DNA of 60,649 bases, taken from positions 1 through 60,649 of the forward strand of contig JACPSL010000037.1 in NCBI GenBank assembly GCA_016193285.1, given 5' to 3'. The stretch is from Candidatus Melainabacteria bacterium. GTDB lineage: Bacteria; Cyanobacteriota; Vampirovibrionia; 2-02-FULL-35-15. Below, piece by piece: positions 1-60,649 of this stretch (its first letter is position 1; each line of letters begins with the position of its first letter). The notes under the pieces were generated by a model, which made no database searches, was not told the DNA's origin, and saw only the letters and a program-made list of their open reading frames with translations. Position numbers and translations under genes: made by a program.

Positions 1-1
1 C

Positions 2-133
2 ATATTTTGTGCATTTGTTGCTTTTATTAGACTTGAATTAAGGAGGTTTAAAGATGGCATTACTTGGTATCAACAAAAATGGGATATCGTTAGAGACTCA
101 GTAAGAAATCATCTTGCTATGTCAACTGCGTAA
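2..133 (+). CDS. C-terminal end of a transposase (partial)
   Basis: An open frame enters from the left edge and ends at a TAA at 131-133, encoding 43 residues. The visible tail (FVAFIRLELRRF, then GITWYQQKWDIV and RDSVRNHLA) resembles the C-terminus of DDE transposases of the IS4/IS701 type, where a basic helix and a 'tWY..k..iVr..vr.yLa' stretch are common. The catalytic residues lie outside the window, so intactness cannot be judged. The sequence after it (134-240) contains inverted and direct repeats that could be the right end of the element. Family assignment rests on pattern memory only. Confidence 0.5.
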   Translation: MFCAFVAFIRLELRRFKDGITWYQQKWDIVRDSVRNHLAMSTA

Positions 134-170
134 GATATCTAGGTGTAAACCTTAAGCTGCAATAGCCAGT

Positions 171-229
171 TCTGGGATATAAATCTGTCCTTTATGGCTT
201 TACAATCTTTTGTCGAACGTTATCCCAGA
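171..229. repeat. 9-bp inverted repeat near transposase 3' end
   Basis: TCTGGGATA at 171-179 is matched exactly by its reverse complement TATCCCAGA at 221-229. It lies between the transposase stop and the toxin gene stop, so it may be IS-end structure or a long-loop hairpin between convergent genes. There is no T-tract for a classical terminator. Confidence 0.5.
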
Positions 230-234
230 TTCTC
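186..234 (+). repeat. IS-end-like repeat, copy A
   Basis: A segment starting TGTCCTTTATGG and containing AATCTTTTGTCGAAC recurs at 1491-1540 in the same orientation with only a few mismatches and small gaps. It follows the transposase fragment, so it is plausibly the terminal region of that IS. Together the two copies bracket the toxin-antitoxin genes and a small orphan frame. Confidence 0.55.
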
Positions 235-241
235 CGAATGT

Positions 242-607
242 TTACTTTAGAACCTCAGAAAATCCTAATGTGTCAATAATGTTTTCAGAAACCTTGTGCA
301 GTATCTCTTCATTAATAATTCCAACTTTCTTTATAAGGTTTAATTTATCAACGGTATAAACATGCCACCATACCACATAACTTTCTTTTATTAAATTATT
401 ATTCTTGTTTGGAATTATTTTAATTTCAAGTTCAGACTTCTGTCTTTTTGAAGACAATGGAACAATTACAATTGTAGGTAATATTTTATTTGCTTCATTG
501 GCTTGAATAACTATACATGGTCTATTATTTTTGCCTAATTCTCCCCTTCTGGAAGGGTTTAAATTAACTAGCCAAATATCCCCTTTTTCAATATTTTTTT
601 TAATCAA
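242..607 (-). CDS. pemK: PemK/MazF-family endoribonuclease toxin
   Basis: The 121-residue product has the N-terminal signature of the PemK/MazF family: GDIWLVNLNPS, then a short acidic/basic loop, then RPCIVIQAN and IVIVPLSS. Family members are mRNA interferases that cleave RNA unless bound by an antitoxin. The best start is a TTG at 605-607 embedded in the last codons of the upstream antitoxin, so the two frames overlap by 8 bases and are translationally coupled. Length is typical (about 110-120 residues), so the gene looks intact. The pair sits beside a transposase remnant, a common setting for mobile toxin-antitoxin modules. Confidence 0.85.
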   Translation of the reverse strand: MIKKNIEKGDIWLVNLNPSRRGELGKNNRPCIVIQANEANKILPTIVIVPLSSKRQKSELEIKIIPNKNNNLIKESYVVWWHVYTVDKLNLIKKVGIINEEILHKVSENIIDTLGFSEVLK

Positions 608-863
608 GCTCTTTGTTTAACTCCAATTGAGCTTTTTCAAATTCTAGAAATTCGTTTGCATCATAATTTTCAGCTATTTTTTTATAAGCATTAATTAAAG
701 CTTCTTTTCTTTTAATGAGAGATTCCTTTTTTCTTTGAGAAGCTAATGCAAAAGAAACAACTTTGCTAATAGGGGCATTTAAAAGTTTTGCTTTCTTTTT
801 TACATAGGAAGCAAGCTCCGGAACTAATGTTATTGAAAACTTTTCTGCTGTATTTTTTTTCAT
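600..863 (-). CDS. Antitoxin of the PemK/MazF pair
   Basis: An 87-residue, lysine- and glutamate-rich protein is encoded directly upstream of, and overlapping, the PemK-like toxin. Its N-terminal part (FSITLVPELASYVKKKAK) looks like a ribbon-helix-helix DNA-binding strand and helix; the C-terminal half (KRKEALINAYKKIAEN onward) is helical and acidic and would be the toxin-neutralising tail. The antitoxin-first order is the usual one. Three GTAGGAT iterons lie between its -10 box and its start codon, consistent with autoregulation. The assignment rests mainly on gene context and fold pattern. Confidence 0.75.
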   Translation of the reverse strand: MKKNTAEKFSITLVPELASYVKKKAKLLNAPISKVVSFALASQRKKESLIKRKEALINAYKKIAENYDANEFLEFEKAQLELNKELD

Positions 864-869
864 GTCCTT

Positions 870-898
870 ATCCTACCATAATCCTACTGCTATCCTAC
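870..898 (-). promoter_or_regulatory. Three-iteron operator of the toxin-antitoxin genes
   Basis: On the minus strand GTAGGAT occurs three times, starting exactly 11 bp apart (plus-strand 870-876, 881-887, 892-898), between a TATAAT box and the antitoxin ATG. One copy per helical turn puts all three on the same DNA face, as expected for cooperative binding of a ribbon-helix-helix antitoxin. The repeats are directly visible; the regulator is inferred. Confidence 0.75.
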
Positions 899-903
899 CG
901 TAA

Positions 904-909
904 ATTATA
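904..909 (-). promoter_or_regulatory. -10 box of toxin-antitoxin promoter
   Basis: A perfect TATAAT on the minus strand lies just upstream of the three iterons. No convincing -35 hexamer is seen at 17 bp. Transcription would start inside or next to the iterons, so a bound antitoxin would block initiation. Confidence 0.6.
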
Positions 910-1183
910 CCCATTTTAATTAAGATTATGTAAATGCCGAGAAAACCAGTTAAATAATAAAATTAAGATTCTTTATTTGTCATTGTAATTTTAGTTGACG
1001 CTCTTAACTTTAAGATTAAATCATTATAAATGTTTTTTATATGCCGCAAGACAAGCTTGCGGCTCTCGCTGCTAACCCTTACAGGGGACCGGTTTTGGTG
1101 AATAAATCACACAAAGCCTATATTTGTTTTACAAAATTAACAATCTTTTTATTTTTAGCTTAAATAGATTTAATGTAAGTGCC
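910..1183. other. Intergenic gap without recognisable gene
   Basis: No coding frame of note is seen here. The only structured part is a GC-rich patch around 1041-1100 that contains a perfect 8-bp-stem hairpin, listed separately. Confidence 0.6.
1043..1063. repeat. Perfect GC-rich hairpin
   Basis: GCCGCAAG at 1043-1050 and CTTGCGGC at 1056-1063 form an 8-bp stem with a 5-base loop. It stands out against the AT-rich background and is not followed by a T-tract, so a dispersed palindromic repeat is more likely than a terminator. Confidence 0.5.
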
Positions 1184-1213
1184 TTGACTTTGACGTAATG
1201 AATTTGATATATA
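1184..1213 (+). promoter_or_regulatory. Sigma-70 type promoter
   Basis: TTGACT (1184-1189) and TATATA (1208-1213) are separated by 18 bp. This is a plausible promoter for the small frame at 1245 and perhaps the genes beyond it. Confidence 0.45.
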
Positions 1214-1244
1214 AATAGTATACTTTAGAAAGTTGAGATATGTG

Positions 1245-1487
1245 ATGTTCATTGGAAGAAGTGGAATGCTCGGATTAAATAAAGATAGTAAACAACCAAG
1301 AACACTTATTGGAGAAATATCAGAAATTGGCAGATTAGCAGGACCAAAACCTAATGGAGTTGAACTAAATGATTGGATGTTTAACTTTACACCTGATAAA
1401 AAGAGATATGGAGATTTTCTTAGAGGGCTTTTTCATCTCGCGGTTTCGTATCCAATTAAATTTTATATTGACATCACCGAAAGATAA
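1245..1487 (+). CDS. Small hypothetical protein
   Basis: This is an 80-residue frame (ATG at 1245; an in-frame TTG at 1233 is possible) downstream of a good promoter. The product contains LIGEISEIGRLAG, then a Gly/Pro turn, then DWMFNFTPDKKRYGDF and a hydrophobic C-terminal stretch. I do not recognise a family. The stop lies 3 bases before copy B of the IS-end-like repeat, so it may be a truncated cargo gene. It could also be a chance frame, as no Shine-Dalgarno is visible. Confidence 0.4.
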   Translation: MFIGRSGMLGLNKDSKQPRTLIGEISEIGRLAGPKPNGVELNDWMFNFTPDKKRYGDFLRGLFHLAVSYPIKFYIDITER

Positions 1488-1490
1488 ACA

Positions 1491-1540
1491 TGTCCTTTAT
1501 GGTTTATAATCTTTTGTCGAACTCGTTGTCCACGATTTTC
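1491..1540 (+). repeat. IS-end-like repeat, copy B
   Basis: This is the partner of the repeat at 186-234: TGTCCTTTATGG followed by TAATCTTTTGTCGAAC. No transposase lies next to this copy, so it looks like a solo end left by an element or one boundary of a composite unit. Confidence 0.55.
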
Positions 1541-1590
1541 ATGGTATTATTTAATCTAATTATATCTAAAAATATTCTTGGAGGAAAATT

Positions 1591-2028
1591 ATGAGCTTAA
1601 GAACTACTTTCTATACAATTATGGCTGGAGCTTTGGTTGGTACTGGAAGTATGCCTTTTATTGCTAAGGCTGATCAAGCTGAAAGACCTGCACAAGTACA
1701 TAAAGAACTAACAGAAAAAGAAAAGATAAATGAAGAGATTGAAAGAGCAAGAAAAATTGTTGAAGAGATGCAAAAAGGAGGACTTTCACATGAAGAGATT
1801 CAGGAAAGAGCAAGATTATTAGTTCATATCTTTGACAAAAACTTAGCCAAATTAGAAAAAGGAGAAGAGATAAAGGTGCTTACTAGAAAAGAGGTAGAAG
1901 AACTTACTAACAAAATGAAACAAATTTATTTAGCACTTGGAACTCTTGCTTTAGGAGCATTTGGTGTCTATGGCATAACATGGTATAAACGCATGAAAAG
2001 ATTGACAACAGGAAACAATGTAAGTTAG
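1591..2028 (+). CDS. Hypothetical exported/membrane-anchored coiled-coil protein
   Basis: The 145-residue product starts with a signal-like hydrophobic stretch (residues 4-26, ending ...PFIAKADQA). The middle (residues 40-110) is rich in Glu, Lys and Arg with heptad-like spacing and should form a long helix or coiled coil. A second hydrophobic segment (about 112-130, LALGTLALGAFGVYGI) precedes a basic tail (WYKRMKRL), as in a C-terminal membrane anchor. GGAGG at 1580-1584, 6 bases before the ATG, is one of the best Shine-Dalgarno sites in the window. I do not recognise a family. A periplasmic helix anchored at the inner membrane is the most that can be said. Confidence 0.6.
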   Translation: MSLRTTFYTIMAGALVGTGSMPFIAKADQAERPAQVHKELTEKEKINEEIERARKIVEEMQKGGLSHEEIQERARLLVHIFDKNLAKLEKGEEIKVLTRKEVEELTNKMKQIYLALGTLALGAFGVYGITWYKRMKRLTTGNNVS

Positions 2029-2102
2029 TTTTACACCACTTGCATACTACTCAAACCAATTAGTATAATAAAATCTTGTGTTAATTTAATCTCTATCAAA
2101 TC

Positions 2103-2519
2103 ATGAAAAAGAATTTATTTATAATTTTAATTTTGCTAACTATAGTTTCTTTTGTTTGCCCTGCTAAAGCTACAATAATTGATAAAGAAACTATTGAAAC
2201 AACTTCTAAACAAATTACAGGAATTACTACTGGCTGTGTTTTAGGTCCAGTATTTGCTATACCAAGAGGACTTATTAGTGGAATTGATAAAGGTTCAAAA
2301 TCATTTGCCACCTTTCTTGGTGGAGAAGAAGTTTTAACTTATAGAATATTAGGCGCTCTGACTTATGGTGTAATTGAAGGTACAGCAGGTGGAATTATAA
2401 GTATTTTTAAGTCAGAAAAAGATGCAATTCAATATGGAATCAGCGATCCTTGGACTAAAGAAAACTTTAGTTTATCTGGTAATAGTTTTATAGATTATGA
2501 TCCATTTACTTGGGATTAG
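2103..2519 (+). CDS. Hypothetical secreted protein
   Basis: A 138-residue product begins with a classical signal peptide (KK, then FIILILLTIVSFV, cleavage after PAKA near residue 24). The mature part is rich in Gly, Ile and Ser (GITTGCVLGPVFAIPRGLI; YGVIEGTAGGIISIF) and ends in an acidic/aromatic tail (DYDPFTWD). The glycine-spaced stretches resemble glycine-zipper segments. No Shine-Dalgarno is seen upstream of the ATG. Family and function are unknown. It precedes prfA by 33 bases and may share its transcript. Confidence 0.6.
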   Translation: MKKNLFIILILLTIVSFVCPAKATIIDKETIETTSKQITGITTGCVLGPVFAIPRGLISGIDKGSKSFATFLGGEEVLTYRILGALTYGVIEGTAGGIISIFKSEKDAIQYGISDPWTKENFSLSGNSFIDYDPFTWD

Positions 2520-2552
2520 CAAAACATTAGCTAAGTAGATATAAGTAAAGTA

Positions 2553-3629
2553 ATGGATCAAATATTAATAAAAAAATTAAACGATATAGAAAAAACTTAC
2601 AATGAGCTTGGCAAAAAGCTCGCAGACCCTGCTATTTATGGAGACCAGGAACAACTTAAAAAAACATCTAAAGCAAAAAAATCATTACAGGAAACTTATG
2701 ACTTATATCAGAAATTTAAATCTTTTAATAAAGAATTAGAAGGTGCAAAGGAAATTATAAAAAATGAAGTGGATGCTTCATTAATAGAGCTTGCACAAAG
2801 TGAGATTAATGAAATTACAAAAGAACTAATAAATATAGAAAATCGTTTAAGAATTTTACTTTTACCAAAAGATCCAAATGATGAAAAAAATATTATGCTT
2901 GAAATTCGTGCTGCAGCTGGCGGTGAAGAATCATCAATATTTGCAGGAGATCTTCTTAGAATGTATACAAAATATGCTGACAAGCAAGCCTGGCATACAA
3001 AAATTGTTGATTCAAATCCTGGTGATATTGGAGGTTATAAGATAGTAATTTTTGAAATTACAGGTGAAAATGTTTATAGCAAACTTAAATATGAATCAGG
3101 TGTTCATAGAGTTCAAAGAGTACCTGTTACAGAAGCTTCAGGACGGGTACACACAAGCACTGTTACAGTTGCTGTAATGCCTGAAGTAGATGAAGTAGAT
3201 ATAAAAATTGATCCAAACGATCTTGAAATTACAACAGCTCGTTCTGGTGGTGCTGGTGGTCAAAATGTAAATAAAGTAGAAACAGCTGTTCGTATTGTTC
3301 ACAAACCAACAGGAACTATGGTGCATTGTACTGAAGAGAGAAGCCAAAAACAAAACAGAGAAAGAGCTATGCAAATTCTAAGAGCAAAACTTTATGATAT
3401 GGAATTACAAAAACAACAAAAAGAAATTTATGAAAAAAGAAAAATGCAAGTTGGTACTGGTGATCGCTCTGAAAAAATAAGGACATATAATTTTAAAGAT
3501 AATAGAATTACAGATCATAGATTAAATCAAAATTTTAATTTAAATACTGCTTTAGAAGGTGAATTAGAACCTGTTATTGAAGCCTGTATAGCAGAAGATC
3601 AAAAACAACAATTGCAAGCCTTGGTTTAA
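2553..3629 (+). CDS. prfA: Peptide chain release factor 1
   Basis: The 358-residue length matches RF1. The product carries the universal GGQ motif (G235-G236-Q237, within [17 protein letters not shown]) that triggers peptidyl-tRNA hydrolysis. It also has the class-defining PxT tripeptide ([14 protein letters not shown]) that reads UAA/UAG, where RF2 would have SPF. The N-terminal coiled-coil domain and the [19 protein letters not shown] block are present. It terminates the translation of proteins at ribosomes. Its stop overlaps the stop of the convergent uppS gene by 4 bases, so no terminator separates them. Confidence 0.97.
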
Positions 3630-4369
3630 ATTCCAAATCTTCTTTGCCTTCTACTAAATTCTTCAATTGCTTTATCCAGCTCATTTTGATTAAAATCAGG
3701 CCATAATGTTTCAGTAGAATAAAACTCAGTATAAGCACATTGCCAGAGAAGATAATTACTTATTCTTTGTTCTCCACCTGTTCTAATTAAAAGCTCTGGA
3801 TCAGGAATATCTTTTGTAAGCAATTTTGAACTTATTAATTCAGGAGTAATATTACCAATTTTAATTTCATTAGCTAACACTTTTTTTGTAATTTCTTTTA
3901 CTGCATAAGCAATTTCTGCTCTACTTCCATAATTAAGTGCAACATTAAGATTTATTCCTGTATTATTTTTTGTTTTTTCCATTGCATCATTTAAAACTTC
4001 TGGAAGTGGAAGTGGAAGTTCATTATAAAATCCAATAAATTTAATTCTTACATTTCTCCTACACAGCTCATCAATTTCTTTTTGAAGTGCATCTTGGACC
4101 AAAAACATTAAAAAATCAACTTCATCTTTTTTTCTATTCCAGTTTTCAGTTGAAAAAGCATAAACAGTCAGATACTTCACACCTAAATAATCATTTGCAT
4201 ATCTTGTAATTTTCTTTAAAGCTTGAACACCTTCTCTGTGTCCAAACATTGTTGGTAAATTTTTACTTTTAGCCCAACGCCTGTTGCCATCCATAATAAT
4301 GGCAATATGCTTAGGAATTATCTTTTGCTTAAACTCTGTGTCTTCTTTTTTTGTAAGAAGATTTTTCAT
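3626..4369 (-). CDS. uppS: Isoprenyl (undecaprenyl) diphosphate synthase
   Basis: The 247-residue cis-prenyltransferase has the conserved [13 protein letters not shown] block (the Asp binds the diphosphate and Mg), then [21 protein letters not shown] and the C-terminal [21 protein letters not shown] signature. The enzyme adds isopentenyl units to farnesyl diphosphate to build the undecaprenyl lipid carrier of cell-wall synthesis. Only 20 bases separate its ATG from the divergent argG ATG. A TAAAAT hexamer 7 bases before its start fits a leaderless transcript. Confidence 0.96.
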
Positions 4370-4376
4370 ATGCTAT

Positions 4377-4382
4377 ATTTTA
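4377..4382 (-). promoter_or_regulatory. -10 box of uppS
   Basis: TAAAAT on the minus strand ends 7 bases before the uppS ATG, placing the transcription start at or next to the start codon. It overlaps the TATATT/TATTTT candidate for argG on the other strand (4374-4381), so the divergent genes share a 20-bp promoter core. Confidence 0.5.
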
Positions 4383-4389
4383 TCAGGTC

Positions 4390-5574
4390 ATGAAAGAAGA
4401 AAAATGTAAAAAAGTTGTCCTAGCATATTCAGGTGGACTTGATACATCGGTTGCTATTAGGTGGTTACTTGAAAATAAAGCAGACAAAGTTATTGCACTT
4501 GCAATTGATTTAGGGCAAGGAAGAGAACTTAAATCAATCCAGGAAAAAGCCTTAAAAATTGGTGCTTCTGAGTCTCTTGTAATTGATGCTAAAAAAGAAT
4601 TTATAAGTGAATATATTTGGCCAGCATTATTTGCAAACGCAATCTACGGTGATTATCCTTTAGCAACAGCACTTGCAAGACCACTTATTGCTAAGCTCTT
4701 AGTTAAAGTAGCTTTATCAAAAAAAGCAGATGCAATTGCACATGGCAGTACAGGTAAAGGAAATGATCAAGTTCGTTTTGATGTTTCGATCATGGCTCTT
4801 GCACCACATTTAAAAATAATTGCACCAGCACGTGAGTGGAAAATGACAAGAGAAAAATCTATTAAATATGCCAAGGAACATTTTATTCCAGTGCCTCTAA
4901 ATAAAAAATCTATTTATAGTGTTGATTTGAATCTTTGGGGAAGATCAGTGGAATGTGGAATCTTAGAAGATGCCTGGAAAGAACCACCAGAAGATGCTTA
5001 TGCATTGACAAAAAACATAAACTCTTCACTATCAAAACCTACTTATATAAATATCGGATTTAAAGATGGGATTCCAGTTACTTTAAATAAGAAAAAATAC
5101 AACGACATAAATTTTATTCAAAGATTAAATCAAATTGCAGGAAATCACGGAGTAGGCAGAATTGATCAAATTGAAAATAGAGTAGTAGGAATTAAAAGTA
5201 GAGAAATATATGAAGCTCCAGCAGCAATAGTTTTATTAAAAGCACATAAAGACTTAGAATCACTTGTTCATACAAGAGAAACAATTTTATTTAAATCTTT
5301 GTTGGATCAAAAATATTCACAATTAATCTATGATGGTCGCTGGTTTAATCCTTTAAGAGAAGCAATTGATGAGTTTAATAAATATATTCAAAAAAGAGTA
5401 ACAGGAATAATTAGAGTAAAACTTTTTAAGGGAAATGTAACAATTGTTGGGCGAAAATCCCCATTTTCACTTTATAAACAAAAACTTGCAACTTATGGGA
5501 AGGGTGATTTATTTGATCAGAGCTCAGCAGAAGGATTTATAAAATTATTTGGGCTGGATTTAAAATCTATTTAA
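4390..5574 (+). CDS. argG: Argininosuccinate synthase
   Basis: The 394-residue product has the PP-loop ATP-binding motif AYSGGLDTS at the N-terminus. HGSTGKGNDQVRF and the SVDLNLWGRSVECGILEDAW block follow, as is typical of argininosuccinate synthase. It joins citrulline and aspartate using ATP in arginine synthesis; argB lies elsewhere in the window. Its last 79 bases (5486-5564) are duplicated at 6891-6969, on the far side of the caspase-like gene. The current C-terminus reads LDLKSI; the other copy continues differently. Confidence 0.96.
   Translation: MKEEKCKKVVLAYSGGLDTSVAIRWLLENKADKVIALAIDLGQGRELKSIQEKALKIGASESLVIDAKKEFISEYIWPALFANAIYGDYPLATALARPLIAKLLVKVALSKKADAIAHGSTGKGNDQVRFDVSIMALAPHLKIIAPAREWKMTREKSIKYAKEHFIPVPLNKKSIYSVDLNLWGRSVECGILEDAWKEPPEDAYALTKNINSSLSKPTYINIGFKDGIPVTLNKKKYNDINFIQRLNQIAGNHGVGRIDQIENRVVGIKSREIYEAPAAIVLLKAHKDLESLVHTRETILFKSLLDQKYSQLIYDGRWFNPLREAIDEFNKYIQKRVTGIIRVKLFKGNVTIVGRKSPFSLYKQKLATYGKGDLFDQSSAEGFIKLFGLDLKSI
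5486..5564 (+). repeat. Direct repeat copy 1 (argG 3' end)
   Basis: This 79-bp segment inside the 3' end of argG matches 6891-6969 at 76 of 79 positions without gaps. The two copies are in the same orientation and bracket the caspase-like gene. Confidence 0.95.
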
Positions 5575-6842
5575 GCTAAAGCATTTAGTTGACTTTTCAA
5601 TTTATCATTTTCAATTGCAGTAATTCCTGCACCGCTATGGCAAGAATCAAAAATTGTTACTGCTTCTATGTCCTTTAAATATTTGTTATATAGTTCTTTA
5701 ATTTGCTCTTCAGTTAAATTATTATTTTTGTTTAAACCAAAAAGAAATCTTTCTGCTCCCTGTTTTTTACTATTTTCAACAGAAACTCCTTCTTGCAATC
5801 CATCGCTACCACCATGTCCGTTGTAAACAATATAAAGCTTTCCAATATTATTCTCTTTTAATCTTGTAGAAATTTCTTTTAACTTGTTTTCAAGCTCTTC
5901 AAAAGTTGGTGTAGTCAAACTGCTGATTTGCTTACAGTGATTATTAGATGTTTCATTAATTGCTTTAGTTAAAACTTTTTCATTTTTTGCAAATTGCTCC
6001 TGCTCTTTGACCGTGTTAGCATCTCCATGAATAAACAGAACTTCAAAGTTAACATTTTTATCCTTTGTTGAGTCTGTACTTAATCTGTGAGTCAATGCTT
6101 GTGGGAGCACACCATTACCATGATACTCACTTTCAGATTTTAGGAAAGCATTTTCTATTGAAGAACCGTTGTTGACTTTGTCTGCAATGAATTTGCTTAC
6201 ACCTGGAGGAGCTTCAGATTCTTGAACTGTAGAGGCAAAAAAACTATGTTTTTCAGGATAGCGTTTTGTTCCACTTTCTGAAAGTTGAAGAATGTTTTTA
6301 CTGGATGTTGCAAGATGCTTTTGTGTTAAAGGATAAATCAAAGGTAGGAGTGTACTGACTAAACGCAATTTTTCAAAAACTGTGTTTGATTTTTTAGAAG
6401 CTGTTTCTAGTTCATCAATACTTTTTGCGTTCTTGATTTCATTCGACAAGCTCTTGGTACTCTCAACACCTTGGAGAAATACTTCTTTTAGATCATTTTG
6501 GATTTTAATTAAAGATTCTGCTGAATCTCCTTTGTTTAATAGTAACTTATGTAAGCTATTACAAATATTTTTTAACTCACTATCTTTTTCACACTTTTCT
6601 GTTAGATTTGATACAGCAAGTAATAATTTCTCTCGAATTTGCTCTTTTGTAGTAGCACCATTAAAAATACTAGCTACTCCACTCTTATTAGCTAGTATTG
6701 GTTTATCATCTTTATCTGTAACAGTTTCTCTTCCACTCTTGGCTAGTACTGGTTTATCATCTTTATCTGTAACAGTTTCTCTTCCATTATTGGTTGGTGT
6801 TGATCCAAAAGAAGATATCGAAATATTGTTAATTTCTGTCAT
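5571..6842 (-). CDS. Caspase-like (C14-type) protease, orthocaspase candidate
   Basis: The C-terminal third of this 423-residue protein has the caspase-fold catalytic dyad: IVYNGHGG (His343) and TIFDSCHSGAG (Cys401), each after a hydrophobic strand. The p20-like core starts around residue 275 (VNFEVLFIHGDAN). These proteases of bacteria cleave after Arg/Lys and are linked to stress and cell-death responses. The N-terminal 270 residues are Ser/Lys/Glu-rich and mostly helical, with a tandem 17-residue repeat (GRETVTDKDDKP). There is no signal peptide. The protein ends only 22 residues after the catalytic Cys, so the p10-like part is missing or very short. The gene overlaps the argG stop by 4 bases and is bracketed by two copies of the argG tail, pointing to acquisition by insertion. 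Confidence 0.8.
   Translation of the reverse strand: MTEINNISISSFGSTPTNNGRETVTDKDDKPVLAKSGRETVTDKDDKPILANKSGVASIFNGATTKEQIREKLLLAVSNLTEKCEKDSELKNICNSLHKLLLNKGDSAESLIKIQNDLKEVFLQGVESTKSLSNEIKNAKSIDELETASKKSNTVFEKLRLVSTLLPLIYPLTQKHLATSSKNILQLSESGTKRYPEKHSFFASTVQESEAPPGVSKFIADKVNNGSSIENAFLKSESEYHGNGVLPQALTHRLSTDSTKDKNVNFEVLFIHGDANTVKEQEQFAKNEKVLTKAINETSNNHCKQISSLTTPTFEELENKLKEISTRLKENNIGKLYIVYNGHGGSDGLQEGVSVENSKKQGAERFLFGLNKNNNLTEEQIKELYNKYLKDIEAVTIFDSCHSGAGITAIENDKLKSQLNALA
6691..6792 (-). repeat. 51-bp tandem repeat inside the caspase-like gene
   Basis: Two consecutive 51-bp units, nearly identical, encode GRETVTDKDDKP followed by V/ILA and a short linker. The in-frame duplication lies in the disordered-looking N-terminus and seems recent. 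Confidence 0.85.
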
Positions 6843-6890
6843 GTTTTTGAGGCTATTATCTCAGCTTAAAATTATGAGTAGGTTAACGAT

Positions 6891-6969
6891 TTGCAACTTA
6901 TGGAAAAGGTGATTTATTTGATCAGAGCTCAGCAGAAGGGTTTATAAAATTATTTGGGCTGGATTTAAA
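6891..6969 (+). repeat. Direct repeat copy 2 (orphan argG tail)
   Basis: This is a gap-free copy of 5486-5564 with three substitutions (GGGAAG/GGAAAA and GGATTT/GGGTTT). Read in the argG frame it stays open (ATYGKGDLFDQSSAEG, then GLDLK) and runs on past the repeat. It is an orphan tail of argG, separated from the gene body by the caspase-like gene. GTTAAC occurs just before and just after it. Confidence 0.95.
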
Positions 6970-6970
6970 G

Positions 6971-7516
6971 TTAACTAGCCCACTTCACGGTACATCCAAT
7001 AGCTTGTGTCTCTGAACTTTTAATTTCTTTATTAGCAAGAACTGCTTCAATAGCTTCTTTTAAGTCTTGCTTGGTAACTTTCTTGGGTTCTTTGTAATTA
7101 TCATCAATTCTGCCATGATACTTTAAAACTTTGTTTTGATCAAAGACAAAAACTTCTGGCGTATAACTTGCACCAAACTTTTTTACAATTTCCTGGGTTT
7201 GATCTCTAAGATAAGGAAAGTTATATCCTTTTTCTTTAGCTCTTTTAATCATATTTTCAAAGCTGTCTTCAGGATAATTTATTTCATTGTTAGAATTTAT
7301 TGCTACAAAAGAAACTAATTTATCTTTAAAAAAACTTTGTAAATCAATAAGTCTTTGTTCATATGCTTGAACATAAGGACAATGATTACAAGTAAACATT
7401 ACTACTAATACTTTACTGTCTTTAAATAAGCTTGGTGTATAGTTCTTGCCATCAATGCCTGGTAAGTTAAAATCAGGTAATTTAGAACCTATTTTTAAGT
7501 GATTTTGTGTAAGCAT
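6971..7516 (-). CDS. Thioredoxin-like/AhpC-TSA family protein
   Basis: The 181-residue product has a thioredoxin fold: GSKLPDFNLPGIDGKNYTPSLF at the start, then VVMFTCNHCPYVQAY with a CxxC (CNHC) redox motif, and the cis-Pro region ASYTPEVFVFD. It lacks a signal peptide, so it should be cytoplasmic. The C-terminal IGCTVKW is typical of a bacterial 'thioredoxin family protein' group whose substrate is not established. Its stop lies one base beyond the orphan argG tail, so it was the original convergent neighbour of argG. Confidence 0.85.
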   Translation of the reverse strand: MLTQNHLKIGSKLPDFNLPGIDGKNYTPSLFKDSKVLVVMFTCNHCPYVQAYEQRLIDLQSFFKDKLVSFVAINSNNEINYPEDSFENMIKRAKEKGYNFPYLRDQTQEIVKKFGASYTPEVFVFDQNKVLKYHGRIDDNYKEPKKVTKQDLKEAIEAVLANKEIKSSETQAIGCTVKWAS

Positions 7517-7531
7517 TTTTAAATCCCCTTT

Positions 7532-8752
7532 TTATTTTAGTATAACTTTTGGAATTTGATTATTCTGAATAAGCATCAATGCTTCACCTACTAAGTAAAG
7601 TGAACCAGTTATAGCAATTAAATCATGACTGGTTTTATAAGCAATTTCCAATGCACTGGATAAATCGTTTGCTATTTCAGAATATGAACTATTAGTTAAG
7701 ACTGCCTGTTGTAAGAGTTCTTTTCTTGTTGCTCTCTTTGATTTTGGTTCTGTACATATTACATAACTATTTTGAGGAATTAAATTTTTAACAAAATTTA
7801 AATAATCTTTATCTAATATTCCTAGAATATAAGTTATTTTTTTATTATGAAATTCTTTGTTTAAAATATTTCTTAGTTCAATTGCACCAGCTACATTATG
7901 TGCACCATCTAAAAGTAAATCGTGTTCTTTGATAAATTGAAAACGTCCTTGGAATTGTAATGATTTTAAAAATTCTCTCTTGTTTAAATTAGCTACTTTA
8001 ACTTTTAGTTGAGAAGAAATTACACTCCAAGCTGCTAGCGTAATTTCTATATCTTTATCTATGTATGTAAGATCTTTTTCATGCTTTACGTGAATAAATT
8101 TTGAATTTAAAGTTTTTGCTTGATTTTTTATTATTTCAAATGTGCTGTTAGTTGCTGCAGTAACTATAAAATTATTTTGTTTTATGATTCCTGCTTTTTC
8201 ATATGATATTTCTTCAATGGTACTACCTAAGTAATCCATATGATCGTATGAGATATTTGTAATAATTGAACATAAAACATTTTCACTTGGTACAACATTT
8301 ATAGCATCAAATCTTCCTCCCATACCAATTTCTAAAAATGCAATATCAACTTCTTCTTTTGCAAATAATAAAAATGCAATTACTGCATATACTTCAAAAG
8401 GGGTTAGTCTTTCACTTACTAATTTTTTATTTTCAAATTTTTCAATTTCATGCAAAACTTCAAAAGCAAATTTGTCAAGTTTTTCTTCACTTATACTTTT
8501 TTCATTAATGACATATCTTTCTTTCCATGAAATCAAGTGAGGGCTTATATGTCTGCCAATTTTGTAATTAGTTAACTTGCAAGCTAGGTTTGAAAGGTAA
8601 TAAGTTACAGAACCTTTTCCATTTGTACCTCCAATTAAAACTGATTTAAATTTATTTTGTGGGCCTCCCAAATAATTTAAACAAGCACTAATTCTTTCTA
8701 GGCCAGGCTTTACTACTAGTCCACGTTTTTCTTCTAAGACTTGATTAAACAC
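7532..8752 (-). CDS. folC: Folylpolyglutamate/dihydrofolate synthase
   Basis: The 406-residue Mur-ligase-type protein has the P-loop GGTNGKGSVTYYLS, then SPHLISWKERYVIN and FLEIGMGGRFDAIN. The C-terminal ligase domain includes LLDGAHNVAGA and ITGSLYLVGEAL. FolC adds glutamate to dihydropteroate and to folates. It lies 14 bases downstream of rne on the same strand, so the radical SAM, rne and folC genes probably form one operon. Confidence 0.93.
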   Translation of the reverse strand: MFNQVLEEKRGLVVKPGLERISACLNYLGGPQNKFKSVLIGGTNGKGSVTYYLSNLACKLTNYKIGRHISPHLISWKERYVINEKSISEEKLDKFAFEVLHEIEKFENKKLVSERLTPFEVYAVIAFLLFAKEEVDIAFLEIGMGGRFDAINVVPSENVLCSIITNISYDHMDYLGSTIEEISYEKAGIIKQNNFIVTAATNSTFEIIKNQAKTLNSKFIHVKHEKDLTYIDKDIEITLAAWSVISSQLKVKVANLNKREFLKSLQFQGRFQFIKEHDLLLDGAHNVAGAIELRNILNKEFHNKKITYILGILDKDYLNFVKNLIPQNSYVICTEPKSKRATRKELLQQAVLTNSSYSEIANDLSSALEIAYKTSHDLIAITGSLYLVGEALMLIQNNQIPKVILK

Positions 8753-8766
8753 CGTTTATTTATTAT

Positions 8767-10419
8767 TTATTCACGTTCTTCAGATTCTTTTGGTGTAAGA
8801 GTAAAAACACCTGAGACATCATCTGGCTTTACACTGTACTTTGCTTTTTGAGCAAACTTTGAGGAGAAATCATCTTCTTTTTCTTCGTCGTCTTCTGATA
8901 TTTCAGATTCTAAATTACCTTCTCCTTCAAACTCACTTTCAAATTCACTTTCTAAAACTTCATTGTTATCATCCACAGCTTCTTCCATTTCATTTATTTC
9001 TTCAATTTCAGTTTCAGATGTATCTTCAAGTGACTGGATATCTTGTGCCTCACTATCAGGACTTGTTCTTATACTTCGTTCATCCTCAGATACAGATCCT
9101 GTTTGTCTTCTTTGCTCATATCTTCTCTGCATGTGGCCTCTACGACCTCTTTGCCCTCGCCAGTCACTACGATCTTGCTTATGTTCTTCTTGCCCTTCTT
9201 GTCTTTGCCTTCTTAATTCACCATCCAATACAATGTCAAAAATTAAGCCTGAACCACTGCAACTTTGGCAAGTATGCCCAAATATTTCTTGAAGACTTTG
9301 CCCTTGTCGTCTTCTTGTTAATTCCACTAATCCAAGATCGCTTAACTGACCAATTTGTGGTTTAGCTCTGTCAAACATAAGTGCATTTTCAAATGCTTCT
9401 AGTACAGTGATTTGATCTTTTCTATCATCCATATCAATAAAATCAACAACAATAACTCCACCAATATTCCTAAGTTTTAATTGTCTGCCTACTTCATGAG
9501 CTGCTTCAAGATTGGTTTTTAAAACTGTTTCTTGTAATGTACGGGAACTAGTAAACCTTCCAGAATTTACATCAATAACAGTTAAAGCTTCTGTTGTTTG
9601 GATAAATAAATATCCACCACTTGGTAGCTCAACCTTTGTTTGAAGTGAATTTAAAATTTCTCTCTCAACACCACGAGCAGACAAGATATTACTTTCTTTA
9701 TGAATGGTTACTTCAACGTCCTTCCCCGTCCAGTTTTTTAAGATTTGTTTTGCTCTAACTTGACCTTGCACACTGTCTAACACTACTTCATCAATCTCAG
9801 AAGTGTAGGCATCTCTAATTACTCTGTAAATAAAATCTTGATCTCTATATACAAGCCCAGGATATTTATGGTTTTCATGCTTGTCTGCAATTTCTTTCCA
9901 CAGATCCCATAGCATTTTAAAATCTTCTTCAAGATCATATTCATCCTTACCTTCTGCTTCTGTTCTGACTACAATTCCAATCGATGGTGGTTTTAATAAC
10001 GAAACCATTGCTTTTAGTCTATTTCTTTCTTGGTAGTCTACTATTTTTCTGCTAACAGAAACATTTGTATTTTCTGTAGTAAGGACTAAAAATCTTCCAG
10101 GCAAGCTTATTGCAGTGTTAACTCTTGGACCTTTATTGCTTGTTGGTTCCTTGACTATTTGAATTAAGAGTTTTTGATTTGGTTGCACCCTGTCGTACAA
10201 ATTACCTTGACCTGGAATATCACTAGCATGTAAAAATCCCATCCTATTGTTTCCTAAATTAACAAACACTGCATCTATGCTTGGCATTATATTTTCAACT
10301 CGTGCTGTATAAATATCACCTAACAATAGATCTCCTCTATGTATAAAAAATTCAATAGCTTTATCTTCTTCCATGATTGCTGCTATTTTGTCTTTTTCAG
10401 ATATAATTAATGATTTCAT
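8767..10419 (-). CDS. rne: Ribonuclease E/G
   Basis: This 550-residue endoribonuclease starts with the RNase E/G N-domain and embedded S1 domain (DIYTARVENIMPSIDAVFVNLG, then MGFLHASDI). The catalytic region has TVIDVNSGRF and VVDFIDMDDRKD, containing the two metal-binding aspartates. The zinc-link is a CxxC (HTCQSCSGSG). The last 150 residues are very acidic with an Arg-rich patch (RGQRGRRGHMQRRYEQRR) resembling an RNA- or partner-binding tail. It processes rRNA and initiates mRNA decay. Its start overlaps the upstream radical SAM gene by 23 bases. Confidence 0.95.
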   Translation of the reverse strand: MKSLIISEKDKIAAIMEEDKAIEFFIHRGDLLLGDIYTARVENIMPSIDAVFVNLGNNRMGFLHASDIPGQGNLYDRVQPNQKLLIQIVKEPTSNKGPRVNTAISLPGRFLVLTTENTNVSVSRKIVDYQERNRLKAMVSLLKPPSIGIVVRTEAEGKDEYDLEEDFKMLWDLWKEIADKHENHKYPGLVYRDQDFIYRVIRDAYTSEIDEVVLDSVQGQVRAKQILKNWTGKDVEVTIHKESNILSARGVEREILNSLQTKVELPSGGYLFIQTTEALTVIDVNSGRFTSSRTLQETVLKTNLEAAHEVGRQLKLRNIGGVIVVDFIDMDDRKDQITVLEAFENALMFDRAKPQIGQLSDLGLVELTRRRQGQSLQEIFGHTCQSCSGSGLIFDIVLDGELRRQRQEGQEEHKQDRSDWRGQRGRRGHMQRRYEQRRQTGSVSEDERSIRTSPDSEAQDIQSLEDTSETEIEEINEMEEAVDDNNEVLESEFESEFEGEGNLESEISEDDEEKEDDFSSKFAQKAKYSVKPDDVSGVFTLTPKESEERE

Positions 10420-13138
10420 TTTTCCCTTCCTTTTCTATAACCATTTTTTTTGTTATTTTCCAATTTAATGGCCAATTATTTGGCTCAATTTGAAAATCTT
10501 TGATCTTGTAAAGTTGCCCCATAAGATAACTTAAAACTATTTCTGCTCTAGTATTTCCCAAAAGCTCTAACTTAAATTCCAGTGGTTTAAAATTTAAAAT
10601 TTCTATCAGTTCAACATTTCTTCTAATATCAATTTCTTTTGTAGTCTGAACCAAAGAGTTTTGAGCTTGAAAACTTTCTATTGCAGTTTTTGTCTCACAT
10701 ATATATTTTTCCCATAGATCGGGCTTAGTAGTCAAAACTTTATATAAAAATTTAATATTTGCAACATTAGGCATTTTTTTACTTAAATTTATAGATTTTA
10801 CAGATTTTAACTGAATTTCAGGAGGTAATTGCTTGTTTAACATAATCTGTAAGTCCAAATCACTTATTTTTTCCACTAACTCAAGATACATAATTTCATA
10901 ATTACTTTCATAAAAAAGTGGTAAGGGTAGTAACCACTGCATTTTAACCCTTGGATTAAAACCACAAGTATAAGCTACTGGTATGTCATCTCTCCTTAAA
11001 GCTCTTTCAAATAATCTTTGAACATCTAAGTGAGAAATAAAACGGAGGTCGCCGGTTTTGGTATGGATTATTTCTACTTTAGAGCTTTGAGCTTGGAGCT
11101 TTAAGCTTGGACGTATGAACTCTAAGCCCTGAGTCCTATTTATTGTTCTTACAAATTTATTATTATCTGATTTATTTTCTGTTACTTCATTTACTAGATT
11201 TAATTTAAAACAAACTCCACAAGCATGGCATTTGTTTTCTGTACATGGCAATGTCTCAACTGTATTTAAAGCTTTGTTATATTCTTCTATTAAGAATTCT
11301 TTTAAAAGTCCGGTGTCTATTATATCCCATGGACATGTTGAACCTACTTCTCTATATTTAGTTGCTTCATAATTTAAATCAAAATTAATTTCTTTTGCTG
11401 CTTTATGCCAAGTATCAATATTTAAACATTCATCCCAGGCATCAAACTTTGCACCTTTTTTATATGCTGCATAAATTAGTTTTGAAACTTCTCTATCTCC
11501 ACGACTCATTACGGCTTCAAGCAAGGCAACTTTTGGATCAGTATAATTTAATTTTACTGTTCTTAGTTTATGTTCTCTTACTTTTTGTTTTAAGTAATTT
11601 ATTTTTTCTTGAAACTCATTTGTAGAGTTCTGACTAAACCATTGAAATGGAGTAAACGCTTTTGGTACAAATGTAGAAATGGTACATGTAATATTAAGGG
11701 GTTTTTTGTTTTTTTCTTTTGAAAGATTTTGTGCCCACTTAAGTAAGTCAATAATTCCATCTAAATCTTTTGTTGTTTCAGTTGGAAGCCCAATCATAAA
11801 ATAAAGTTTTACATGATGAAAACCACTATCATAAACATTTTCTATTGCTTTTTTAATATCTTCTTCTTTAAGTCCCTTGTTTATTACTTTCCTAAGTCTT
11901 TCTGTACCAGCTTCAGGTGCTAAGGTAATTCCTGATTTTCTAATTGTATTTAACTCATTTGCAATTCTTAGATCAAATCTGTCTATCCTTTGTGAAGGCA
12001 TCGATAATGAAATCCCTTTTGGTGCATGGCAGGAATTTAAACTTATTGTTAACTCATGTAATTTTGTATAATCACTTGCTGATAATGAAAGTAAAGAATA
12101 CTCATCATAGCCTGAATTTTTCAATGCATCTCTTGAAAGTTTAATTAGTTCATTAAGTGTTCTTTCTCTAACTGGTAAACAAACATATCCTGCTTGACAA
12201 AATCTACATCCACGATCACAACCTCTTCTTATTTCTAATACTTGCCTGTCTTGTATTGATGATAAGTATGATACTGGACCTGTGGTTGGTTGATTAGAAT
12301 TGGTTAGACTTACAGCTCTTTTTTTAATTTTTTCTGAAACAGGATTTAGTAAGGAAACTGGTTTAGGAAGATAATTTTCATTTGGATCTACTTCGTAAAA
12401 TTTAGGGACATATATGCCTTGGATTTGAGCTAACCTACAGAGTAATTCATCTTTTGGGCGTACCATTGGTACGCCCCTACATTTTGCTTCCCTTATAATT
12501 TCTAAAACTTCAATAATTACTTCTTCTCCATCACCAATAATAAAGAAGTCAATAAAATCTGACATTGGCTCTGGATTAAATGTTGCAGGTCCACCAGCAA
12601 AAATAAGAGGAAAAATTTCTTTTCTATCTTTTGAAAATACTTTTAAATGTGAAAGTTCAAGAATATTTAATACATTTGTATAAGAAAGTTCATACGATAG
12701 TGAAAAACCTAATAAGTCAAAATTATTTAATGGTTCAAAACTTTCCCAACCCCAAAGAGAGAGCTTTTCAGCTCTAAGCAGCTTTTCCATATCTTTCATT
12801 GGAGCATAAGCTCTGTCACATAAAAAATCAGGATGACTATTTATGACTTGATATAAAATCTTTGTACCAAAGGTAGACATGCCTAATTCATATAAATCCG
12901 GATAAATCAAAGCTGTTCTAACCTTAGCTTCTGCCCACTTTTTTAATTCCTTTTTTTGTTCTCTCCTTCCATTCCCGGCTCCGAGTCTCCCTGTCTCATT
13001 TTCTACTAAATGCCCTAACTCAATTCCTAAATACTGCCCTGGTTTTTGGACTCTAAGTAAAAGATTATTAACTAAATTAAAATAAGTATTTGAGCTTGTA
13101 TTTAGTTCTTCTAGATTGTTTAAAGTTTTTAATTCCAT
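10397..13138 (-). CDS. B12-binding/radical SAM protein with TIGR03936-type C-terminal domain
   Basis: The 913-residue protein fuses three parts: an N-terminal B12-binding-like domain (ALIYPDLYELGMS to about residue 270), a radical SAM core with the CxxxCxxC cluster motif (RRGCDRGCRFCQAG), and, from about residue 690, a TIGR03936-type domain (KTGDLRFISHLDVQRLFERALRR). A Cys cluster (CTENKCHACGVC) lies between. The substrate is unknown; coupling to rne suggests an RNA-related role, as in related genomes. Three short in-frame insertions of repeat DNA interrupt otherwise conserved parts: a GC-rich stretch (12961-13000), a palindrome (12456-12476) and a heptamer array (11081-11108). Confidence 0.93.
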   Translation of the reverse strand: MELKTLNNLEELNTSSNTYFNLVNNLLLRVQKPGQYLGIELGHLVENETGRLGAGNGRREQKKELKKWAEAKVRTALIYPDLYELGMSTFGTKILYQVINSHPDFLCDRAYAPMKDMEKLLRAEKLSLWGWESFEPLNNFDLLGFSLSYELSYTNVLNILELSHLKVFSKDRKEIFPLIFAGGPATFNPEPMSDFIDFFIIGDGEEVIIEVLEIIREAKCRGVPMVRPKDELLCRLAQIQGIYVPKFYEVDPNENYLPKPVSLLNPVSEKIKKRAVSLTNSNQPTTGPVSYLSSIQDRQVLEIRRGCDRGCRFCQAGYVCLPVRERTLNELIKLSRDALKNSGYDEYSLLSLSASDYTKLHELTISLNSCHAPKGISLSMPSQRIDRFDLRIANELNTIRKSGITLAPEAGTERLRKVINKGLKEEDIKKAIENVYDSGFHHVKLYFMIGLPTETTKDLDGIIDLLKWAQNLSKEKNKKPLNITCTISTFVPKAFTPFQWFSQNSTNEFQEKINYLKQKVREHKLRTVKLNYTDPKVALLEAVMSRGDREVSKLIYAAYKKGAKFDAWDECLNIDTWHKAAKEINFDLNYEATKYREVGSTCPWDIIDTGLLKEFLIEEYNKALNTVETLPCTENKCHACGVCFKLNLVNEVTENKSDNNKFVRTINRTQGLEFIRPSLKLQAQSSKVEIIHTKTGDLRFISHLDVQRLFERALRRDDIPVAYTCGFNPRVKMQWLLPLPLFYESNYEIMYLELVEKISDLDLQIMLNKQLPPEIQLKSVKSINLSKKMPNVANIKFLYKVLTTKPDLWEKYICETKTAIESFQAQNSLVQTTKEIDIRRNVELIEILNFKPLEFKLELLGNTRAEIVLSYLMGQLYKIKDFQIEPNNWPLNWKITKKMVIEKEGKNEIINYI
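11081..11108. repeat. Heptamer array NNAGCTT x4 inside radical SAM gene
   Basis: On the plus strand AGAGCTT, TGAGCTT, GGAGCTT and TAAGCTT follow each other without gaps. The array falls in the linker before the C-terminal domain and encodes SLKLQAQSS. The same NNAGCTT unit occurs in ubiX at 13391-13425. Confidence 0.85.
12456..12476. repeat. Perfect palindromic repeat inside radical SAM gene
   Basis: GGGCGTACCA and its reverse complement TGGTACGCCC are separated by one base. The insertion adds CRGVPMVRP to the protein near residue 222 without breaking the frame. Its high G+C contrasts with the flanks, as expected for a dispersed REP-like element. Confidence 0.8.
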
Positions 13139-13181
13139 TTTGATATTATGATGTAAGATATAAGCTTAAGGAATTAATTAT

Positions 13182-13817
13182 ATGAGTAACTTAAATCTAC
13201 CAATTGTACTTGCAATTTCAGGAGCTAGTGGAACTATTTACGGACTTAGAACTTTACAAGTTCTTCTAGAGAATAATTATAATGTTGAATTAATTATTTC
13301 AGAAAATGCTATTAAAGTGGCTAAAGATGAACTTGACTTAAATCTTTCAACAAATCCAGAATTCTTAAAAGAACAAGTATTATCTTATTTGAAGCTTTCA
13401 GCTTTCAGCTCTCAGCTACAAGCTTATTCACATAATGATATCTCAGCATCAATCTCTAGTGGCTCATATAAAACAAATGGAATGATTATTATCCCTGCAT
13501 CAATGGGAACAATCGGTGCAATTGCATCTTGTACATCTCATAATCTCATAACAAGAGCAGCTGATGTATGTTTAAAGGAGAAAAGAAAATTAGTGCTTGT
13601 ACCAAGAGAAATGCCTTTAAGTTCAATACACCTAGAAAATCTTTTAAAGTTAAGTAGGGTAGGTGCAGTCGTTGCACCTGCTTGTGGTGCTTTTTATCAA
13701 AATCCAAAATCTTTAGATGACATGATTAGTTTTATTGTTGGAAAAGTATTGGATCAATTTGAGGTTAACCATAACATCTTTAAAAGATGGACAAGTAAGT
13801 CACTTGTATATGAATAA
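13182..13817 (+). CDS. ubiX: Flavin prenyltransferase UbiX
   Basis: The 211-residue product has the UbiX signature: LAISGASGTIYGLR for FMN binding, IIIPASMGTIGAIASC, and the C-terminal VPREMPLSSIHLENLLKLS with APACGAFYQNP. UbiX joins dimethylallyl phosphate to FMN to make prenylated FMN, the cofactor of UbiD-type decarboxylases; no ubiD lies in the window. An AAGGA precedes the ATG. A heptamer array (13391-13425) has inserted LKLSAFSSQLQAYS into a surface region, making the protein somewhat longer than usual. Confidence 0.93.
   Translation: MSNLNLPIVLAISGASGTIYGLRTLQVLLENNYNVELIISENAIKVAKDELDLNLSTNPEFLKEQVLSYLKLSAFSSQLQAYSHNDISASISSGSYKTNGMIIIPASMGTIGAIASCTSHNLITRAADVCLKEKRKLVLVPREMPLSSIHLENLLKLSRVGAVVAPACGAFYQNPKSLDDMISFIVGKVLDQFEVNHNIFKRWTSKSLVYE
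13391..13425 (+). repeat. Heptamer array NNAGCTN x5 inside ubiX
   Basis: GAAGCTT, TCAGCTT, TCAGCTC, TCAGCTA and CAAGCTT run head to tail. The consensus matches the array at 11081-11108 in a different gene, so the unit is dispersed rather than a local slip product. Confidence 0.85.
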
Positions 13818-15012
13818 TTTATCATTTATTGATGAAGAGCTTGAGTTACTAGTAAGTGCTGGTTTAAAACGAGAGCTTAAGACTGTTCTAACAGCATCTG
13901 GGCCTTGGGTTGAAATTAGTGGTGGAAAAAGAGTTCTACAGTTTGGATCTAATAATTATTTAGGACTTTCTAACCATCCAGAAGTTATAAATGCAAGCAA
14001 AGCTGCAGTAAGTAAGTATGGTGCAGGTAGCACTGGTTCAAGATTACTTAGTGGTACTACTGAATTACATACCTTACTTGAAAAAGCACTAGCTCTTTTT
14101 GAACATTCAGAAAGTGCTCTTTTTTTTAGTTCTGGTTATTCAGCTAATGTAGGGTTACTTTCAGCTCTTATTGGTAAAGAAGATATTGTTTACTCAGATG
14201 AATTAAATCATGCTTCTATTATTGATGGAATAAGGCTTTCAGGAGCTTCTAAGTTTATTTACAATCATAATGATATTAGTCACTTAGAGAAACTCATTAA
14301 TGAAAGTATGGAAACGTATAATAGAAGAAGTTTTATTGTTACTGATACAGTTTTTAGTATGGATGGAGATATAGCACCATTAAAAGAAATTGGACTTGTT
14401 GCTGAAAAATATAACCTTATAACTATTGTTGATGAAGCTCATGCAACAGGAGTTTTTGGAAAAAAAGGAAATGGAGTTATAGAAGAATTAAATCTAGAAA
14501 ATTATTTTCCTATTAAGATAGGTACATGTTCAAAAGCAATGGGAGTAGAAGGTGGATTTTGTTGTGGCCCAAAGAATTTAATTGAGCTTTTACAGAACAA
14601 AGCTAGATCATTTATGTTTTCAACTAGTCCAAGTCCACAAGTTACAGGCGCAGTATTAAAATCACTTGAATTAGTCATAGATAGTGAATGGAGAAGAGAA
14701 AGATTATGGAACAATGCTAAATTATTATATTCTGGTTTAAAAAAGATTTATAAACTAAAGCTAGGTAAATTTCAATCTCCAATTATTTCAGTTTATTTCA
14801 ATAATATTGAAGAAGCCATTTTAATTTCAAATAAACTTTTTAATGAATGTCATATTTGGGCTCCAGTAATTCGCCCACCTACTGTTAAACAACCAAGAAT
14901 TAGGCTAACTCCAATATCTCCACATAGTGAAGAAGATATTAAATATGTTGTTAAAGCATTTGAATATTTAGCAAAAGACATAAAAGCTGAACCACTTGGA
15001 ATTCTTAATTAA
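13810..15012 (+). CDS. bioF: 8-amino-7-oxononanoate synthase / 2-amino-3-ketobutyrate CoA ligase family
   Basis: The 400-residue alpha-oxoamine synthase has FGSNNYLGLSNHPEV, GAGSTGSRLLSGTTELH, the PLP-aspartate region IVDEAHATGVFG and the PLP lysine in IGTCSKAMGVEGGF. Family members condense an acyl-CoA with an amino acid (pimeloyl-CoA and alanine for BioF; acetyl-CoA and glycine for Kbl). No other biotin genes are near, so the exact substrate is uncertain. I chose the ATG at 13810, which overlaps the ubiX stop by 8 bases, over a longer frame starting inside ubiX. Confidence 0.85.
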   Translation: MNNLSFIDEELELLVSAGLKRELKTVLTASGPWVEISGGKRVLQFGSNNYLGLSNHPEVINASKAAVSKYGAGSTGSRLLSGTTELHTLLEKALALFEHSESALFFSSGYSANVGLLSALIGKEDIVYSDELNHASIIDGIRLSGASKFIYNHNDISHLEKLINESMETYNRRSFIVTDTVFSMDGDIAPLKEIGLVAEKYNLITIVDEAHATGVFGKKGNGVIEELNLENYFPIKIGTCSKAMGVEGGFCCGPKNLIELLQNKARSFMFSTSPSPQVTGAVLKSLELVIDSEWRRERLWNNAKLLYSGLKKIYKLKLGKFQSPIISVYFNNIEEAILISNKLFNECHIWAPVIRPPTVKQPRIRLTPISPHSEEDIKYVVKAFEYLAKDIKAEPLGILN

Positions 15013-16127
15013 TGACAAATTTGCAGATTAAAAATCTCTCAAAGTCTTTTGGAAGTAGTAAGGTGCTTGATGATATTAATTTAAAAGTTTCTGAGGGTGA
15101 ATTTGTTGTCTTAGTAGGTCCTTCTGGCTCTGGTAAGTCAACAATACTTAGAACAATTGCAGGTTTAGAACAGCCAGACTCAGGTAATATCGAGATAAAT
15201 AATATTGTTGTTAATAATTTGCCTCCCAAAGATCGTGACATAGCGATGGTCTTTCAAAATTATGCATTGTATCCACATTTAAATGTCTATGAAAATTTAG
15301 CTTTCCCCTTAAAAATGAAAGGTATAAATAAAAATGAAACTAAAATAAGAGTTAAAGATACAGCAGGGTTATTAGGTATAGAAAATTATTTAAAGAAAAA
15401 ACCAAAAGAACTTTCTGGTGGCGAAAGACAAAGAGTTGCACTTGGTAGAGCAATAATTCGAAAACCAAAATTATTTTTAATGGATGAACCTTTAAGTAAT
15501 TTAGATGCAAAACTTAGAACACAAATGAGAGCAGAGCTTTTAAAGCTACATAAGACTTTAGCAACTACTGTAATTTATGTTACTCATGATCAAATTGAAG
15601 CATTAACAATGGGGAGTAAAATAGTTGTTTTAAATAAAGGCAGGATCCAACAAATTGGCGAACCTCAATATGTTTATAATTTTCCAGCTAATACTTTTGT
15701 AGCTGGTTTTATTGGAAGTCCTTCTATGAATTTTTTTAACTTTAGATTTGTAAATAGTTCAAGTGTTTTTCTTGAAGATAAAGAGTATAAGGTTAATTTT
15801 AAAAAAGAATTCCTGGAGATGATTAATAAACACTGCTTATACAATAAAAAAATTATTTTAGGAGTCAGGCCAGAAAACTTAAATCTTTTAAATTCTTTTA
15901 ACCAGGATTTTATAGCTTTTGATGCATTTGTAAACTTTGTTGAAATTTTAGGAAGTGAATGTCTCCTTTATATAAATATTAAAAACACTCAAGTTAAAAA
16001 TAATTATGTTCTAAGACTTGTTGAAAATTGTGATATTAAAGCAGGTGAACAAATTAAAGTTTCAATTGATTTAAATAAAACTCATTTCTTTGATGTTAAT
16101 TCAGGAAACAGGTTTAATAATGATTGA
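15012..16127 (+). CDS. ABC transporter ATPase, MalK/UgpC type
   Basis: The 371-residue ATPase has Walker A GPSGSGKST, signature LSGGERQRVALGRA, Walker B LFLMDEPLSNLD and the H-loop THDQIEA. A C-terminal OB/TOBE-like extension (VRPENLNLLNSF) is typical of MalK/UgpC subunits of carbohydrate importers. Its start overlaps the bioF stop by one base. The matching permease (18821-19657) lies three genes on, beyond two pilus genes; a second permease and a binding protein are not in the window. Confidence 0.92.
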   Translation: MTNLQIKNLSKSFGSSKVLDDINLKVSEGEFVVLVGPSGSGKSTILRTIAGLEQPDSGNIEINNIVVNNLPPKDRDIAMVFQNYALYPHLNVYENLAFPLKMKGINKNETKIRVKDTAGLLGIENYLKKKPKELSGGERQRVALGRAIIRKPKLFLMDEPLSNLDAKLRTQMRAELLKLHKTLATTVIYVTHDQIEALTMGSKIVVLNKGRIQQIGEPQYVYNFPANTFVAGFIGSPSMNFFNFRFVNSSSVFLEDKEYKVNFKKEFLEMINKHCLYNKKIILGVRPENLNLLNSFNQDFIAFDAFVNFVEILGSECLLYINIKNTQVKNNYVLRLVENCDIKAGEQIKVSIDLNKTHFFDVNSGNRFNND

Positions 16128-17247
16128 GATTTTTGTATTTGTTATTGGAGCATGTTTTGGTAGTTTTTTTAAACTTGTTGTTGACAGATATGGAACAAGT
16201 GATTCGTTTATATTTAAACCTTCATTTTGTCTAAAATGCAACACAAATCTATATTGGTGGCAGAACATTCCAATAATTAGTTACTTGCTTTTAGGTGGTA
16301 AATGTTATTTTTGTAAAAGTAAGATTAATGTGTATTCTTTTTATGCTGAATTGATTACTGCTTCAATACTACTATTAATTTACTTGTCTCTTATAAAAAC
16401 AAGTATAAGTTATTTTGAAATTATGCTTTTTGTTTTTTTTGCTTTAATTTTAATTATCCTTTCCATGTTTGATATTAAACATAGAATTGTTCCACATTTA
16501 ATTACTTATTCAGGAATATTAATCTTAATTTTAATCCAGTTAATTCAAACACAATTTAAATTATTTGTATTTTTAAATTTAGGCATTGCTTTTATTTTTA
16601 TGGATATTTTATATTTTTTTGTTACTCTTTTAAAAAAGTACAAACCCGAAATAAATAATATTGTTGTTCCTATACTTTTTTGGTTAGGATTTTCATTTTA
16701 TAGTACAAATATTAAATTTTTAATTTTTGCTTGTGTGTTTTACTTTATATTTTTAGGATTTAAATTTTCGACTAGGCTTTATATTTCTTCTTGGTTTTTT
16801 ATTTTTATTTTTATTTTAATAAATTTTTACAAAAGTCTTTTAATTGCCTTTAATCAAGCAAGACTTATAAAAATCTTTGAAGGAATTGGAGTAATATATT
16901 TTATTTGTGAGATTTTATTTTACTTTCTTGCAGTTTTATTTTTAGAGAGATTTTTTAGCAGCAAGACTAGTCACTTAAAAGAAAATTTAAATATTTCAAC
17001 AGTCTTAGGAGGCGGAGATATAACGCTTTTTGCTTTAATTAGTGTATTTTTAAGTTTTAAGCTAGCTTTTTTGTCTTTATTTATTGCATCTTTATTAGCC
17101 CTAATCAGTCATTTCATTATGAGAGGTATAAAACTTTTTAAGGGTTATAAAACTTCATTGCAAGAAGAAAAAGTTTTAACACAATATATCCCATTTATAC
17201 CTTATTTAGCAGGTGCTTGTTTAATCGTTATACTGTTTGTCAAATAA
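16120..17247 (+). CDS. pilD: Prepilin peptidase (type IV leader peptidase/methylase)
   Basis: The 375-residue multi-pass membrane protein has the N-terminal domain with two CxxC pairs (C37/C40, C62/C65). Two catalytic aspartates of the aspartic prepilin peptidase are present: D118 in MFDIKHRIVPH and D300 in the GxGD motif GGGDITLF. It cleaves and methylates type IV prepilins at the inner membrane. The protein is longer than the usual 250-290 residues because of an extra hydrophobic block (about residues 150-280). The ATG at 16120 overlaps the end of the ABC ATPase gene by 8 bases. Confidence 0.9.
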   Translation: MIEIFVFVIGACFGSFFKLVVDRYGTSDSFIFKPSFCLKCNTNLYWWQNIPIISYLLLGGKCYFCKSKINVYSFYAELITASILLLIYLSLIKTSISYFEIMLFVFFALILIILSMFDIKHRIVPHLITYSGILILILIQLIQTQFKLFVFLNLGIAFIFMDILYFFVTLLKKYKPEINNIVVPILFWLGFSFYSTNIKFLIFACVFYFIFLGFKFSTRLYISSWFFIFIFILINFYKSLLIAFNQARLIKIFEGIGVIYFICEILFYFLAVLFLERFFSSKTSHLKENLNISTVLGGGDITLFALISVFLSFKLAFLSLFIASLLALISHFIMRGIKLFKGYKTSLQEEKVLTQYIPFIPYLAGACLIVILFVK

Positions 17248-17250
17248 TCA

Positions 17251-18840
17251 ATGGAAATAAAATTAAAAAAGAATCATAAATATAACAAACTAATTTCAAT
17301 TGAATTATCAGAAAATAATTTAATTGCTACTGAAGTGCAGTTTGTTAAAAATAAAATTTACATTACAGGTACATTTACTTTAAACATCCCTATACTTCAA
17401 GATATCAATCAAACAATAAGTTTAATAAAAGAAGGTATAAAAAAATCAAATATAAAAACTAAAGATACTGTTATTGGTCTTTCAATGCAATATTTTAAAC
17501 TTTTTCCAGTTCCACTTCCCGCAACAATTCCTCTTGATGAAATTGATCAAATTATTTTACAAGAAGGCAATATTGATTTAAATAATAATTGTGTTTCCTG
17601 GTTGCCTTTAAAGAATACTCAGAGACAAGAAACTGATGGCATAACACGTTACGATGTGCTTGGCATCTCAGCTCAAAAAGCAATAATAAATATTGCTTTT
17701 AACATAGCTAAAAAATGTGGATTAAAATTAGTTTCTGTCACTCCATCGTTTTTAGGAGTTGGTGCTTTCTTAAGTGAAACTATTACCAGCAATTTAACAG
17801 CAACTCTTTGGGTATCTCAAATTAGATCAGAGCTTGTTATATGGACAGGACAAGAACCAATATATGAGCACTTATTTTTAACACATCAATTAAATGAACA
17901 AGTTTTTCAATCAATTAATCTTATAGAAACTCAGCTTATTGGTACTAAAGTTGCTGCTGTTTATGTTTATGGCCCTAATTTTTCTGGCATTGATAAAACT
18001 AAAGTTCCATATAACTTACAATCGTTTACTTTACCTCCAGATATAGTAGACTCTGGAAAAATTTTACAAAAAAACAATATAAACGAAATCATAGCCTCAT
18101 TAGGATTAGCATTAGCGGCAAGTAATAATACACCTTATCTTGTCCCTAATTTACTTATTCCTATTAAAAGCAAAACAAAAATTGATACTATTCAGAATTT
18201 AAAAAATGTTTTCAAGGATCTTTCTAAATCTCAAAAAAATCCTAAAAAAGGATTTAAACTACCTTTTAAAATTGATTCTAAGTATCTTGATCCTCAGTTA
18301 ACTAAATATATTACTTGCGCATTTGTTGTTTTCTTCTTTTCTTTTTTGATTAGTTTTTTTATACAAAGTTTCTTAATGCCTGGTGTAGTTGCTACTCAAT
18401 CTCTTTATGAAAACAAAATTACTCTTGCTCAAATTCATTTAAACAAACTTTTAAATTTTGAAAAAGCAAACAAGATATTTAAAATAAAAAATGATTACTT
18501 CTCAAGCTTAATTGATAAAAGAATGCCATGGTCAAGGATATTACAGGAAGTTGCAAAAATGACACCAAAAGAATTGTGGATAGATAGACTTGAAATTAAA
18601 AATAATAATATTGATATTTTTGGCAGAGCATTGAATGTTGATGCTGTTGCTAACTTTTCTATTAACTTAAACTACACTGCAATGTTACTTGGCAAAGCTC
18701 AAATTATTGCACTAAAGAAATTTGATGAAGAAGGAATTGAAATTATCGAATTTCAGGTTTCAAGCAGAGTTAATGAAAAGGAAAAACCTTACAAGAAAAA
18801 CAATTCAGATGTTATCTCTGATGCTAGTAAAAAAACATAA
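17251..18840 (+). CDS. PilM-PilN fusion, type IV pilus assembly
   Basis: Residues 1-310 look like the actin-fold PilM protein (LISIELSENNLIATEVQF; TVIGLSMQYFKLFPVPLP; a long central ATPase-like region). A single transmembrane segment follows at about residues 352-375 (TCAFVVFFFSFLISFF). The periplasmic C-terminus matches PilN (PWSRILQEVAKMTPKELWIDRLEI, IDIFGRALNVDAVANFSINL). PilM and PilN are normally separate partners of the pilus alignment complex; here they are one 529-residue chain, topologically like GspL. It starts 3 bases after the prepilin peptidase gene. Assignment by fold pattern. Confidence 0.75.
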   Translation: MEIKLKKNHKYNKLISIELSENNLIATEVQFVKNKIYITGTFTLNIPILQDINQTISLIKEGIKKSNIKTKDTVIGLSMQYFKLFPVPLPATIPLDEIDQIILQEGNIDLNNNCVSWLPLKNTQRQETDGITRYDVLGISAQKAIINIAFNIAKKCGLKLVSVTPSFLGVGAFLSETITSNLTATLWVSQIRSELVIWTGQEPIYEHLFLTHQLNEQVFQSINLIETQLIGTKVAAVYVYGPNFSGIDKTKVPYNLQSFTLPPDIVDSGKILQKNNINEIIASLGLALAASNNTPYLVPNLLIPIKSKTKIDTIQNLKNVFKDLSKSQKNPKKGFKLPFKIDSKYLDPQLTKYITCAFVVFFFSFLISFFIQSFLMPGVVATQSLYENKITLAQIHLNKLLNFEKANKIFKIKNDYFSSLIDKRMPWSRILQEVAKMTPKELWIDRLEIKNNNIDIFGRALNVDAVANFSINLNYTAMLLGKAQIIALKKFDEEGIEIIEFQVSSRVNEKEKPYKKNNSDVISDASKKT

Positions 18841-19657
18841 TTTTTTAAATTTTAATTTAACTATCTTTATGGTGTGTTTGAGTATTTTATTCTTAGCACC
18901 TTTACTTTGGATGATTTCAACCTCACTAAAGACACCAGAACAAATTTTTTTACCTTATATAAAATGGATACCAAACCCAATTGCTTGGGATAATTACATT
19001 AAAGTATTTGATTCTGTAAATCTCGTTCAAGCAATTCTAAACACAACGTTTATTTCAATTTTAAACGTAATTGGTGTTTTAATTTCATCATCACTGGCTG
19101 CTTATGCTTTTAGTGTTTTAAAGTGGAGATTTAGGGATTTATTTTTTTATGTAACTCTTTCAACAATGATGTTGCCTGAAATGGTTACACTAGTTCCTCA
19201 ATTTATTTTATTTCAAAAGCTTGGGTGGTATGGAACATATTTACCTTTAATTGCACCAAGTTTTTGTGGCAATGCATTTTATATATTTTTACTAAGACAA
19301 TTTTTTCTGACAATTCCACGTGAGTTACATGAAGCAGCAAGTGTAGATGGTTGTTCAGAATTTAGTATTTATAAAAATATTTATTTAAAACTTTCAATCC
19401 CGGCTTTATCAGTAGTAGCACTTTTTCAATTTTTACTTAGCTGGAATGATTTAATGAAACCATCAATATATTTAATTAATCAAAATCAATACACTTTATC
19501 ATTAGCTCTTCAACAATTTAAAGCTCAACATGGTGGTACTGAATGGGCATTACTTATGGCAGCAAGTACAATTATAGTTCTTCCAATTGTTATTATTTTC
19601 TTTTTTGCTCAAAGAACTTTTGTGCAAGGCATTACTATGACAGGAATAAAAGAATAA
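18821..19657 (+). CDS. Carbohydrate ABC transporter permease, MalG type
   Basis: The 278-residue inner-membrane protein has about six hydrophobic segments and the EAA loop EAASVDGCSEFSIYKNIYLKLSIP that contacts the ATPase. The pattern LLWMISTSLKTPEQIF near the N-terminus and the C-terminal FVQGITMTGIKE are typical of MalG/LacG/UgpE permeases. I chose the ATG at 18821 (overlap of 20 bases with the pilus gene); longer starts lie deep in that gene. It pairs functionally with the ATPase at 15012. Confidence 0.9.
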   Translation: MLVKKHNFLNFNLTIFMVCLSILFLAPLLWMISTSLKTPEQIFLPYIKWIPNPIAWDNYIKVFDSVNLVQAILNTTFISILNVIGVLISSSLAAYAFSVLKWRFRDLFFYVTLSTMMLPEMVTLVPQFILFQKLGWYGTYLPLIAPSFCGNAFYIFLLRQFFLTIPRELHEAASVDGCSEFSIYKNIYLKLSIPALSVVALFQFLLSWNDLMKPSIYLINQNQYTLSLALQQFKAQHGGTEWALLMAASTIIVLPIVIIFFFAQRTFVQGITMTGIKE

Positions 19658-19690
19658 TTGACAATTAATAATTGACAATTGATAATAAGG
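19656..19690. repeat. Heptamer array AATTGAC/AATTGAT
   Basis: AATTGAC, AATTAAT, AATTGAC, AATTGAT and a degenerate AATAAGG run in tandem, starting at the stop codon of the permease gene. This is a short tandem array of 7-bp units like those common in cyanobacteria, between the gene and tRNA-Glu. Confidence 0.75.
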
Positions 19691-19734
19691 GGTGTAAGTT
19701 TAAGTGGGTTAATGAGTCTCTGATTTTCTAGAAG

Positions 19735-19807
19735 GCCCTCATCGTCTAGTGGCCTAGGACATCGCCCTTTCACGGCGGTAACACCGGTTCAAATCCGGTT
19801 GGGGGTA
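19735..19807 (+). tRNA. tRNA-Glu (anticodon TTC)
   Basis: The 73-base cloverleaf starts GCCCTCATCGTCTAG and ends GGTTGGGGGTA. The acceptor stem is GCCCTCA/TGGGGGT with G-T pairs at its first and fifth positions. The anticodon loop CTTTCAC carries TTC at 19769-19771, and the T-arm is ACCGG-TTCAAAT-CCGGT. The CCA is not encoded. It may serve translation and C5-pathway haem synthesis. Confidence 0.95.
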
Positions 19808-20023
19808 TAATTTGGAGCTTTAGCCATAAACTACATTCCATAACAAACTCCAAGAATTGGAATTCCAAGATTAAATATCATCTGAGCACACATTTAACTC
19901 CCGCGCTCTTCTTGCAATGAGTTCTGCATATTGTGAGCCAAAATCTAAAACTGCGACAAAATCATGAAACTCTAAATTGCTATCTTTAGTTTGCTGAAGT
20001 AATTCATTGCTTGATATGCTCAT
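19808..20023 (-). pseudogene. guaA: Remnant of GMP synthase N-terminal (glutaminase) domain
   Basis: Minus strand from an ATG at 20023 reads [21 protein letters not shown], the start of the GuaA amidotransferase domain, then NVCSDDI and a TAA stop. Shifting frame, the sequence resumes as [15 protein letters not shown], then a TAG where GuaA has Gln, then FMAK. The roughly 40 residues normally between these blocks are deleted, and the rest of the gene is absent. It begins 3 bases after the response-regulator stop and ends against the tRNA-Glu gene. This is a dead fragment; the functional guaA must be elsewhere. Confidence 0.85.
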
Positions 20024-20026
20024 CTT

Positions 20027-20473
20027 TTAATTGTTTGTAGGGAGTTCAACTACAGTTAGCCAAAAATCTTCAATTGATTTTACAACAGAAAGGAATCTCT
20101 CAAAATCAAATGGTTTTAAAACATAACAGTTTGCATGTAGGTTATAACTTTTAAAAATATCTTCCTCAGCTTTTGAAGTGGTTAAAATAATTACAGGGAT
20201 TCTTTTTAGACTGTCATTAGCTTTTATTTCCTCTAAGACTTCACGCCCATCTTTTTTAGGAAGATTTAAATCAAGCAAAATGATATCCGGTGTTGCAACG
20301 TTTTCATATTTACCTCTTTTTAAAAGATAATCCATGGCTTCAACACCATCTTGCACCACTATAATTTTATTTTTTACCTTGGATTCCTTAAATGCTTCAA
20401 TAGTGAGTTTCGCGTCTCCAAGATTATCTTCAACAAGTAATATCTCAGTAATTTTATGGTTATTTAAATTCAT
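20027..20473 (-). CDS. Receiver-only response regulator, Rcp1 type
   Basis: The 148-residue single REC domain has the acidic pair (LLVEDN), the phospho-acceptor Asp in IILLDLNLPKKDG, Thr in VIILTTSK and Lys in YVLKPFDFERF. There is no output domain. The insert KRGKYENVATP before the acceptor strand is typical of regulators that partner with phytochrome-like kinases. Its start overlaps the kinase gene by 14 bases, so kinase and regulator are coupled. Confidence 0.92.
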   Translation of the reverse strand: MNLNNHKITEILLVEDNLGDAKLTIEAFKESKVKNKIIVVQDGVEAMDYLLKRGKYENVATPDIILLDLNLPKKDGREVLEEIKANDSLKRIPVIILTTSKAEEDIFKSYNLHANCYVLKPFDFERFLSVVKSIEDFWLTVVELPTNN

Positions 20474-21872
20474 GTTTTTCTTTTGTTGGCAGTGTAAAAT
20501 AAAATGTACTTCCTTTACCTGGTTCTGAATCTACCCATATTTTTCCAGCATGTTGTTCTACAATCTTCTTGCAGATTGCAAGCCCAATACCAGTTCCTGG
20601 GTATTCTTGTCTAGTGTGTAATCGTTGAAAAATTACAAAAATGCGATGGGCAAATTGTTTATCAAAACCAATACCATTATCTTGTACACTAAATAAGTAT
20701 TCTCCCTCTTTCTTCTCATATGAAATATTAATTTGAGGTGTTTCTTCCTTTTTTCCATATTTAATTGCATTTGCTATTAGATTTTGAAATAGTTGAGTAA
20801 GTTGAACTTTATCACCTGTGATTTCAGGAAGCTCACTAAAAGTCACTTTAGTACCAGTTTCATTAATTGTTAATTTCATGTCTTTAAGTATTGTGTCTAT
20901 TATTTCTTTACAACTTATTATCTCGGGAGATTTTCTTTGTGTTCCAATTCTTGAATATTTAAGCAAATCATCAATAAGTTGTTGCATTCTTTTTACTCCA
21001 TCTACTGCGAAGCTAATATACTCTCTGGCATTATCATCCAGTTCGTCAGAATATTTTTTAGCTAGAAGTTGTGTATAGCTTGCGACCATTCTAAGTGGTT
21101 CTTGAAGGTCATGGGAAGCTACATATGCAAAATGTTCTAGTTCTTTATTGGATTTTTCAAGTTCAATACTCTTAGTTTTTATTATTTCTTCTGCTTTTTT
21201 TCGTGCAGTAATGTCAACAACAGATGCAAGTACAGATATCCCTTCAGTTGTTTTAATTGGATTTAGACCAATCTCAATTGGAACTTCAGTACCATCTTTT
21301 TTACGACCAGAGAGATCCCGATTTGTACCCAGTGCTCTGGTTTTTGGTTCAAGAAAGAAATTATTTCTATATACAACATGTTTGGTTCTAAAACGTTCAG
21401 GTATAAGTATTTCAATTGGTTGACCAAGTAATTCACTCTGAGTATATCCAAAGAGAATTTCAGCTTGAGAGTTAACAAGACTAATCTCCCCTCCTTTCTC
21501 GACCATAATTAGTGCAGTGGTAGCAGATTCAGTAACGAGGTGGAAATTCTCTTCAGCTTTAACCTGCTTTATTCCAATAATGGTAATGAACCAAATTGCA
21601 ACAATTGATAATACCCTGTTAAAGACAGCCTTCCAAACCTCTATACCTGGTGGTGACAAAAAGAACCCTACGACTGTAGCTATGGTCCCAATAACTGCAT
21701 ATAACAAAATCAATTTTATATCTCTTGAAATCAAAAGAAGAGATATTACTAGTATGTAAGTAATGCCTACAGCCATACCAAGTGGTGTGATGGTGTCTAG
21801 AAGAAAAAAAGCAATCATCAATAGAGTGCTGTAAAATATGATTTTTATCTTGTTTTTTGTAATGCTATTCAT
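20460..21872 (-). CDS. PAS-containing membrane histidine kinase
   Basis: The 470-residue kinase has four hydrophobic segments in its first 105 residues, with almost no periplasmic loop. A PAS domain follows (about 112-225, SLVNSQAEILFGYTQSELLG). The HisKA region has the H-box YVASHDLQEPLRMVASY, and the ATPase domain has N (QNLIANAIKYG), G1 (DNGIGFD) and G2 (GTGIGLAI) boxes. The H-box and the receiver-only partner resemble the Cph1/Rcp1 class, but there is no bilin-binding GAF domain here, so the input signal is unknown. Confidence 0.92.
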   Translation of the reverse strand: MNSITKNKIKIIFYSTLLMIAFFLLDTITPLGMAVGITYILVISLLLISRDIKLILLYAVIGTIATVVGFFLSPPGIEVWKAVFNRVLSIVAIWFITIIGIKQVKAEENFHLVTESATTALIMVEKGGEISLVNSQAEILFGYTQSELLGQPIEILIPERFRTKHVVYRNNFFLEPKTRALGTNRDLSGRKKDGTEVPIEIGLNPIKTTEGISVLASVVDITARKKAEEIIKTKSIELEKSNKELEHFAYVASHDLQEPLRMVASYTQLLAKKYSDELDDNAREYISFAVDGVKRMQQLIDDLLKYSRIGTQRKSPEIISCKEIIDTILKDMKLTINETGTKVTFSELPEITGDKVQLTQLFQNLIANAIKYGKKEETPQINISYEKKEGEYLFSVQDNGIGFDKQFAHRIFVIFQRLHTRQEYPGTGIGLAICKKIVEQHAGKIWVDSEPGKGSTFYFTLPTKEKHEFK

Positions 21873-22029
21873 TTGCGTTTTGTATGCGGGGAATCTTTTA
21901 GGCTAACGGTTCTGGACAAATGATTTATAGAGTTCTTAACTTAAGTAACAATACCACGATTTTAAATCTTTCCCAAGGTTCTTTTTTTTTTATAAAATGT
22001 GATATTCAAAAGATTAGAAAAATGTTGCA

Positions 22030-22058
22030 TTGAAGAACACAATAATTCATGTTATAAT
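22030..22058 (+). promoter_or_regulatory. Promoter of the second response regulator
   Basis: TTGAAG (22030-22035) and TATAAT (22053-22058) are 17 bp apart. A GGGAG Shine-Dalgarno at 22073-22077 follows, 6 bases before the ATG at 22084. Confidence 0.65.
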
Positions 22059-22083
22059 TTAAGGAAAAAACAGGGAGAATAGT

Positions 22084-22461
22084 ATGATCGACATACTTCT
22101 TCTGGAAGATAATCTTGGTGACGAGAAGCTAGTTGAAGAAATGCTATTAGAAAATAACAATGATTTTCATCTAACATGCGCTAGAAAACTTTCAGAAGGA
22201 ATAAAATATTTAGAGAAAAATGCTTTTGATGTTATTTTATTAGATTTAACACTGCCAGATAGTACTGGTTTTAACTCACTTACAGAAATAAAAATTAAAG
22301 CTCCAGAAACCCCAATAATTATTCTTACAGGGAGTATTGTAAAACGTCCCGAATTAAAGAAGTGTTTAGATAATGTTGACACTTATTTAGTAAAGGGAGA
22401 AATAGATAGTAATTCTTTAGTAAGTGCCATTACTAATGCTGTTCAAAATTTTACTTCATGA
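22084..22461 (+). CDS. Receiver-only response regulator
   Basis: A 125-residue REC domain has ILLLEDNLGDEKLVEEML, the acceptor Asp in VILLDLTLPDSTG, and ILTGS and VKGEID near the switch residues. The canonical Lys is in the YLVKGE motif. There is no output domain. It is divergent from the kinase gene and has its own promoter and a good ribosome site. It could be a second target of the same kinase. Confidence 0.88.
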   Translation: MIDILLLEDNLGDEKLVEEMLLENNNDFHLTCARKLSEGIKYLEKNAFDVILLDLTLPDSTGFNSLTEIKIKAPETPIIILTGSIVKRPELKKCLDNVDTYLVKGEIDSNSLVSAITNAVQNFTS

Positions 22462-22499
22462 TATTACATGTAATTTTATGAAAAGATTACTTGCGTGGT

Positions 22500-23579
22500 C
22501 TATGTAGACATACCGCTCATAGCTGGAGGAGTGTTTATACTTTCAGGGACAGTATCCATAGTTGGAGGGTTTTCAGAACTACCCATTGCAAATGGTGGTG
22601 GGCCGTTCATTTCAGTTCCACTACCTTCTTCATTACCAGTCATACTAGGTTCTTCAGGTCCAGTCATTGATGGTCCACCTTCTATAGATGGTGTTGGTTT
22701 TGGAGGAGTATCCATTGATGGCTGAACAGTTCCAGAGCTATTGTTGTTTGGTTCACTCATGGTTGGACCACCCATCACTGCTCCCCCACTTGGAGTTGGT
22801 TCAATGCTTGATCCTTTCGGCCCCTTGGGTCCTTTTCCTGGTGCTAGACATCCTCTATTTTCATTTAACTTTCTTCCTTCTGAAGTATGCCCATCAGTAA
22901 ACATTACCTGGAACTGCCTATCACCTGTTAGTTTCAATTTTATTTTTGTAGTTTTACTGTCTTGTGACAGAGCAGTAAGTTCAACTTCATTCTCAGAAAT
23001 TATTGTTTGCCCTGTTATAACACCATTTAAAAATGCACCGCCTTGATGGACAGTACCTTCAAGTTTTCCTTCTTTCACGCATAGCTTAAAAGTAATTATA
23101 TTTGAGCTTGGTGAATCATCTGTTATATGAGCCAGCAACTTTCTTGCGGGAGTTTTAGAAGTCAAGGTTGGTGTCGGAGAAGAAACAATGACCGGACAAA
23201 GAATATTTTGATCAGCATTAGTATTACTCTCTGTGCAATCGTTGTTAGTATTTTTGGTGCATCCTTTATATACGCTAGTGAATTTGTCAAAGCAGACGTT
23301 ATCATATCCGTTATCTGAGCAGATATTAAAATAAGATGTTTGGCTGGACTCTAATTCTGTACAAGTTTTTGCAGTTGTGGCAGTAGGTATTGGGGTTGGC
23401 TCACTTACTGGCTTTTTAACTTTTACTTTCCAGATACCTGTAAATTTTGAATTTAAAGTAACTGCTACATCACTTGAGTTTGTAGTTTGTCCAATTACCA
23501 CATCATTTCCTACAATTAAAAAACTAAAACATATAATTAATAAAAATAAAATTCCAACTACAAAATTAACTTTTTTCAT
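22500..23579 (-). CDS. Secreted Cys-rich and Pro/Gly/Ser/Met-rich protein
   Basis: An N-terminal signal sequence (KK, then VVGILFLLIICFSFLIVG) is followed by FTGIWKVKVKKP. A six-cysteine cluster comes next (CTELES, NICSDN, NVCFDK, KGCTKN, NDC). Then there is a beta-rich domain with LEGTVHQGGAFLNGVI, and a low-complexity tail of Pro, Gly, Ser, Thr and Met. The tail resembles a cell-surface linker. I chose the second in-frame ATG (23579), which has AAGAGA at good spacing; one two codons upstream is possible. No family is recognised. A similar GxW opening (FIGKWNMQ) is seen in the secreted protein at 47657. Confidence 0.65.
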   Translation of the reverse strand: MKKVNFVVGILFLLIICFSFLIVGNDVVIGQTTNSSDVAVTLNSKFTGIWKVKVKKPVSEPTPIPTATTAKTCTELESSQTSYFNICSDNGYDNVCFDKFTSVYKGCTKNTNNDCTESNTNADQNILCPVIVSSPTPTLTSKTPARKLLAHITDDSPSSNIITFKLCVKEGKLEGTVHQGGAFLNGVITGQTIISENEVELTALSQDSKTTKIKLKLTGDRQFQVMFTDGHTSEGRKLNENRGCLAPGKGPKGPKGSSIEPTPSGGAVMGGPTMSEPNNNSSGTVQPSMDTPPKPTPSIEGGPSMTGPEEPSMTGNEEGSGTEMNGPPPFAMGSSENPPTMDTVPESINTPPAMSGMST

Positions 23580-23858
23580 TTGCATATCTCTTTTTTTTAC
23601 TTCTTACTTTTATTATATAGAGATTAAATTTCAAGATTATTAAAGATTGTTAGAACTAAGTCCGTTAATGGTTTTAAACTAATTTAATAGCTCCACTGTG
23701 GGTTTAGTACTACTCTCCACCCCTATCACGGGACTTTCCTGCAGTATTTTGTTTCTGCAAAAAGGGGAGATCCAAAACATGATGGCATATACAACATAAA
23801 TAAAATCAGATATGATAGTCACTGAGTAATCAAAGTGCGATTTATTGTTTATAATGCA

Positions 23859-25094
23859 ATGACAGCTGAGATAAAAAATTTAGACACGCAAAAAATTTCT
23901 TTTAAGGGAGGAAAAATTATAGTACCTCCTAAGGTTGCAATACCCTTTATTGAAGGTGATGGTACTGGTCCAGATATTTGGAAGGCAACTAAAAGAGTAT
24001 TAGAGGCTTCAGTAAAAATTGCTTATAAAGGTGAAAAAGAAATTTCCTGGGTAGAAGTTTTAGCAGGACAAAAGGCCTTTGATCAAACAAATAATTGGTT
24101 GCCAGAAGAAACTTTAAATAAAATCCGTGAATATAAGGTAGCAATTAAAGGTCCATTAACTACTCCTACTGGTGGTGGTATTAGAAGTTTAAATGTAACT
24201 TTAAGACAAATATTTGACTTATATGCATGTATAAGGCCTGTTAAATATTTTGAAGGAATTTCAACTCCTGTAAAATCTCCTGAAAAAGTTGACTTAGTCA
24301 TATTTCGTGAAAACACAGAAGATGTTTATAGTGGCATTGAATTTCAATGGAGCTCAAAAGAAGCGAGTAAAGTACAAGAGTTTCTAGCTTCTTTAGGACA
24401 TAAAATTCGTTCAAATTCAGGCATAGGTATAAAACCAATTTCTGAATTTGCAAGTAAAAGGCTTGTTAGAAAGGCCATTGATTTTGCTATTAAAAATAAA
24501 AAACCATCAGTAACTTTAGTCCATAAAGGCAACATCATGAAATACACAGAAGGTGCTTTTTGTAAATGGGGTTATGAAGTTGCATTAAATGAGTTTAGAG
24601 ACAATGTTATTACTGAGGAAGAAATAACAAAAAGTAAAAATAAAGATTTTAAAGATGAAAAAGTTTTAATTAAAGATCGTATTGCTGACAATATGTTTCA
24701 GCAGCTTTTAACAAGACCAGATGAATACTCAATTATTGCAACTACAAATTTAAATGGTGATTATTTATCTGATGCTTGTGCTGCTCAGGTTGGAGGATTA
24801 GGTATTGCTCCTGGAGCAAATATTGGGGATGAAATTGCAATATTTGAAGCTACACATGGAACTGCACCAAAATACGCAAACCAAGATAAAGTAAACCCAG
24901 GTTCAATGATTTTATCTGGTGTTATGATGCTTGATTATATGGGCTGGTTAGAAGCATCTGCTTTAATTTTAAATGCATTTTCTAAAACAATAAAACAAAA
25001 AAAGGTAACTTATGATCTTGCCAGGCAAATGACAGAATCTGTCCTTTTAAAAACCAGTGAATTTGCTTCTGCAATTATTCAAAACATGAACTAG
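23859..25094 (+). CDS. icd: Isocitrate dehydrogenase (NADP type)
   Basis: The 411-residue product has [14 protein letters not shown], the substrate-binding SLNVTLRQ loop, [31 protein letters not shown] and [20 protein letters not shown], all hallmarks of the bacterial isocitrate dehydrogenase. It makes 2-oxoglutarate, a substrate for the ferredoxin oxidoreductase class encoded at 34150. The ATG at 23859 gives the usual N-terminus; a GTG at 23835 is in frame but less likely. No Shine-Dalgarno is evident. Confidence 0.95.
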
Positions 25095-25097
25095 CTT

Positions 25098-25103
25098 TAT
25101 ACT
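25098..25103 (+). promoter_or_regulatory. -10 box of the MBL-fold gene
   Basis: TATACT ends 6 bases before the ATG at 25110, inside the 15-base gap after icd. With no Shine-Dalgarno this fits a leaderless transcript. Confidence 0.5.
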
Positions 25104-25109
25104 TTTAGT

Positions 25110-25757
25110 ATGAACAACTTTTTTATAAAACAAATGCAAGTTGGACCAATGGAAAATTTTATTTATTTTATTGGAGATAAAACTACAAATGAAGTTGTAG
25201 TAATGGATCCAGCATGGGATGTTAATTTCTTAATTGACGAGACTAAAAAAAATAATTTAATTATTAAAGCTGCTTTACTAACACATGGGCATTTTGATCA
25301 TACTAATGGTGTAGAGGAATTATTAAAGCATTTTGATATTCCTGTTTATATAAATAAACACGAAGTAGATTTTTTTAAGCTTAATTCTGGAAAGGAAAAT
25401 TTAAAGGAAGTAGAATCTGGTGAAAAATTAAAAGTTGGGAATATTGAAATTTGCTTTGTTCATACTCCTGGACATACACCAGGTTCTCAATGTTTTTTAA
25501 TTCAAAACAATTTGATATCTGGGGATACATTGTTTATTGATGGTTGTGGTAGGTGTGATTTACCAGGTGGGGATGTAAATCAAATGTTTGACACTATTTA
25601 TAATAAACTTATGAAAATGAGAGATGATACAATAATCTTCCCTGGACACAATTATGCTAAAAAGAAATATGACTCTTTGTTAAATCAAAAAAAAACAAAC
25701 CCATATATGCAGTACGATAACTTAATGACATTTATAGGAAAAAGATTACCAACTTAG
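25110..25757 (+). CDS. MBL-fold hydrolase, glyoxalase II-like
   Basis: The 215-residue product has the metallo-beta-lactamase metal motif THGHFDHTNG (HxHxDH), then VHTPGHTPGSQCF and DTLFIDGCGRCDLPGG, and ends with IFPGHNYA. These match small hydroxyacylglutathione hydrolase-like proteins, which act on thioesters or persulfides. The C-terminal helical substrate domain of true glyoxalase II is short here, so the substrate is open. It is convergent with the next gene, with only 5 bases between stops. Confidence 0.9.
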   Translation: MNNFFIKQMQVGPMENFIYFIGDKTTNEVVVMDPAWDVNFLIDETKKNNLIIKAALLTHGHFDHTNGVEELLKHFDIPVYINKHEVDFFKLNSGKENLKEVESGEKLKVGNIEICFVHTPGHTPGSQCFLIQNNLISGDTLFIDGCGRCDLPGGDVNQMFDTIYNKLMKMRDDTIIFPGHNYAKKKYDSLLNQKKTNPYMQYDNLMTFIGKRLPT

Positions 25758-25762
25758 CTATT

Positions 25763-27490
25763 TCACTGTTCTACTACAAACAAACCACCAGTTATTTGAT
25801 CTCTTAAACCAAAACTTGGATGAATAGGATCTAATTTGTCTCCTGTAAAAACTATATTTCTAGGACCTGGTGATGTACCACTAGCACATGTAATGTCTAC
25901 TATGATTCCTGGCAATTGATCTGGTTCTTTTGTTATTTCTTCAGTTGACGAACATCTTGGATCTCTCTTACAAGGCTTATCAGGAGAATCTTCACATTCC
26001 TCACATTCGACATAAGGAGAGATTGGTACACTTGCATCCATTACATTACTTATAGTAATTCCTGGTCCGCTTATTGACAATGTTCCAAAATTGTTACTAA
26101 TATTGTCACCCCAAAATTGAACACTTGTTAATGTTTCACCAGGCATAATTTTAATTGGTAGTAAAGCTGCACCAACCACATTGTTTATTTCTTCTTCTTT
26201 AAGTACATTAGTTAAGTAATTAATATTAAATGCTGAAGCTGAAAGTTCTTTAACATTAAGAGTGATTTTTGTAGTTTCTTTATTAGTTATTTCTATGGGA
26301 GTTGAAGTAGTACCAGTTGTAAAATTTAAATCAGGAACAAAACCAAAGAAGTTTCTCATTAAACCATTTTTTCTTACTGGACCATCTAATGGTTCAGCAT
26401 AGGTATTGTAAGTACCAGAAGGAACTGAATCTATTGTAAATTTCCCATCTATATCAGTTATTGTGCTACAAACAGGTTCTCCAGTATTGGTGTCTTCTAG
26501 GACTACATGAGCTCCTTTTACTGGTTTTTTATTTAGTAAAACTTTTCCTGAAACACTTCCATGATTTGTTAGGGTTTCATTGTTTGGGTAAATATTTGAA
26601 AGCCCAATTTTATCATCATTAGTTAAAGCATATCTTTCCATGGATATGGGAAGCCCTGTGTCAGCAGCACTTGCTGTTGCTGAGAATTCTAAACCTAATA
26701 AGTTTCCAATATTCCTAACTGCAAAATCAGTTAAGTCAGCTCTCGAGATAAACTCACAGTTTTCAAGATCATTTGCTGTAACAGAAGGATCAATTCCTCC
26801 TTCAAGAATTGTTGCTTGATCATTGCCTCCAGTTAAAAAATCACCACCAGTTGTATGAAATGCTAAGCATGGATCATTTGTAGGATCAAAGACAATGTCA
26901 GCATCTAAAATAGTACCTGGTTTAACCATAATTAAATTATTCATGTAGGTTACTAAATCAGTTCTTGCATAGTTAATGATGCTAACTGAGACAGTTTTAT
27001 CTGGGATGCCTTCAATATCTTTTGCTGAGCGGAAGGTGATTATATTTCTTCCATCTTCAGCATTAACAGGACCTGAAGCAAACTCTAAAGGTGTAAATTT
27101 GATATCTGCAATGTCAACACTTTCCCATAAGTTAGCAGCTTCAGCTACAGAATCTAAAAATGCTTTGTTTGAAATTGGTTTTTGAATATCTTTATCTGAT
27201 CTTACAAGTAATTGTGATGTGTCAATCTCAAGTTTAATGTTTTTTGAATCATTATGCTTTGCACTAACTGTAAATAATTTATCTGGTTTTATTTTTCTTG
27301 GATTTTTATTTTTGCTGTTTTTAAGTTTATTTTTTTTAATTGTGTTTAGTACTTCTTGTAATTTATCAGGTTCTACTGGTTCTCCATCAAATACTAAACC
27401 AACAATTCTAGTAAAGGAGAAAGATTTAAGTGGTATGTAGAACATAAATATTATTTGGCAAATAATTAGCAATAGTATTTTCTTTGACAT
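25763..27490 (-). CDS. Secreted matrixin-like protein with lost zinc site, plus carboxypeptidase-regulatory-like domain
   Basis: The 575-residue product has a signal peptide (KKILLLIICQIIFMFYIP). Residues 120-310 follow the order of bacterial matrixins: NLWESVDIADIKFTP, then DADIVFDPTND, then a helix where HExxHxxGxxH is expected, and NDDKIGLSNIYPN. In that helix the ligands are replaced: R259 N260 I G N263 L L G266 L E F269. The glycine and hydrophobic frame survive but all three His and the Glu are gone. A carboxypeptidase-regulatory-like domain follows (about 315-390, GSVSGKVLLNKKPVKGAHV, DIDGKFTIDSVPSGTY), then a Cys/Pro-rich tail. It is probably a catalytically dead matrixin scaffold. 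The gene abuts the 27491 gene. Confidence 0.7.
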   Translation of the reverse strand: MSKKILLLIICQIIFMFYIPLKSFSFTRIVGLVFDGEPVEPDKLQEVLNTIKKNKLKNSKNKNPRKIKPDKLFTVSAKHNDSKNIKLEIDTSQLLVRSDKDIQKPISNKAFLDSVAEAANLWESVDIADIKFTPLEFASGPVNAEDGRNIITFRSAKDIEGIPDKTVSVSIINYARTDLVTYMNNLIMVKPGTILDADIVFDPTNDPCLAFHTTGGDFLTGGNDQATILEGGIDPSVTANDLENCEFISRADLTDFAVRNIGNLLGLEFSATASAADTGLPISMERYALTNDDKIGLSNIYPNNETLTNHGSVSGKVLLNKKPVKGAHVVLEDTNTGEPVCSTITDIDGKFTIDSVPSGTYNTYAEPLDGPVRKNGLMRNFFGFVPDLNFTTGTTSTPIEITNKETTKITLNVKELSASAFNINYLTNVLKEEEINNVVGAALLPIKIMPGETLTSVQFWGDNISNNFGTLSISGPGITISNVMDASVPISPYVECEECEDSPDKPCKRDPRCSSTEEITKEPDQLPGIIVDITCASGTSPGPRNIVFTGDKLDPIHPSFGLRDQITGGLFVVEQ

Positions 27491-27901
27491 TTATAACTCC
27501 TTAATTCCGTCTTTAGACAAAGTAAAAGTATTTTTCTCTTTTTTTTTTGTATTTTCAAGTAAAAAAATCGCCTCTTTTTTAATGGGTATAAATTGAGGTG
27601 AAACTGAAGATCTTATAATTAGCCCTTTCTTGGGTAATTCTCCACCTAATACTTTTAATGTTATATATTTTGATTTAGGTAATTCGTTTTTTTTAAATAA
27701 ATACTTTTTTATTTTTAATTTATATTCGGTTACATAGTAGCCATTAAGTTCTTTAAATTCTTTTTTTATAATTTTTCCTAAAACTATAGCTTGATAATTT
27801 TGAGGAATTATTGCATAAGCAATAGTTGTACAAATACATTCAAAAACTATAAGTGTTATTAAGTACTTAAATTTTAAAAAAACATATTTTCTTATCAACA
27901 T
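27491..27901 (-). CDS. Small secreted partner of the matrixin-like protein
   Basis: The 136-residue product has an N-terminal signal (YLITLIVFECICTTIAYA) and a beta-rich mature part: YQAIVLGKIIKKEF, YVTEYKLKIKKYLF, TLKVLGGELPKKG, SPQFIPIKKEAIFLLE. This pattern (a strand series ending in 'GG...sp.F..ge..ifLLe') resembles small secreted proteins often found next to matrixin genes. Function is unknown. Its stop and the matrixin start are directly adjacent, so the two are co-expressed. A TATTAT box lies 6 bases before its ATG. Confidence 0.65.
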   Translation of the reverse strand: MLIRKYVFLKFKYLITLIVFECICTTIAYAIIPQNYQAIVLGKIIKKEFKELNGYYVTEYKLKIKKYLFKKNELPKSKYITLKVLGGELPKKGLIIRSSVSPQFIPIKKEAIFLLENTKKKEKNTFTLSKDGIKEL

Positions 27902-27907
27902 GTCAAA

Positions 27908-27913
27908 ATAATA
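27908..27913 (-). promoter_or_regulatory. -10 box of the matrixin pair
   Basis: TATTAT on the minus strand ends 6 bases before the ATG at 27901. No Shine-Dalgarno lies between. Confidence 0.5.
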
Positions 27914-28047
27914 TGACTAGTAGTAATGTTTTTTTGTTGCATGTTCAACAATATTGATGAGTCTTCTTTTACATCACTACAATTAAAAGTTAAATTTTAA
28001 TTAAACGAGCAATATCCCTTTTTAGCCATATTAGGCTCTTAAAACTC

Positions 28048-28071
28048 AATCTTGACAAATCATTCAAGATT
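28048..28071. promoter_or_regulatory. Palindromic operator of the Rrf2-suf operon
   Basis: AATCTTGA (28048-28055) and its exact reverse complement TCAAGATT (28064-28071) are separated by 8 bp. The palindrome covers the -35 hexamer and part of the spacer. Its position just upstream of an Rrf2-family gene is the usual place for self-binding by IscR/SufR-like repressors. Confidence 0.7.
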
Positions 28072-28082
28072 AAATGTATAAT
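28052..28082 (+). promoter_or_regulatory. Promoter of the Rrf2-suf operon
   Basis: A perfect TTGACA (28052-28057) and a perfect TATAAT (28077-28082) are separated by 19 bp, two more than ideal. The long spacer and the embedded palindrome suggest a regulated promoter. Confidence 0.75.
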
Positions 28083-28104
28083 TAACATTGAAAGGTTGCT
28101 AATT

Positions 28105-28569
28105 ATGAAAATAACCTCACAAGAAGAATATGGTCTAAGGTGTTTGTTGCAAGTGGCCCAATTAACTTTAAGAAATGAGCTTGCTTCTTTAGAAGACATA
28201 GCTAAAGCTGAACACATTACTCCTGATTATGCTGCAAAATTATTAACTCTTTTAAGGCAAGCTAATTTTGTTGAAAGTATACGTGGTAGTAGAGGTGGTT
28301 ATAAATTAAAGAGAGAATCAGAAAAAATACTTCTTGATGAAGTTGTTAAAGCATTAAGTGGTGAACTATTTGAGACTGAGTCATGTGAGCAGTTTCCTGG
28401 AAATAATTTAAAGTGTATTCATATTGGTTGTTGCTCAATTAGATCTGTTTGGTTTTCAATATCAGGTATTCTTTTTAAGATTTTAAAGAAAGTAAGTTTA
28501 AAAGATTTACTTCAAAAAGAAGAAACTTTATCAGATTACTTACAAAAACAACTAACTACAGTGACATAA
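28105..28569 (+). CDS. Rrf2-family Fe-S-sensing transcriptional regulator
   Basis: The 154-residue regulator starts MKITSQEEYGLRCLLQVAQ, the winged-helix N-terminus of Rrf2 proteins, with SIRGSRGGYKLKR as the wing. Four cysteines in a cluster-like array (SCEQF, LKCIHIGCCS) could hold an Fe-S cluster, as in IscR/RsrR. It should sense Fe-S status and control the suf genes that follow. The ATG at 28105, with AAAGG upstream, is preferred over an in-frame TTG at 28096. Confidence 0.9.
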   Translation: MKITSQEEYGLRCLLQVAQLTLRNELASLEDIAKAEHITPDYAAKLLTLLRQANFVESIRGSRGGYKLKRESEKILLDEVVKALSGELFETESCEQFPGNNLKCIHIGCCSIRSVWFSISGILFKILKKVSLKDLLQKEETLSDYLQKQLTTVT

Positions 28570-28586
28570 AGAAAGAGAAAGATTAT

Positions 28587-29354
28587 ATGACAGAGTTATT
28601 AAAAATAAATAATTTAAAAGTAGAAATTGATGGGAAAGAGATCTTACATGGATTAGATCTAACAATAAATAGTGGTGAAATCCATGTATTAATGGGAAGA
28701 AATGGCTCTGGTAAAAGTACTTTTTCAAACACATTAATGGGGCACCCTGCTTATAAGATTTTAAATGGACAAATAATTTTTTATGGATCTATAATAAATA
28801 ATTTCAAACCAGATGAAAGAGCAAAATCAGGTTTGTTTTTAGCTTTTCAATATCCATTAAGTATTCCTGGGGTTACAATTGCTAACTTTTTAAGACAAGC
28901 AAATAAAGCTTTAAAAGGTGATTCTATTTCACCTGGAGATTTTAGAAAGTTACTTTATGAAAAAATGGATGAACTTGAAATTGAACATTCATTTGCTAGT
29001 CGTTATCTTAATGATGGTTTTTCAGGTGGTGAAAAAAAGAGAATGGAAATCTTACAAATGGCAATTCTTGAGCCTAAGCTTGCAATTTTAGATGAGCCTG
29101 ACTCTGGTCTAGATATTGATTCATTGAAACTTGTTGCAAGCAGTGTAAATAAGTACAAGGAAAAAAATCCACAAGTTTCAATTCTCTTAATAACACACTA
29201 TCAACGATTATTAGACTACATTAAACCTGACAAGGTTCATGTACTTATTGATGGAAATATTTTAGAGTCTGGCGGTCCTAAGCTAGCTCTAGAGTTAGAA
29301 AAGAAAGGCTATGATTGGCTTGTTGGAAAGGAAGAAAAGGTTTATGGCTGTTGA
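28587..29354 (+). CDS. sufC: Fe-S cluster assembly ATPase SufC
   Basis: The 255-residue ABC-type ATPase has Walker [10 protein letters not shown], the SufC-specific signature [15 protein letters not shown] and Walker [15 protein letters not shown], then [16 protein letters not shown]. SufC drives the SufBCD scaffold on which clusters are built in the cytoplasm. It is the first of seven closely spaced suf genes after the regulator. Confidence 0.96.
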
Positions 29355-30744
29355 AATAAATCAAGAATATCAATATGGATTTAGTGATCCAGAAAACTAC
29401 TTCTTTAAATCTAAGAAAGGACTTACAAAAGAAATTGTCTTAAGTATTTCAGAAATGAAAAAAGAACCTGAATGGATGAGGGAATTTAGGTTAAAAGCTC
29501 TAGATGTGTTTTATAAAAAACCAATGCCAAAGTGGGGAGATACAAAGCTTTTAAGTGAAATTGATTTTGAAAATATTTATTACTATGTAAAACCAACTGA
29601 CAAGCAAGGTAAAACCTGGGAAGAAGTACCAAGGGATATTAAAAATACTTTTGACAGATTAGGTATTCCTGAGGCAGAAAGAAAATTCTTGGCTGGTGTT
29701 TCTGCTCAGTATGAGTCAGAAGTTGTTTATCATTCCATAAGAAAAGATCTTGAAAAACTAGGTGTAATCTTCCTTGATATGGATAGTGGTTTACGTGAGT
29801 ATCCTAGTATTGTAAAAAAATATTTTGCTACAGTTATCCCGATTGAGGATAATAAATTTGCAGCGTTAAATAGTGCGGTTTGGTCTGGCGGATCTTTTAT
29901 TTATGTTCCTCCAAATACAAATATTGAAATACCTTTACAAGCATACTTTAGAATAAACACTGAAAATATGGGGCAGTTTGAAAGGACATTGATTATTGCA
30001 GATGAAGGTAGTTCAGTTCATTATATTGAAGGCTGCACTGCACCAACTTATAGTTCTGATTCATTGCACTCAGCTGTTGTAGAACTTATAGCTCTTAAAG
30101 GTGCAAAAATCAGATACACTACAATTCAAAACTGGTCTAAAAATGTTTATAACTTAGTAACAAAAAGAGCTGTAGCTCATGAAGGTGCAGTAGTTGAATG
30201 GCTTGATGGAAATATAGGATCAAAGCTTACAATGAAATACCCCTCAATTTACTTGGTTGGTGAGAAAGCTCATGGTGAGGTTGTTTCAGTAGCACTAGCT
30301 AGTGGTTCAAATCAACATCAAGATGCAGGAGCAAAAATTATTCATGCTGCATCAAATACTACATCAGTTATAACTTCTAAGTCCATTTCATGTAATGGAG
30401 GAAGAGCAAGTTATAGAGGATTACTTAAAGTTTATAAGGATGTAAAAAATGTTAAGTCAAAAATTAAGTGTGATGCACTAATGCTTGATGAAAAATCTCG
30501 TTCAGATACTTATCCAACAATGGAAGTGAATGAAAAAGAAGTTCAAATAGAACATGAAGCCACTGTAAGTAAAATTGAAGATGAAAAACTTTTTTACTTA
30601 ATGAGTCGAGGTATCTCTGAAGAACAAGCGAAGCTAATGATAGTTAATGGTTTTATGGAACCGTTTGTTAAAGAACTTCCTATGGAGTATGCAGTAGAAC
30701 TAAATAGATTAATTGAACTTGAGATGGAAGGAAGAATAGGATAA
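29344..30744 (+). CDS. sufB: Fe-S cluster assembly scaffold SufB
   Basis: The 466-residue product has [48 protein letters not shown] and the C-terminal [23 protein letters not shown] of SufB. It forms the SufBC2D complex that assembles the nascent cluster. The ATG at 29344 overlaps the sufC stop by 11 bases; a longer frame from 29311 lies inside sufC. Confidence 0.96.
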
Positions 30745-30747
30745 GAA

Positions 30748-31635
30748 GTGAAAACTGTAGAGAAAAAAAATGAACCTGAATGGTTAATTAAAGAAAGAAA
30801 ATATGCTAAAAATGTAATAATTGATGAACCTCTTATATCAAAACTTACCTTAGAAGGAAGAAAAAAAGATGAAGCAGTCAAAATTTTAATTGTTTTAGAA
30901 GAAAATTCAAGTGTAAATTTAATTGATGAAATTACATCAAACTATTCGGATGATTTGCAAACTAATATAGTAGTGGAAATATTTTTAGCTAAAGGTTCAA
31001 GATTAAATTATTTAAATCTTCAAACGCTTGATACACAGACTGTCCATCATTTAATTCAAAAAGTACAAATTGAAGAAAAAGCTGAGTTTACAAATTTAAT
31101 TGTTGCATTAGGTTCTGGAATTTCAAGAGTAACTCATAATATTGATTTGACTGGCAAAAATTCAAGTGCAATTACTTATGGCATTGTTTTAGGCAGTGGA
31201 TTACAAATATTTGATCATCACACTCAAATAAATCATATTGCTCCATATACCAAGTCTCATCTAGATTTTAGAGTTGCCTTGAAAGATAAAGCACAATCTG
31301 CATATACTGGAAATCTTATGATTTCTAAAGAAGCAATTAAGAGTGATGCACTTCAGGAAAACAGGAATTTACTTTTATCAAAAGATGCAAAAGCTGAATC
31401 TATTCCTGAGCTAGAGATACTAACAAATGATGTAGTAAAGTGTAATCATGGCGTGACTATTGGTCAAGTAGATAAAGAACAAATCTATTATTTAATGACT
31501 AGAGGTTTAAGTGAAAAAGATGCTGAAAAAATTGTAGTAGAAGGATTTCTTGAACCTACAATTTTTAAAATCCCATGTGAGAATATGAGAGAAAAAATAA
31601 TAGAGAAAATTCAAAACAAGTTGGAGGTTATATAA
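30748..31635 (+). CDS. sufD: Fe-S cluster assembly protein SufD (short form)
   Basis: The 295-residue SufB/SufD-fold protein has LIVALGSGISRVTHNIDL, SHLDFRVALKDKAQSAYTG and the C-terminal GLSEKDAEKIVVEGFLEP shared by the family. It is clearly shorter than the usual 400-450 residues because the N-terminal helical part is missing; the beta-helix core is intact. A GTG start 3 bases after sufB is used. It completes SufBCD. Confidence 0.9.
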   Translation: MKTVEKKNEPEWLIKERKYAKNVIIDEPLISKLTLEGRKKDEAVKILIVLEENSSVNLIDEITSNYSDDLQTNIVVEIFLAKGSRLNYLNLQTLDTQTVHHLIQKVQIEEKAEFTNLIVALGSGISRVTHNIDLTGKNSSAITYGIVLGSGLQIFDHHTQINHIAPYTKSHLDFRVALKDKAQSAYTGNLMISKEAIKSDALQENRNLLLSKDAKAESIPELEILTNDVVKCNHGVTIGQVDKEQIYYLMTRGLSEKDAEKIVVEGFLEPTIFKIPCENMREKIIEKIQNKLEVI

Positions 31636-31641
31636 AAATCA

Positions 31642-31962
31642 ATGTTGACAGTTATAAAAATAAAAAAATCAGACGTTAAAGAAGGGCAAACTAAATCTTT
31701 TCAACTTGGTAATAAAAAAGTAGTTGTTTGTAATGTTAGTGGTAGTTATTATGCTATTGAGGATATTTGTTCTCATGATAATGCTGAACTTGTTGAGACT
31801 AAAGGACAACTCGTTGATGCTTACCAAATAGAATGCCCAAGACATGGTGCAAGATTTGATGTTAGAACTGGTGAAGCAAAGAAAATGCCTGCAACAAGTC
31901 CAATTAAAACCTATAACGTTAAAGTGTTAAATAATAATGAACTGGAGATTGAAATTGTTTGA
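31642..31962 (+). CDS. Rieske-type [2Fe-2S] ferredoxin
   Basis: The 106-residue product has the Rieske motifs CSHDNAEL (CxH) and CPRHGARFDVRTG (CxxH), which bind a [2Fe-2S] cluster through two Cys and two His. It resembles the NirD/BphF small ferredoxins. Its place between sufD and sufS suggests an electron carrier for cluster assembly or a cluster-status component, but this is inference from position. Confidence 0.88.
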   Translation: MLTVIKIKKSDVKEGQTKSFQLGNKKVVVCNVSGSYYAIEDICSHDNAELVETKGQLVDAYQIECPRHGARFDVRTGEAKKMPATSPIKTYNVKVLNNNELEIEIV

Positions 31963-33223
31963 TGTTAATAAAATACGAAAAGATTTTCCTGTCTTAGAAA
32001 GAAAAATTTGGGATGGCAAGCCTCTTATATATTTTGATAATGCAGCTACTACTCAAAAACCAAAACCTGTTATTGAATCTTTAGTTCAATATTATGAAAG
32101 CTATAATGCAAATATTCATAGAGGAGTTCACAAATTAGCAGAAGAAGCTACAAATGCTTATGAAAATGTTAGAGAAAAAGTAAAAAGTTTTTTAAATGTG
32201 CCTGAAGGATATGAAGTAATATTTACTAGAAATACAACAGAATCAATAAATCTTTTAGCTTATTGTTTAGATGAATGTTTTATTAACCAAGGTGAAGAAG
32301 TATTGCTTACTGAAATGGAACATCATTCTAATATTGTGCCTTGGTTTTTATTAAAAGAAAGAAAAAATATAAAAATTAATTTTATTCCCATTACGCAGGA
32401 CTATAAATTAGATTATAAAAGTTTTAATAAGATAGTTAATAAATCTACAAAGATTATCTCTGTTACACATAAATCCAACGTTTTAGGAACAGTTAACAAT
32501 ATAGCTGAAATAACTAAAATTGCTAAAGCTAACAATTCAATTTTTATTGTAGATGCAGCACAAAGTATACCTCACCTGAAAATTAATTTCAGAAATTTAA
32601 ATTGTGATTTTCTTGTTTTTTCTTCACATAAAATTTGTGGGCCAACAGGTGTAGGAATCTTAATTGGCAAGAAAGAAATCTTAGAAAAAATTCCTCCTTT
32701 TTTAGGAGGTGGGGAAATGATAAAAAAAGTAACATTTGATGCTTTTACACCAAATGACTTACCTTGGAAATTTGAAGCAGGTACACCAAATATTGCTGAT
32801 GTAATTGCTTTTGGCAGTGCGATAGATTATGTAGAAAAAATTGGTTTAGAAAATATTTGTAACTATGAAACAGAATTAACTAAATATGCATTAGGTAAGC
32901 TAAAACAGTTTGAGTTCTTGCAAATTTATGGACCACAAGAAGTAAAAGATAGAGCAGGAATTATAACTTTTAGCAATCCATTAATTCATCCACATGATAT
33001 TGCAACTATTGTAGATCAATACGGGGTAGCAATTAGAGCAGGACATCATTGTGCTCAACCGCTTATGCAAAGGCTTAATGTTATTGCTACTTGTAGAGCA
33101 AGTTTTTATTTTTATAATACTAAAGAAGAAGTTGATGTATTTGTAGATGCTTTAGAGAAAGCTTTTAATTATTTTAAGGTCGGAGCATGTAAAAAATTAG
33201 AGTTAAGTGAGGTGAGAAAATAA
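31937..33223 (+). CDS. sufS: Cysteine desulfurase SufS
   Basis: The 428-residue PLP enzyme has YFDNAATTQKP, NIHRGVHKLAE, FTRNTTESINL, the PLP lysine in FSSHKICGPTGVG and the catalytic Cys in RAGHHCAQPLM. It takes sulfur from cysteine as a persulfide for SufU. The ATG at 31937 overlaps the ferredoxin by 26 bases; a TTG at 31955 would give a shorter overlap and is equally plausible. Confidence 0.95.
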   Translation: MNWRLKLFDVNKIRKDFPVLERKIWDGKPLIYFDNAATTQKPKPVIESLVQYYESYNANIHRGVHKLAEEATNAYENVREKVKSFLNVPEGYEVIFTRNTTESINLLAYCLDECFINQGEEVLLTEMEHHSNIVPWFLLKERKNIKINFIPITQDYKLDYKSFNKIVNKSTKIISVTHKSNVLGTVNNIAEITKIAKANNSIFIVDAAQSIPHLKINFRNLNCDFLVFSSHKICGPTGVGILIGKKEILEKIPPFLGGGEMIKKVTFDAFTPNDLPWKFEAGTPNIADVIAFGSAIDYVEKIGLENICNYETELTKYALGKLKQFEFLQIYGPQEVKDRAGIITFSNPLIHPHDIATIVDQYGVAIRAGHHCAQPLMQRLNVIATCRASFYFYNTKEEVDVFVDALEKAFNYFKVGACKKLELSEVRK

Positions 33224-33225
33224 TA

Positions 33226-33729
33226 ATGCAAAGTCAGGTTTCATCTCCGTCATCTCCGTCATCTCCGTCATCTTCGTTACCTCACTTAGATGAATTATAT
33301 AAGGAAATAATTCTAGAACATTACAGAAAACCTCATGGGCGGATTCCTGTAGATAGAGTTGATTGCTGTGCTCTTGGTGTGAATCCTTTATGTGGTGATG
33401 AAGTTAAATTATGTTTAAAGTTAAATACTAATAAGATAGAGAACATCCATGTTGAAAGTCATGGTTGTTCAATTAGTGTTGCCTCAGGTTCAATATTAGC
33501 TGATATTTTAAAAAGTAAAACTCTAGATGAAGCAAAACTACTTTCAAGTTATTTTAAAAGTATGATGCATGATGAAACCTCAAAACCTCAAAACTCAGTT
33601 ATAGACATTGGTGATTTAGAAGCATTAGCAGGTGTAAAAAAATTTCCAGTTCGTATAAAATGTGCACTGCTACCTTGGATGACTTTTGAAGAAGCACTCA
33701 TTGGTCATGACCATATTGAGATTTCATAA
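33226..33729 (+). CDS. sufU: Fe-S assembly sulfurtransferase SufU
   Basis: The 167-residue IscU/SufU-fold protein has LYKEIILEHYRKP, NPLCGDEV, HGCSISVASGS and the C-terminal RIKCALLPWMTFEEAL, giving the three conserved cysteines and Asp that bind zinc in SufU. It accepts sulfur from SufS. The first 15 residues are a Ser/Pro repeat (SSPSSPSSPS) encoded by a 9-bp tandem repeat and absent from typical SufU. Confidence 0.93.
   Translation: MQSQVSSPSSPSSPSSSLPHLDELYKEIILEHYRKPHGRIPVDRVDCCALGVNPLCGDEVKLCLKLNTNKIENIHVESHGCSISVASGSILADILKSKTLDEAKLLSSYFKSMMHDETSKPQNSVIDIGDLEALAGVKKFPVRIKCALLPWMTFEEALIGHDHIEIS
33241..33276 (+). repeat. 9-bp tandem repeat at start of sufU
   Basis: Four head-to-tail units, TCATCTCCG three times then TCATCTTCG, encode the Ser/Pro N-terminal extension. 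The unit length is a multiple of three, so copy-number change would keep the frame. Confidence 0.85.
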
Positions 33730-33744
33730 AGGTGATAAAAATTT

Positions 33745-34053
33745 ATGCTAACTAAAGAAGATATAATGCAAGCACTTAAACCAATTCAAGATCCTGAATT
33801 AGGTGTTGGTATTGTAGACTTAGGGTTAATTTATAACGTAGAGCTTCAAAATGATGGTAAAAAAGTGTTCGTAGAAATGACTTTAACAAGTCCTGCTTGT
33901 CCTATTGGACCACAACTTATGTCTCTTGTTCATACTAAAGCAGCTGGTTTAACAGGTGTTGAAGATGCTGAGGTTAAACTAGTCTGGACTCCAAGATGGG
34001 ATCCAAAAGCAATGGCATCTGAGGAAGCAAAAGATCAATTAGGAATCTTTTGA
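33745..34053 (+). CDS. sufT: MIP18/SufT-family (DUF59) protein
   Basis: The 102-residue product has LKPIQDPELGVGIVDLGLIYNV and LTSPACPIGPQL, with the conserved Cys after 'SPA', and ends VWTPRWDPKAM. SufT-like proteins help Fe-S maturation of client enzymes. A AGGTGAT ribosome site precedes it, and it ends the suf operon. Confidence 0.92.
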   Translation: MLTKEDIMQALKPIQDPELGVGIVDLGLIYNVELQNDGKKVFVEMTLTSPACPIGPQLMSLVHTKAAGLTGVEDAEVKLVWTPRWDPKAMASEEAKDQLGIF

Positions 34054-34095
34054 CATTACATTATTACAAATTTTAAGAATATTTTATTTAGTTAG

Positions 34096-34101
34096 TATAA
34101 T
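34096..34101 (+). promoter_or_regulatory. -10 box upstream of the ferredoxin oxidoreductase genes
   Basis: TATAAT lies 48 bases before the ATG at 34150. A clear -35 is not seen at 17 bp. An AAGGA ribosome site follows near the start. Confidence 0.4.
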
Positions 34102-34149
34102 TAGTTGAAGTAAAAAGAGGTAAAAATAAAATTAAGCAAGGATAGAAAT

Positions 34150-35892
34150 ATGAGACTTACAATAAAAATTGGTGGACAGGCAGGTCAAGGTATAGAGTCA
34201 GGTGGTGCTGGATTAACTAAGGCTTTAATGCATGCTGGGCTTCATGTCTATGGGTTTGGAGATTATATGTCCCGAATTAGAGGTGGTCATAATTTTTATA
34301 TATTAACCATGGATGATACACATGAAGTATGGTCAAACTCAGAGTCCATATATATTTTAGTAGCTCTTGATCAGGATACTTTGAAAGAACATATAAGCGA
34401 AGTAATAACTGGTGGCAGTATTTTAGTTGATGATGATTTTCACTTAAAAGAACAAGACATAAAAACAATTGAAAAAAATAAGTTAAACTTATGCAAACTC
34501 CCAATAAATAAAATTGCAGGTGACATTGGTGGAAATAAAATATATGCAAATACTGCATTACTTGGTGCTACTGCAGCACTACTTGATTTGGATTTTGAGT
34601 TTTTAAATGAAGTTATTAAACAAAACTTTGAGAAAAAGAGCAGTGAAATTGCAGATAAAAATGTTCAAGTAGCATTTGAATCATATGTGATGACAAAGAA
34701 AAAATATTTAAGTGGATTTAAGTGGAAGTTAAGTTATAGGCCTCATAAAAAACAAAGAATGCTTATTCATGGAAATGACTGTTTTTCAATGGGTGCATTT
34801 GCTGCTGGTTGTAGATTTGTTTCTGCTTATCCAATGACTCCAGCTACAACAATTATTGAATGGTTTGCAAAACATCATAAATATGGTATTGTAACAAAAC
34901 ATGTTGAAGATGAGATTAGTGCAGTGTGCATGGCTATTGGTGCCAATCATGCTGGTGTAAGAGCATTAACTGCAACAAGTGGTGGTGGCTTTTGTCTAAT
35001 GGTTGAAGCATTAGGGTTTGCTGGGATGACTGAAACGCCAGTAGTAGTTATGAATGTTCAAAGAGGAGGTCCATCAACAGGACTTCCTACAAGGAATGAA
35101 CAATCAGATTTATTATTTCTTTTAAATGCAGGTCATGGTGAATTTCCAAGAATATTGCTAGCTCCAGGTACACATGAAGATTGCTATCTGACTGGAATAA
35201 AAGCAATGAACATGGCAGAAAAATATCAGACACCTGTACTTGTTCTTTCTGACCTGCAACAATCTAGTGCACTAAAAGATATTGATTCAGACTTTTTTAA
35301 TTTAAATAAAGTAGTTATTGACAGGGGAAAACTTTTAACTAAAAAAGAATTAGAAGACATGACTGAGCCTTATTTAAGATTTAAATTTACTGAAGATGGA
35401 ATTTCACCAAGAGCATTCCCTGGACATCCTAAAACTGTTTATTCTTGTACAACAGATGAACATGATGAAAAAGGGCATATTACTGAAGATAAAGAAAATA
35501 GAAATAAAATGCAGAGTAAAAGAATGAAAAAAGAAATTACAGCCTTAAAAGATATGAAACTGCCTGTTATTTATGGTACTGAAGATGCTGATACTACGCT
35601 TGTTTGCTGGGGTGGGAATTATGGGGTTTGCAAGGATACAGTTGATGCGAATAATCATGGGGCAATGAATCTTCTTTATTTTCAAGATATGTGGCCATTT
35701 CCAAAAGAGCAAGTTAAAACACTTCTCTCGAAAATTAAAAAACCTGTATTAGTTGAAAGTAATTATTCTTCGCAACTTGGGAAGTTTTTAACGATGACAA
35801 CAGGATTTGAAATTAAAAATAAAATTTTAAGATCAGATGGACGTTCTTTTTATCCTGAAGAAATTAAAAGAGAGTTAGAAAGGATAGGATAA
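34150..35892 (+). CDS. korA: 2-oxoacid:ferredoxin oxidoreductase, fused gamma-alpha subunit
   Basis: The 580-residue subunit joins a gamma domain (residues 1-190, GGQAGQGIESGGAGLTKAL) to an alpha domain (residues 200-580, AYPMTPATTIIEWF, VVMNVQRGGPSTGLPT, ISPRAFPGHPKTVYS). This fused form, with the beta subunit next to it, oxidises 2-oxoacids (2-oxoglutarate or pyruvate) to acyl-CoA while reducing ferredoxin. The presence of icd makes 2-oxoglutarate plausible, but specificity is not provable here. Being oxygen-sensitive, it suggests anaerobic or microaerobic life. Confidence 0.92.
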   Translation: MRLTIKIGGQAGQGIESGGAGLTKALMHAGLHVYGFGDYMSRIRGGHNFYILTMDDTHEVWSNSESIYILVALDQDTLKEHISEVITGGSILVDDDFHLKEQDIKTIEKNKLNLCKLPINKIAGDIGGNKIYANTALLGATAALLDLDFEFLNEVIKQNFEKKSSEIADKNVQVAFESYVMTKKKYLSGFKWKLSYRPHKKQRMLIHGNDCFSMGAFAAGCRFVSAYPMTPATTIIEWFAKHHKYGIVTKHVEDEISAVCMAIGANHAGVRALTATSGGGFCLMVEALGFAGMTETPVVVMNVQRGGPSTGLPTRNEQSDLLFLLNAGHGEFPRILLAPGTHEDCYLTGIKAMNMAEKYQTPVLVLSDLQQSSALKDIDSDFFNLNKVVIDRGKLLTKKELEDMTEPYLRFKFTEDGISPRAFPGHPKTVYSCTTDEHDEKGHITEDKENRNKMQSKRMKKEITALKDMKLPVIYGTEDADTTLVCWGGNYGVCKDTVDANNHGAMNLLYFQDMWPFPKEQVKTLLSKIKKPVLVESNYSSQLGKFLTMTTGFEIKNKILRSDGRSFYPEEIKRELERIG

Positions 35893-36788
35893 TGATTGTG
35901 GCAGAAATGGTTAAATCTAGTGAAGTTACCTTACAGAATTATAAGAGTGAGCAAAAACCTACATGGTGTGCAGGATGTGGAGACTTTGGAATTCTTAATG
36001 CAATTCAGATGGCTCTTCTTGCTTTAAATATTCCACCTTATAAAGCACTTATAGCTTCTGGTATTGGATGTGGAAGTAAATTGCCAGATTATATAAATGC
36101 TAATGGTTATTTAACAATCCATGGAAGAGCATTACCAGTGTTAACAGGTATACATTTAGCAAATCATGAACTTGTAACTATAGCTGTTACTGGTGACGGA
36201 GATGGATATGGAATTGGTGGTAATCACTTTATGCATGCAATGAGACGGAATATAAATATTACTCACATTGTTGAAAACAATCAAATTTATGGACTTACTA
36301 AAGGACAATATTCACCAACAACAGATAAAGGAATGATTACAAGTACATCGCCGGAAGGTGCTATAGAATATGCAGTAAATCCAATTACATGGGCACTTGC
36401 AGCAGGTGCAACGTTTATAGCTAGAGGATTTGCAAATGATCCTAAAAAACTTACAAACTTAATTCAAGCAGCAATTAAACATAAAGGATATGCATTAATT
36501 GATGTTCTTCAACCATGTGTTACTTATAATAAACAAAATACAAAAGAATGGTATGAGGAAAGAATTTATTATGTAGATAAAATTCCTGACTATAATCCAA
36601 AAGATATAAAGAAAGCATTTAGTATAGGACTTGAATGGGGTGAAAAAATTCCATGTGGGGTTATTTATCAAACAGAGAAAGAAACATATGAGGATAATCT
36701 TTTTCAAATTACAGAAGAACCATTAGTGGAGCAAGTTGTTTCTCCTTCCTTAGAAGATTTTGAAAAAATTAAATCAAAATATTATTAA
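35892..36788 (+). CDS. korB: 2-oxoacid:ferredoxin oxidoreductase, beta subunit
   Basis: The 298-residue subunit has TWCAGCGDFGILNA, GIGCGSKLPDYIN and the thiamine-diphosphate motif VTGDGDGYGIGGNHFMHA. It binds thiamine diphosphate and a [4Fe-4S] cluster and pairs with the gamma-alpha subunit. Start and upstream stop overlap by one base (TAATG). Its stop overlaps the convergent nupC stop by 4 bases. Confidence 0.94.
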   Translation: MIVAEMVKSSEVTLQNYKSEQKPTWCAGCGDFGILNAIQMALLALNIPPYKALIASGIGCGSKLPDYINANGYLTIHGRALPVLTGIHLANHELVTIAVTGDGDGYGIGGNHFMHAMRRNINITHIVENNQIYGLTKGQYSPTTDKGMITSTSPEGAIEYAVNPITWALAAGATFIARGFANDPKKLTNLIQAAIKHKGYALIDVLQPCVTYNKQNTKEWYEERIYYVDKIPDYNPKDIKKAFSIGLEWGEKIPCGVIYQTEKETYEDNLFQITEEPLVEQVVSPSLEDFEKIKSKYY

Positions 36789-38017
36789 ATCATCATTATT
36801 CCAACAATACATCCTGAAATGCAGGAAGTTAAAGCCCCACAAATCATTGACTTAAAACCTAATTCAGCAAGATCACTTTTTCTTTCTGGTGCCATTTGTG
36901 AAAGACCACCAACTTGAATGGCAATGCTTCCAAAATTTGCAAAACCACATAGTATAAAAGTAGTTATTGCAGTGCTTTTAACTTGGAGTGAGTTTGTGGA
37001 AATTAGTTTAACTAAATCTAAGTAAGCTATAAATTCATTTAAAGAAATCTTAGTGCCAAAAAGTTGTGCAACTGTACTTATGTCTTCTTTTGGAACACCA
37101 AGAATTGAAATAAGAGGAGTAAAAATTATACCTAAAATAAATTTTAAACTTAAAGCGGGATTTATTGTCATTAATAATTTATCTGTCATTGCTACAAGGC
37201 TTATAAAAGCAATTAACATAGCTATTATCCCAATGCTTATTTTTGCTCCACTAAATGCACCATCTAAAATTGATTCAATTAAATTCTTTTCACTTGCTTT
37301 AAAATCTATGTTTACAATGTTCTTGGTAACAGGAGTAGAGGCTTCAGGATAAAACATTTTAGAAATAACAAAACTTCCTGGTATTGCCATAAAGCTACTA
37401 GCAAGTAAGTATTCAGGTTTTATTCCAAGTCCACTATATATAGCCATAAGTGAACCAGAAATACAAGCCATTCCTCCAGTCATAATTGTTAATAGTTCTG
37501 ATTTAGTCATTAAAGAAAGATATGGCTGAATAATAATTGCTGATTCAACTTGCCCAACAATTGACACTGTAGTATTTGCAAGTGCTTCAGCTCCGCTAAC
37601 TCCAAGAAGTTTATTAAATATCCAAGCAAATATTTTAGTTATATTTTGAAGAATACCAAAATAATATAAAACTGAAACTAATGCACAAATAAATATTATT
37701 GTTGGAACTATTTGAATAATAAATATGAAACTATTTTTACTTCCAAATATATTTTCTAAGAGAGTTTGACTTGCAAGTGGACCAAAAACAAACTTACCAC
37801 CTTCTCTTGAAAGTTCTAAAATTGTTGTAATTCCTTTTGCTAAAAGCTCAAAAATAGATTTTCCAACAGGTACCTTTAAGATGAAAAAACCTATTAATGC
37901 TTGAAGTAAAATGCCTATAATTATAAGTTTAAAATTAATTATTTTTTTGTTATTTGAGAAAATATAAGCAATTAATAATATTGAAATTATTCCAAGTATA
38001 CCTGTATATTTTTCCAT
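36785..38017 (-). CDS. nupC: Concentrative nucleoside permease NupC
   Basis: The 410-residue inner-membrane protein has 8-10 hydrophobic segments. It also has the family motifs GMACISGSLMAIYSGLG, SFMAIPGSFVISKMFYPE, TFILCGFANFGSIAIQVGG and, near the end, LAELGFKSMICGALTSCISG. It imports nucleosides with a cation gradient. Confidence 0.92.
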   Translation of the reverse strand: MEKYTGILGIISILLIAYIFSNNKKIINFKLIIIGILLQALIGFFILKVPVGKSIFELLAKGITTILELSREGGKFVFGPLASQTLLENIFGSKNSFIFIIQIVPTIIFICALVSVLYYFGILQNITKIFAWIFNKLLGVSGAEALANTTVSIVGQVESAIIIQPYLSLMTKSELLTIMTGGMACISGSLMAIYSGLGIKPEYLLASSFMAIPGSFVISKMFYPEASTPVTKNIVNIDFKASEKNLIESILDGAFSGAKISIGIIAMLIAFISLVAMTDKLLMTINPALSLKFILGIIFTPLISILGVPKEDISTVAQLFGTKISLNEFIAYLDLVKLISTNSLQVKSTAITTFILCGFANFGSIAIQVGGLSQMAPERKSDLAELGFKSMICGALTSCISGCIVGIMMI

Positions 38018-38067
38018 GTTTGTAGATATTTATAGCATGATAGGAACGTATCTTTATTTGTATCTTC

Positions 38068-38073
38068 TATAAA
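38068..38073 (+). promoter_or_regulatory. -10 box of glpD
   Basis: TATAAA ends 6 bases before the ATG at 38080, with no Shine-Dalgarno. A second ATG follows at 38083. Confidence 0.5.
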
Positions 38074-38079
38074 GTTTAT

Positions 38080-39708
38080 ATGATGGATCGCTTTACTCAA
38101 GAAGAGTTAAACAAAGAATTTGATCTTATTGTTATTGGTGGAGGGATTAATGGTTGTGGAATTGTAAGAGATGCGGCTGAACGAGGTTTAAAGGTACTGC
38201 TTTTAGAAAAAAATGATTTTTCTTCAGCTTGTACTGGTGCTTCAACCAGATTAATCCATGGAGGACTACGTTATTTAGAACATTTTGAGTTTGATTTAGT
38301 TAGAGAATCTTTACGTGAGAGAGAATTGTTATTAAAAAATGCAAATCATTTAGTTAAACCAATTAAATTTTCATTACCTGTTTATAAAAATGATAAACGT
38401 AATTTTTTTATTATTTTACTTGGAATGGCTTTATATGACTTATTGTCATTTGATAAATCATTGCCTTCTTATAAAGCTATATTAGGACAAAGATTTAAAG
38501 ATGTTGAACCACGAGTAAAAGATGAAGATTTAGTAGGTGGATTTGTTTTTTATGATTCTCAAATAGCATTTCCTGAAAGGATTTGTATTGAAAATATTTT
38601 AATGGCAAAAAAGTCAGGGGCTTTAGTTTTAAATCATGCTGAAGTAACTATGCTAAGTGTTAATAATTCAAATATTAAACATGTGGAATTTTTTGATAAG
38701 TTAAATAATAAAAAATATGTTTGTAAAGGTAAATTAATAGTTAATGTCTCTGGAGCATGGGTTGATGCACTTTGTGGATTAACAAATAAAAATATTCCCA
38801 GGAAAATTGGTGGTACAAAGGGTAGTCATATAATTATAAAAAAGTTTAAAGGCATGCCAGAAAATGCACTACTACTTACAGCAAGTGATAATAGACCATT
38901 TTTTATAATTCCATGGCAAAATTATTATTTAATTGGCACAACAGATATAGTTTATGAAGGTGATTTGAATAAAGTTAAAGCTGAACAAAGTGAAATCCAG
39001 TACTTGCTTAATGAAACAAATAAAAAGCTTAAAAATACACAAATTAAAAAAGAAGATATTTTGTTTACATATTCAGGAGTTAGGCCACTTCCATACTGTC
39101 ACAAGTCAAGTCCTACTTTAATAACTAGAAGACATATCATAGTTGATCATATTGAAAATGGATTAAAGAACTTTATATCAATTATTGGTGGAAAATTAAC
39201 AACTTATCGTGAACTTTCTTGTCAAGTTGTTAATTTAGCATTTAAAAAACTTAAATATAATTTTGTGTATTCTAAAACTAATGAAATACCTTTAATTGGT
39301 GCATTTCAAGATTATTCTTTTGATTTTATAAAAGCTGAAATAAAAAAAGCAAAAACAAAATATAGGATAGATTTAGATATAATCTCACATCTTGTAAATT
39401 TATATGGAAAAAGATATAAAGCAGTTTTAGATTTAACATTAACTCACAAGGAGCTTGGATATTTGCTTAGTTCTAATTCATTAGACATTCGAGCACAAGT
39501 AAAATATGCAATAGAAAGTGAGCTTGCTTATACAGCCACTGATATTTTAGTTCGTAGACTTACAATTGGATTATCAAAAGGCTTAGGTGTAGATACAATC
39601 GACTATGTTTTATTGCAATTAAAAAATTATTATCAATATAGTGACTGGGAAATAGAGAAGCAAAAGCAAGAATATTATAGTGATTTTGTAAATCTAAGAG
39701 TTATTTAA
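38080..39708 (+). CDS. glpD: Glycerol-3-phosphate dehydrogenase (FAD)
   Basis: The 542-residue flavoprotein has the FAD-binding VIGGGINGCGIVRDAAERG, then TRLIHGGLRYLE, LIVNVSGAWVDAL, IIPWQNYYLIGTTD and GGKLTTYRELS. A C-terminal helical cap is present. It oxidises glycerol-3-phosphate to dihydroxyacetone phosphate at the membrane and passes electrons to quinone. It has no glpK or glpF neighbour. Confidence 0.95.
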   Translation: MMDRFTQEELNKEFDLIVIGGGINGCGIVRDAAERGLKVLLLEKNDFSSACTGASTRLIHGGLRYLEHFEFDLVRESLRERELLLKNANHLVKPIKFSLPVYKNDKRNFFIILLGMALYDLLSFDKSLPSYKAILGQRFKDVEPRVKDEDLVGGFVFYDSQIAFPERICIENILMAKKSGALVLNHAEVTMLSVNNSNIKHVEFFDKLNNKKYVCKGKLIVNVSGAWVDALCGLTNKNIPRKIGGTKGSHIIIKKFKGMPENALLLTASDNRPFFIIPWQNYYLIGTTDIVYEGDLNKVKAEQSEIQYLLNETNKKLKNTQIKKEDILFTYSGVRPLPYCHKSSPTLITRRHIIVDHIENGLKNFISIIGGKLTTYRELSCQVVNLAFKKLKYNFVYSKTNEIPLIGAFQDYSFDFIKAEIKKAKTKYRIDLDIISHLVNLYGKRYKAVLDLTLTHKELGYLLSSNSLDIRAQVKYAIESELAYTATDILVRRLTIGLSKGLGVDTIDYVLLQLKNYYQYSDWEIEKQKQEYYSDFVNLRVI

Positions 39709-39772
39709 TCAGGGTTTACTCCTTCAAATCCAAAACCCAATTAGAACTAATCGGAATATGAAAAAAATCAGT

Positions 39773-40186
39773 TTAATTTTTAAAAATTGTTATGCGTTTG
39801 CTAAATGTAATATTTAATAATTCAAAGAAATTTAACCTTCCAAGAAGTGGTGGTATATTCTCTTGATCTAGAAATCCAACAGGAACTTTTCTTTTCCAAT
39901 TCCCAAGCTTAATAAGTAAGCCTTTATGCAAGTACACAGTTTTACTTCCGCCAATTCCCAATGAAGCTTCACGAAAACAATCCTTATTAACATTGATGCC
40001 TAGTAATGATGAGTAATTCTTTGGAAGTAATGTATAGTCAGCACCTGTATCTATTACCATTTCAATTGGGATCCATGTATCTTCATTTAGGACTTTAAAC
40101 TCACAAAGTGCATAAGGTCTCCATATCAAACCTAAATAACCTTTAGTAATATAAGTAAATGGAAATCTTGTAATTAACTTAGACAT
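39773..40186 (-). CDS. Retropepsin-like aspartic protease
   Basis: The 137-residue protein has the retropepsin signature VIDTGADYTLLP with the single catalytic Asp of a dimeric aspartic protease, then a flap-like stretch (SLGIGGSKTVYL) and PPLLGRLNFFELLNI with the hydrophobic-Gly-Arg motif. Small cellular proteases of this type work as dimers on unknown substrates. It starts inside, and is coupled to, the upstream gene (13-base overlap). Confidence 0.8.
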   Translation of the reverse strand: MSKLITRFPFTYITKGYLGLIWRPYALCEFKVLNEDTWIPIEMVIDTGADYTLLPKNYSSLLGINVNKDCFREASLGIGGSKTVYLHKGLLIKLGNWKRKVPVGFLDQENIPPLLGRLNFFELLNITFSKRITIFKN

Positions 40187-40413
40187 AATAAAAGAATATA
40201 TGAAACTCCTTTTTTTGGAACAAACATTAGGATTGGTTTGTGACCATACTTTTTTTCTAAAGACTTGAAGTCTTTAATAGAATCTTTCCCTTTTTTAAAA
40301 GGAATAACTTTATCTTTTATTACAAAAACGTGTTTACCAACATATTTATTATAAATTGATGCTTTGCCTGATAAAAGGAGGCGCAATGTTTTTTTTGTGG
40401 CTTTCTGATTCAT
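40174..40413 (-). CDS. DUF5678-like small protein
   Basis: The 79-residue product reads GKASIYNKYVGKHVFVIKDKV in the middle and ends HKPILMFVPKKGVSYILLLC, resembling the small DUF5678-like family ('GkhV.vi.dkV ... kpilmfVPk'). It overlaps the retropepsin-like gene by 13 bases; such pairs recur in other genomes, suggesting a substrate or partner relation. A TATAAT box lies 17 bases before its ATG. Confidence 0.6.
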   Translation of the reverse strand: MNQKATKKTLRLLLSGKASIYNKYVGKHVFVIKDKVIPFKKGKDSIKDFKSLEKKYGHKPILMFVPKKGVSYILLLCLS

Positions 40414-40504
40414 TCTTTATTCACAATATTATTATACGACCCGTTAGTTAAATTTAACAGGACAAATATGTAGTTTTACATAGATTTCAACTTTTAACGA
40501 CTTG

Positions 40505-41818
40505 TTAATCTAAGAATTGTTTAGTTAAATCCTCGTATGATTCTCTTTCAATAATAATTTTTGAATCCCCGTCATTTACTAATATACAAGCAGGTCTTGG
40601 AGTCATATTATAGTTAGATGACATGCTGTAGTTATAAGCACCAGTTGAAAAAACTACAATTAAATCTCCACTTTCTATTTTAGGAAGATTAATATCATTT
40701 ATTAGAATGTCTCCTGTTTCACAATATCTTCCAGCAATTGTAACTGTCTCATATGGTGTTTCATTGGCTTTATTAGCAACAAGTGCAGTGTATTTAGCTT
40801 GATATGTTATAGGTCTTGGATTGTCTGCCATTCCTCCGTCTACTGAAATAAATTTTCTTCCATTTGGAACTTGCTTAATACTACCAACTTTGTAGATGGT
40901 TATTCCACTAGGTCCAATCAGGCTTCTTCCTGGTTCACAGATTAGTTTTGGTAAGGATATATTTAACTTATTGCATTTTGTTTTTATTGTGTTTGCAATC
41001 TCTTTACACCAGTTTTCAATAGTCATTGGATCGTCACAAGGCGTATATGAAATGCCTATTCCACCACCAATATCTAGTTCGGTTAAATTTAAATTATAGT
41101 TTTCTTTAGCTATTTTAAAATAGGCTAATAATATTTCAGCGGTATCAAGAAATGGCTTAATTTCAAATATTTGAGATCCAATATGTGCATGAAATCCTTT
41201 TAGTGAGAGGTTTCGACAGTTTTTAACTATATGACTAATAACACTATTAAAATATTCTAAGTCAAAACCAAACTTACTGTCTAAGTGCCCGGTTTTTATA
41301 TATTCATGAGTGTGACACTCAATTCCTGGTGTAAGTCTAATTAAGATATTGACAGTTTTATTTTTTTTCTTTGCGATTTTGTCTAGTAATTCAATCTCAT
41401 AAAAGTTGTCACATACTATTTTGCCAATATTATGCTCAAGAGCCATTTGTAATTCATCTTCTGATTTATTGTTTCCATGGAAATAAATATTTTGGCTATT
41501 GAAATTACTTTTAATTGCCAAATAAAGCTCGCCACCAGATACAACATCTAATCCTAAGCCAAGATTGTTTGCTAACTTAAAAACTGCTGGTGTTGATAAA
41601 GCTTTTGCCGCGTATAAAACTAAAAAATCAGGATATTCTTTTTTTAAGCTATTTATATAATCCTTTGATTTTTCTTTAAATGTAACCTCATCAATTACAT
41701 ATAAAGGAGTTCCATAAGTATTTGCTAAGTCAACAATATCTAACTTGCCAATAGTTAAATGCCCTGCTTTATTTATGCTAATAGTCTTAGGATATAAATT
41801 TAAGTTTAAGGTGCTCAT
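40505..41818 (-). CDS. lysA: Diaminopimelate decarboxylase
   Basis: The 437-residue PLP enzyme has LVLYAAKALST with the PLP lysine, FHGNNKSEDEL, GFHAHIGSQI, ELDIGGGIGISY, ICEPGRSLIGPSG and TIAGRYCETGDIL. It makes lysine from meso-diaminopimelate, the last step of lysine synthesis. It is divergent from an amino-acid permease gene across a 269-base region. Confidence 0.96.
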   Translation of the reverse strand: MSTLNLNLYPKTISINKAGHLTIGKLDIVDLANTYGTPLYVIDEVTFKEKSKDYINSLKKEYPDFLVLYAAKALSTPAVFKLANNLGLGLDVVSGGELYLAIKSNFNSQNIYFHGNNKSEDELQMALEHNIGKIVCDNFYEIELLDKIAKKKNKTVNILIRLTPGIECHTHEYIKTGHLDSKFGFDLEYFNSVISHIVKNCRNLSLKGFHAHIGSQIFEIKPFLDTAEILLAYFKIAKENYNLNLTELDIGGGIGISYTPCDDPMTIENWCKEIANTIKTKCNKLNISLPKLICEPGRSLIGPSGITIYKVGSIKQVPNGRKFISVDGGMADNPRPITYQAKYTALVANKANETPYETVTIAGRYCETGDILINDINLPKIESGDLIVVFSTGAYNYSMSSNYNMTPRPACILVNDGDSKIIIERESYEDLTKQFLD

Positions 41819-41867
41819 GTTACTGCCTACCTAGAGTAACATTTTAGAGCAATCTATTTACACAGTA

Positions 41868-41897
41868 AAATTTTATCCGATTTATTCGGTAAAATTT
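41868..41897. promoter_or_regulatory. AT-rich hairpin upstream of lysA
   Basis: AAATTTTA (41868-41875) pairs with TAAAATTT (41890-41897), and CCGA (41877-41880) pairs with TCGG (41886-41889), leaving a 5-base loop and one bulged T. It lies in the divergent lysA-permease region, so it could be an operator or a leader structure, or a terminator for an unseen short transcript. Confidence 0.4.
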
Positions 41898-41924
41898 GAA
41901 GCATGTTAGGTACAGCATACCGGA

Positions 41925-41988
41925 GAGCACTTTGCAAAGCCTGACGAGCGAGGAATGAGCAAGGAAGGCGGTAGGCAAAAACGTGCTC
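41925..41988 (+). other. GC-rich nested-stem element between lysA and permease
   Basis: GAGCAC (41925-41930) pairs with GTGCTC (41983-41988), TTTGC (41931-41935) pairs with GCAAA (41975-41979), and an inner GCCT pairs with AGGC. The element, about 64 bases, is much more GC-rich than its flanks. It may be a structured RNA (leader or small RNA) or a dispersed mobile repeat; I could not match it to a known riboswitch. Confidence 0.5.
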
Positions 41989-42087
41989 ATTTCTTTGATT
42001 ATGTATTTAAGTAACGACAAACTTTAACTCAGTTAACTCAATTAACTCAGCATATTATACTTGATTTCGTTTTTTATAGATGAAAAG

Positions 42088-43398
42088 ATGAAAAATAAAG
42101 CAAAGTTATTTTTACTTATACCAATTATATTTTTTTCTGTAAGTGGCGGACCATATGGACTTGAAGAAATTGTTTCTTCAGTAGGTCCTTTTTTTACATT
42201 ATTATTTATATTAATATTGCCAATAATATGGACTATTCCTGAAAGCATGATTGTTGCTGAACTTTCAAGTTCATATCCACTTCAAGGTGGTTATTACAAG
42301 TGGGTTCAAATAGGTCTTGGAAGATTTTGGGGATTTATGGAAGGTTGGTGGAGTGTCTTATATACATTAATAGATCTTTCTATTTATCCTATTTTATTTA
42401 CTTTATATTTAAAATATTTAATTCCAGATTTAAATTTTTGGTCAATTTATAGTATTCAACTTTTAATGATATGGTCTTGTGCAGTTATAAACATCTTAGG
42501 CGTAAGATTTGTTGGGTATGTTTTAGTTATATTTAAAATATTTATTTTAATTTCTTTTTTGTTATTTATATTTTTTTGTATAGTTCATAGCTCTTTTAAT
42601 TTAAATTCAATAACTTCTTTTCCATGCAAATGGGATACAGAAAAGTTTTTGTTTGGTGTTTCACTAGCTTTTTGGAATTTTATTGGATGGGATAATGGTT
42701 CAACAATTTTAGGAGAAGTTGAAAAACCAGACAGTAATTACCATAAGGCTTTATTTATTACTATTCCAATTGTAGTCTTTTTTTATTTTTTCCCTGTTCT
42801 TGTTGGACTTGGTATTCATCAGGATGCATATAGTTGGAAGTTTGGTGAATTTTCATTTATTGCAAAATCAATGAATCATTCTTATTTAGCAATTATTTTA
42901 GCAATTGGTGGAATGATTGCTACTTTAGGTTTATTTAATTCTCTTCTTTTATCTTCTTCAAGAATATTTTTAATGCTGGCTAAAGATAAATTGTTTCCAG
43001 ATGTCTTTTCAAAAATTCATAAGACACAAATGACTCCATATATTGTAATTATTTTTCTTGCAATAGTATATAGTTTATTGGTCTTACTTAGTATAGAAAA
43101 ACTAATTGTTTATGATGTTTTCTTATATTTAAGTGCTATGTTACTAGAAGCAATAGCTTTATTAGTACTTAGAAAAAGATCACCAAATATAAAGTCAGAT
43201 TTTAAAATCCCGTTTGGAGATCTAGGATTATATTTTGTAGTTAGTTTAGCAATAAGCATAATTTTACTTATGATAGGAATAAATATTTTGGGATTTAATG
43301 GGTTAAATTTTGGTTCTATAATTAGTCTGGGCTTGATTTTTAGTGGTATTCCTGTTTATTTTTATTTTACTACTCAATCTGATATTTCACGAGTATAA
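42088..43398 (+). CDS. APC-family amino-acid permease
   Basis: The 436-residue membrane protein starts FLLIPIIFFSVSGGPYGLEE, the conserved GGPYG motif of the first helix of APC amino-acid transporters, then WTIPESMIVAELSS and WNFIGWDNGSTILGEVE. About 12 hydrophobic segments are present. I took the ATG at 42088; a TTG start at 42061 is in frame. Its end overlaps the convergent KdpD-like gene by 25 bases. Substrate is unknown; the lysA neighbour is only suggestive. Confidence 0.88.
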   Translation: MKNKAKLFLLIPIIFFSVSGGPYGLEEIVSSVGPFFTLLFILILPIIWTIPESMIVAELSSSYPLQGGYYKWVQIGLGRFWGFMEGWWSVLYTLIDLSIYPILFTLYLKYLIPDLNFWSIYSIQLLMIWSCAVINILGVRFVGYVLVIFKIFILISFLLFIFFCIVHSSFNLNSITSFPCKWDTEKFLFGVSLAFWNFIGWDNGSTILGEVEKPDSNYHKALFITIPIVVFFYFFPVLVGLGIHQDAYSWKFGEFSFIAKSMNHSYLAIILAIGGMIATLGLFNSLLLSSSRIFLMLAKDKLFPDVFSKIHKTQMTPYIVIIFLAIVYSLLVLLSIEKLIVYDVFLYLSAMLLEAIALLVLRKRSPNIKSDFKIPFGDLGLYFVVSLAISIILLMIGINILGFNGLNFGSIISLGLIFSGIPVYFYFTTQSDISRV

Positions 43399-45596
43399 TC
43401 ACCTACTATCCAGATATGAGGTTCTGTAATTTTAGCTAATATTTCTTTTGTTAATGATTCTCTAAAAAATAAGAATTTATTCCTGTTTAATGATTCTCCT
43501 ATTACTATATAGTGTGGTTTAATTTTCTTTTCTGCATTAATTACCTCATCGATAATATTCTTACTTTCAACCAGCCGGAAATCACCTCCAAGTTCAACTA
43601 TTAATTGTTCTAGTTCAATGATTGCTAATTTTCTTTCCTCGCTTAATTTTTTAGTACTTTTGGTTATGTGCATAATTATAAGCTCTGCTTGTAATTTGTT
43701 TGCTATTCTTGCTGATTTTCTAACAAGTCTTAATGTATCAGGATTAATATCAATTAAACTAAGAATTTTAGTTTTTTTTATTTTTGGAAACATTTCATGT
43801 TCAACACTTTCAGCTACTTCTCTTAATGAAAGTTCTCTTAGGGCAATTAAATTTTTCTTTTGAAAAAAATGTGTTAATGCTTGCTCTATTTTATCTAACG
43901 AATAAACTTTCCCGGCTTTTAGTCTTTCTTGTAATGTTTCAGGACTTAGGTCAATTAAAACTATTTCACTGGCATGGGAAATAACCCAGTCAGGGACTGT
44001 TTCTCTGACTTTAATTCCTGTTACTTCTTCAACAATATTGTTTAAGCTTTCTATGTGTTGTATGTTAACTGTGGATACTACATTAATACCAGCTCTCAAT
44101 AGGTATTGAACATCTTGATATCTTTTTTTGTTTATTGAGCCTGGTACATTAGTGTGTGCTAATTCATCTACTAAAATTAAATCTGGTTTAGCTAATATTG
44201 CAGCTTCTAAATCAAATTCTTGTAAGTATTTTTCTTTATGTTCAATAAGCTTTAAAGGTAAGGTAGGTAAGCCCTCCATAAGCTTTGCTGTTTCAGGTCT
44301 TCCATGAGTATCTATAACCCCTAATAAGATTTTTATACCTTGTTTGTATAGCTCTTCAGCATCTTGAAGCATTTTGTATGTTTTGCCAACCCCAGGAGCC
44401 ATCCCAATGTAAATTTTTAATTTTCCATATTTTATTTGTTCTTGTGTTGTGCTGGTTTTACTCTTTTGCATTTCTGCTGTTTGTAAAATATTTTCATCAG
44501 TTTTATTGCCTATCAGTAAAAAATCTATATTTGTTGTTTTTTCAAGTAGTTTAAAAATGGATGGCTTTGAAAAAGAACGTTGTATTGCTATATGAGTTAT
44601 TCTGTTTAATTTAGCAAAATGTATGATCTCCTCTTCTATGTCTTTCTTGATATCTTTTATTGGGAATAAATTCCCTTTGTTTAACTTTGCAGTTTCTCTT
44701 AACTTATTAATTACTTTATCTTTTGCCCCGTTTACTCCGCTTACCTCGCTATATGGTTCTTTTAATATACATAAGATATCAAGATCTGCATGAAAACTTT
44801 TTCTCATATCTCCTACCTGATTAATTACTGTTAATGAGCTTTCTTCTGGAGCAATTGAGACTAGTATTCTTTCTTTTATTTTTGCTTTTAATTTTTCACT
44901 AACAACTTCAATATCTACCCTTTCAGCTAAAATACTTAGTGCCAAATCTCTTAAAAGATTTAAATTGTTTCTTTTAAAAAAATTCTTTAATGCATGTTTT
45001 AATTGTTCTTTGCTGTAGATTCGTTTTGAATTTAATCTGCTATAAAGTTCATCTATTGGTATATCTACTAATACGATCTCATCAGCTTGATTAATAACCC
45101 AATCAGGTACTGTTTCACTGATTTTTATCCCAAGATTTTTTTCTACTATTGGAGTAATACTTTCTAATTGATGTACGTTTAATGTTGAAAATACACTAAT
45201 ACCAGCTTTTAACAGCTCTTGAACATCTTGATATCTTTTTTGATTTAATGAACCTGGTATATTGTGATGTGCTAATTCATCAATTATTACTGTTATAGGT
45301 TTTCTTTCTATTATGGTCTCTAAATCTAAGTCATAAAAATTTGTATTATTTATTTTATATGGTTTCCTTGGAATAATTTCAAATGATTCAAGTAATCGCT
45401 GGTTTTCCGGCCTGTTTTGAAATTCAATATAACCAATTACTATATCCGCACCTTTTTTCTTTAACTCATTTGCTTCCTCTAACATTCTGTACGTTTTACC
45501 TACACCGGGCGCCATCCCAAGAAATATTTTGTGTCTTCCTGAAGAAAGCTTGACTATTTGTTTTAAGATTTCATCTGGTTCTAATCGTTTAGGCAT
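43374..45596 (-). CDS. Tandem KdpD sensor-domain protein without histidine kinase
   Basis: The 740-residue protein contains two complete copies of the N-terminal KdpD module. Copy 1 has Walker A GMAPGVGKT at residues 27-35, VIIDELAHHNIPGS and a USP-like domain (about 240-370). Copy 2 has the same Walker A at 398-406, LVDELAHTNVPGS, and a second USP-like domain (about 610-735). There are no transmembrane helices, HisKA or ATPase kinase domains. Truncated kinase-less KdpD proteins are known in cyanobacteria, but a head-to-tail doubling in one chain is unusual. It starts one base after kdpB and is probably co-transcribed, so it should sense conditions for, or act on, the pump directly. Confidence 0.85.
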   Translation of the reverse strand: MPKRLEPDEILKQIVKLSSGRHKIFLGMAPGVGKTYRMLEEANELKKKGADIVIGYIEFQNRPENQRLLESFEIIPRKPYKINNTNFYDLDLETIIERKPITVIIDELAHHNIPGSLNQKRYQDVQELLKAGISVFSTLNVHQLESITPIVEKNLGIKISETVPDWVINQADEIVLVDIPIDELYSRLNSKRIYSKEQLKHALKNFFKRNNLNLLRDLALSILAERVDIEVVSEKLKAKIKERILVSIAPEESSLTVINQVGDMRKSFHADLDILCILKEPYSEVSGVNGAKDKVINKLRETAKLNKGNLFPIKDIKKDIEEEIIHFAKLNRITHIAIQRSFSKPSIFKLLEKTTNIDFLLIGNKTDENILQTAEMQKSKTSTTQEQIKYGKLKIYIGMAPGVGKTYKMLQDAEELYKQGIKILLGVIDTHGRPETAKLMEGLPTLPLKLIEHKEKYLQEFDLEAAILAKPDLILVDELAHTNVPGSINKKRYQDVQYLLRAGINVVSTVNIQHIESLNNIVEEVTGIKVRETVPDWVISHASEIVLIDLSPETLQERLKAGKVYSLDKIEQALTHFFQKKNLIALRELSLREVAESVEHEMFPKIKKTKILSLIDINPDTLRLVRKSARIANKLQAELIIMHITKSTKKLSEERKLAIIELEQLIVELGGDFRLVESKNIIDEVINAEKKIKPHYIVIGESLNRNKFLFFRESLTKEILAKITEPHIWIVGDYTREISD

Positions 45597-45597
45597 G

Positions 45598-47610
45598 TCA
45601 TTTTACAAGGCCTCCAAGTATTATATTTATTATTTTTATAGCAAATAAAGGTATTATTAGTCCTAAAAATCCAAATAGAAGAAGATTGTTTCTTAGTTTA
45701 ATGCCTCTTAATGCTAGTGGTGTCATAAGAAGAATAATCATTGCATTAAATATTAGAACTGAAAATATTGATGTAAGTCCAAGATGTAAATGCATTATGT
45801 TTATAGGCAAAAGACTTATAAAAATACTAGGCAATATTAAAAAATATTTACTTATGTCAGTAATTATTGAAAATGTTGTTAATGCTTTTTTAGTAGTTAA
45901 TTGTTGAATACCTGTTTTTATTACATTTATTATTTTTGTTGGATCTGATTCAAGATCTATCATGTTTGATGCTTCTTTTGCTGCTACTGTACCATTATTC
46001 ATACAAATACCAATATCTGCCTGGGCAAGTGCTGGTGCATCATTTGTTCCGTCTCCAATCATTGCAACAATCATTCCTTGTGATTGATAGTCTCTTATCA
46101 TTTGTATTTTTCCTTCTGGTTTTGCTTGTGCAATATAGTTATCAATGCCAGCTTCTTTTGCAATTACTTTTGCTGTAAGGTTATTATCACCTGTACACAT
46201 TATTGTTTTAATGCCCCAGTTTTTTATTTCTTGAAATTTATCTTTAATATTAGGTTTAACCATATCTTTTAAATGTATTATTCCTGTAACTTCGTTATTC
46301 TTAGAAAGTAAAAGTGGTGTACCACCTTGAATTGCGATATTTTCTACTAGCTGTTCAGTATTTTCCAATAACTTTCCATTTCTTTTTAGTATGAATTTTT
46401 TTATTGCATCAGGAGCTCCTTTTCGTAATATTTCTCCATTTTCTAAATCAATTCCACTCATTCTAGTTGAGGCAGAAAATTCATGTGTTGTTCCTTTAAT
46501 TTCTTTAATATCCATTTCAGTAATATATCTTTTAATTAGTGAAATAATTGATCTGCCTTCTACTGTCCCATCAAAATAACTTGTTAAAAATGCTAATTTT
46601 GCAACTTCAATTAGTGAGTTGTTTCCAAGTGGTATTAATTCAATAGCTATCCTATTTCCAAATGTAAGTGTTCCTGTTTTATCAATAAAAAGGATATTAA
46701 TATTTCCTGTAATTTCAATTGCATCTCTTGAAATTGCTAAAATGTTTAATGAGTTAAATTTATTAAACCCAGATATTCCAATTGATTTTAGTAATCCACT
46801 AGTTGTTGTTGGTATTAAACAAGCAACTAGTGCAATTAAATAAGCAGGCTCTAGTTTTATGTTTAAGTAATTCACCAGTAGCAAAAATGAAATTACAGTA
46901 AGTAAGAATGACATTGTTGTGATTCTAAGCAATGTGTTTAATTTAATTTCATTAGGTGTTTTATGTCTTTCTGTATCTTCTACAAGATTAATCATTTGAT
47001 CTAGATATGTTTGACCTTGCTCAGATATAATTTTTATTAAAAGCCAGTCTGTTAGTACTCTTGTACCACCAGTTACAGATCTTGAGATATCAATCCCTGA
47101 GTCTTTTAATACTGGTGAAGATTCTCCTGTTATTGCAGATTCATCTATAGTTGCAACTCCTTCAATAACTTCTCCATCAAGAGGAATCAGATCACCTTCC
47201 TGTACCTTGATTATGTCTCCCTTTTTTAATTGGGATGTAAAAACATACTCTATTTCTCCGTTAGGTAAAATCTTTTTTACTTCTATATCGCCATGAATAA
47301 TTTTTAAGCTTTCAACCTGGGATTTCCCAATTTGCCTTGCTAAGTTCTCAATAAAATTTGCAGACAATATTGTAAAAAGTATTAATGTTGAAATAATTAT
47401 ATTTGTTTCTCTCGTTAAACTTGTTATTCCAAACAAGTCTGGTTTTATGCTAAGAATAACCATAACCATAAATAATATTTCAGCTATGAACATGATTGGA
47501 TTTTTAATCATAACGAGTGGATTTAATTGTTTTATAGAACCTATTATTGATTCCTTAAAAATATGAAATATCTCAGATCTATTTCTTGATTGATCTCTTG
47601 TTATTGCCAT
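45598..47610 (-). CDS. kdpB: Potassium-transporting P-type ATPase catalytic subunit KdpB
   Basis: The 670-residue P-type ATPase has TGESSPVLKD (actuator), the phosphorylation motif DKTGTLTFGNR with Asp310, KGAPDAIKKF, and GDGTNDAPALAQADIGI. Length and hydrophobic pattern fit KdpB. The usual kdpF, kdpA and kdpC genes are not next to it: upstream is an unrelated secreted protein and downstream the tandem KdpD module. KdpB cannot move potassium without KdpA, so KdpA must be elsewhere or the system is altered. A TAATAT box ends 6 bases before the start. Confidence 0.93.
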   Translation of the reverse strand: MAITRDQSRNRSEIFHIFKESIIGSIKQLNPLVMIKNPIMFIAEILFMVMVILSIKPDLFGITSLTRETNIIISTLILFTILSANFIENLARQIGKSQVESLKIIHGDIEVKKILPNGEIEYVFTSQLKKGDIIKVQEGDLIPLDGEVIEGVATIDESAITGESSPVLKDSGIDISRSVTGGTRVLTDWLLIKIISEQGQTYLDQMINLVEDTERHKTPNEIKLNTLLRITTMSFLLTVISFLLLVNYLNIKLEPAYLIALVACLIPTTTSGLLKSIGISGFNKFNSLNILAISRDAIEITGNINILFIDKTGTLTFGNRIAIELIPLGNNSLIEVAKLAFLTSYFDGTVEGRSIISLIKRYITEMDIKEIKGTTHEFSASTRMSGIDLENGEILRKGAPDAIKKFILKRNGKLLENTEQLVENIAIQGGTPLLLSKNNEVTGIIHLKDMVKPNIKDKFQEIKNWGIKTIMCTGDNNLTAKVIAKEAGIDNYIAQAKPEGKIQMIRDYQSQGMIVAMIGDGTNDAPALAQADIGICMNNGTVAAKEASNMIDLESDPTKIINVIKTGIQQLTTKKALTTFSIITDISKYFLILPSIFISLLPINIMHLHLGLTSIFSVLIFNAMIILLMTPLALRGIKLRNNLLLFGFLGLIIPLFAIKIINIILGGLVK

Positions 47611-47616
47611 TTTGAA

Positions 47617-47622
47617 ATATTA
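47617..47622 (-). promoter_or_regulatory. -10 box of kdpB
   Basis: TAATAT on the minus strand ends 6 bases before the ATG, with no ribosome site between. This is the likely promoter of kdpB and the KdpD-like gene. Confidence 0.5.
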
Positions 47623-47656
47623 CAATTGAAACTTATACCAATTTTCTTTTAGCTTT

Positions 47657-48160
47657 CTAATTAGCTTTAGTAAGTATAGAATATGTCTTATACTCACCTA
47701 CAAAGATGTCATTTTTATATTGTATTACAATGCTTTCTGAATGCATAATATTATTTTCATCTAATTTCAAATGATCAATCAAAATTGCTTTCCATTTATT
47801 GTTGTTATTTGTTTTAAATTTTGTAACTCTTTCAGTAACAGCTTCTTTTTCGTTTAATAATTTAATTAAGCTTTGACTTTTAGTCCATTTCCCACCTTTC
47901 CAAAGAGCTCTTAAAGAAATATTCTGTGGTGAGTTGTTAATCACATCTTTTATTTCAAGTTGAGATTCTGTTGTACTTCCAACTATTACATATGGGCATT
48001 TAGAATTAGTTACCACTGTTTGCATATTCCATTTTCCAATAAATCCACTTTTAGTTAAATCATTGTTCTCTTTTAGAATAATAATTCCACGTGCAATGTT
48101 TGTAGTTAGAAAACAAAAACTTAATAATAAAATTAGAACAAACTTTTTCTTAATATCCAT
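47657..48160 (-). CDS. Hypothetical secreted protein
   Basis: The 167-residue product has a signal peptide (KKKFVLILLLSFCFLTTNIA) and a beta-rich mature part: SGFIGKWNMQTVV (a lipocalin-like GxW start), SQLEIKDVI, NISLRALWKGGKW, TERVTKFKTN, VIQYKNDIFVGEYKTYS. I do not recognise a family. The gene lies between kdpB and a secreted protein gene on the same strand, but has its own gaps. Confidence 0.6.
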   Translation of the reverse strand: MDIKKKFVLILLLSFCFLTTNIARGIIILKENNDLTKSGFIGKWNMQTVVTNSKCPYVIVGSTTESQLEIKDVINNSPQNISLRALWKGGKWTKSQSLIKLLNEKEAVTERVTKFKTNNNNKWKAILIDHLKLDENNIMHSESIVIQYKNDIFVGEYKTYSILTKAN

Positions 48161-48214
48161 ATAAATGGATATTCGGTTGATTAAGAGAAATATTAAATGG
48201 CTTGTAGGATGTCC

Positions 48215-49051
48215 CTAAAGATCGTCACTCGTAAAATCTGAATCAGCATCAATTAGGTAGCCATTAAAATTTGAATAAAAAGTAAGTTTTTTGTTTAATT
48301 TTTCATATGTATCTTTTAAAGTATCTTCATCTTGAGAAGTAGCTCTTTTAGTTAAGTTAATATTATAAGGACATGTAATTTTATTCCATTCTATTTTTTC
48401 TTTGTCTAAATCATCAATTCTTTCTGGTTTATCTATTAAAAAAACTATTTTGTCTGCATAACTACATACATCTTCTGAAAATATTTTAAAAGGTCCTTTA
48501 AAATCACTAAACCAAAAAGGAAATTCTGCAATAAAGCTTTTATTTCTTTTTTTAGCTTCCTTGTATATGACTGAATATCCATCAAGCATTAAATTAAGTA
48601 TTTGTGTTTTAATTGAAGCATCTTCTTTCCATACATTTGATTTATTTGGTTCTACTCTTAAAACAATTCCATCAATATATTTCTCGTATAAGTTATATGC
48701 TTCTATTGCATTATCTACTGCTCTTCTGCCAAACCAAAAATTCTTACCTATTACTAGATAAAATTTTGTATTAGTTTTTTTTGTAACCTTTCTTAGTTTT
48801 TTTAATAAGTTCTTATTCTCAGGTTCAAATAATAACCATTGCTCTAAGTAAACTGCTTTTGGTCTTTTTTCATGAATTAGTTTTTTAATATAATTTTTCT
48901 TTTTTAATGAAGACTTTGTAATGTTAATGTGTGTTAGATCAGTCAATAAATAGTTTTTGTCTGTATTAGATTTAAATTTCCCATAAGCATAGTTATTAAA
49001 TAACAATGCTTGAATTAAAAGCAAGGGGAGAATTAAATTTTTATATTCCAT
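48215..49051 (-). CDS. Hypothetical secreted protein, possibly glycosidase-like fold
   Basis: The 278-residue product has an N-terminal signal (LILPLLLIQALLFNNYAYG). Blocks such as RPKAVYLEQWLLFEP, TKFYLVIGKNFWFGRRA, YIDGIVLRVEPNK, SFIAEFPFWFSDF and FNGYLIDADSDF alternate strands and helices, recalling a TIM-barrel glycoside hydrolase, but I cannot place the family or the catalytic pair. It overlaps the cysS 3' end by 19 bases, so it is co-transcribed with cysS. Confidence 0.55.
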   Translation of the reverse strand: MEYKNLILPLLLIQALLFNNYAYGKFKSNTDKNYLLTDLTHINITKSSLKKKNYIKKLIHEKRPKAVYLEQWLLFEPENKNLLKKLRKVTKKTNTKFYLVIGKNFWFGRRAVDNAIEAYNLYEKYIDGIVLRVEPNKSNVWKEDASIKTQILNLMLDGYSVIYKEAKKRNKSFIAEFPFWFSDFKGPFKIFSEDVCSYADKIVFLIDKPERIDDLDKEKIEWNKITCPYNINLTKRATSQDEDTLKDTYEKLNKKLTFYSNFNGYLIDADSDFTSDDL

Positions 49052-50427
49052 GTAAATTTATTATTTGAGAGGTCTTTAATTTCAATATTAGAATTATTTA
49101 GTACACTTCTAATCTTATCACTGCTTTTAAAATCCATATTTTTTTTACAGCTTGCTCTCCAGTCAAGTAATTCATTTATTAGATTTGACATAATTGTATT
49201 TAATAAGCTTGGATTAATTTTATTTTTAAGTAAATTAAAACCTAAAATGTTTAATAAATGTAATAATGTTTGTTGCAGTTCATTTTTTTTATTTTTGTTT
49301 TTTTCTAAATTAATATTATCAGCTAGTTTAAACATAACTGCTAATGCTTGTGGGCTGTTAAAATCATCAGACATTGCACAAGTAAAATTTTCTGTGTATT
49401 CATCCTGGATTTTAATTGTGTTTGTATTGGTATTAATTTCAATATCTGATATAGCTTCTAATAGTCTGTTTATGCCATTTTGTGCAGATAGAATCCCATC
49501 TTTTGTGTAATTTAATGGCATTTTATAGTGGCTATTTAATACAAAAAGGCGAAGTGCATTTCCTGTAGTTAGTTTTAATGTATCTTTTATAGTTAAGTAA
49601 TTACCTTCTGATTTTGCCATTTTTTTTCTATTAACCATAATCATACCGTTATGAATCCAATATCTTGCAAACGGACAATCTAAAGCCATTTCAGATTGTG
49701 CTATTTCATTTTCATGATGAGGAAAAATTAAATCATCTCCTCCACCATGAATATCAATCTTCTTATTGTTTATAACAAAGTTCATTGTTGAACATTCAAG
49801 GTGCCAACCTGGTCTTCCTTTTCCCCAGGGGCTTTCAAAGCCATATTCATTAGCTTCGGTGATACCTTTCCATAATGCAAAATCTAGTGGATGTCTTTTA
49901 TTTGGATTTGGTTCTATTCTTCCAAAACCTTTTTCTAATTCTTCAAATGATTGCCCTTTTAACTGACCATAATTTTTAAATGATTTGACAGAAAAATATA
50001 CATCATTATTAATTTGATATGCTGCATTTTTATTTATTAATTTTTTTATAAAATCATACATCTCATGTAAATGTTGTGTTGCTTTTGGTTCAAAATCAGG
50101 CCATTCAATATTTAGCGAGAGCATATCCTCGTGAAATGAAAATGTATAAATCCTAGCTACTTTATCTGGATGGATATTTAATTCTTTAGCTTTATTAATT
50201 ATTTTGTCATCTATGTCTGTAATATTTCTTGTCCAGATTACGTCGTAATCTAAAAACCTTAGATATCTGACTATAAAATCCCATGTTATTGCAGATCTTG
50301 CATGACCTATATGAGAGTCATCGTATACTGTTGGACCGCAAGTATAAATGTTGATTGTTTTTGAGCCTTTAGGATCATATGTTTCTTTTTTTTTAGTTAA
50401 GTTATTGTATATGGTGAACTTCTTCAT
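49033..50427 (-). CDS. cysS: Cysteinyl-tRNA synthetase
   Basis: The 464-residue class I synthetase has CGPTVYDDSHIGHARSA (HIGH), the zinc-binding GWHLECSTM and IHGGGDDLIFPHHENE, and the second signature as KMAKSEGN, where KMSKS is usual. It charges tRNA-Cys. Its TATAAT box ends 7 bases before the ATG, and an octamer repeat array lies just upstream. Confidence 0.95.
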   Translation of the reverse strand: MKKFTIYNNLTKKKETYDPKGSKTINIYTCGPTVYDDSHIGHARSAITWDFIVRYLRFLDYDVIWTRNITDIDDKIINKAKELNIHPDKVARIYTFSFHEDMLSLNIEWPDFEPKATQHLHEMYDFIKKLINKNAAYQINNDVYFSVKSFKNYGQLKGQSFEELEKGFGRIEPNPNKRHPLDFALWKGITEANEYGFESPWGKGRPGWHLECSTMNFVINNKKIDIHGGGDDLIFPHHENEIAQSEMALDCPFARYWIHNGMIMVNRKKMAKSEGNYLTIKDTLKLTTGNALRLFVLNSHYKMPLNYTKDGILSAQNGINRLLEAISDIEINTNTNTIKIQDEYTENFTCAMSDDFNSPQALAVMFKLADNINLEKNKNKKNELQQTLLHLLNILGFNLLKNKINPSLLNTIMSNLINELLDWRASCKKNMDFKSSDKIRSVLNNSNIEIKDLSNNKFTWNIKI

Positions 50428-50434
50428 TTTTTTT

Positions 50435-50440
50435 ATTATA
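50435..50440 (-). promoter_or_regulatory. -10 box of cysS
   Basis: A perfect TATAAT on the minus strand is followed by seven A and then the ATG. TTGAAA lies 19 bp further upstream (50460-50465). This is the clearest leaderless-type promoter in the window. Confidence 0.65.
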
Positions 50441-50462
50441 TGATACCTTAGTTTTGAAGTTT

Positions 50463-50518
50463 CAAGGTTGCAAGGTTACAAGGTTGCGAAGTTACTAGGT
50501 CTTGAGGTTTCGAAGTTA
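50463..50518. repeat. Octamer tandem array between ybeY and cysS
   Basis: Seven consecutive 8-bp units: CAAGGTTG, CAAGGTTA, CAAGGTTG, CGAAGTTA, CTAGGTCT, TGAGGTTT, CGAAGTTA. The array fills the gap from the cysS promoter to the ybeY stop. Confidence 0.8.
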
Positions 50519-50519
50519 C

Positions 50520-50951
50520 TTATTGCTCTTGGCTAGTACACTGAATAATTTTATCTTGCACCCTAAACATTTGTTTTTTTTCTTTAGGTAATTTGTGATC
50601 ATAGCCTAAAAGATGTAAGTAACCATGTGTTAGTAGTGTAATTAGTTCAGTTTCAAGAGTTATGTTTTTCTTTAATGCTTGTTCTTTTGCCTTTTGAATT
50701 GAAATTACAATGTCCCCAAGATGCTCTTTTATTGTTGAAGAAAATGACAAAACATCAGTTGGCATATTAATTTTGCGGAATTTTTTATTTAAATTTTTAA
50801 TTTCTTTGTTAGTGGTAATTAAGATATTTACATTTGATTTGTTTTTTGATAAATATTTTTTTAGTGCTTGGTATAAAGCCTTTGTGACTTTTAACCACCA
50901 CTGTCTAGACTTAATTCTTGCATTTGACCGTATAATAATTTCTGTAGCCAT
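50520..50951 (-). CDS. ybeY: Endoribonuclease YbeY
   Basis: The 143-residue metalloprotein has the zinc motif HGYLHLLGYDH and the upstream MPTDVLSFS block of YbeY. It matures the 16S rRNA 3' end and aids ribosome quality control. It is divergent from rnc, another RNase, with 22 bases between starts. TAATAT ends 6 bases before its ATG. Confidence 0.94.
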   Translation of the reverse strand: MATEIIIRSNARIKSRQWWLKVTKALYQALKKYLSKNKSNVNILITTNKEIKNLNKKFRKINMPTDVLSFSSTIKEHLGDIVISIQKAKEQALKKNITLETELITLLTHGYLHLLGYDHKLPKEKKQMFRVQDKIIQCTSQEQ

Positions 50952-50957
50952 AATAGT

Positions 50958-50963
50958 ATATTA
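50958..50963 (-). promoter_or_regulatory. -10 box of ybeY
   Basis: TAATAT on the minus strand lies in the 22-base gap to rnc and ends 6 bases before the ybeY start. Any rnc promoter must overlap it. Confidence 0.45.
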
Positions 50964-50973
50964 GTTATATCTC

Positions 50974-51672
50974 ATGTTAAAGGAAACTAGAAAAAAACAG
51001 TTAATTCAATTAATCACTTTGTTACAGATTAATATAAGAGATTTTGATTTGTTAAATATAGCTTTAACACATAGTTCTTATAAAAAAGGAAGTGCTTATG
51101 CCAGCAACAATGAGAGACTGGAATTTTTTGGAGATGCAGTATTAAAACTTTATGTTAGTGAATATTTAATGCAGATGTATTCTAACTATTCTGAAGGACA
51201 GTTAAGTAAGCTAAGAGCATATGTAGTGAGTGAAAAAGTACTTGTAAGTATTGCAGATAAATTAAATTTAACAAAGTATCTAATGGTTGGAAAAAATGAA
51301 TTTAAAAGCCTGCCTCCTTCAATATTAGCTGATTCACTTGAAGCATTAATTGCTGTTATTTATTATGATGCAGGACCAATATTTGCCAGGGACTTTATAT
51401 TAAAACACTGGAAAAATCAAATAGGACAAGCAAGTAAGATAAATGATATTGAAAATTTTAAAGCTATTTTACAAGAATATCTTCAAGGTTGTAAACTAGG
51501 ACTGCCTGTTTATAAAACAATTTCTGAAACAGGACCTGATCATAACAAGGTTTTTGATGTAGCAGTTTATTTAAAAGATGAAAAACTTGCAGGTGGAAGA
51601 GGTAAAACAAAAAAAGAAGCTAGCCAGGATGCAGCAAAAAATGCATTAATAGTGCTTAAACATAAGCTATGA
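50974..51672 (+). CDS. rnc: Ribonuclease III
   Basis: The 232-residue enzyme has the RNase III signature NERLEFFGDAVL and the second metal-binding stretch ADSLEALIAVIYYDAG. A C-terminal double-stranded RNA-binding domain follows (FKAILQEYLQG to KEASQDAAKNALIVL). It cuts double-stranded RNA in rRNA processing. It overlaps argB by 4 bases. Confidence 0.96.
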   Translation: MLKETRKKQLIQLITLLQINIRDFDLLNIALTHSSYKKGSAYASNNERLEFFGDAVLKLYVSEYLMQMYSNYSEGQLSKLRAYVVSEKVLVSIADKLNLTKYLMVGKNEFKSLPPSILADSLEALIAVIYYDAGPIFARDFILKHWKNQIGQASKINDIENFKAILQEYLQGCKLGLPVYKTISETGPDHNKVFDVAVYLKDEKLAGGRGKTKKEASQDAAKNALIVLKHKL

Positions 51673-52544
51673 TAAAAAGAAAACAAATAAATAACTCAGA
51701 AGCAAGAGTAGAAATTCTTTCTCAAGCGTTACCTTATATACAAAAATTTCATAGCAAGATTTTTGTAATAAAGTATGGTGGAGCTGCAATGGAAGTTCCA
51801 GAAATTAAAAAACAAACCATTAAAGATTTTGTACTTTTAAGTTGTGTTGGTATTAAATTAATTATTGTTCATGGAGGTGGTCCTGAAATTAATTTAATGT
51901 CAAAAAAATTAAATTTACCTGTTAAATTTGTTTCTGGATACAGAGTAACTGATGCTAAAACCATGGAAGTTGTAGAAATGGTTTTAGTTGGAAAGATTCA
52001 AAAAGAATTAGTTAATTTAATTAATATTTCTGGTGGAAAATCTATAGGCTTATGTGGAAAAGACGGAAATTTATTTACTGCTAAACCAATTAAAAACATG
52101 AAAAAATATGGTTTTGTTGGTGAAGTAGAGCATATTAATACTTCAATTTTAATTACTCTTTTAGAAAAAGGTTTTATACCAGTTATTAGTTCAGTAGGTG
52201 CTAATAGCCATGGTCAAAACTATAATATAAATGCTGATAATGTAGCATCAAGAGTTGCATCCTCACTTAAGGCTTCAAAGCTAATATTAATGACTGATAC
52301 ACGAGGAGTGTTAAAAAATCCTAGTGATCAGAATTCTCTACTATCAAGATTTTCTGTTAAGGATGCAACAAGTTATATAAAGAAAAAAATAATTTATGGT
52401 GGAATGATACCTAAAGTAAATGCTGCAATAGATGCACTAAAGCATAATGTAGATTCAGTGCATATTATTAATGGTGGCTTAAAACATTCAATTTTACTTG
52501 AGGTCTTAACTGATAAAGGTATAGGTACAATGATAACTTTATAA
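51669..52544 (+). CDS. argB: Acetylglutamate kinase
   Basis: The 291-residue amino-acid kinase has IFVIKYGGAAME, IIVHGGGPEINLM, then VSGYRVTDAKTMEVVEMVL and NINADNVASRVASSL. It catalyses the second step of arginine synthesis, upstream of argG. It starts within the rnc stop (ATGA overlap) and is followed by ileS after 7 bases. Confidence 0.95.
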   Translation: MIKRKQINNSEARVEILSQALPYIQKFHSKIFVIKYGGAAMEVPEIKKQTIKDFVLLSCVGIKLIIVHGGGPEINLMSKKLNLPVKFVSGYRVTDAKTMEVVEMVLVGKIQKELVNLINISGGKSIGLCGKDGNLFTAKPIKNMKKYGFVGEVEHINTSILITLLEKGFIPVISSVGANSHGQNYNINADNVASRVASSLKASKLILMTDTRGVLKNPSDQNSLLSRFSVKDATSYIKKKIIYGGMIPKVNAAIDALKHNVDSVHIINGGLKHSILLEVLTDKGIGTMITL

Positions 52545-52551
52545 TGTTTAT

Positions 52552-55446
52552 ATGGTGGATCAAAAAAAACAAATAAAAGAATTAATAGATTATAAAAGTA
52601 CTTTAAATTTACCAAGTACAAACTTTCCAATGAAAGGAGATGGACCTAAAAGAGAACCTGAAATTCAAAAATTTTGGTTTGAAAATAATATCTATGAAAA
52701 AGCTTTAGAAAAAAGAAAAGTAAAAAATAAAGGCAGCTTTTTACTTCATGATGGACCACCATACTTAAGTTCTCCAGACATTCATATTGGTACTGCATTA
52801 AATAAAATACTTAAGGATATTGTTGTTAAATATAAAACATTACAGGGGTATTATTCGCCATACTTGCCTGGTTTTGATTGTCATGGGCTTCCTATTGAAA
52901 GTGCAGTTTTAAAAGATAAGAAAAGTAATTCTTTAAAAGAAATATCACCTTTAGAAATACGTAAACAATGTACAGAGTTTGTAATAAAAAACAAAAAATT
53001 TCAAGAAGAAAAATTTAAAAGACTTGGTATTTTAGGAGATTGGGATAATGCATATATGACTATTCATCCCAAGTTTGAAGCTAAACAACTTAAGCTCTTT
53101 AGTCAAATGGTTGAAAAAGGGTACATATATAGAGGACTTAAACCTGTTTATTGGTGTAGCACTTGTCAAACTGCACTTGCAGAAGCTGAAGTTGAGTATG
53201 TGGAAAATTATAAATCTCCAAGCATTTATGTAAGTTTTGAGGTTGTTAAATCTTCTTGTCCACGCCTTGAAAAATATAAAGATTTAAAAGTTATTATTTG
53301 GACAACTACACCATGGACTATTCCAGGTAATTTAGCAATTGCAGTAAATGAATCTTTTGAGTATGTTGTTGTTTATTCTAAAAAATTTGGTCATATGTTA
53401 ATTGCAAGTGGACTTTTATCTGAATTTAATAAAAAAATTTCTGAAGAAACAACTGTTCTTGAAAAATTAAAAGGGAAAGAGCTTGAAAAAAGTATTTGCC
53501 AACATCCTTTATATGCCAAAGAAATCCCAGTCATACTTGGTGAACATGTAACTTTAGAAACTGGTACAGGATGTGTTCATACTGCTCCTGGACATGGCTT
53601 TGAAGATTTTGCAATTGGTTTTAAATATGGACTTGGTATTTTATCTCCAGTAGATTCTAAAGGTTTATTTACTGAAGAAGCTTGTAATGATTTAAAAGGA
53701 TTGTATGTTCATAAGGCTGGAAATCAAAAAGTTATTGAACTTTTATTACAAAAAAATGCTTTAATAAGTCAAGAAGAATATTTTCATAGTTATCCTCATT
53801 GCTGGAGATCTAAAACACCAATTATTTTTAGAGCTACAAAACAATGGTTTTGCAGTGTTGAAAAATTTAAAGATAAAGCATTAAAAGAAATTGATAAAGT
53901 TCAATGGATTCCACCTGTTGGGAGAAATCGGATTTATTCAATGGTTGAATCCAGGACTGATTGGTGTATTAGCAGGCAGAGGGTTTGGGGTGTACCAATA
54001 CCAGCAGTTTATTGTAATACTTGTAAAGAAAATAATGAACATTTAAATAAACAAATTATAGAACATGTAGCAAAAATTGTTGAGGAAAACGGAAAAAACG
54101 GAGAAAGAGGAACTAATGCATGGTGGGAATTAGACATAAAAGAGCTCTTACCACCTACTTATAAATGTGACAAATGTGGTAATGATTCTTTTACAAAAGA
54201 AACTGACACTATGGATGTTTGGTTTGATTCTGGTTCTACACACTTTGCAGTTATTGATGAAAGAAAAGAATTAAAAGATATTAAAGATGTAATGTATCTC
54301 GAAGGAAGTGATCAACATCGCGGCTGGTTTCAATCTTCACTTTTAACTTCAGTAGCTATTAAAGAAAAAGCACCATACAAGTATGTTCTTACTCATGGTT
54401 TTGTCTTGGATGAAAATGGGCGAAAAATGTCAAAGTCCTTAGGTAATGTAATAGATCCCCAAAAAGTTATAAATGAATATGGAGCAGATATTTTAAGGCT
54501 TTGGGTTAGTAGTACTGATTATTCTTCAGATATGAGGATAGGTCAGACAATGCTTAAACAACTAGCAGAAGTCTATAGAAATATTAGAAATACTGCAAGA
54601 TTTATTCTTAGTAACTTATATGATTTTGACAATAAAAATATTGTTCAATATGAAGAGTTGTGGTTTATAGATAAATTTATTTTATCAAGTTTGGAAGAAT
54701 TAAAAAAATCTATTAATAGTTGCTTTAATGATTATCAGTTTTACAAATATTATCAATTAATTCAAAATTTTTGTACGACTGATCTTTCTAGTTTTTATTT
54801 TGATATAGTAAAGGACAGATTATATACTGCAGGAAAAAATTCCAAGTCAAGAAAATCTGTCCAGTTTGTTTTAAATGAAATTTTAAACTTCCTTGTAAGA
54901 GTTTTATGTCCTGTACTACCACATTTGGCTCAGGATATATGGGATTATTTACCCGCTAATTTTTCTAAATCTACAGAGTCACCAATTTGTTTAGAGTGGA
55001 TTGAAAGTAATCCAAAATTTGAAAGTGAAAGTAAAACCTCAGAAAAAATATTGACTGATGTCAGAGCAATTGTAAATAAGGCTCTTGAAATTGCAAGAGC
55101 TGAAAAAAAAATAGGAAAGTCACTTGAGGCAAAAGTACATATTTACTTAAAAAAAGATGACTATTATGCATTCTTTAGGGCATTTAATAAAACTGAGCTG
55201 GAAGCTCTTTTTATTGTTTCTCAGGCTGAAATTTATAATAAGGATAAAACTTATAAACAAGATGGTTTTGAAGAATATTCATCTGTGGATGATGGGTCAT
55301 GCTTAGTAGTTGTTACTGGTGCAGATGGTAGTAAGTGTCCAAGATGTTGGAAGTATTCAACTGATATTGGCAGTGATGCTGACTATAAGGATATTTGTAT
55401 CTTATGTGTACAGGCTGTTAATGAGTATAAAGCTTTATTACTTTGA
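52552..55446 (+). CDS. ileS: Isoleucyl-tRNA synthetase
   Basis: The 964-residue class I synthetase has the editing domain (TTPWTIPGNLAIAVN, TGCVHTAPGHGFEDF), KMSKSLGNVIDP, WCISRQRVWGVPIPA and a C-terminal zinc finger (CPRCWKY ... CILCVQ). The first signature reads HIGT instead of HIGH (PDIHIGTALNKILKD). A linker at 54085-54120 encodes a short EENGKNGERG stretch with repeat-like composition. Its stop overlaps the convergent M16 gene by 9 bases. Confidence 0.96.
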   Translation: MVDQKKQIKELIDYKSTLNLPSTNFPMKGDGPKREPEIQKFWFENNIYEKALEKRKVKNKGSFLLHDGPPYLSSPDIHIGTALNKILKDIVVKYKTLQGYYSPYLPGFDCHGLPIESAVLKDKKSNSLKEISPLEIRKQCTEFVIKNKKFQEEKFKRLGILGDWDNAYMTIHPKFEAKQLKLFSQMVEKGYIYRGLKPVYWCSTCQTALAEAEVEYVENYKSPSIYVSFEVVKSSCPRLEKYKDLKVIIWTTTPWTIPGNLAIAVNESFEYVVVYSKKFGHMLIASGLLSEFNKKISEETTVLEKLKGKELEKSICQHPLYAKEIPVILGEHVTLETGTGCVHTAPGHGFEDFAIGFKYGLGILSPVDSKGLFTEEACNDLKGLYVHKAGNQKVIELLLQKNALISQEEYFHSYPHCWRSKTPIIFRATKQWFCSVEKFKDKALKEIDKVQWIPPVGRNRIYSMVESRTDWCISRQRVWGVPIPAVYCNTCKENNEHLNKQIIEHVAKIVEENGKNGERGTNAWWELDIKELLPPTYKCDKCGNDSFTKETDTMDVWFDSGSTHFAVIDERKELKDIKDVMYLEGSDQHRGWFQSSLLTSVAIKEKAPYKYVLTHGFVLDENGRKMSKSLGNVIDPQKVINEYGADILRLWVSSTDYSSDMRIGQTMLKQLAEVYRNIRNTARFILSNLYDFDNKNIVQYEELWFIDKFILSSLEELKKSINSCFNDYQFYKYYQLIQNFCTTDLSSFYFDIVKDRLYTAGKNSKSRKSVQFVLNEILNFLVRVLCPVLPHLAQDIWDYLPANFSKSTESPICLEWIESNPKFESESKTSEKILTDVRAIVNKALEIARAEKKIGKSLEAKVHIYLKKDDYYAFFRAFNKTELEALFIVSQAEIYNKDKTYKQDGFEEYSSVDDGSCLVVVTGADGSKCPRCWKYSTDIGSDADYKDICILCVQAVNEYKALLL

Positions 55447-58215
55447 CTTCCTATATTCACCAGCAATAGCTACATTTAACTTATTAGGATAAATATATTT
55501 TTTTATTGCACTATTTACGTCTTCTAATTTAAGTGAATTAATTGTTTGTGGATATTTGTTTATGTAATCACTTCCTAGTGAATAAAATTCCATTTTAATT
55601 AATGTATCTCCTATATTTTTATATGTAGATAAGTATTTTGAAATAAATGAATTAATAACTGACTTTTTTGCTTTTTTTAATTCTGCATCTGTTATACCAA
55701 CTTTTACAAAATTATTAATTTCTTCTTTAATAAGATTTATTCCTTTATCAACATTTTCATTGTTAGATCCAAAATAAATACCAAACTCTCCTTTACCATG
55801 TGTAGCATTTATATAAGAAAAAATTGTATAAACTAAACCTGCATTATCCCTGACTTTTTTAGCTAAAGTACTTGAAAGTGAACTGCCACCTAAAATGTAA
55901 TTTGCAATATGGAGCTTATAAAAATCAGGATCAGTTCTTTTTACATTCCCAGCATGACCAAGAAATACATCTGATTGCATTTTATCTTTTACATAGACAG
56001 TTTCTAATTTAGGGATATCCCTGACTAATGTATCTGGAATGTGGATTCTGTCTTCGTCATCTTTGTCTTTGTTATTTGTTTTAGTTAAATATTGTTCTAA
56101 TAAATTAGTAAAATCATTTAATTGTTTTTTATCAATGTTACTTACAAGTGAAATTGTAATTTTATGATTTTTAATTATCTTTTTGTGAGTGTCTTGAAGA
56201 GATTTCATTGTTATTCCTTTAATAATTTTTATGTCTTCTTTAAAATCATTTGAATAATAAGGATGTTCTTTATTATAGATTGTTTGACTAAATTTTCTTT
56301 CGGCTATTTCTCTGGTATCGTCTTTTGATTCAATAATTTCTGCAATCATTTTTTCTTTTTCTTTTTTTACTTCGTCTTTTGAAAAATTAGGATTTAATAA
56401 TATGTCCATAAGTAAGGTTATTGATTTAGTTAGATTTTCATTTAGTGTAGTGAGGCTGAATTTAAAAGATTCTTCATCACATGAAAATTCAATAGATGTT
56501 CCAGTACTGTCTAAAAGTTTTTCAATGTTTTCTTTCTTATAATTCTTACTGCCTTTTTCTAAAATTTGTGAAATTAAAATGCAATCTGATTCATTCTTTT
56601 TAGGTACTAAGCTACTTCCTCCACTTATTACTCCTGAAATATAAGTTACAGGAATGTCTATTTTGTCATATATTAATAATTTAGAACCATCAGTAAATTT
56701 CTTAGTTTTATAAGAAAAAGTTTTAAATAAATTTTCTAAAGAAGTTGCATTATTAATATTAGTAGATCTATAGTGAGGAGTTCTACTTAAGTTAATATTT
56801 TGAACCTCATATCTTCCTTCGTTTTCTCTGTTTTGTATTATTGGCTGGAAATAACCAACAGTTTTATTTTTTGTTTGAAAATATTTTTTCAATGCATTTA
56901 TAATTTCATCCTTGGTTACTTTTTTTATTTCATTTAACCAGTAAGTTGATTGTTTCCAGTCATTTGCAATTTCAAAATAACCAATGTTAAATGCTTGGTT
57001 AGAGGTGCCGTCAAGTGAAAATAAATAGTTTGCTTTAATTCTGTTTTTTGCAGCTTGTATTTCTTCGTCAGATGGTGGATTTTGAATAAGTTTATTAATC
57101 TCATTTGTTATTATGTTCTCAACTCGTTTGTGGCTTGCTTTTTGGGTAAGTGGTATTAAAATATAAAATAGTCCTGGATCTTTATTAACTTCAGCACCAC
57201 CAGAAACCTCAGTTGTTAAGCTTTTTTCAACTAGTTCTTTTTGTAGTGGGCTGTTTCTTCCTTTAATTAAAATTTCTTCAATTAAGTTTAAGGGATATAT
57301 GTCTTTGTTATTTGTTTCTACAATGTGATAAGCAATTTCTAGTAATTTAAATGTACCAGATCGCTTTATTGAAAATCTGTTTTCTTTATCTTGAGGTTTG
57401 TCTTTTTTTATTTCTTCATTTGAATAACTAGTTATTTCATTTTTAATATTGCCAAAATGGTTATCAATTAAATTAAGAGCATTTTTTTCATTAAAATAAC
57501 CAACAAGAATTATTGTGGAATTGTTTGGATTATAAAATTGTGAGTAAAATTTGTGCATTATTTCGGAATTGATTTTTTTTATGTCAGGAGTGTAGCCAAT
57601 TACTGGATTTTTGTATGGACTTTCTTTGTAAGCAGCCATTCTGACATTTTGATCCAAGAATGTTTCTGGATTATTTAAATTACCTTCAAGTTCAGAAAGT
57701 ACAACTGTCCTTTCTAAATTTAATTCTTCTTCTTTTAATAAAGAACCTTTCATTCTGTCAGCTTCAATTTTTATTACTTCTTCCAAAAAATCAGGTGAAA
57801 TAGTCTCATAATATGCAGTTCCATCAGAAGAAGTAAATGCATTAAATACGCCACCATTATTTTGTATTATTTCAGAGATTTCTCCTTTTTTATAATTTTT
57901 TGTACCTTTAAACATCATATGTTCTAAGAAATGTGCAAGTCCACATGCACCTTTTGACTCATTTCTAGAACCGACTTTGTACCAAATAGAAAATGTAATT
58001 AATGGTAGAGAATCATTTTTTTTTAATAAAATTTTTAATCCATTTTCATGGTGATATTCTTTAATCCCATTAATTTCTTCAATAAACTTTATTCTATTCT
58101 GCACCTTATATACCTTTTTAATGTCTTTTGATTTTACCTCTTTTACCTCAGCTGTCCATAATGTGATTAATATTAGTAGTACAAGTGATATGTAAAATTT
58201 AGTGCTAGCTCTCAT
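55438..58215 (-). CDS. Exported M16 zinc peptidase, two-domain
   Basis: The 925-residue product has an N-terminal hydrophobic signal/anchor (FYISLVLLILITLWTA). The first M16 unit has the inverted zinc motif HFLEHMMFKGT (HxxEH) and a downstream Glu in EADRM. The second unit (from about residue 510, YISGVISGGSSLVPKKN) lacks the motif and is the usual inactive half. Such pitrilysin-like proteins degrade short peptides in the periplasm. TATATT ends 6 bases before its ATG. Confidence 0.92.
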   Translation of the reverse strand: MRASTKFYISLVLLILITLWTAEVKEVKSKDIKKVYKVQNRIKFIEEINGIKEYHHENGLKILLKKNDSLPLITFSIWYKVGSRNESKGACGLAHFLEHMMFKGTKNYKKGEISEIIQNNGGVFNAFTSSDGTAYYETISPDFLEEVIKIEADRMKGSLLKEEELNLERTVVLSELEGNLNNPETFLDQNVRMAAYKESPYKNPVIGYTPDIKKINSEIMHKFYSQFYNPNNSTIILVGYFNEKNALNLIDNHFGNIKNEITSYSNEEIKKDKPQDKENRFSIKRSGTFKLLEIAYHIVETNNKDIYPLNLIEEILIKGRNSPLQKELVEKSLTTEVSGGAEVNKDPGLFYILIPLTQKASHKRVENIITNEINKLIQNPPSDEEIQAAKNRIKANYLFSLDGTSNQAFNIGYFEIANDWKQSTYWLNEIKKVTKDEIINALKKYFQTKNKTVGYFQPIIQNRENEGRYEVQNINLSRTPHYRSTNINNATSLENLFKTFSYKTKKFTDGSKLLIYDKIDIPVTYISGVISGGSSLVPKKNESDCILISQILEKGSKNYKKENIEKLLDSTGTSIEFSCDEESFKFSLTTLNENLTKSITLLMDILLNPNFSKDEVKKEKEKMIAEIIESKDDTREIAERKFSQTIYNKEHPYYSNDFKEDIKIIKGITMKSLQDTHKKIIKNHKITISLVSNIDKKQLNDFTNLLEQYLTKTNNKDKDDEDRIHIPDTLVRDIPKLETVYVKDKMQSDVFLGHAGNVKRTDPDFYKLHIANYILGGSSLSSTLAKKVRDNAGLVYTIFSYINATHGKGEFGIYFGSNNENVDKGINLIKEEINNFVKVGITDAELKKAKKSVINSFISKYLSTYKNIGDTLIKMEFYSLGSDYINKYPQTINSLKLEDVNSAIKKYIYPNKLNVAIAGEYRKSK

Positions 58216-58221
58216 TTCAAG

Positions 58222-58227
58222 AATATA
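58222..58227 (-). promoter_or_regulatory. -10 box of the M16 peptidase gene
   Basis: TATATT on the minus strand ends 6 bases before the ATG at 58215. No Shine-Dalgarno lies between. Confidence 0.5.
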
Positions 58228-58324
58228 ATACTAGCGGTTATTTATTGATTTCACAAATTAGATTGTAATTATTTTCTTATTTAAGGAATCGTTAAGGATT
58301 TGTGGGTATTATTTAGATGATAGT

Positions 58325-59020
58325 ATGAAAAACATCTTTTTTATTTTTAGTTTTGTATTACTTTCTTGTCAGCTTTGTCTTGTGGCTATTGCAAGTGTAG
58401 ATAAAATTGATGGTCTTGAATATGTTGTAAGAAAATTAAATGACATACCTCTTCCTAAGACTATAGCAAAACAATTTGATTTATATGAGATATATTTTGA
58501 AAACAGGACAAATAAAACTTTTTCAATCCCTGGCTATAGTGTAGATGTAGGTGTCTCATATTTTAATTCAAATCAAGTAAGTTCTTTCTTTAAGGATAGT
58601 TCTTCAAAAAAATTAGCTGTGTTTAATTTAGCTGCAGGTGCTGCATCAATTGCATTAAGTGGTATTGCTAGAACAGCTGCAAATACTGCATTTCGGTCTG
58701 TTGGATCATTAAAAGGTAAAGCTTTTAGTGTATATGATGATTCTGTTTTTCTTTCACCAAATAAAACATATATTCTTTATCCTAATACTTTTCTTTCAAT
58801 ATTGTTGTTTGTTGATAAATACATTGGCTATGCACCAAATTCAATTAGATTTATTTGTCGTGATGAAGAGCTTAATTTAAATTTTATTGTAATTAATGAC
58901 AAGATTGATCTTAGAGAAATTAATGCTTATTCTAACGAGGATAAAGAGGATAAAGAAGAAACAGATGAAGCTACATCTAAAGATGTTATAGCTAGTCCAA
59001 ACACAGATTCATACAAATAA
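58325..59020 (+). CDS. Hypothetical secreted protein
   Basis: The 231-residue product has a signal sequence (NIFFIFSFVLLSCQLCLVAIAS) with Cys near the cleavage region, so a lipoprotein is possible though the box is not canonical. The mature part has an EIYFENRTNKTFSIPGYSV segment, a central Ala-rich hydrophobic stretch (FNLAAGAASIALSGIA) and an acidic tail encoded by a partly tandem repeat (GAGGATAAA twice at 58937-58954). Function is unknown. It lies 49 bases before atpD on the same strand. Confidence 0.6.
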   Translation: MKNIFFIFSFVLLSCQLCLVAIASVDKIDGLEYVVRKLNDIPLPKTIAKQFDLYEIYFENRTNKTFSIPGYSVDVGVSYFNSNQVSSFFKDSSSKKLAVFNLAAGAASIALSGIARTAANTAFRSVGSLKGKAFSVYDDSVFLSPNKTYILYPNTFLSILLFVDKYIGYAPNSIRFICRDEELNLNFIVINDKIDLREINAYSNEDKEDKEETDEATSKDVIASPNTDSYK

Positions 59021-59054
59021 AATTATGTTATTATTTAAAAGTTAATTAAGTTAG

Positions 59055-60500
<1,446 letters not shown>

Positions 60501-60649
60501 AATTTAAAATTCTCGCAAGTTTAAAACTTAACAATTAATTTTTTTCGTAGAATGCAGAATTGGGATCAAATAAAGCATTTTAGGTCTGAAAAATAGATTT
60601 TTCTGTAGGCCATTTGAAATAACCATATTGAGGAATTACTGGAAAATAA

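Follow-up and report, generated by a model that had tools for sequence, protein, structure and literature searches.

The 3′ end of argG in one groundwater Melainabacteria lineage carries an inserted gene for a caspase-like protein, and the most unusual feature of that gene, absent from the initial annotation of this DNA, is the reversed order of the two caspase halves. Comparison with its homologs suggests membership of a family of naturally occurring, circularly permuted bacterial caspases in which the p10 half comes first. We assign a probability of about 0.65 to the joint reading that bacteria of the Melainabacteria class possess natural permuted caspases, single-chain proteases ready-made without cleavage between the halves, that would move singly between genomes and that in this case would have entered by capture at the argG end.

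The locus belongs to a stretch of 60,649 nucleotides (the window) from a metagenome-derived genome of 1.81 Mb. The argininosuccinate synthase gene argG (4390–5574, plus strand; Pfam Arginosuc_synth) is intact and encodes 394 amino acids. Its tail is part of a direct repeat of 79 nt, with copy 1 at 5486–5564 and copy 2 at 6891–6969, both on the plus strand, 76/79 identical (96%) at a spacing of 1405. A search of the whole 1.81-Mb genome returned exactly these two copies (E 1e-35 and 1e-31), far above chance, and the homology between them breaks off sharply at either end. The sole gene between the copies encodes the caspase-like protein of 423 amino acids on the minus strand (5571–6842); its stop codon overlaps that of argG, and a 48-bp spacer (6843–6890) separates its start codon from copy 2. 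Beyond copy 2 lies a gene of the redoxin/AhpC-TSA type (6971–7516, minus strand; Pfam Redoxin/AhpC-TSA), the native convergent neighbour of argG. The repeat comparison thus agrees with the initial annotation, which had described a caspase-like gene on the opposite strand between two 79-bp argG tails and had taken copy 1 for the genuine argG 3′ end, as indeed it closes the functional 394-aa argG in frame. Copy 2, which had been described as an orphan tail, has no argG upstream and adjoins the redoxin gene; it is nevertheless not an intact argG end, since its frame runs on past ...LDLK for 14 more codons into the redoxin gene.

If the caspase-like gene entered at the 3′ end of argG, as had been proposed, there should be relatives in which argG directly faces the redoxin gene with a single tail. 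Among Melainabacteria metagenome genomes collected by argG, three loci (L030, L031 and L032) have precisely this arrangement, with prfA, uppS and argG facing redoxin directly, then folC, one tail and no caspase. In a fourth (L049) the redoxin reading frame is fused to folC and argG is again its immediate convergent neighbour, the caspase being absent; different genes lie downstream of argG in a further relative (L033). These empty sites bear out the expectation that removal of the caspase-like gene plus one copy would leave a convergent pair, but not its literal form: when the flanks of the insert are joined in silico, the outcome is a 406-aa argG reading into redoxin, and the normal argG stop is not regained. 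As regards age, the tails of the relatives are 72–85% alike to either copy and the two copies are 96% alike to each other, which argues for a recent insertion, as had been suggested; old divergence of the copies was not observed. Together with the empty sites, this similarity indicates a single insertion, seen once, that postdates the divergence from all relatives sampled.

The initial annotation had further seen here a small site for recurrent swapping of cargo, and this part was not supported. Neither a second argG-tail copy nor other cargo was found in any of the 13 relatives examined (0/13), and the insert has no integrase or recombinase. The same observations weigh on the idea of a site-specific mobile cassette or island with the argG tail as its attachment site. 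Such elements typically show direct repeats at the 3′ end of a gene, which thereby stays intact, and repeats of this type are found here. Nevertheless, neither an own recombinase nor reuse of the site with different cargo accompanies them, and relatives of the caspase sit at unrelated sites where no comparable gene-end repeats flank them, which leaves the cassette very unlikely. The literature search returned no paper on argG as a known integration site.

It has also to be considered that this region of the metagenome assembly could be chimeric, joining a strain in which argG adjoins the caspase to one in which argG adjoins redoxin. The metagenomic origin of the genome and the resemblance of the two tails to two alleles would fit such a join; the junction at 6890/6891, however, contains no Ns and no shared sequence above chance that could mislead an assembler, and genome contamination is 0.01, so that a chimera is very unlikely.

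The favoured route is the capture from a relative, by one crossover, of DNA comprising an argG tail and the caspase gene. According to this proposal, a 1.4-kb piece would have been taken up at the argG 3′ end through a single homologous crossover inside argG, via a circle or one-ended recombination; argG would have stayed whole, now ending in the imported tail (copy 1), and its previous tail (copy 2) would have been displaced next to the redoxin gene. The polarity of the substitutions is consistent with this assignment. The copies differ at positions 14, 17 and 50, and none of the three differences alters the argG product. Copy 2 matches 4/5 relatives at positions 14 and 17, where copy 1 is derived, and position 50 gives no clear polarity. 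Had copy 2 arisen by simple duplication and then drifted neutrally while copy 1 was under constraint, the two polarised changes would both fall on copy 1 with a probability of 0.03–0.07, and would all be synonymous with a probability of 0.04–0.14. From this polarity, and from the differences being all synonymous, copy 1 as the imported tail and copy 2 as the native one are modestly favoured. Laboratory single crossovers of circles yield gene-end duplications of 109–950 bp (PMC3240628), and single-crossover integration, or homology-facilitated illegitimate recombination, resembles the argG case in that a small piece of DNA is gained at a gene end and that end is duplicated; the argG duplication differs in being shorter, at 79 bp, and natural. 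ComEC- and DprA-family proteins are encoded in the genome, as in most control genomes, and DNA uptake by the host is possible on this basis. No donor genome in which argG adjoins such a caspase was found.

The main competitor to capture is a templated duplication, in which the caspase gene came to the argG–redoxin junction in some other way and break repair used argG as the template for a filler of about 80 bp, now copy 2. Copy 2 lies between two occurrences of the repeat GTTAAC (6882–6887, within the spacer, and 6970–6975), it meets redoxin without a closed argG frame, and the sharp limits of homology would also be expected. On the other hand, GTTAAC was spotted post hoc and the window contains it 13 times, and the ancestral state lies in copy 2 with the derived one in copy 1, at odds with a neutral later copy at the above probability of 0.03–0.07. 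Given the open frame of copy 2 and the flanking GTTAAC, both models are kept, with capture preferred and the filler a tentative second possibility. Since copy 2 holds no argG stop, capture must assume an indel.

Turning to the protein, its one Pfam match, to Peptidase_C25, lies below threshold, a PDB sequence search returned nothing relevant, NCBIfam gave a chance match only, and no PADLOC family or defence-system model matches it. Its caspase-like character shows in the catalytic half, which has the p20 features of caspase-fold peptidases (clan CD, family C14 in the wide sense). A p20 profile matches with E 4e-7 and the profile of 19 family members with E 9e-12, and the p20-like half (5571–6065, minus strand) contains a His-Cys dyad formed by His343 in GHG (codon 5814–5816) and Cys401 in DSCHSG (codon 5640–5642). 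The chain stops 22 residues beyond Cys401. Relatives in the same bacterial family share a common core of about 240–300 residues in which an HG motif is combined with one of (S/A/N)Cxx(G/A) type, and nearly all end about 2–25 residues past the conserved Cys, with the seeded member L083 having a longer C-terminal tail. In the same class, bacterial C14 caspase homologs (orthocaspases, PF00656) resemble the window protein in the p20 half, by profile and by GHG and DxCxSG motifs, whereas they have a long stretch beyond Cys with the p10-type part in it; the C14 order of p20 then p10 is not that of the window protein. Instead, a conserved block precedes the p20 half, with a strand that closes with an invariant Gln, a helix and a second helix, an order of elements as in p10, and several distant members have a segment of Q/N-x-P-V type too. 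In the window protein this p10-like half spans residues 195–259 (6066–6260, minus strand), with the invariant Gln207 at 6222–6224. Distant homologs found by profile (e.g., the compact L142 and L143, and L144, L147 and L157) repeat the p10-first order; among the matches listed outside the class, coverage is limited to the p20 part of the profile. The family alignment is highly variable and unsuited to pattern search.

The order of the halves was compared by profile, the alignment of 19 family members being scored against a canonical profile of 25 normal caspases of the class, the latter either in native order or rewritten with p10 first. The native order scored 83.3 over 111 columns covering p20 only, and the p10-then-p20 rewrite 97.2, a gain of 14 units; in a relaxed alignment the p10-first order was collinear across 224 columns (E 6e-14). 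With shuffled p10 columns (n=60) the mean was 83.4 and the maximum 85.7, and the preference was the opposite for a control set of normal caspases (n=17, cyanobacteria and the class; native 348 versus rewritten 236). The homologs without the window family also preferred p10 first (102.8 versus 85.6). The window family alone gave 60.0 versus 57.9, weak evidence of about 2 units, so that the permutation in this family rests on its homology to the remaining members. Shuffles protein by protein gave a Fisher p of 2.6e-6 for the N-terminal half versus p10, a value that is too small because the proteins are related, and 0.68 for the p20 control; p10 scores of single proteins were weak. Early comparisons of the N-terminal half with p10 on few sequences were not significant, and a clear signal emerged once further homologs were included and the order of the halves was compared.

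The weak p10 signal of the window family by itself is also what one would expect of an orthocaspase-like homolog that is not permuted, consisting of p20 only plus an unrelated conserved N-terminal domain, and many bacterial p20-only homologs have been described (PMC6426788). Against this, the combined profile gains its 14 units with p10 first, the shuffled null never exceeding 85.7, and the normal caspases examined have a long post-Cys region that supplies strands of the core sheet. The structure models bear on the same question. While caspases reached only a middle rank with the first single-sequence model, an AlphaFold model with two sequences as input (the window protein and that of L033) predicted a strand, a helix and a helix followed by the p20 pattern, at a mean pLDDT of 54 (low confidence). 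Foldseek on this model placed caspase-1 at rank 1 and engineered circularly permuted caspase-2 at ranks 3 and 5. The permuted enzymes (8vp4, 9c2y) aligned over the full chain with TMq 0.40–0.44, versus mostly 0.28–0.34 for ordinary p20 chains, and permuted caspase-2 thus appears as the best full-length fold match of the modelled protein. No caspase was among the matches listed in a BFVD fold search, nor was any relative of the protein found in viral contigs. With the fold match to permuted caspase-2 added to the order test, the p20-only alternative is unlikely, and we return to the permuted family as the preferred reading.

Caspases are classically controlled by cutting, or by calcium-driven rearrangement, between p20 and p10. 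In the product of the captured gene the p10-type half would come first and the catalytic p20 half second, ending just past Cys, so that the protein may be a single-chain cysteine protease needing no cut between the halves. This proposal draws on the analogy with engineered permuted caspase-2, in which the small half also precedes the large one in one chain (PMC7760212; 8vp4, 9c2y) and the active fold is reached without cleavage (PMC7760212); that enzyme is man-made from human caspase-2 and has about 10% sequence identity to the window protein in the structural alignment. If the analogy holds, the reversed halves would presumably remove the need for inter-subunit cleavage, and control must then lie elsewhere, perhaps in the N-terminal 180 residues or in expression. 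The activity, regulation and role of the protein are all surmised in this way, and a role in cell death, as proposed earlier for this gene, would follow only by analogy. We regard the combination of capture at the argG end with a permuted single-chain protease held in check by its N-terminal region or its expression as somewhat better than an even bet.

Among known enzymes, the type III metacaspases (Choi and Berges 2013, as summarised in PMC5756287 and PMC6426788) share with the 19-member family a p10-like part N-terminal to p20 and a His-Cys dyad, this order being weak in the window family alone. In those summaries their described range is confined to algae of secondary endosymbiosis, unlike the bacterial family. 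Type III enzymes are further marked by a calcium-binding Asp in p10 and by calcium-dependent activity, and since the comparison with the algal enzymes is by description alone, we use the name bacterial circularly permuted caspase family rather than type III metacaspase. A survey in 2019 of about 11,000 prokaryotic p20 proteins reported the p10-first order in none (PMC6426788), and no bacterial permuted caspase is described in the open-access literature searched, subscription papers and preprints being outside its scope. If the present reading is true, the p10-first order does exist in bacteria, contrary to that survey, which bears on the uniqueness of the algal type III metacaspases. The insertion itself is a small case of a single gene captured next to a housekeeping gene, and a recent one when set against the relatives sampled.

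Several further observations concern the family and its surroundings. In the N-terminus of the caspase (window 6680–6790) the peptide GRETVTDKDDKP is repeated in tandem. In the argG neighbourhood of relative G009, another gene of the permuted family (L033, 2429–4222, plus strand) lies between prfA and uppS, and in a further genome a normal-order and a permuted caspase gene (L065 and L147; G059:C27:1093-1716 and 2591-3538) are about 1 kb apart. In G004 the caspase gene and the gene next to it are 96–98% alike over about 450 bp comprising the 5′ end and the DNA upstream of it (L055, 5113–5565 and 7002–7453), and they differ in their C-terminal parts. In G008 a caspase fragment is followed by an array of paralogs of about 460–560 aa with a conserved (R/L)PNCQ(I/V)MA motif (L056, 225–5948, minus strand); a calpain-like reading of these repeated neighbours and a link of the caspase to them were considered and set aside, as they have no significant Pfam match and most genomes of this bacterial family contain members of the motif family. 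Elsewhere in the window, a direct repeat of about 40 bp (179–218 and 1484–1522, 86–95% alike in two pieces) brackets a PemK/MazF-like toxin gene (242–607, minus strand) and a small partner gene (600–863, minus strand), and a 223-nt direct repeat, 73% identical, is found at 43951–44173 and 45064–45286, 1.1 kb apart.
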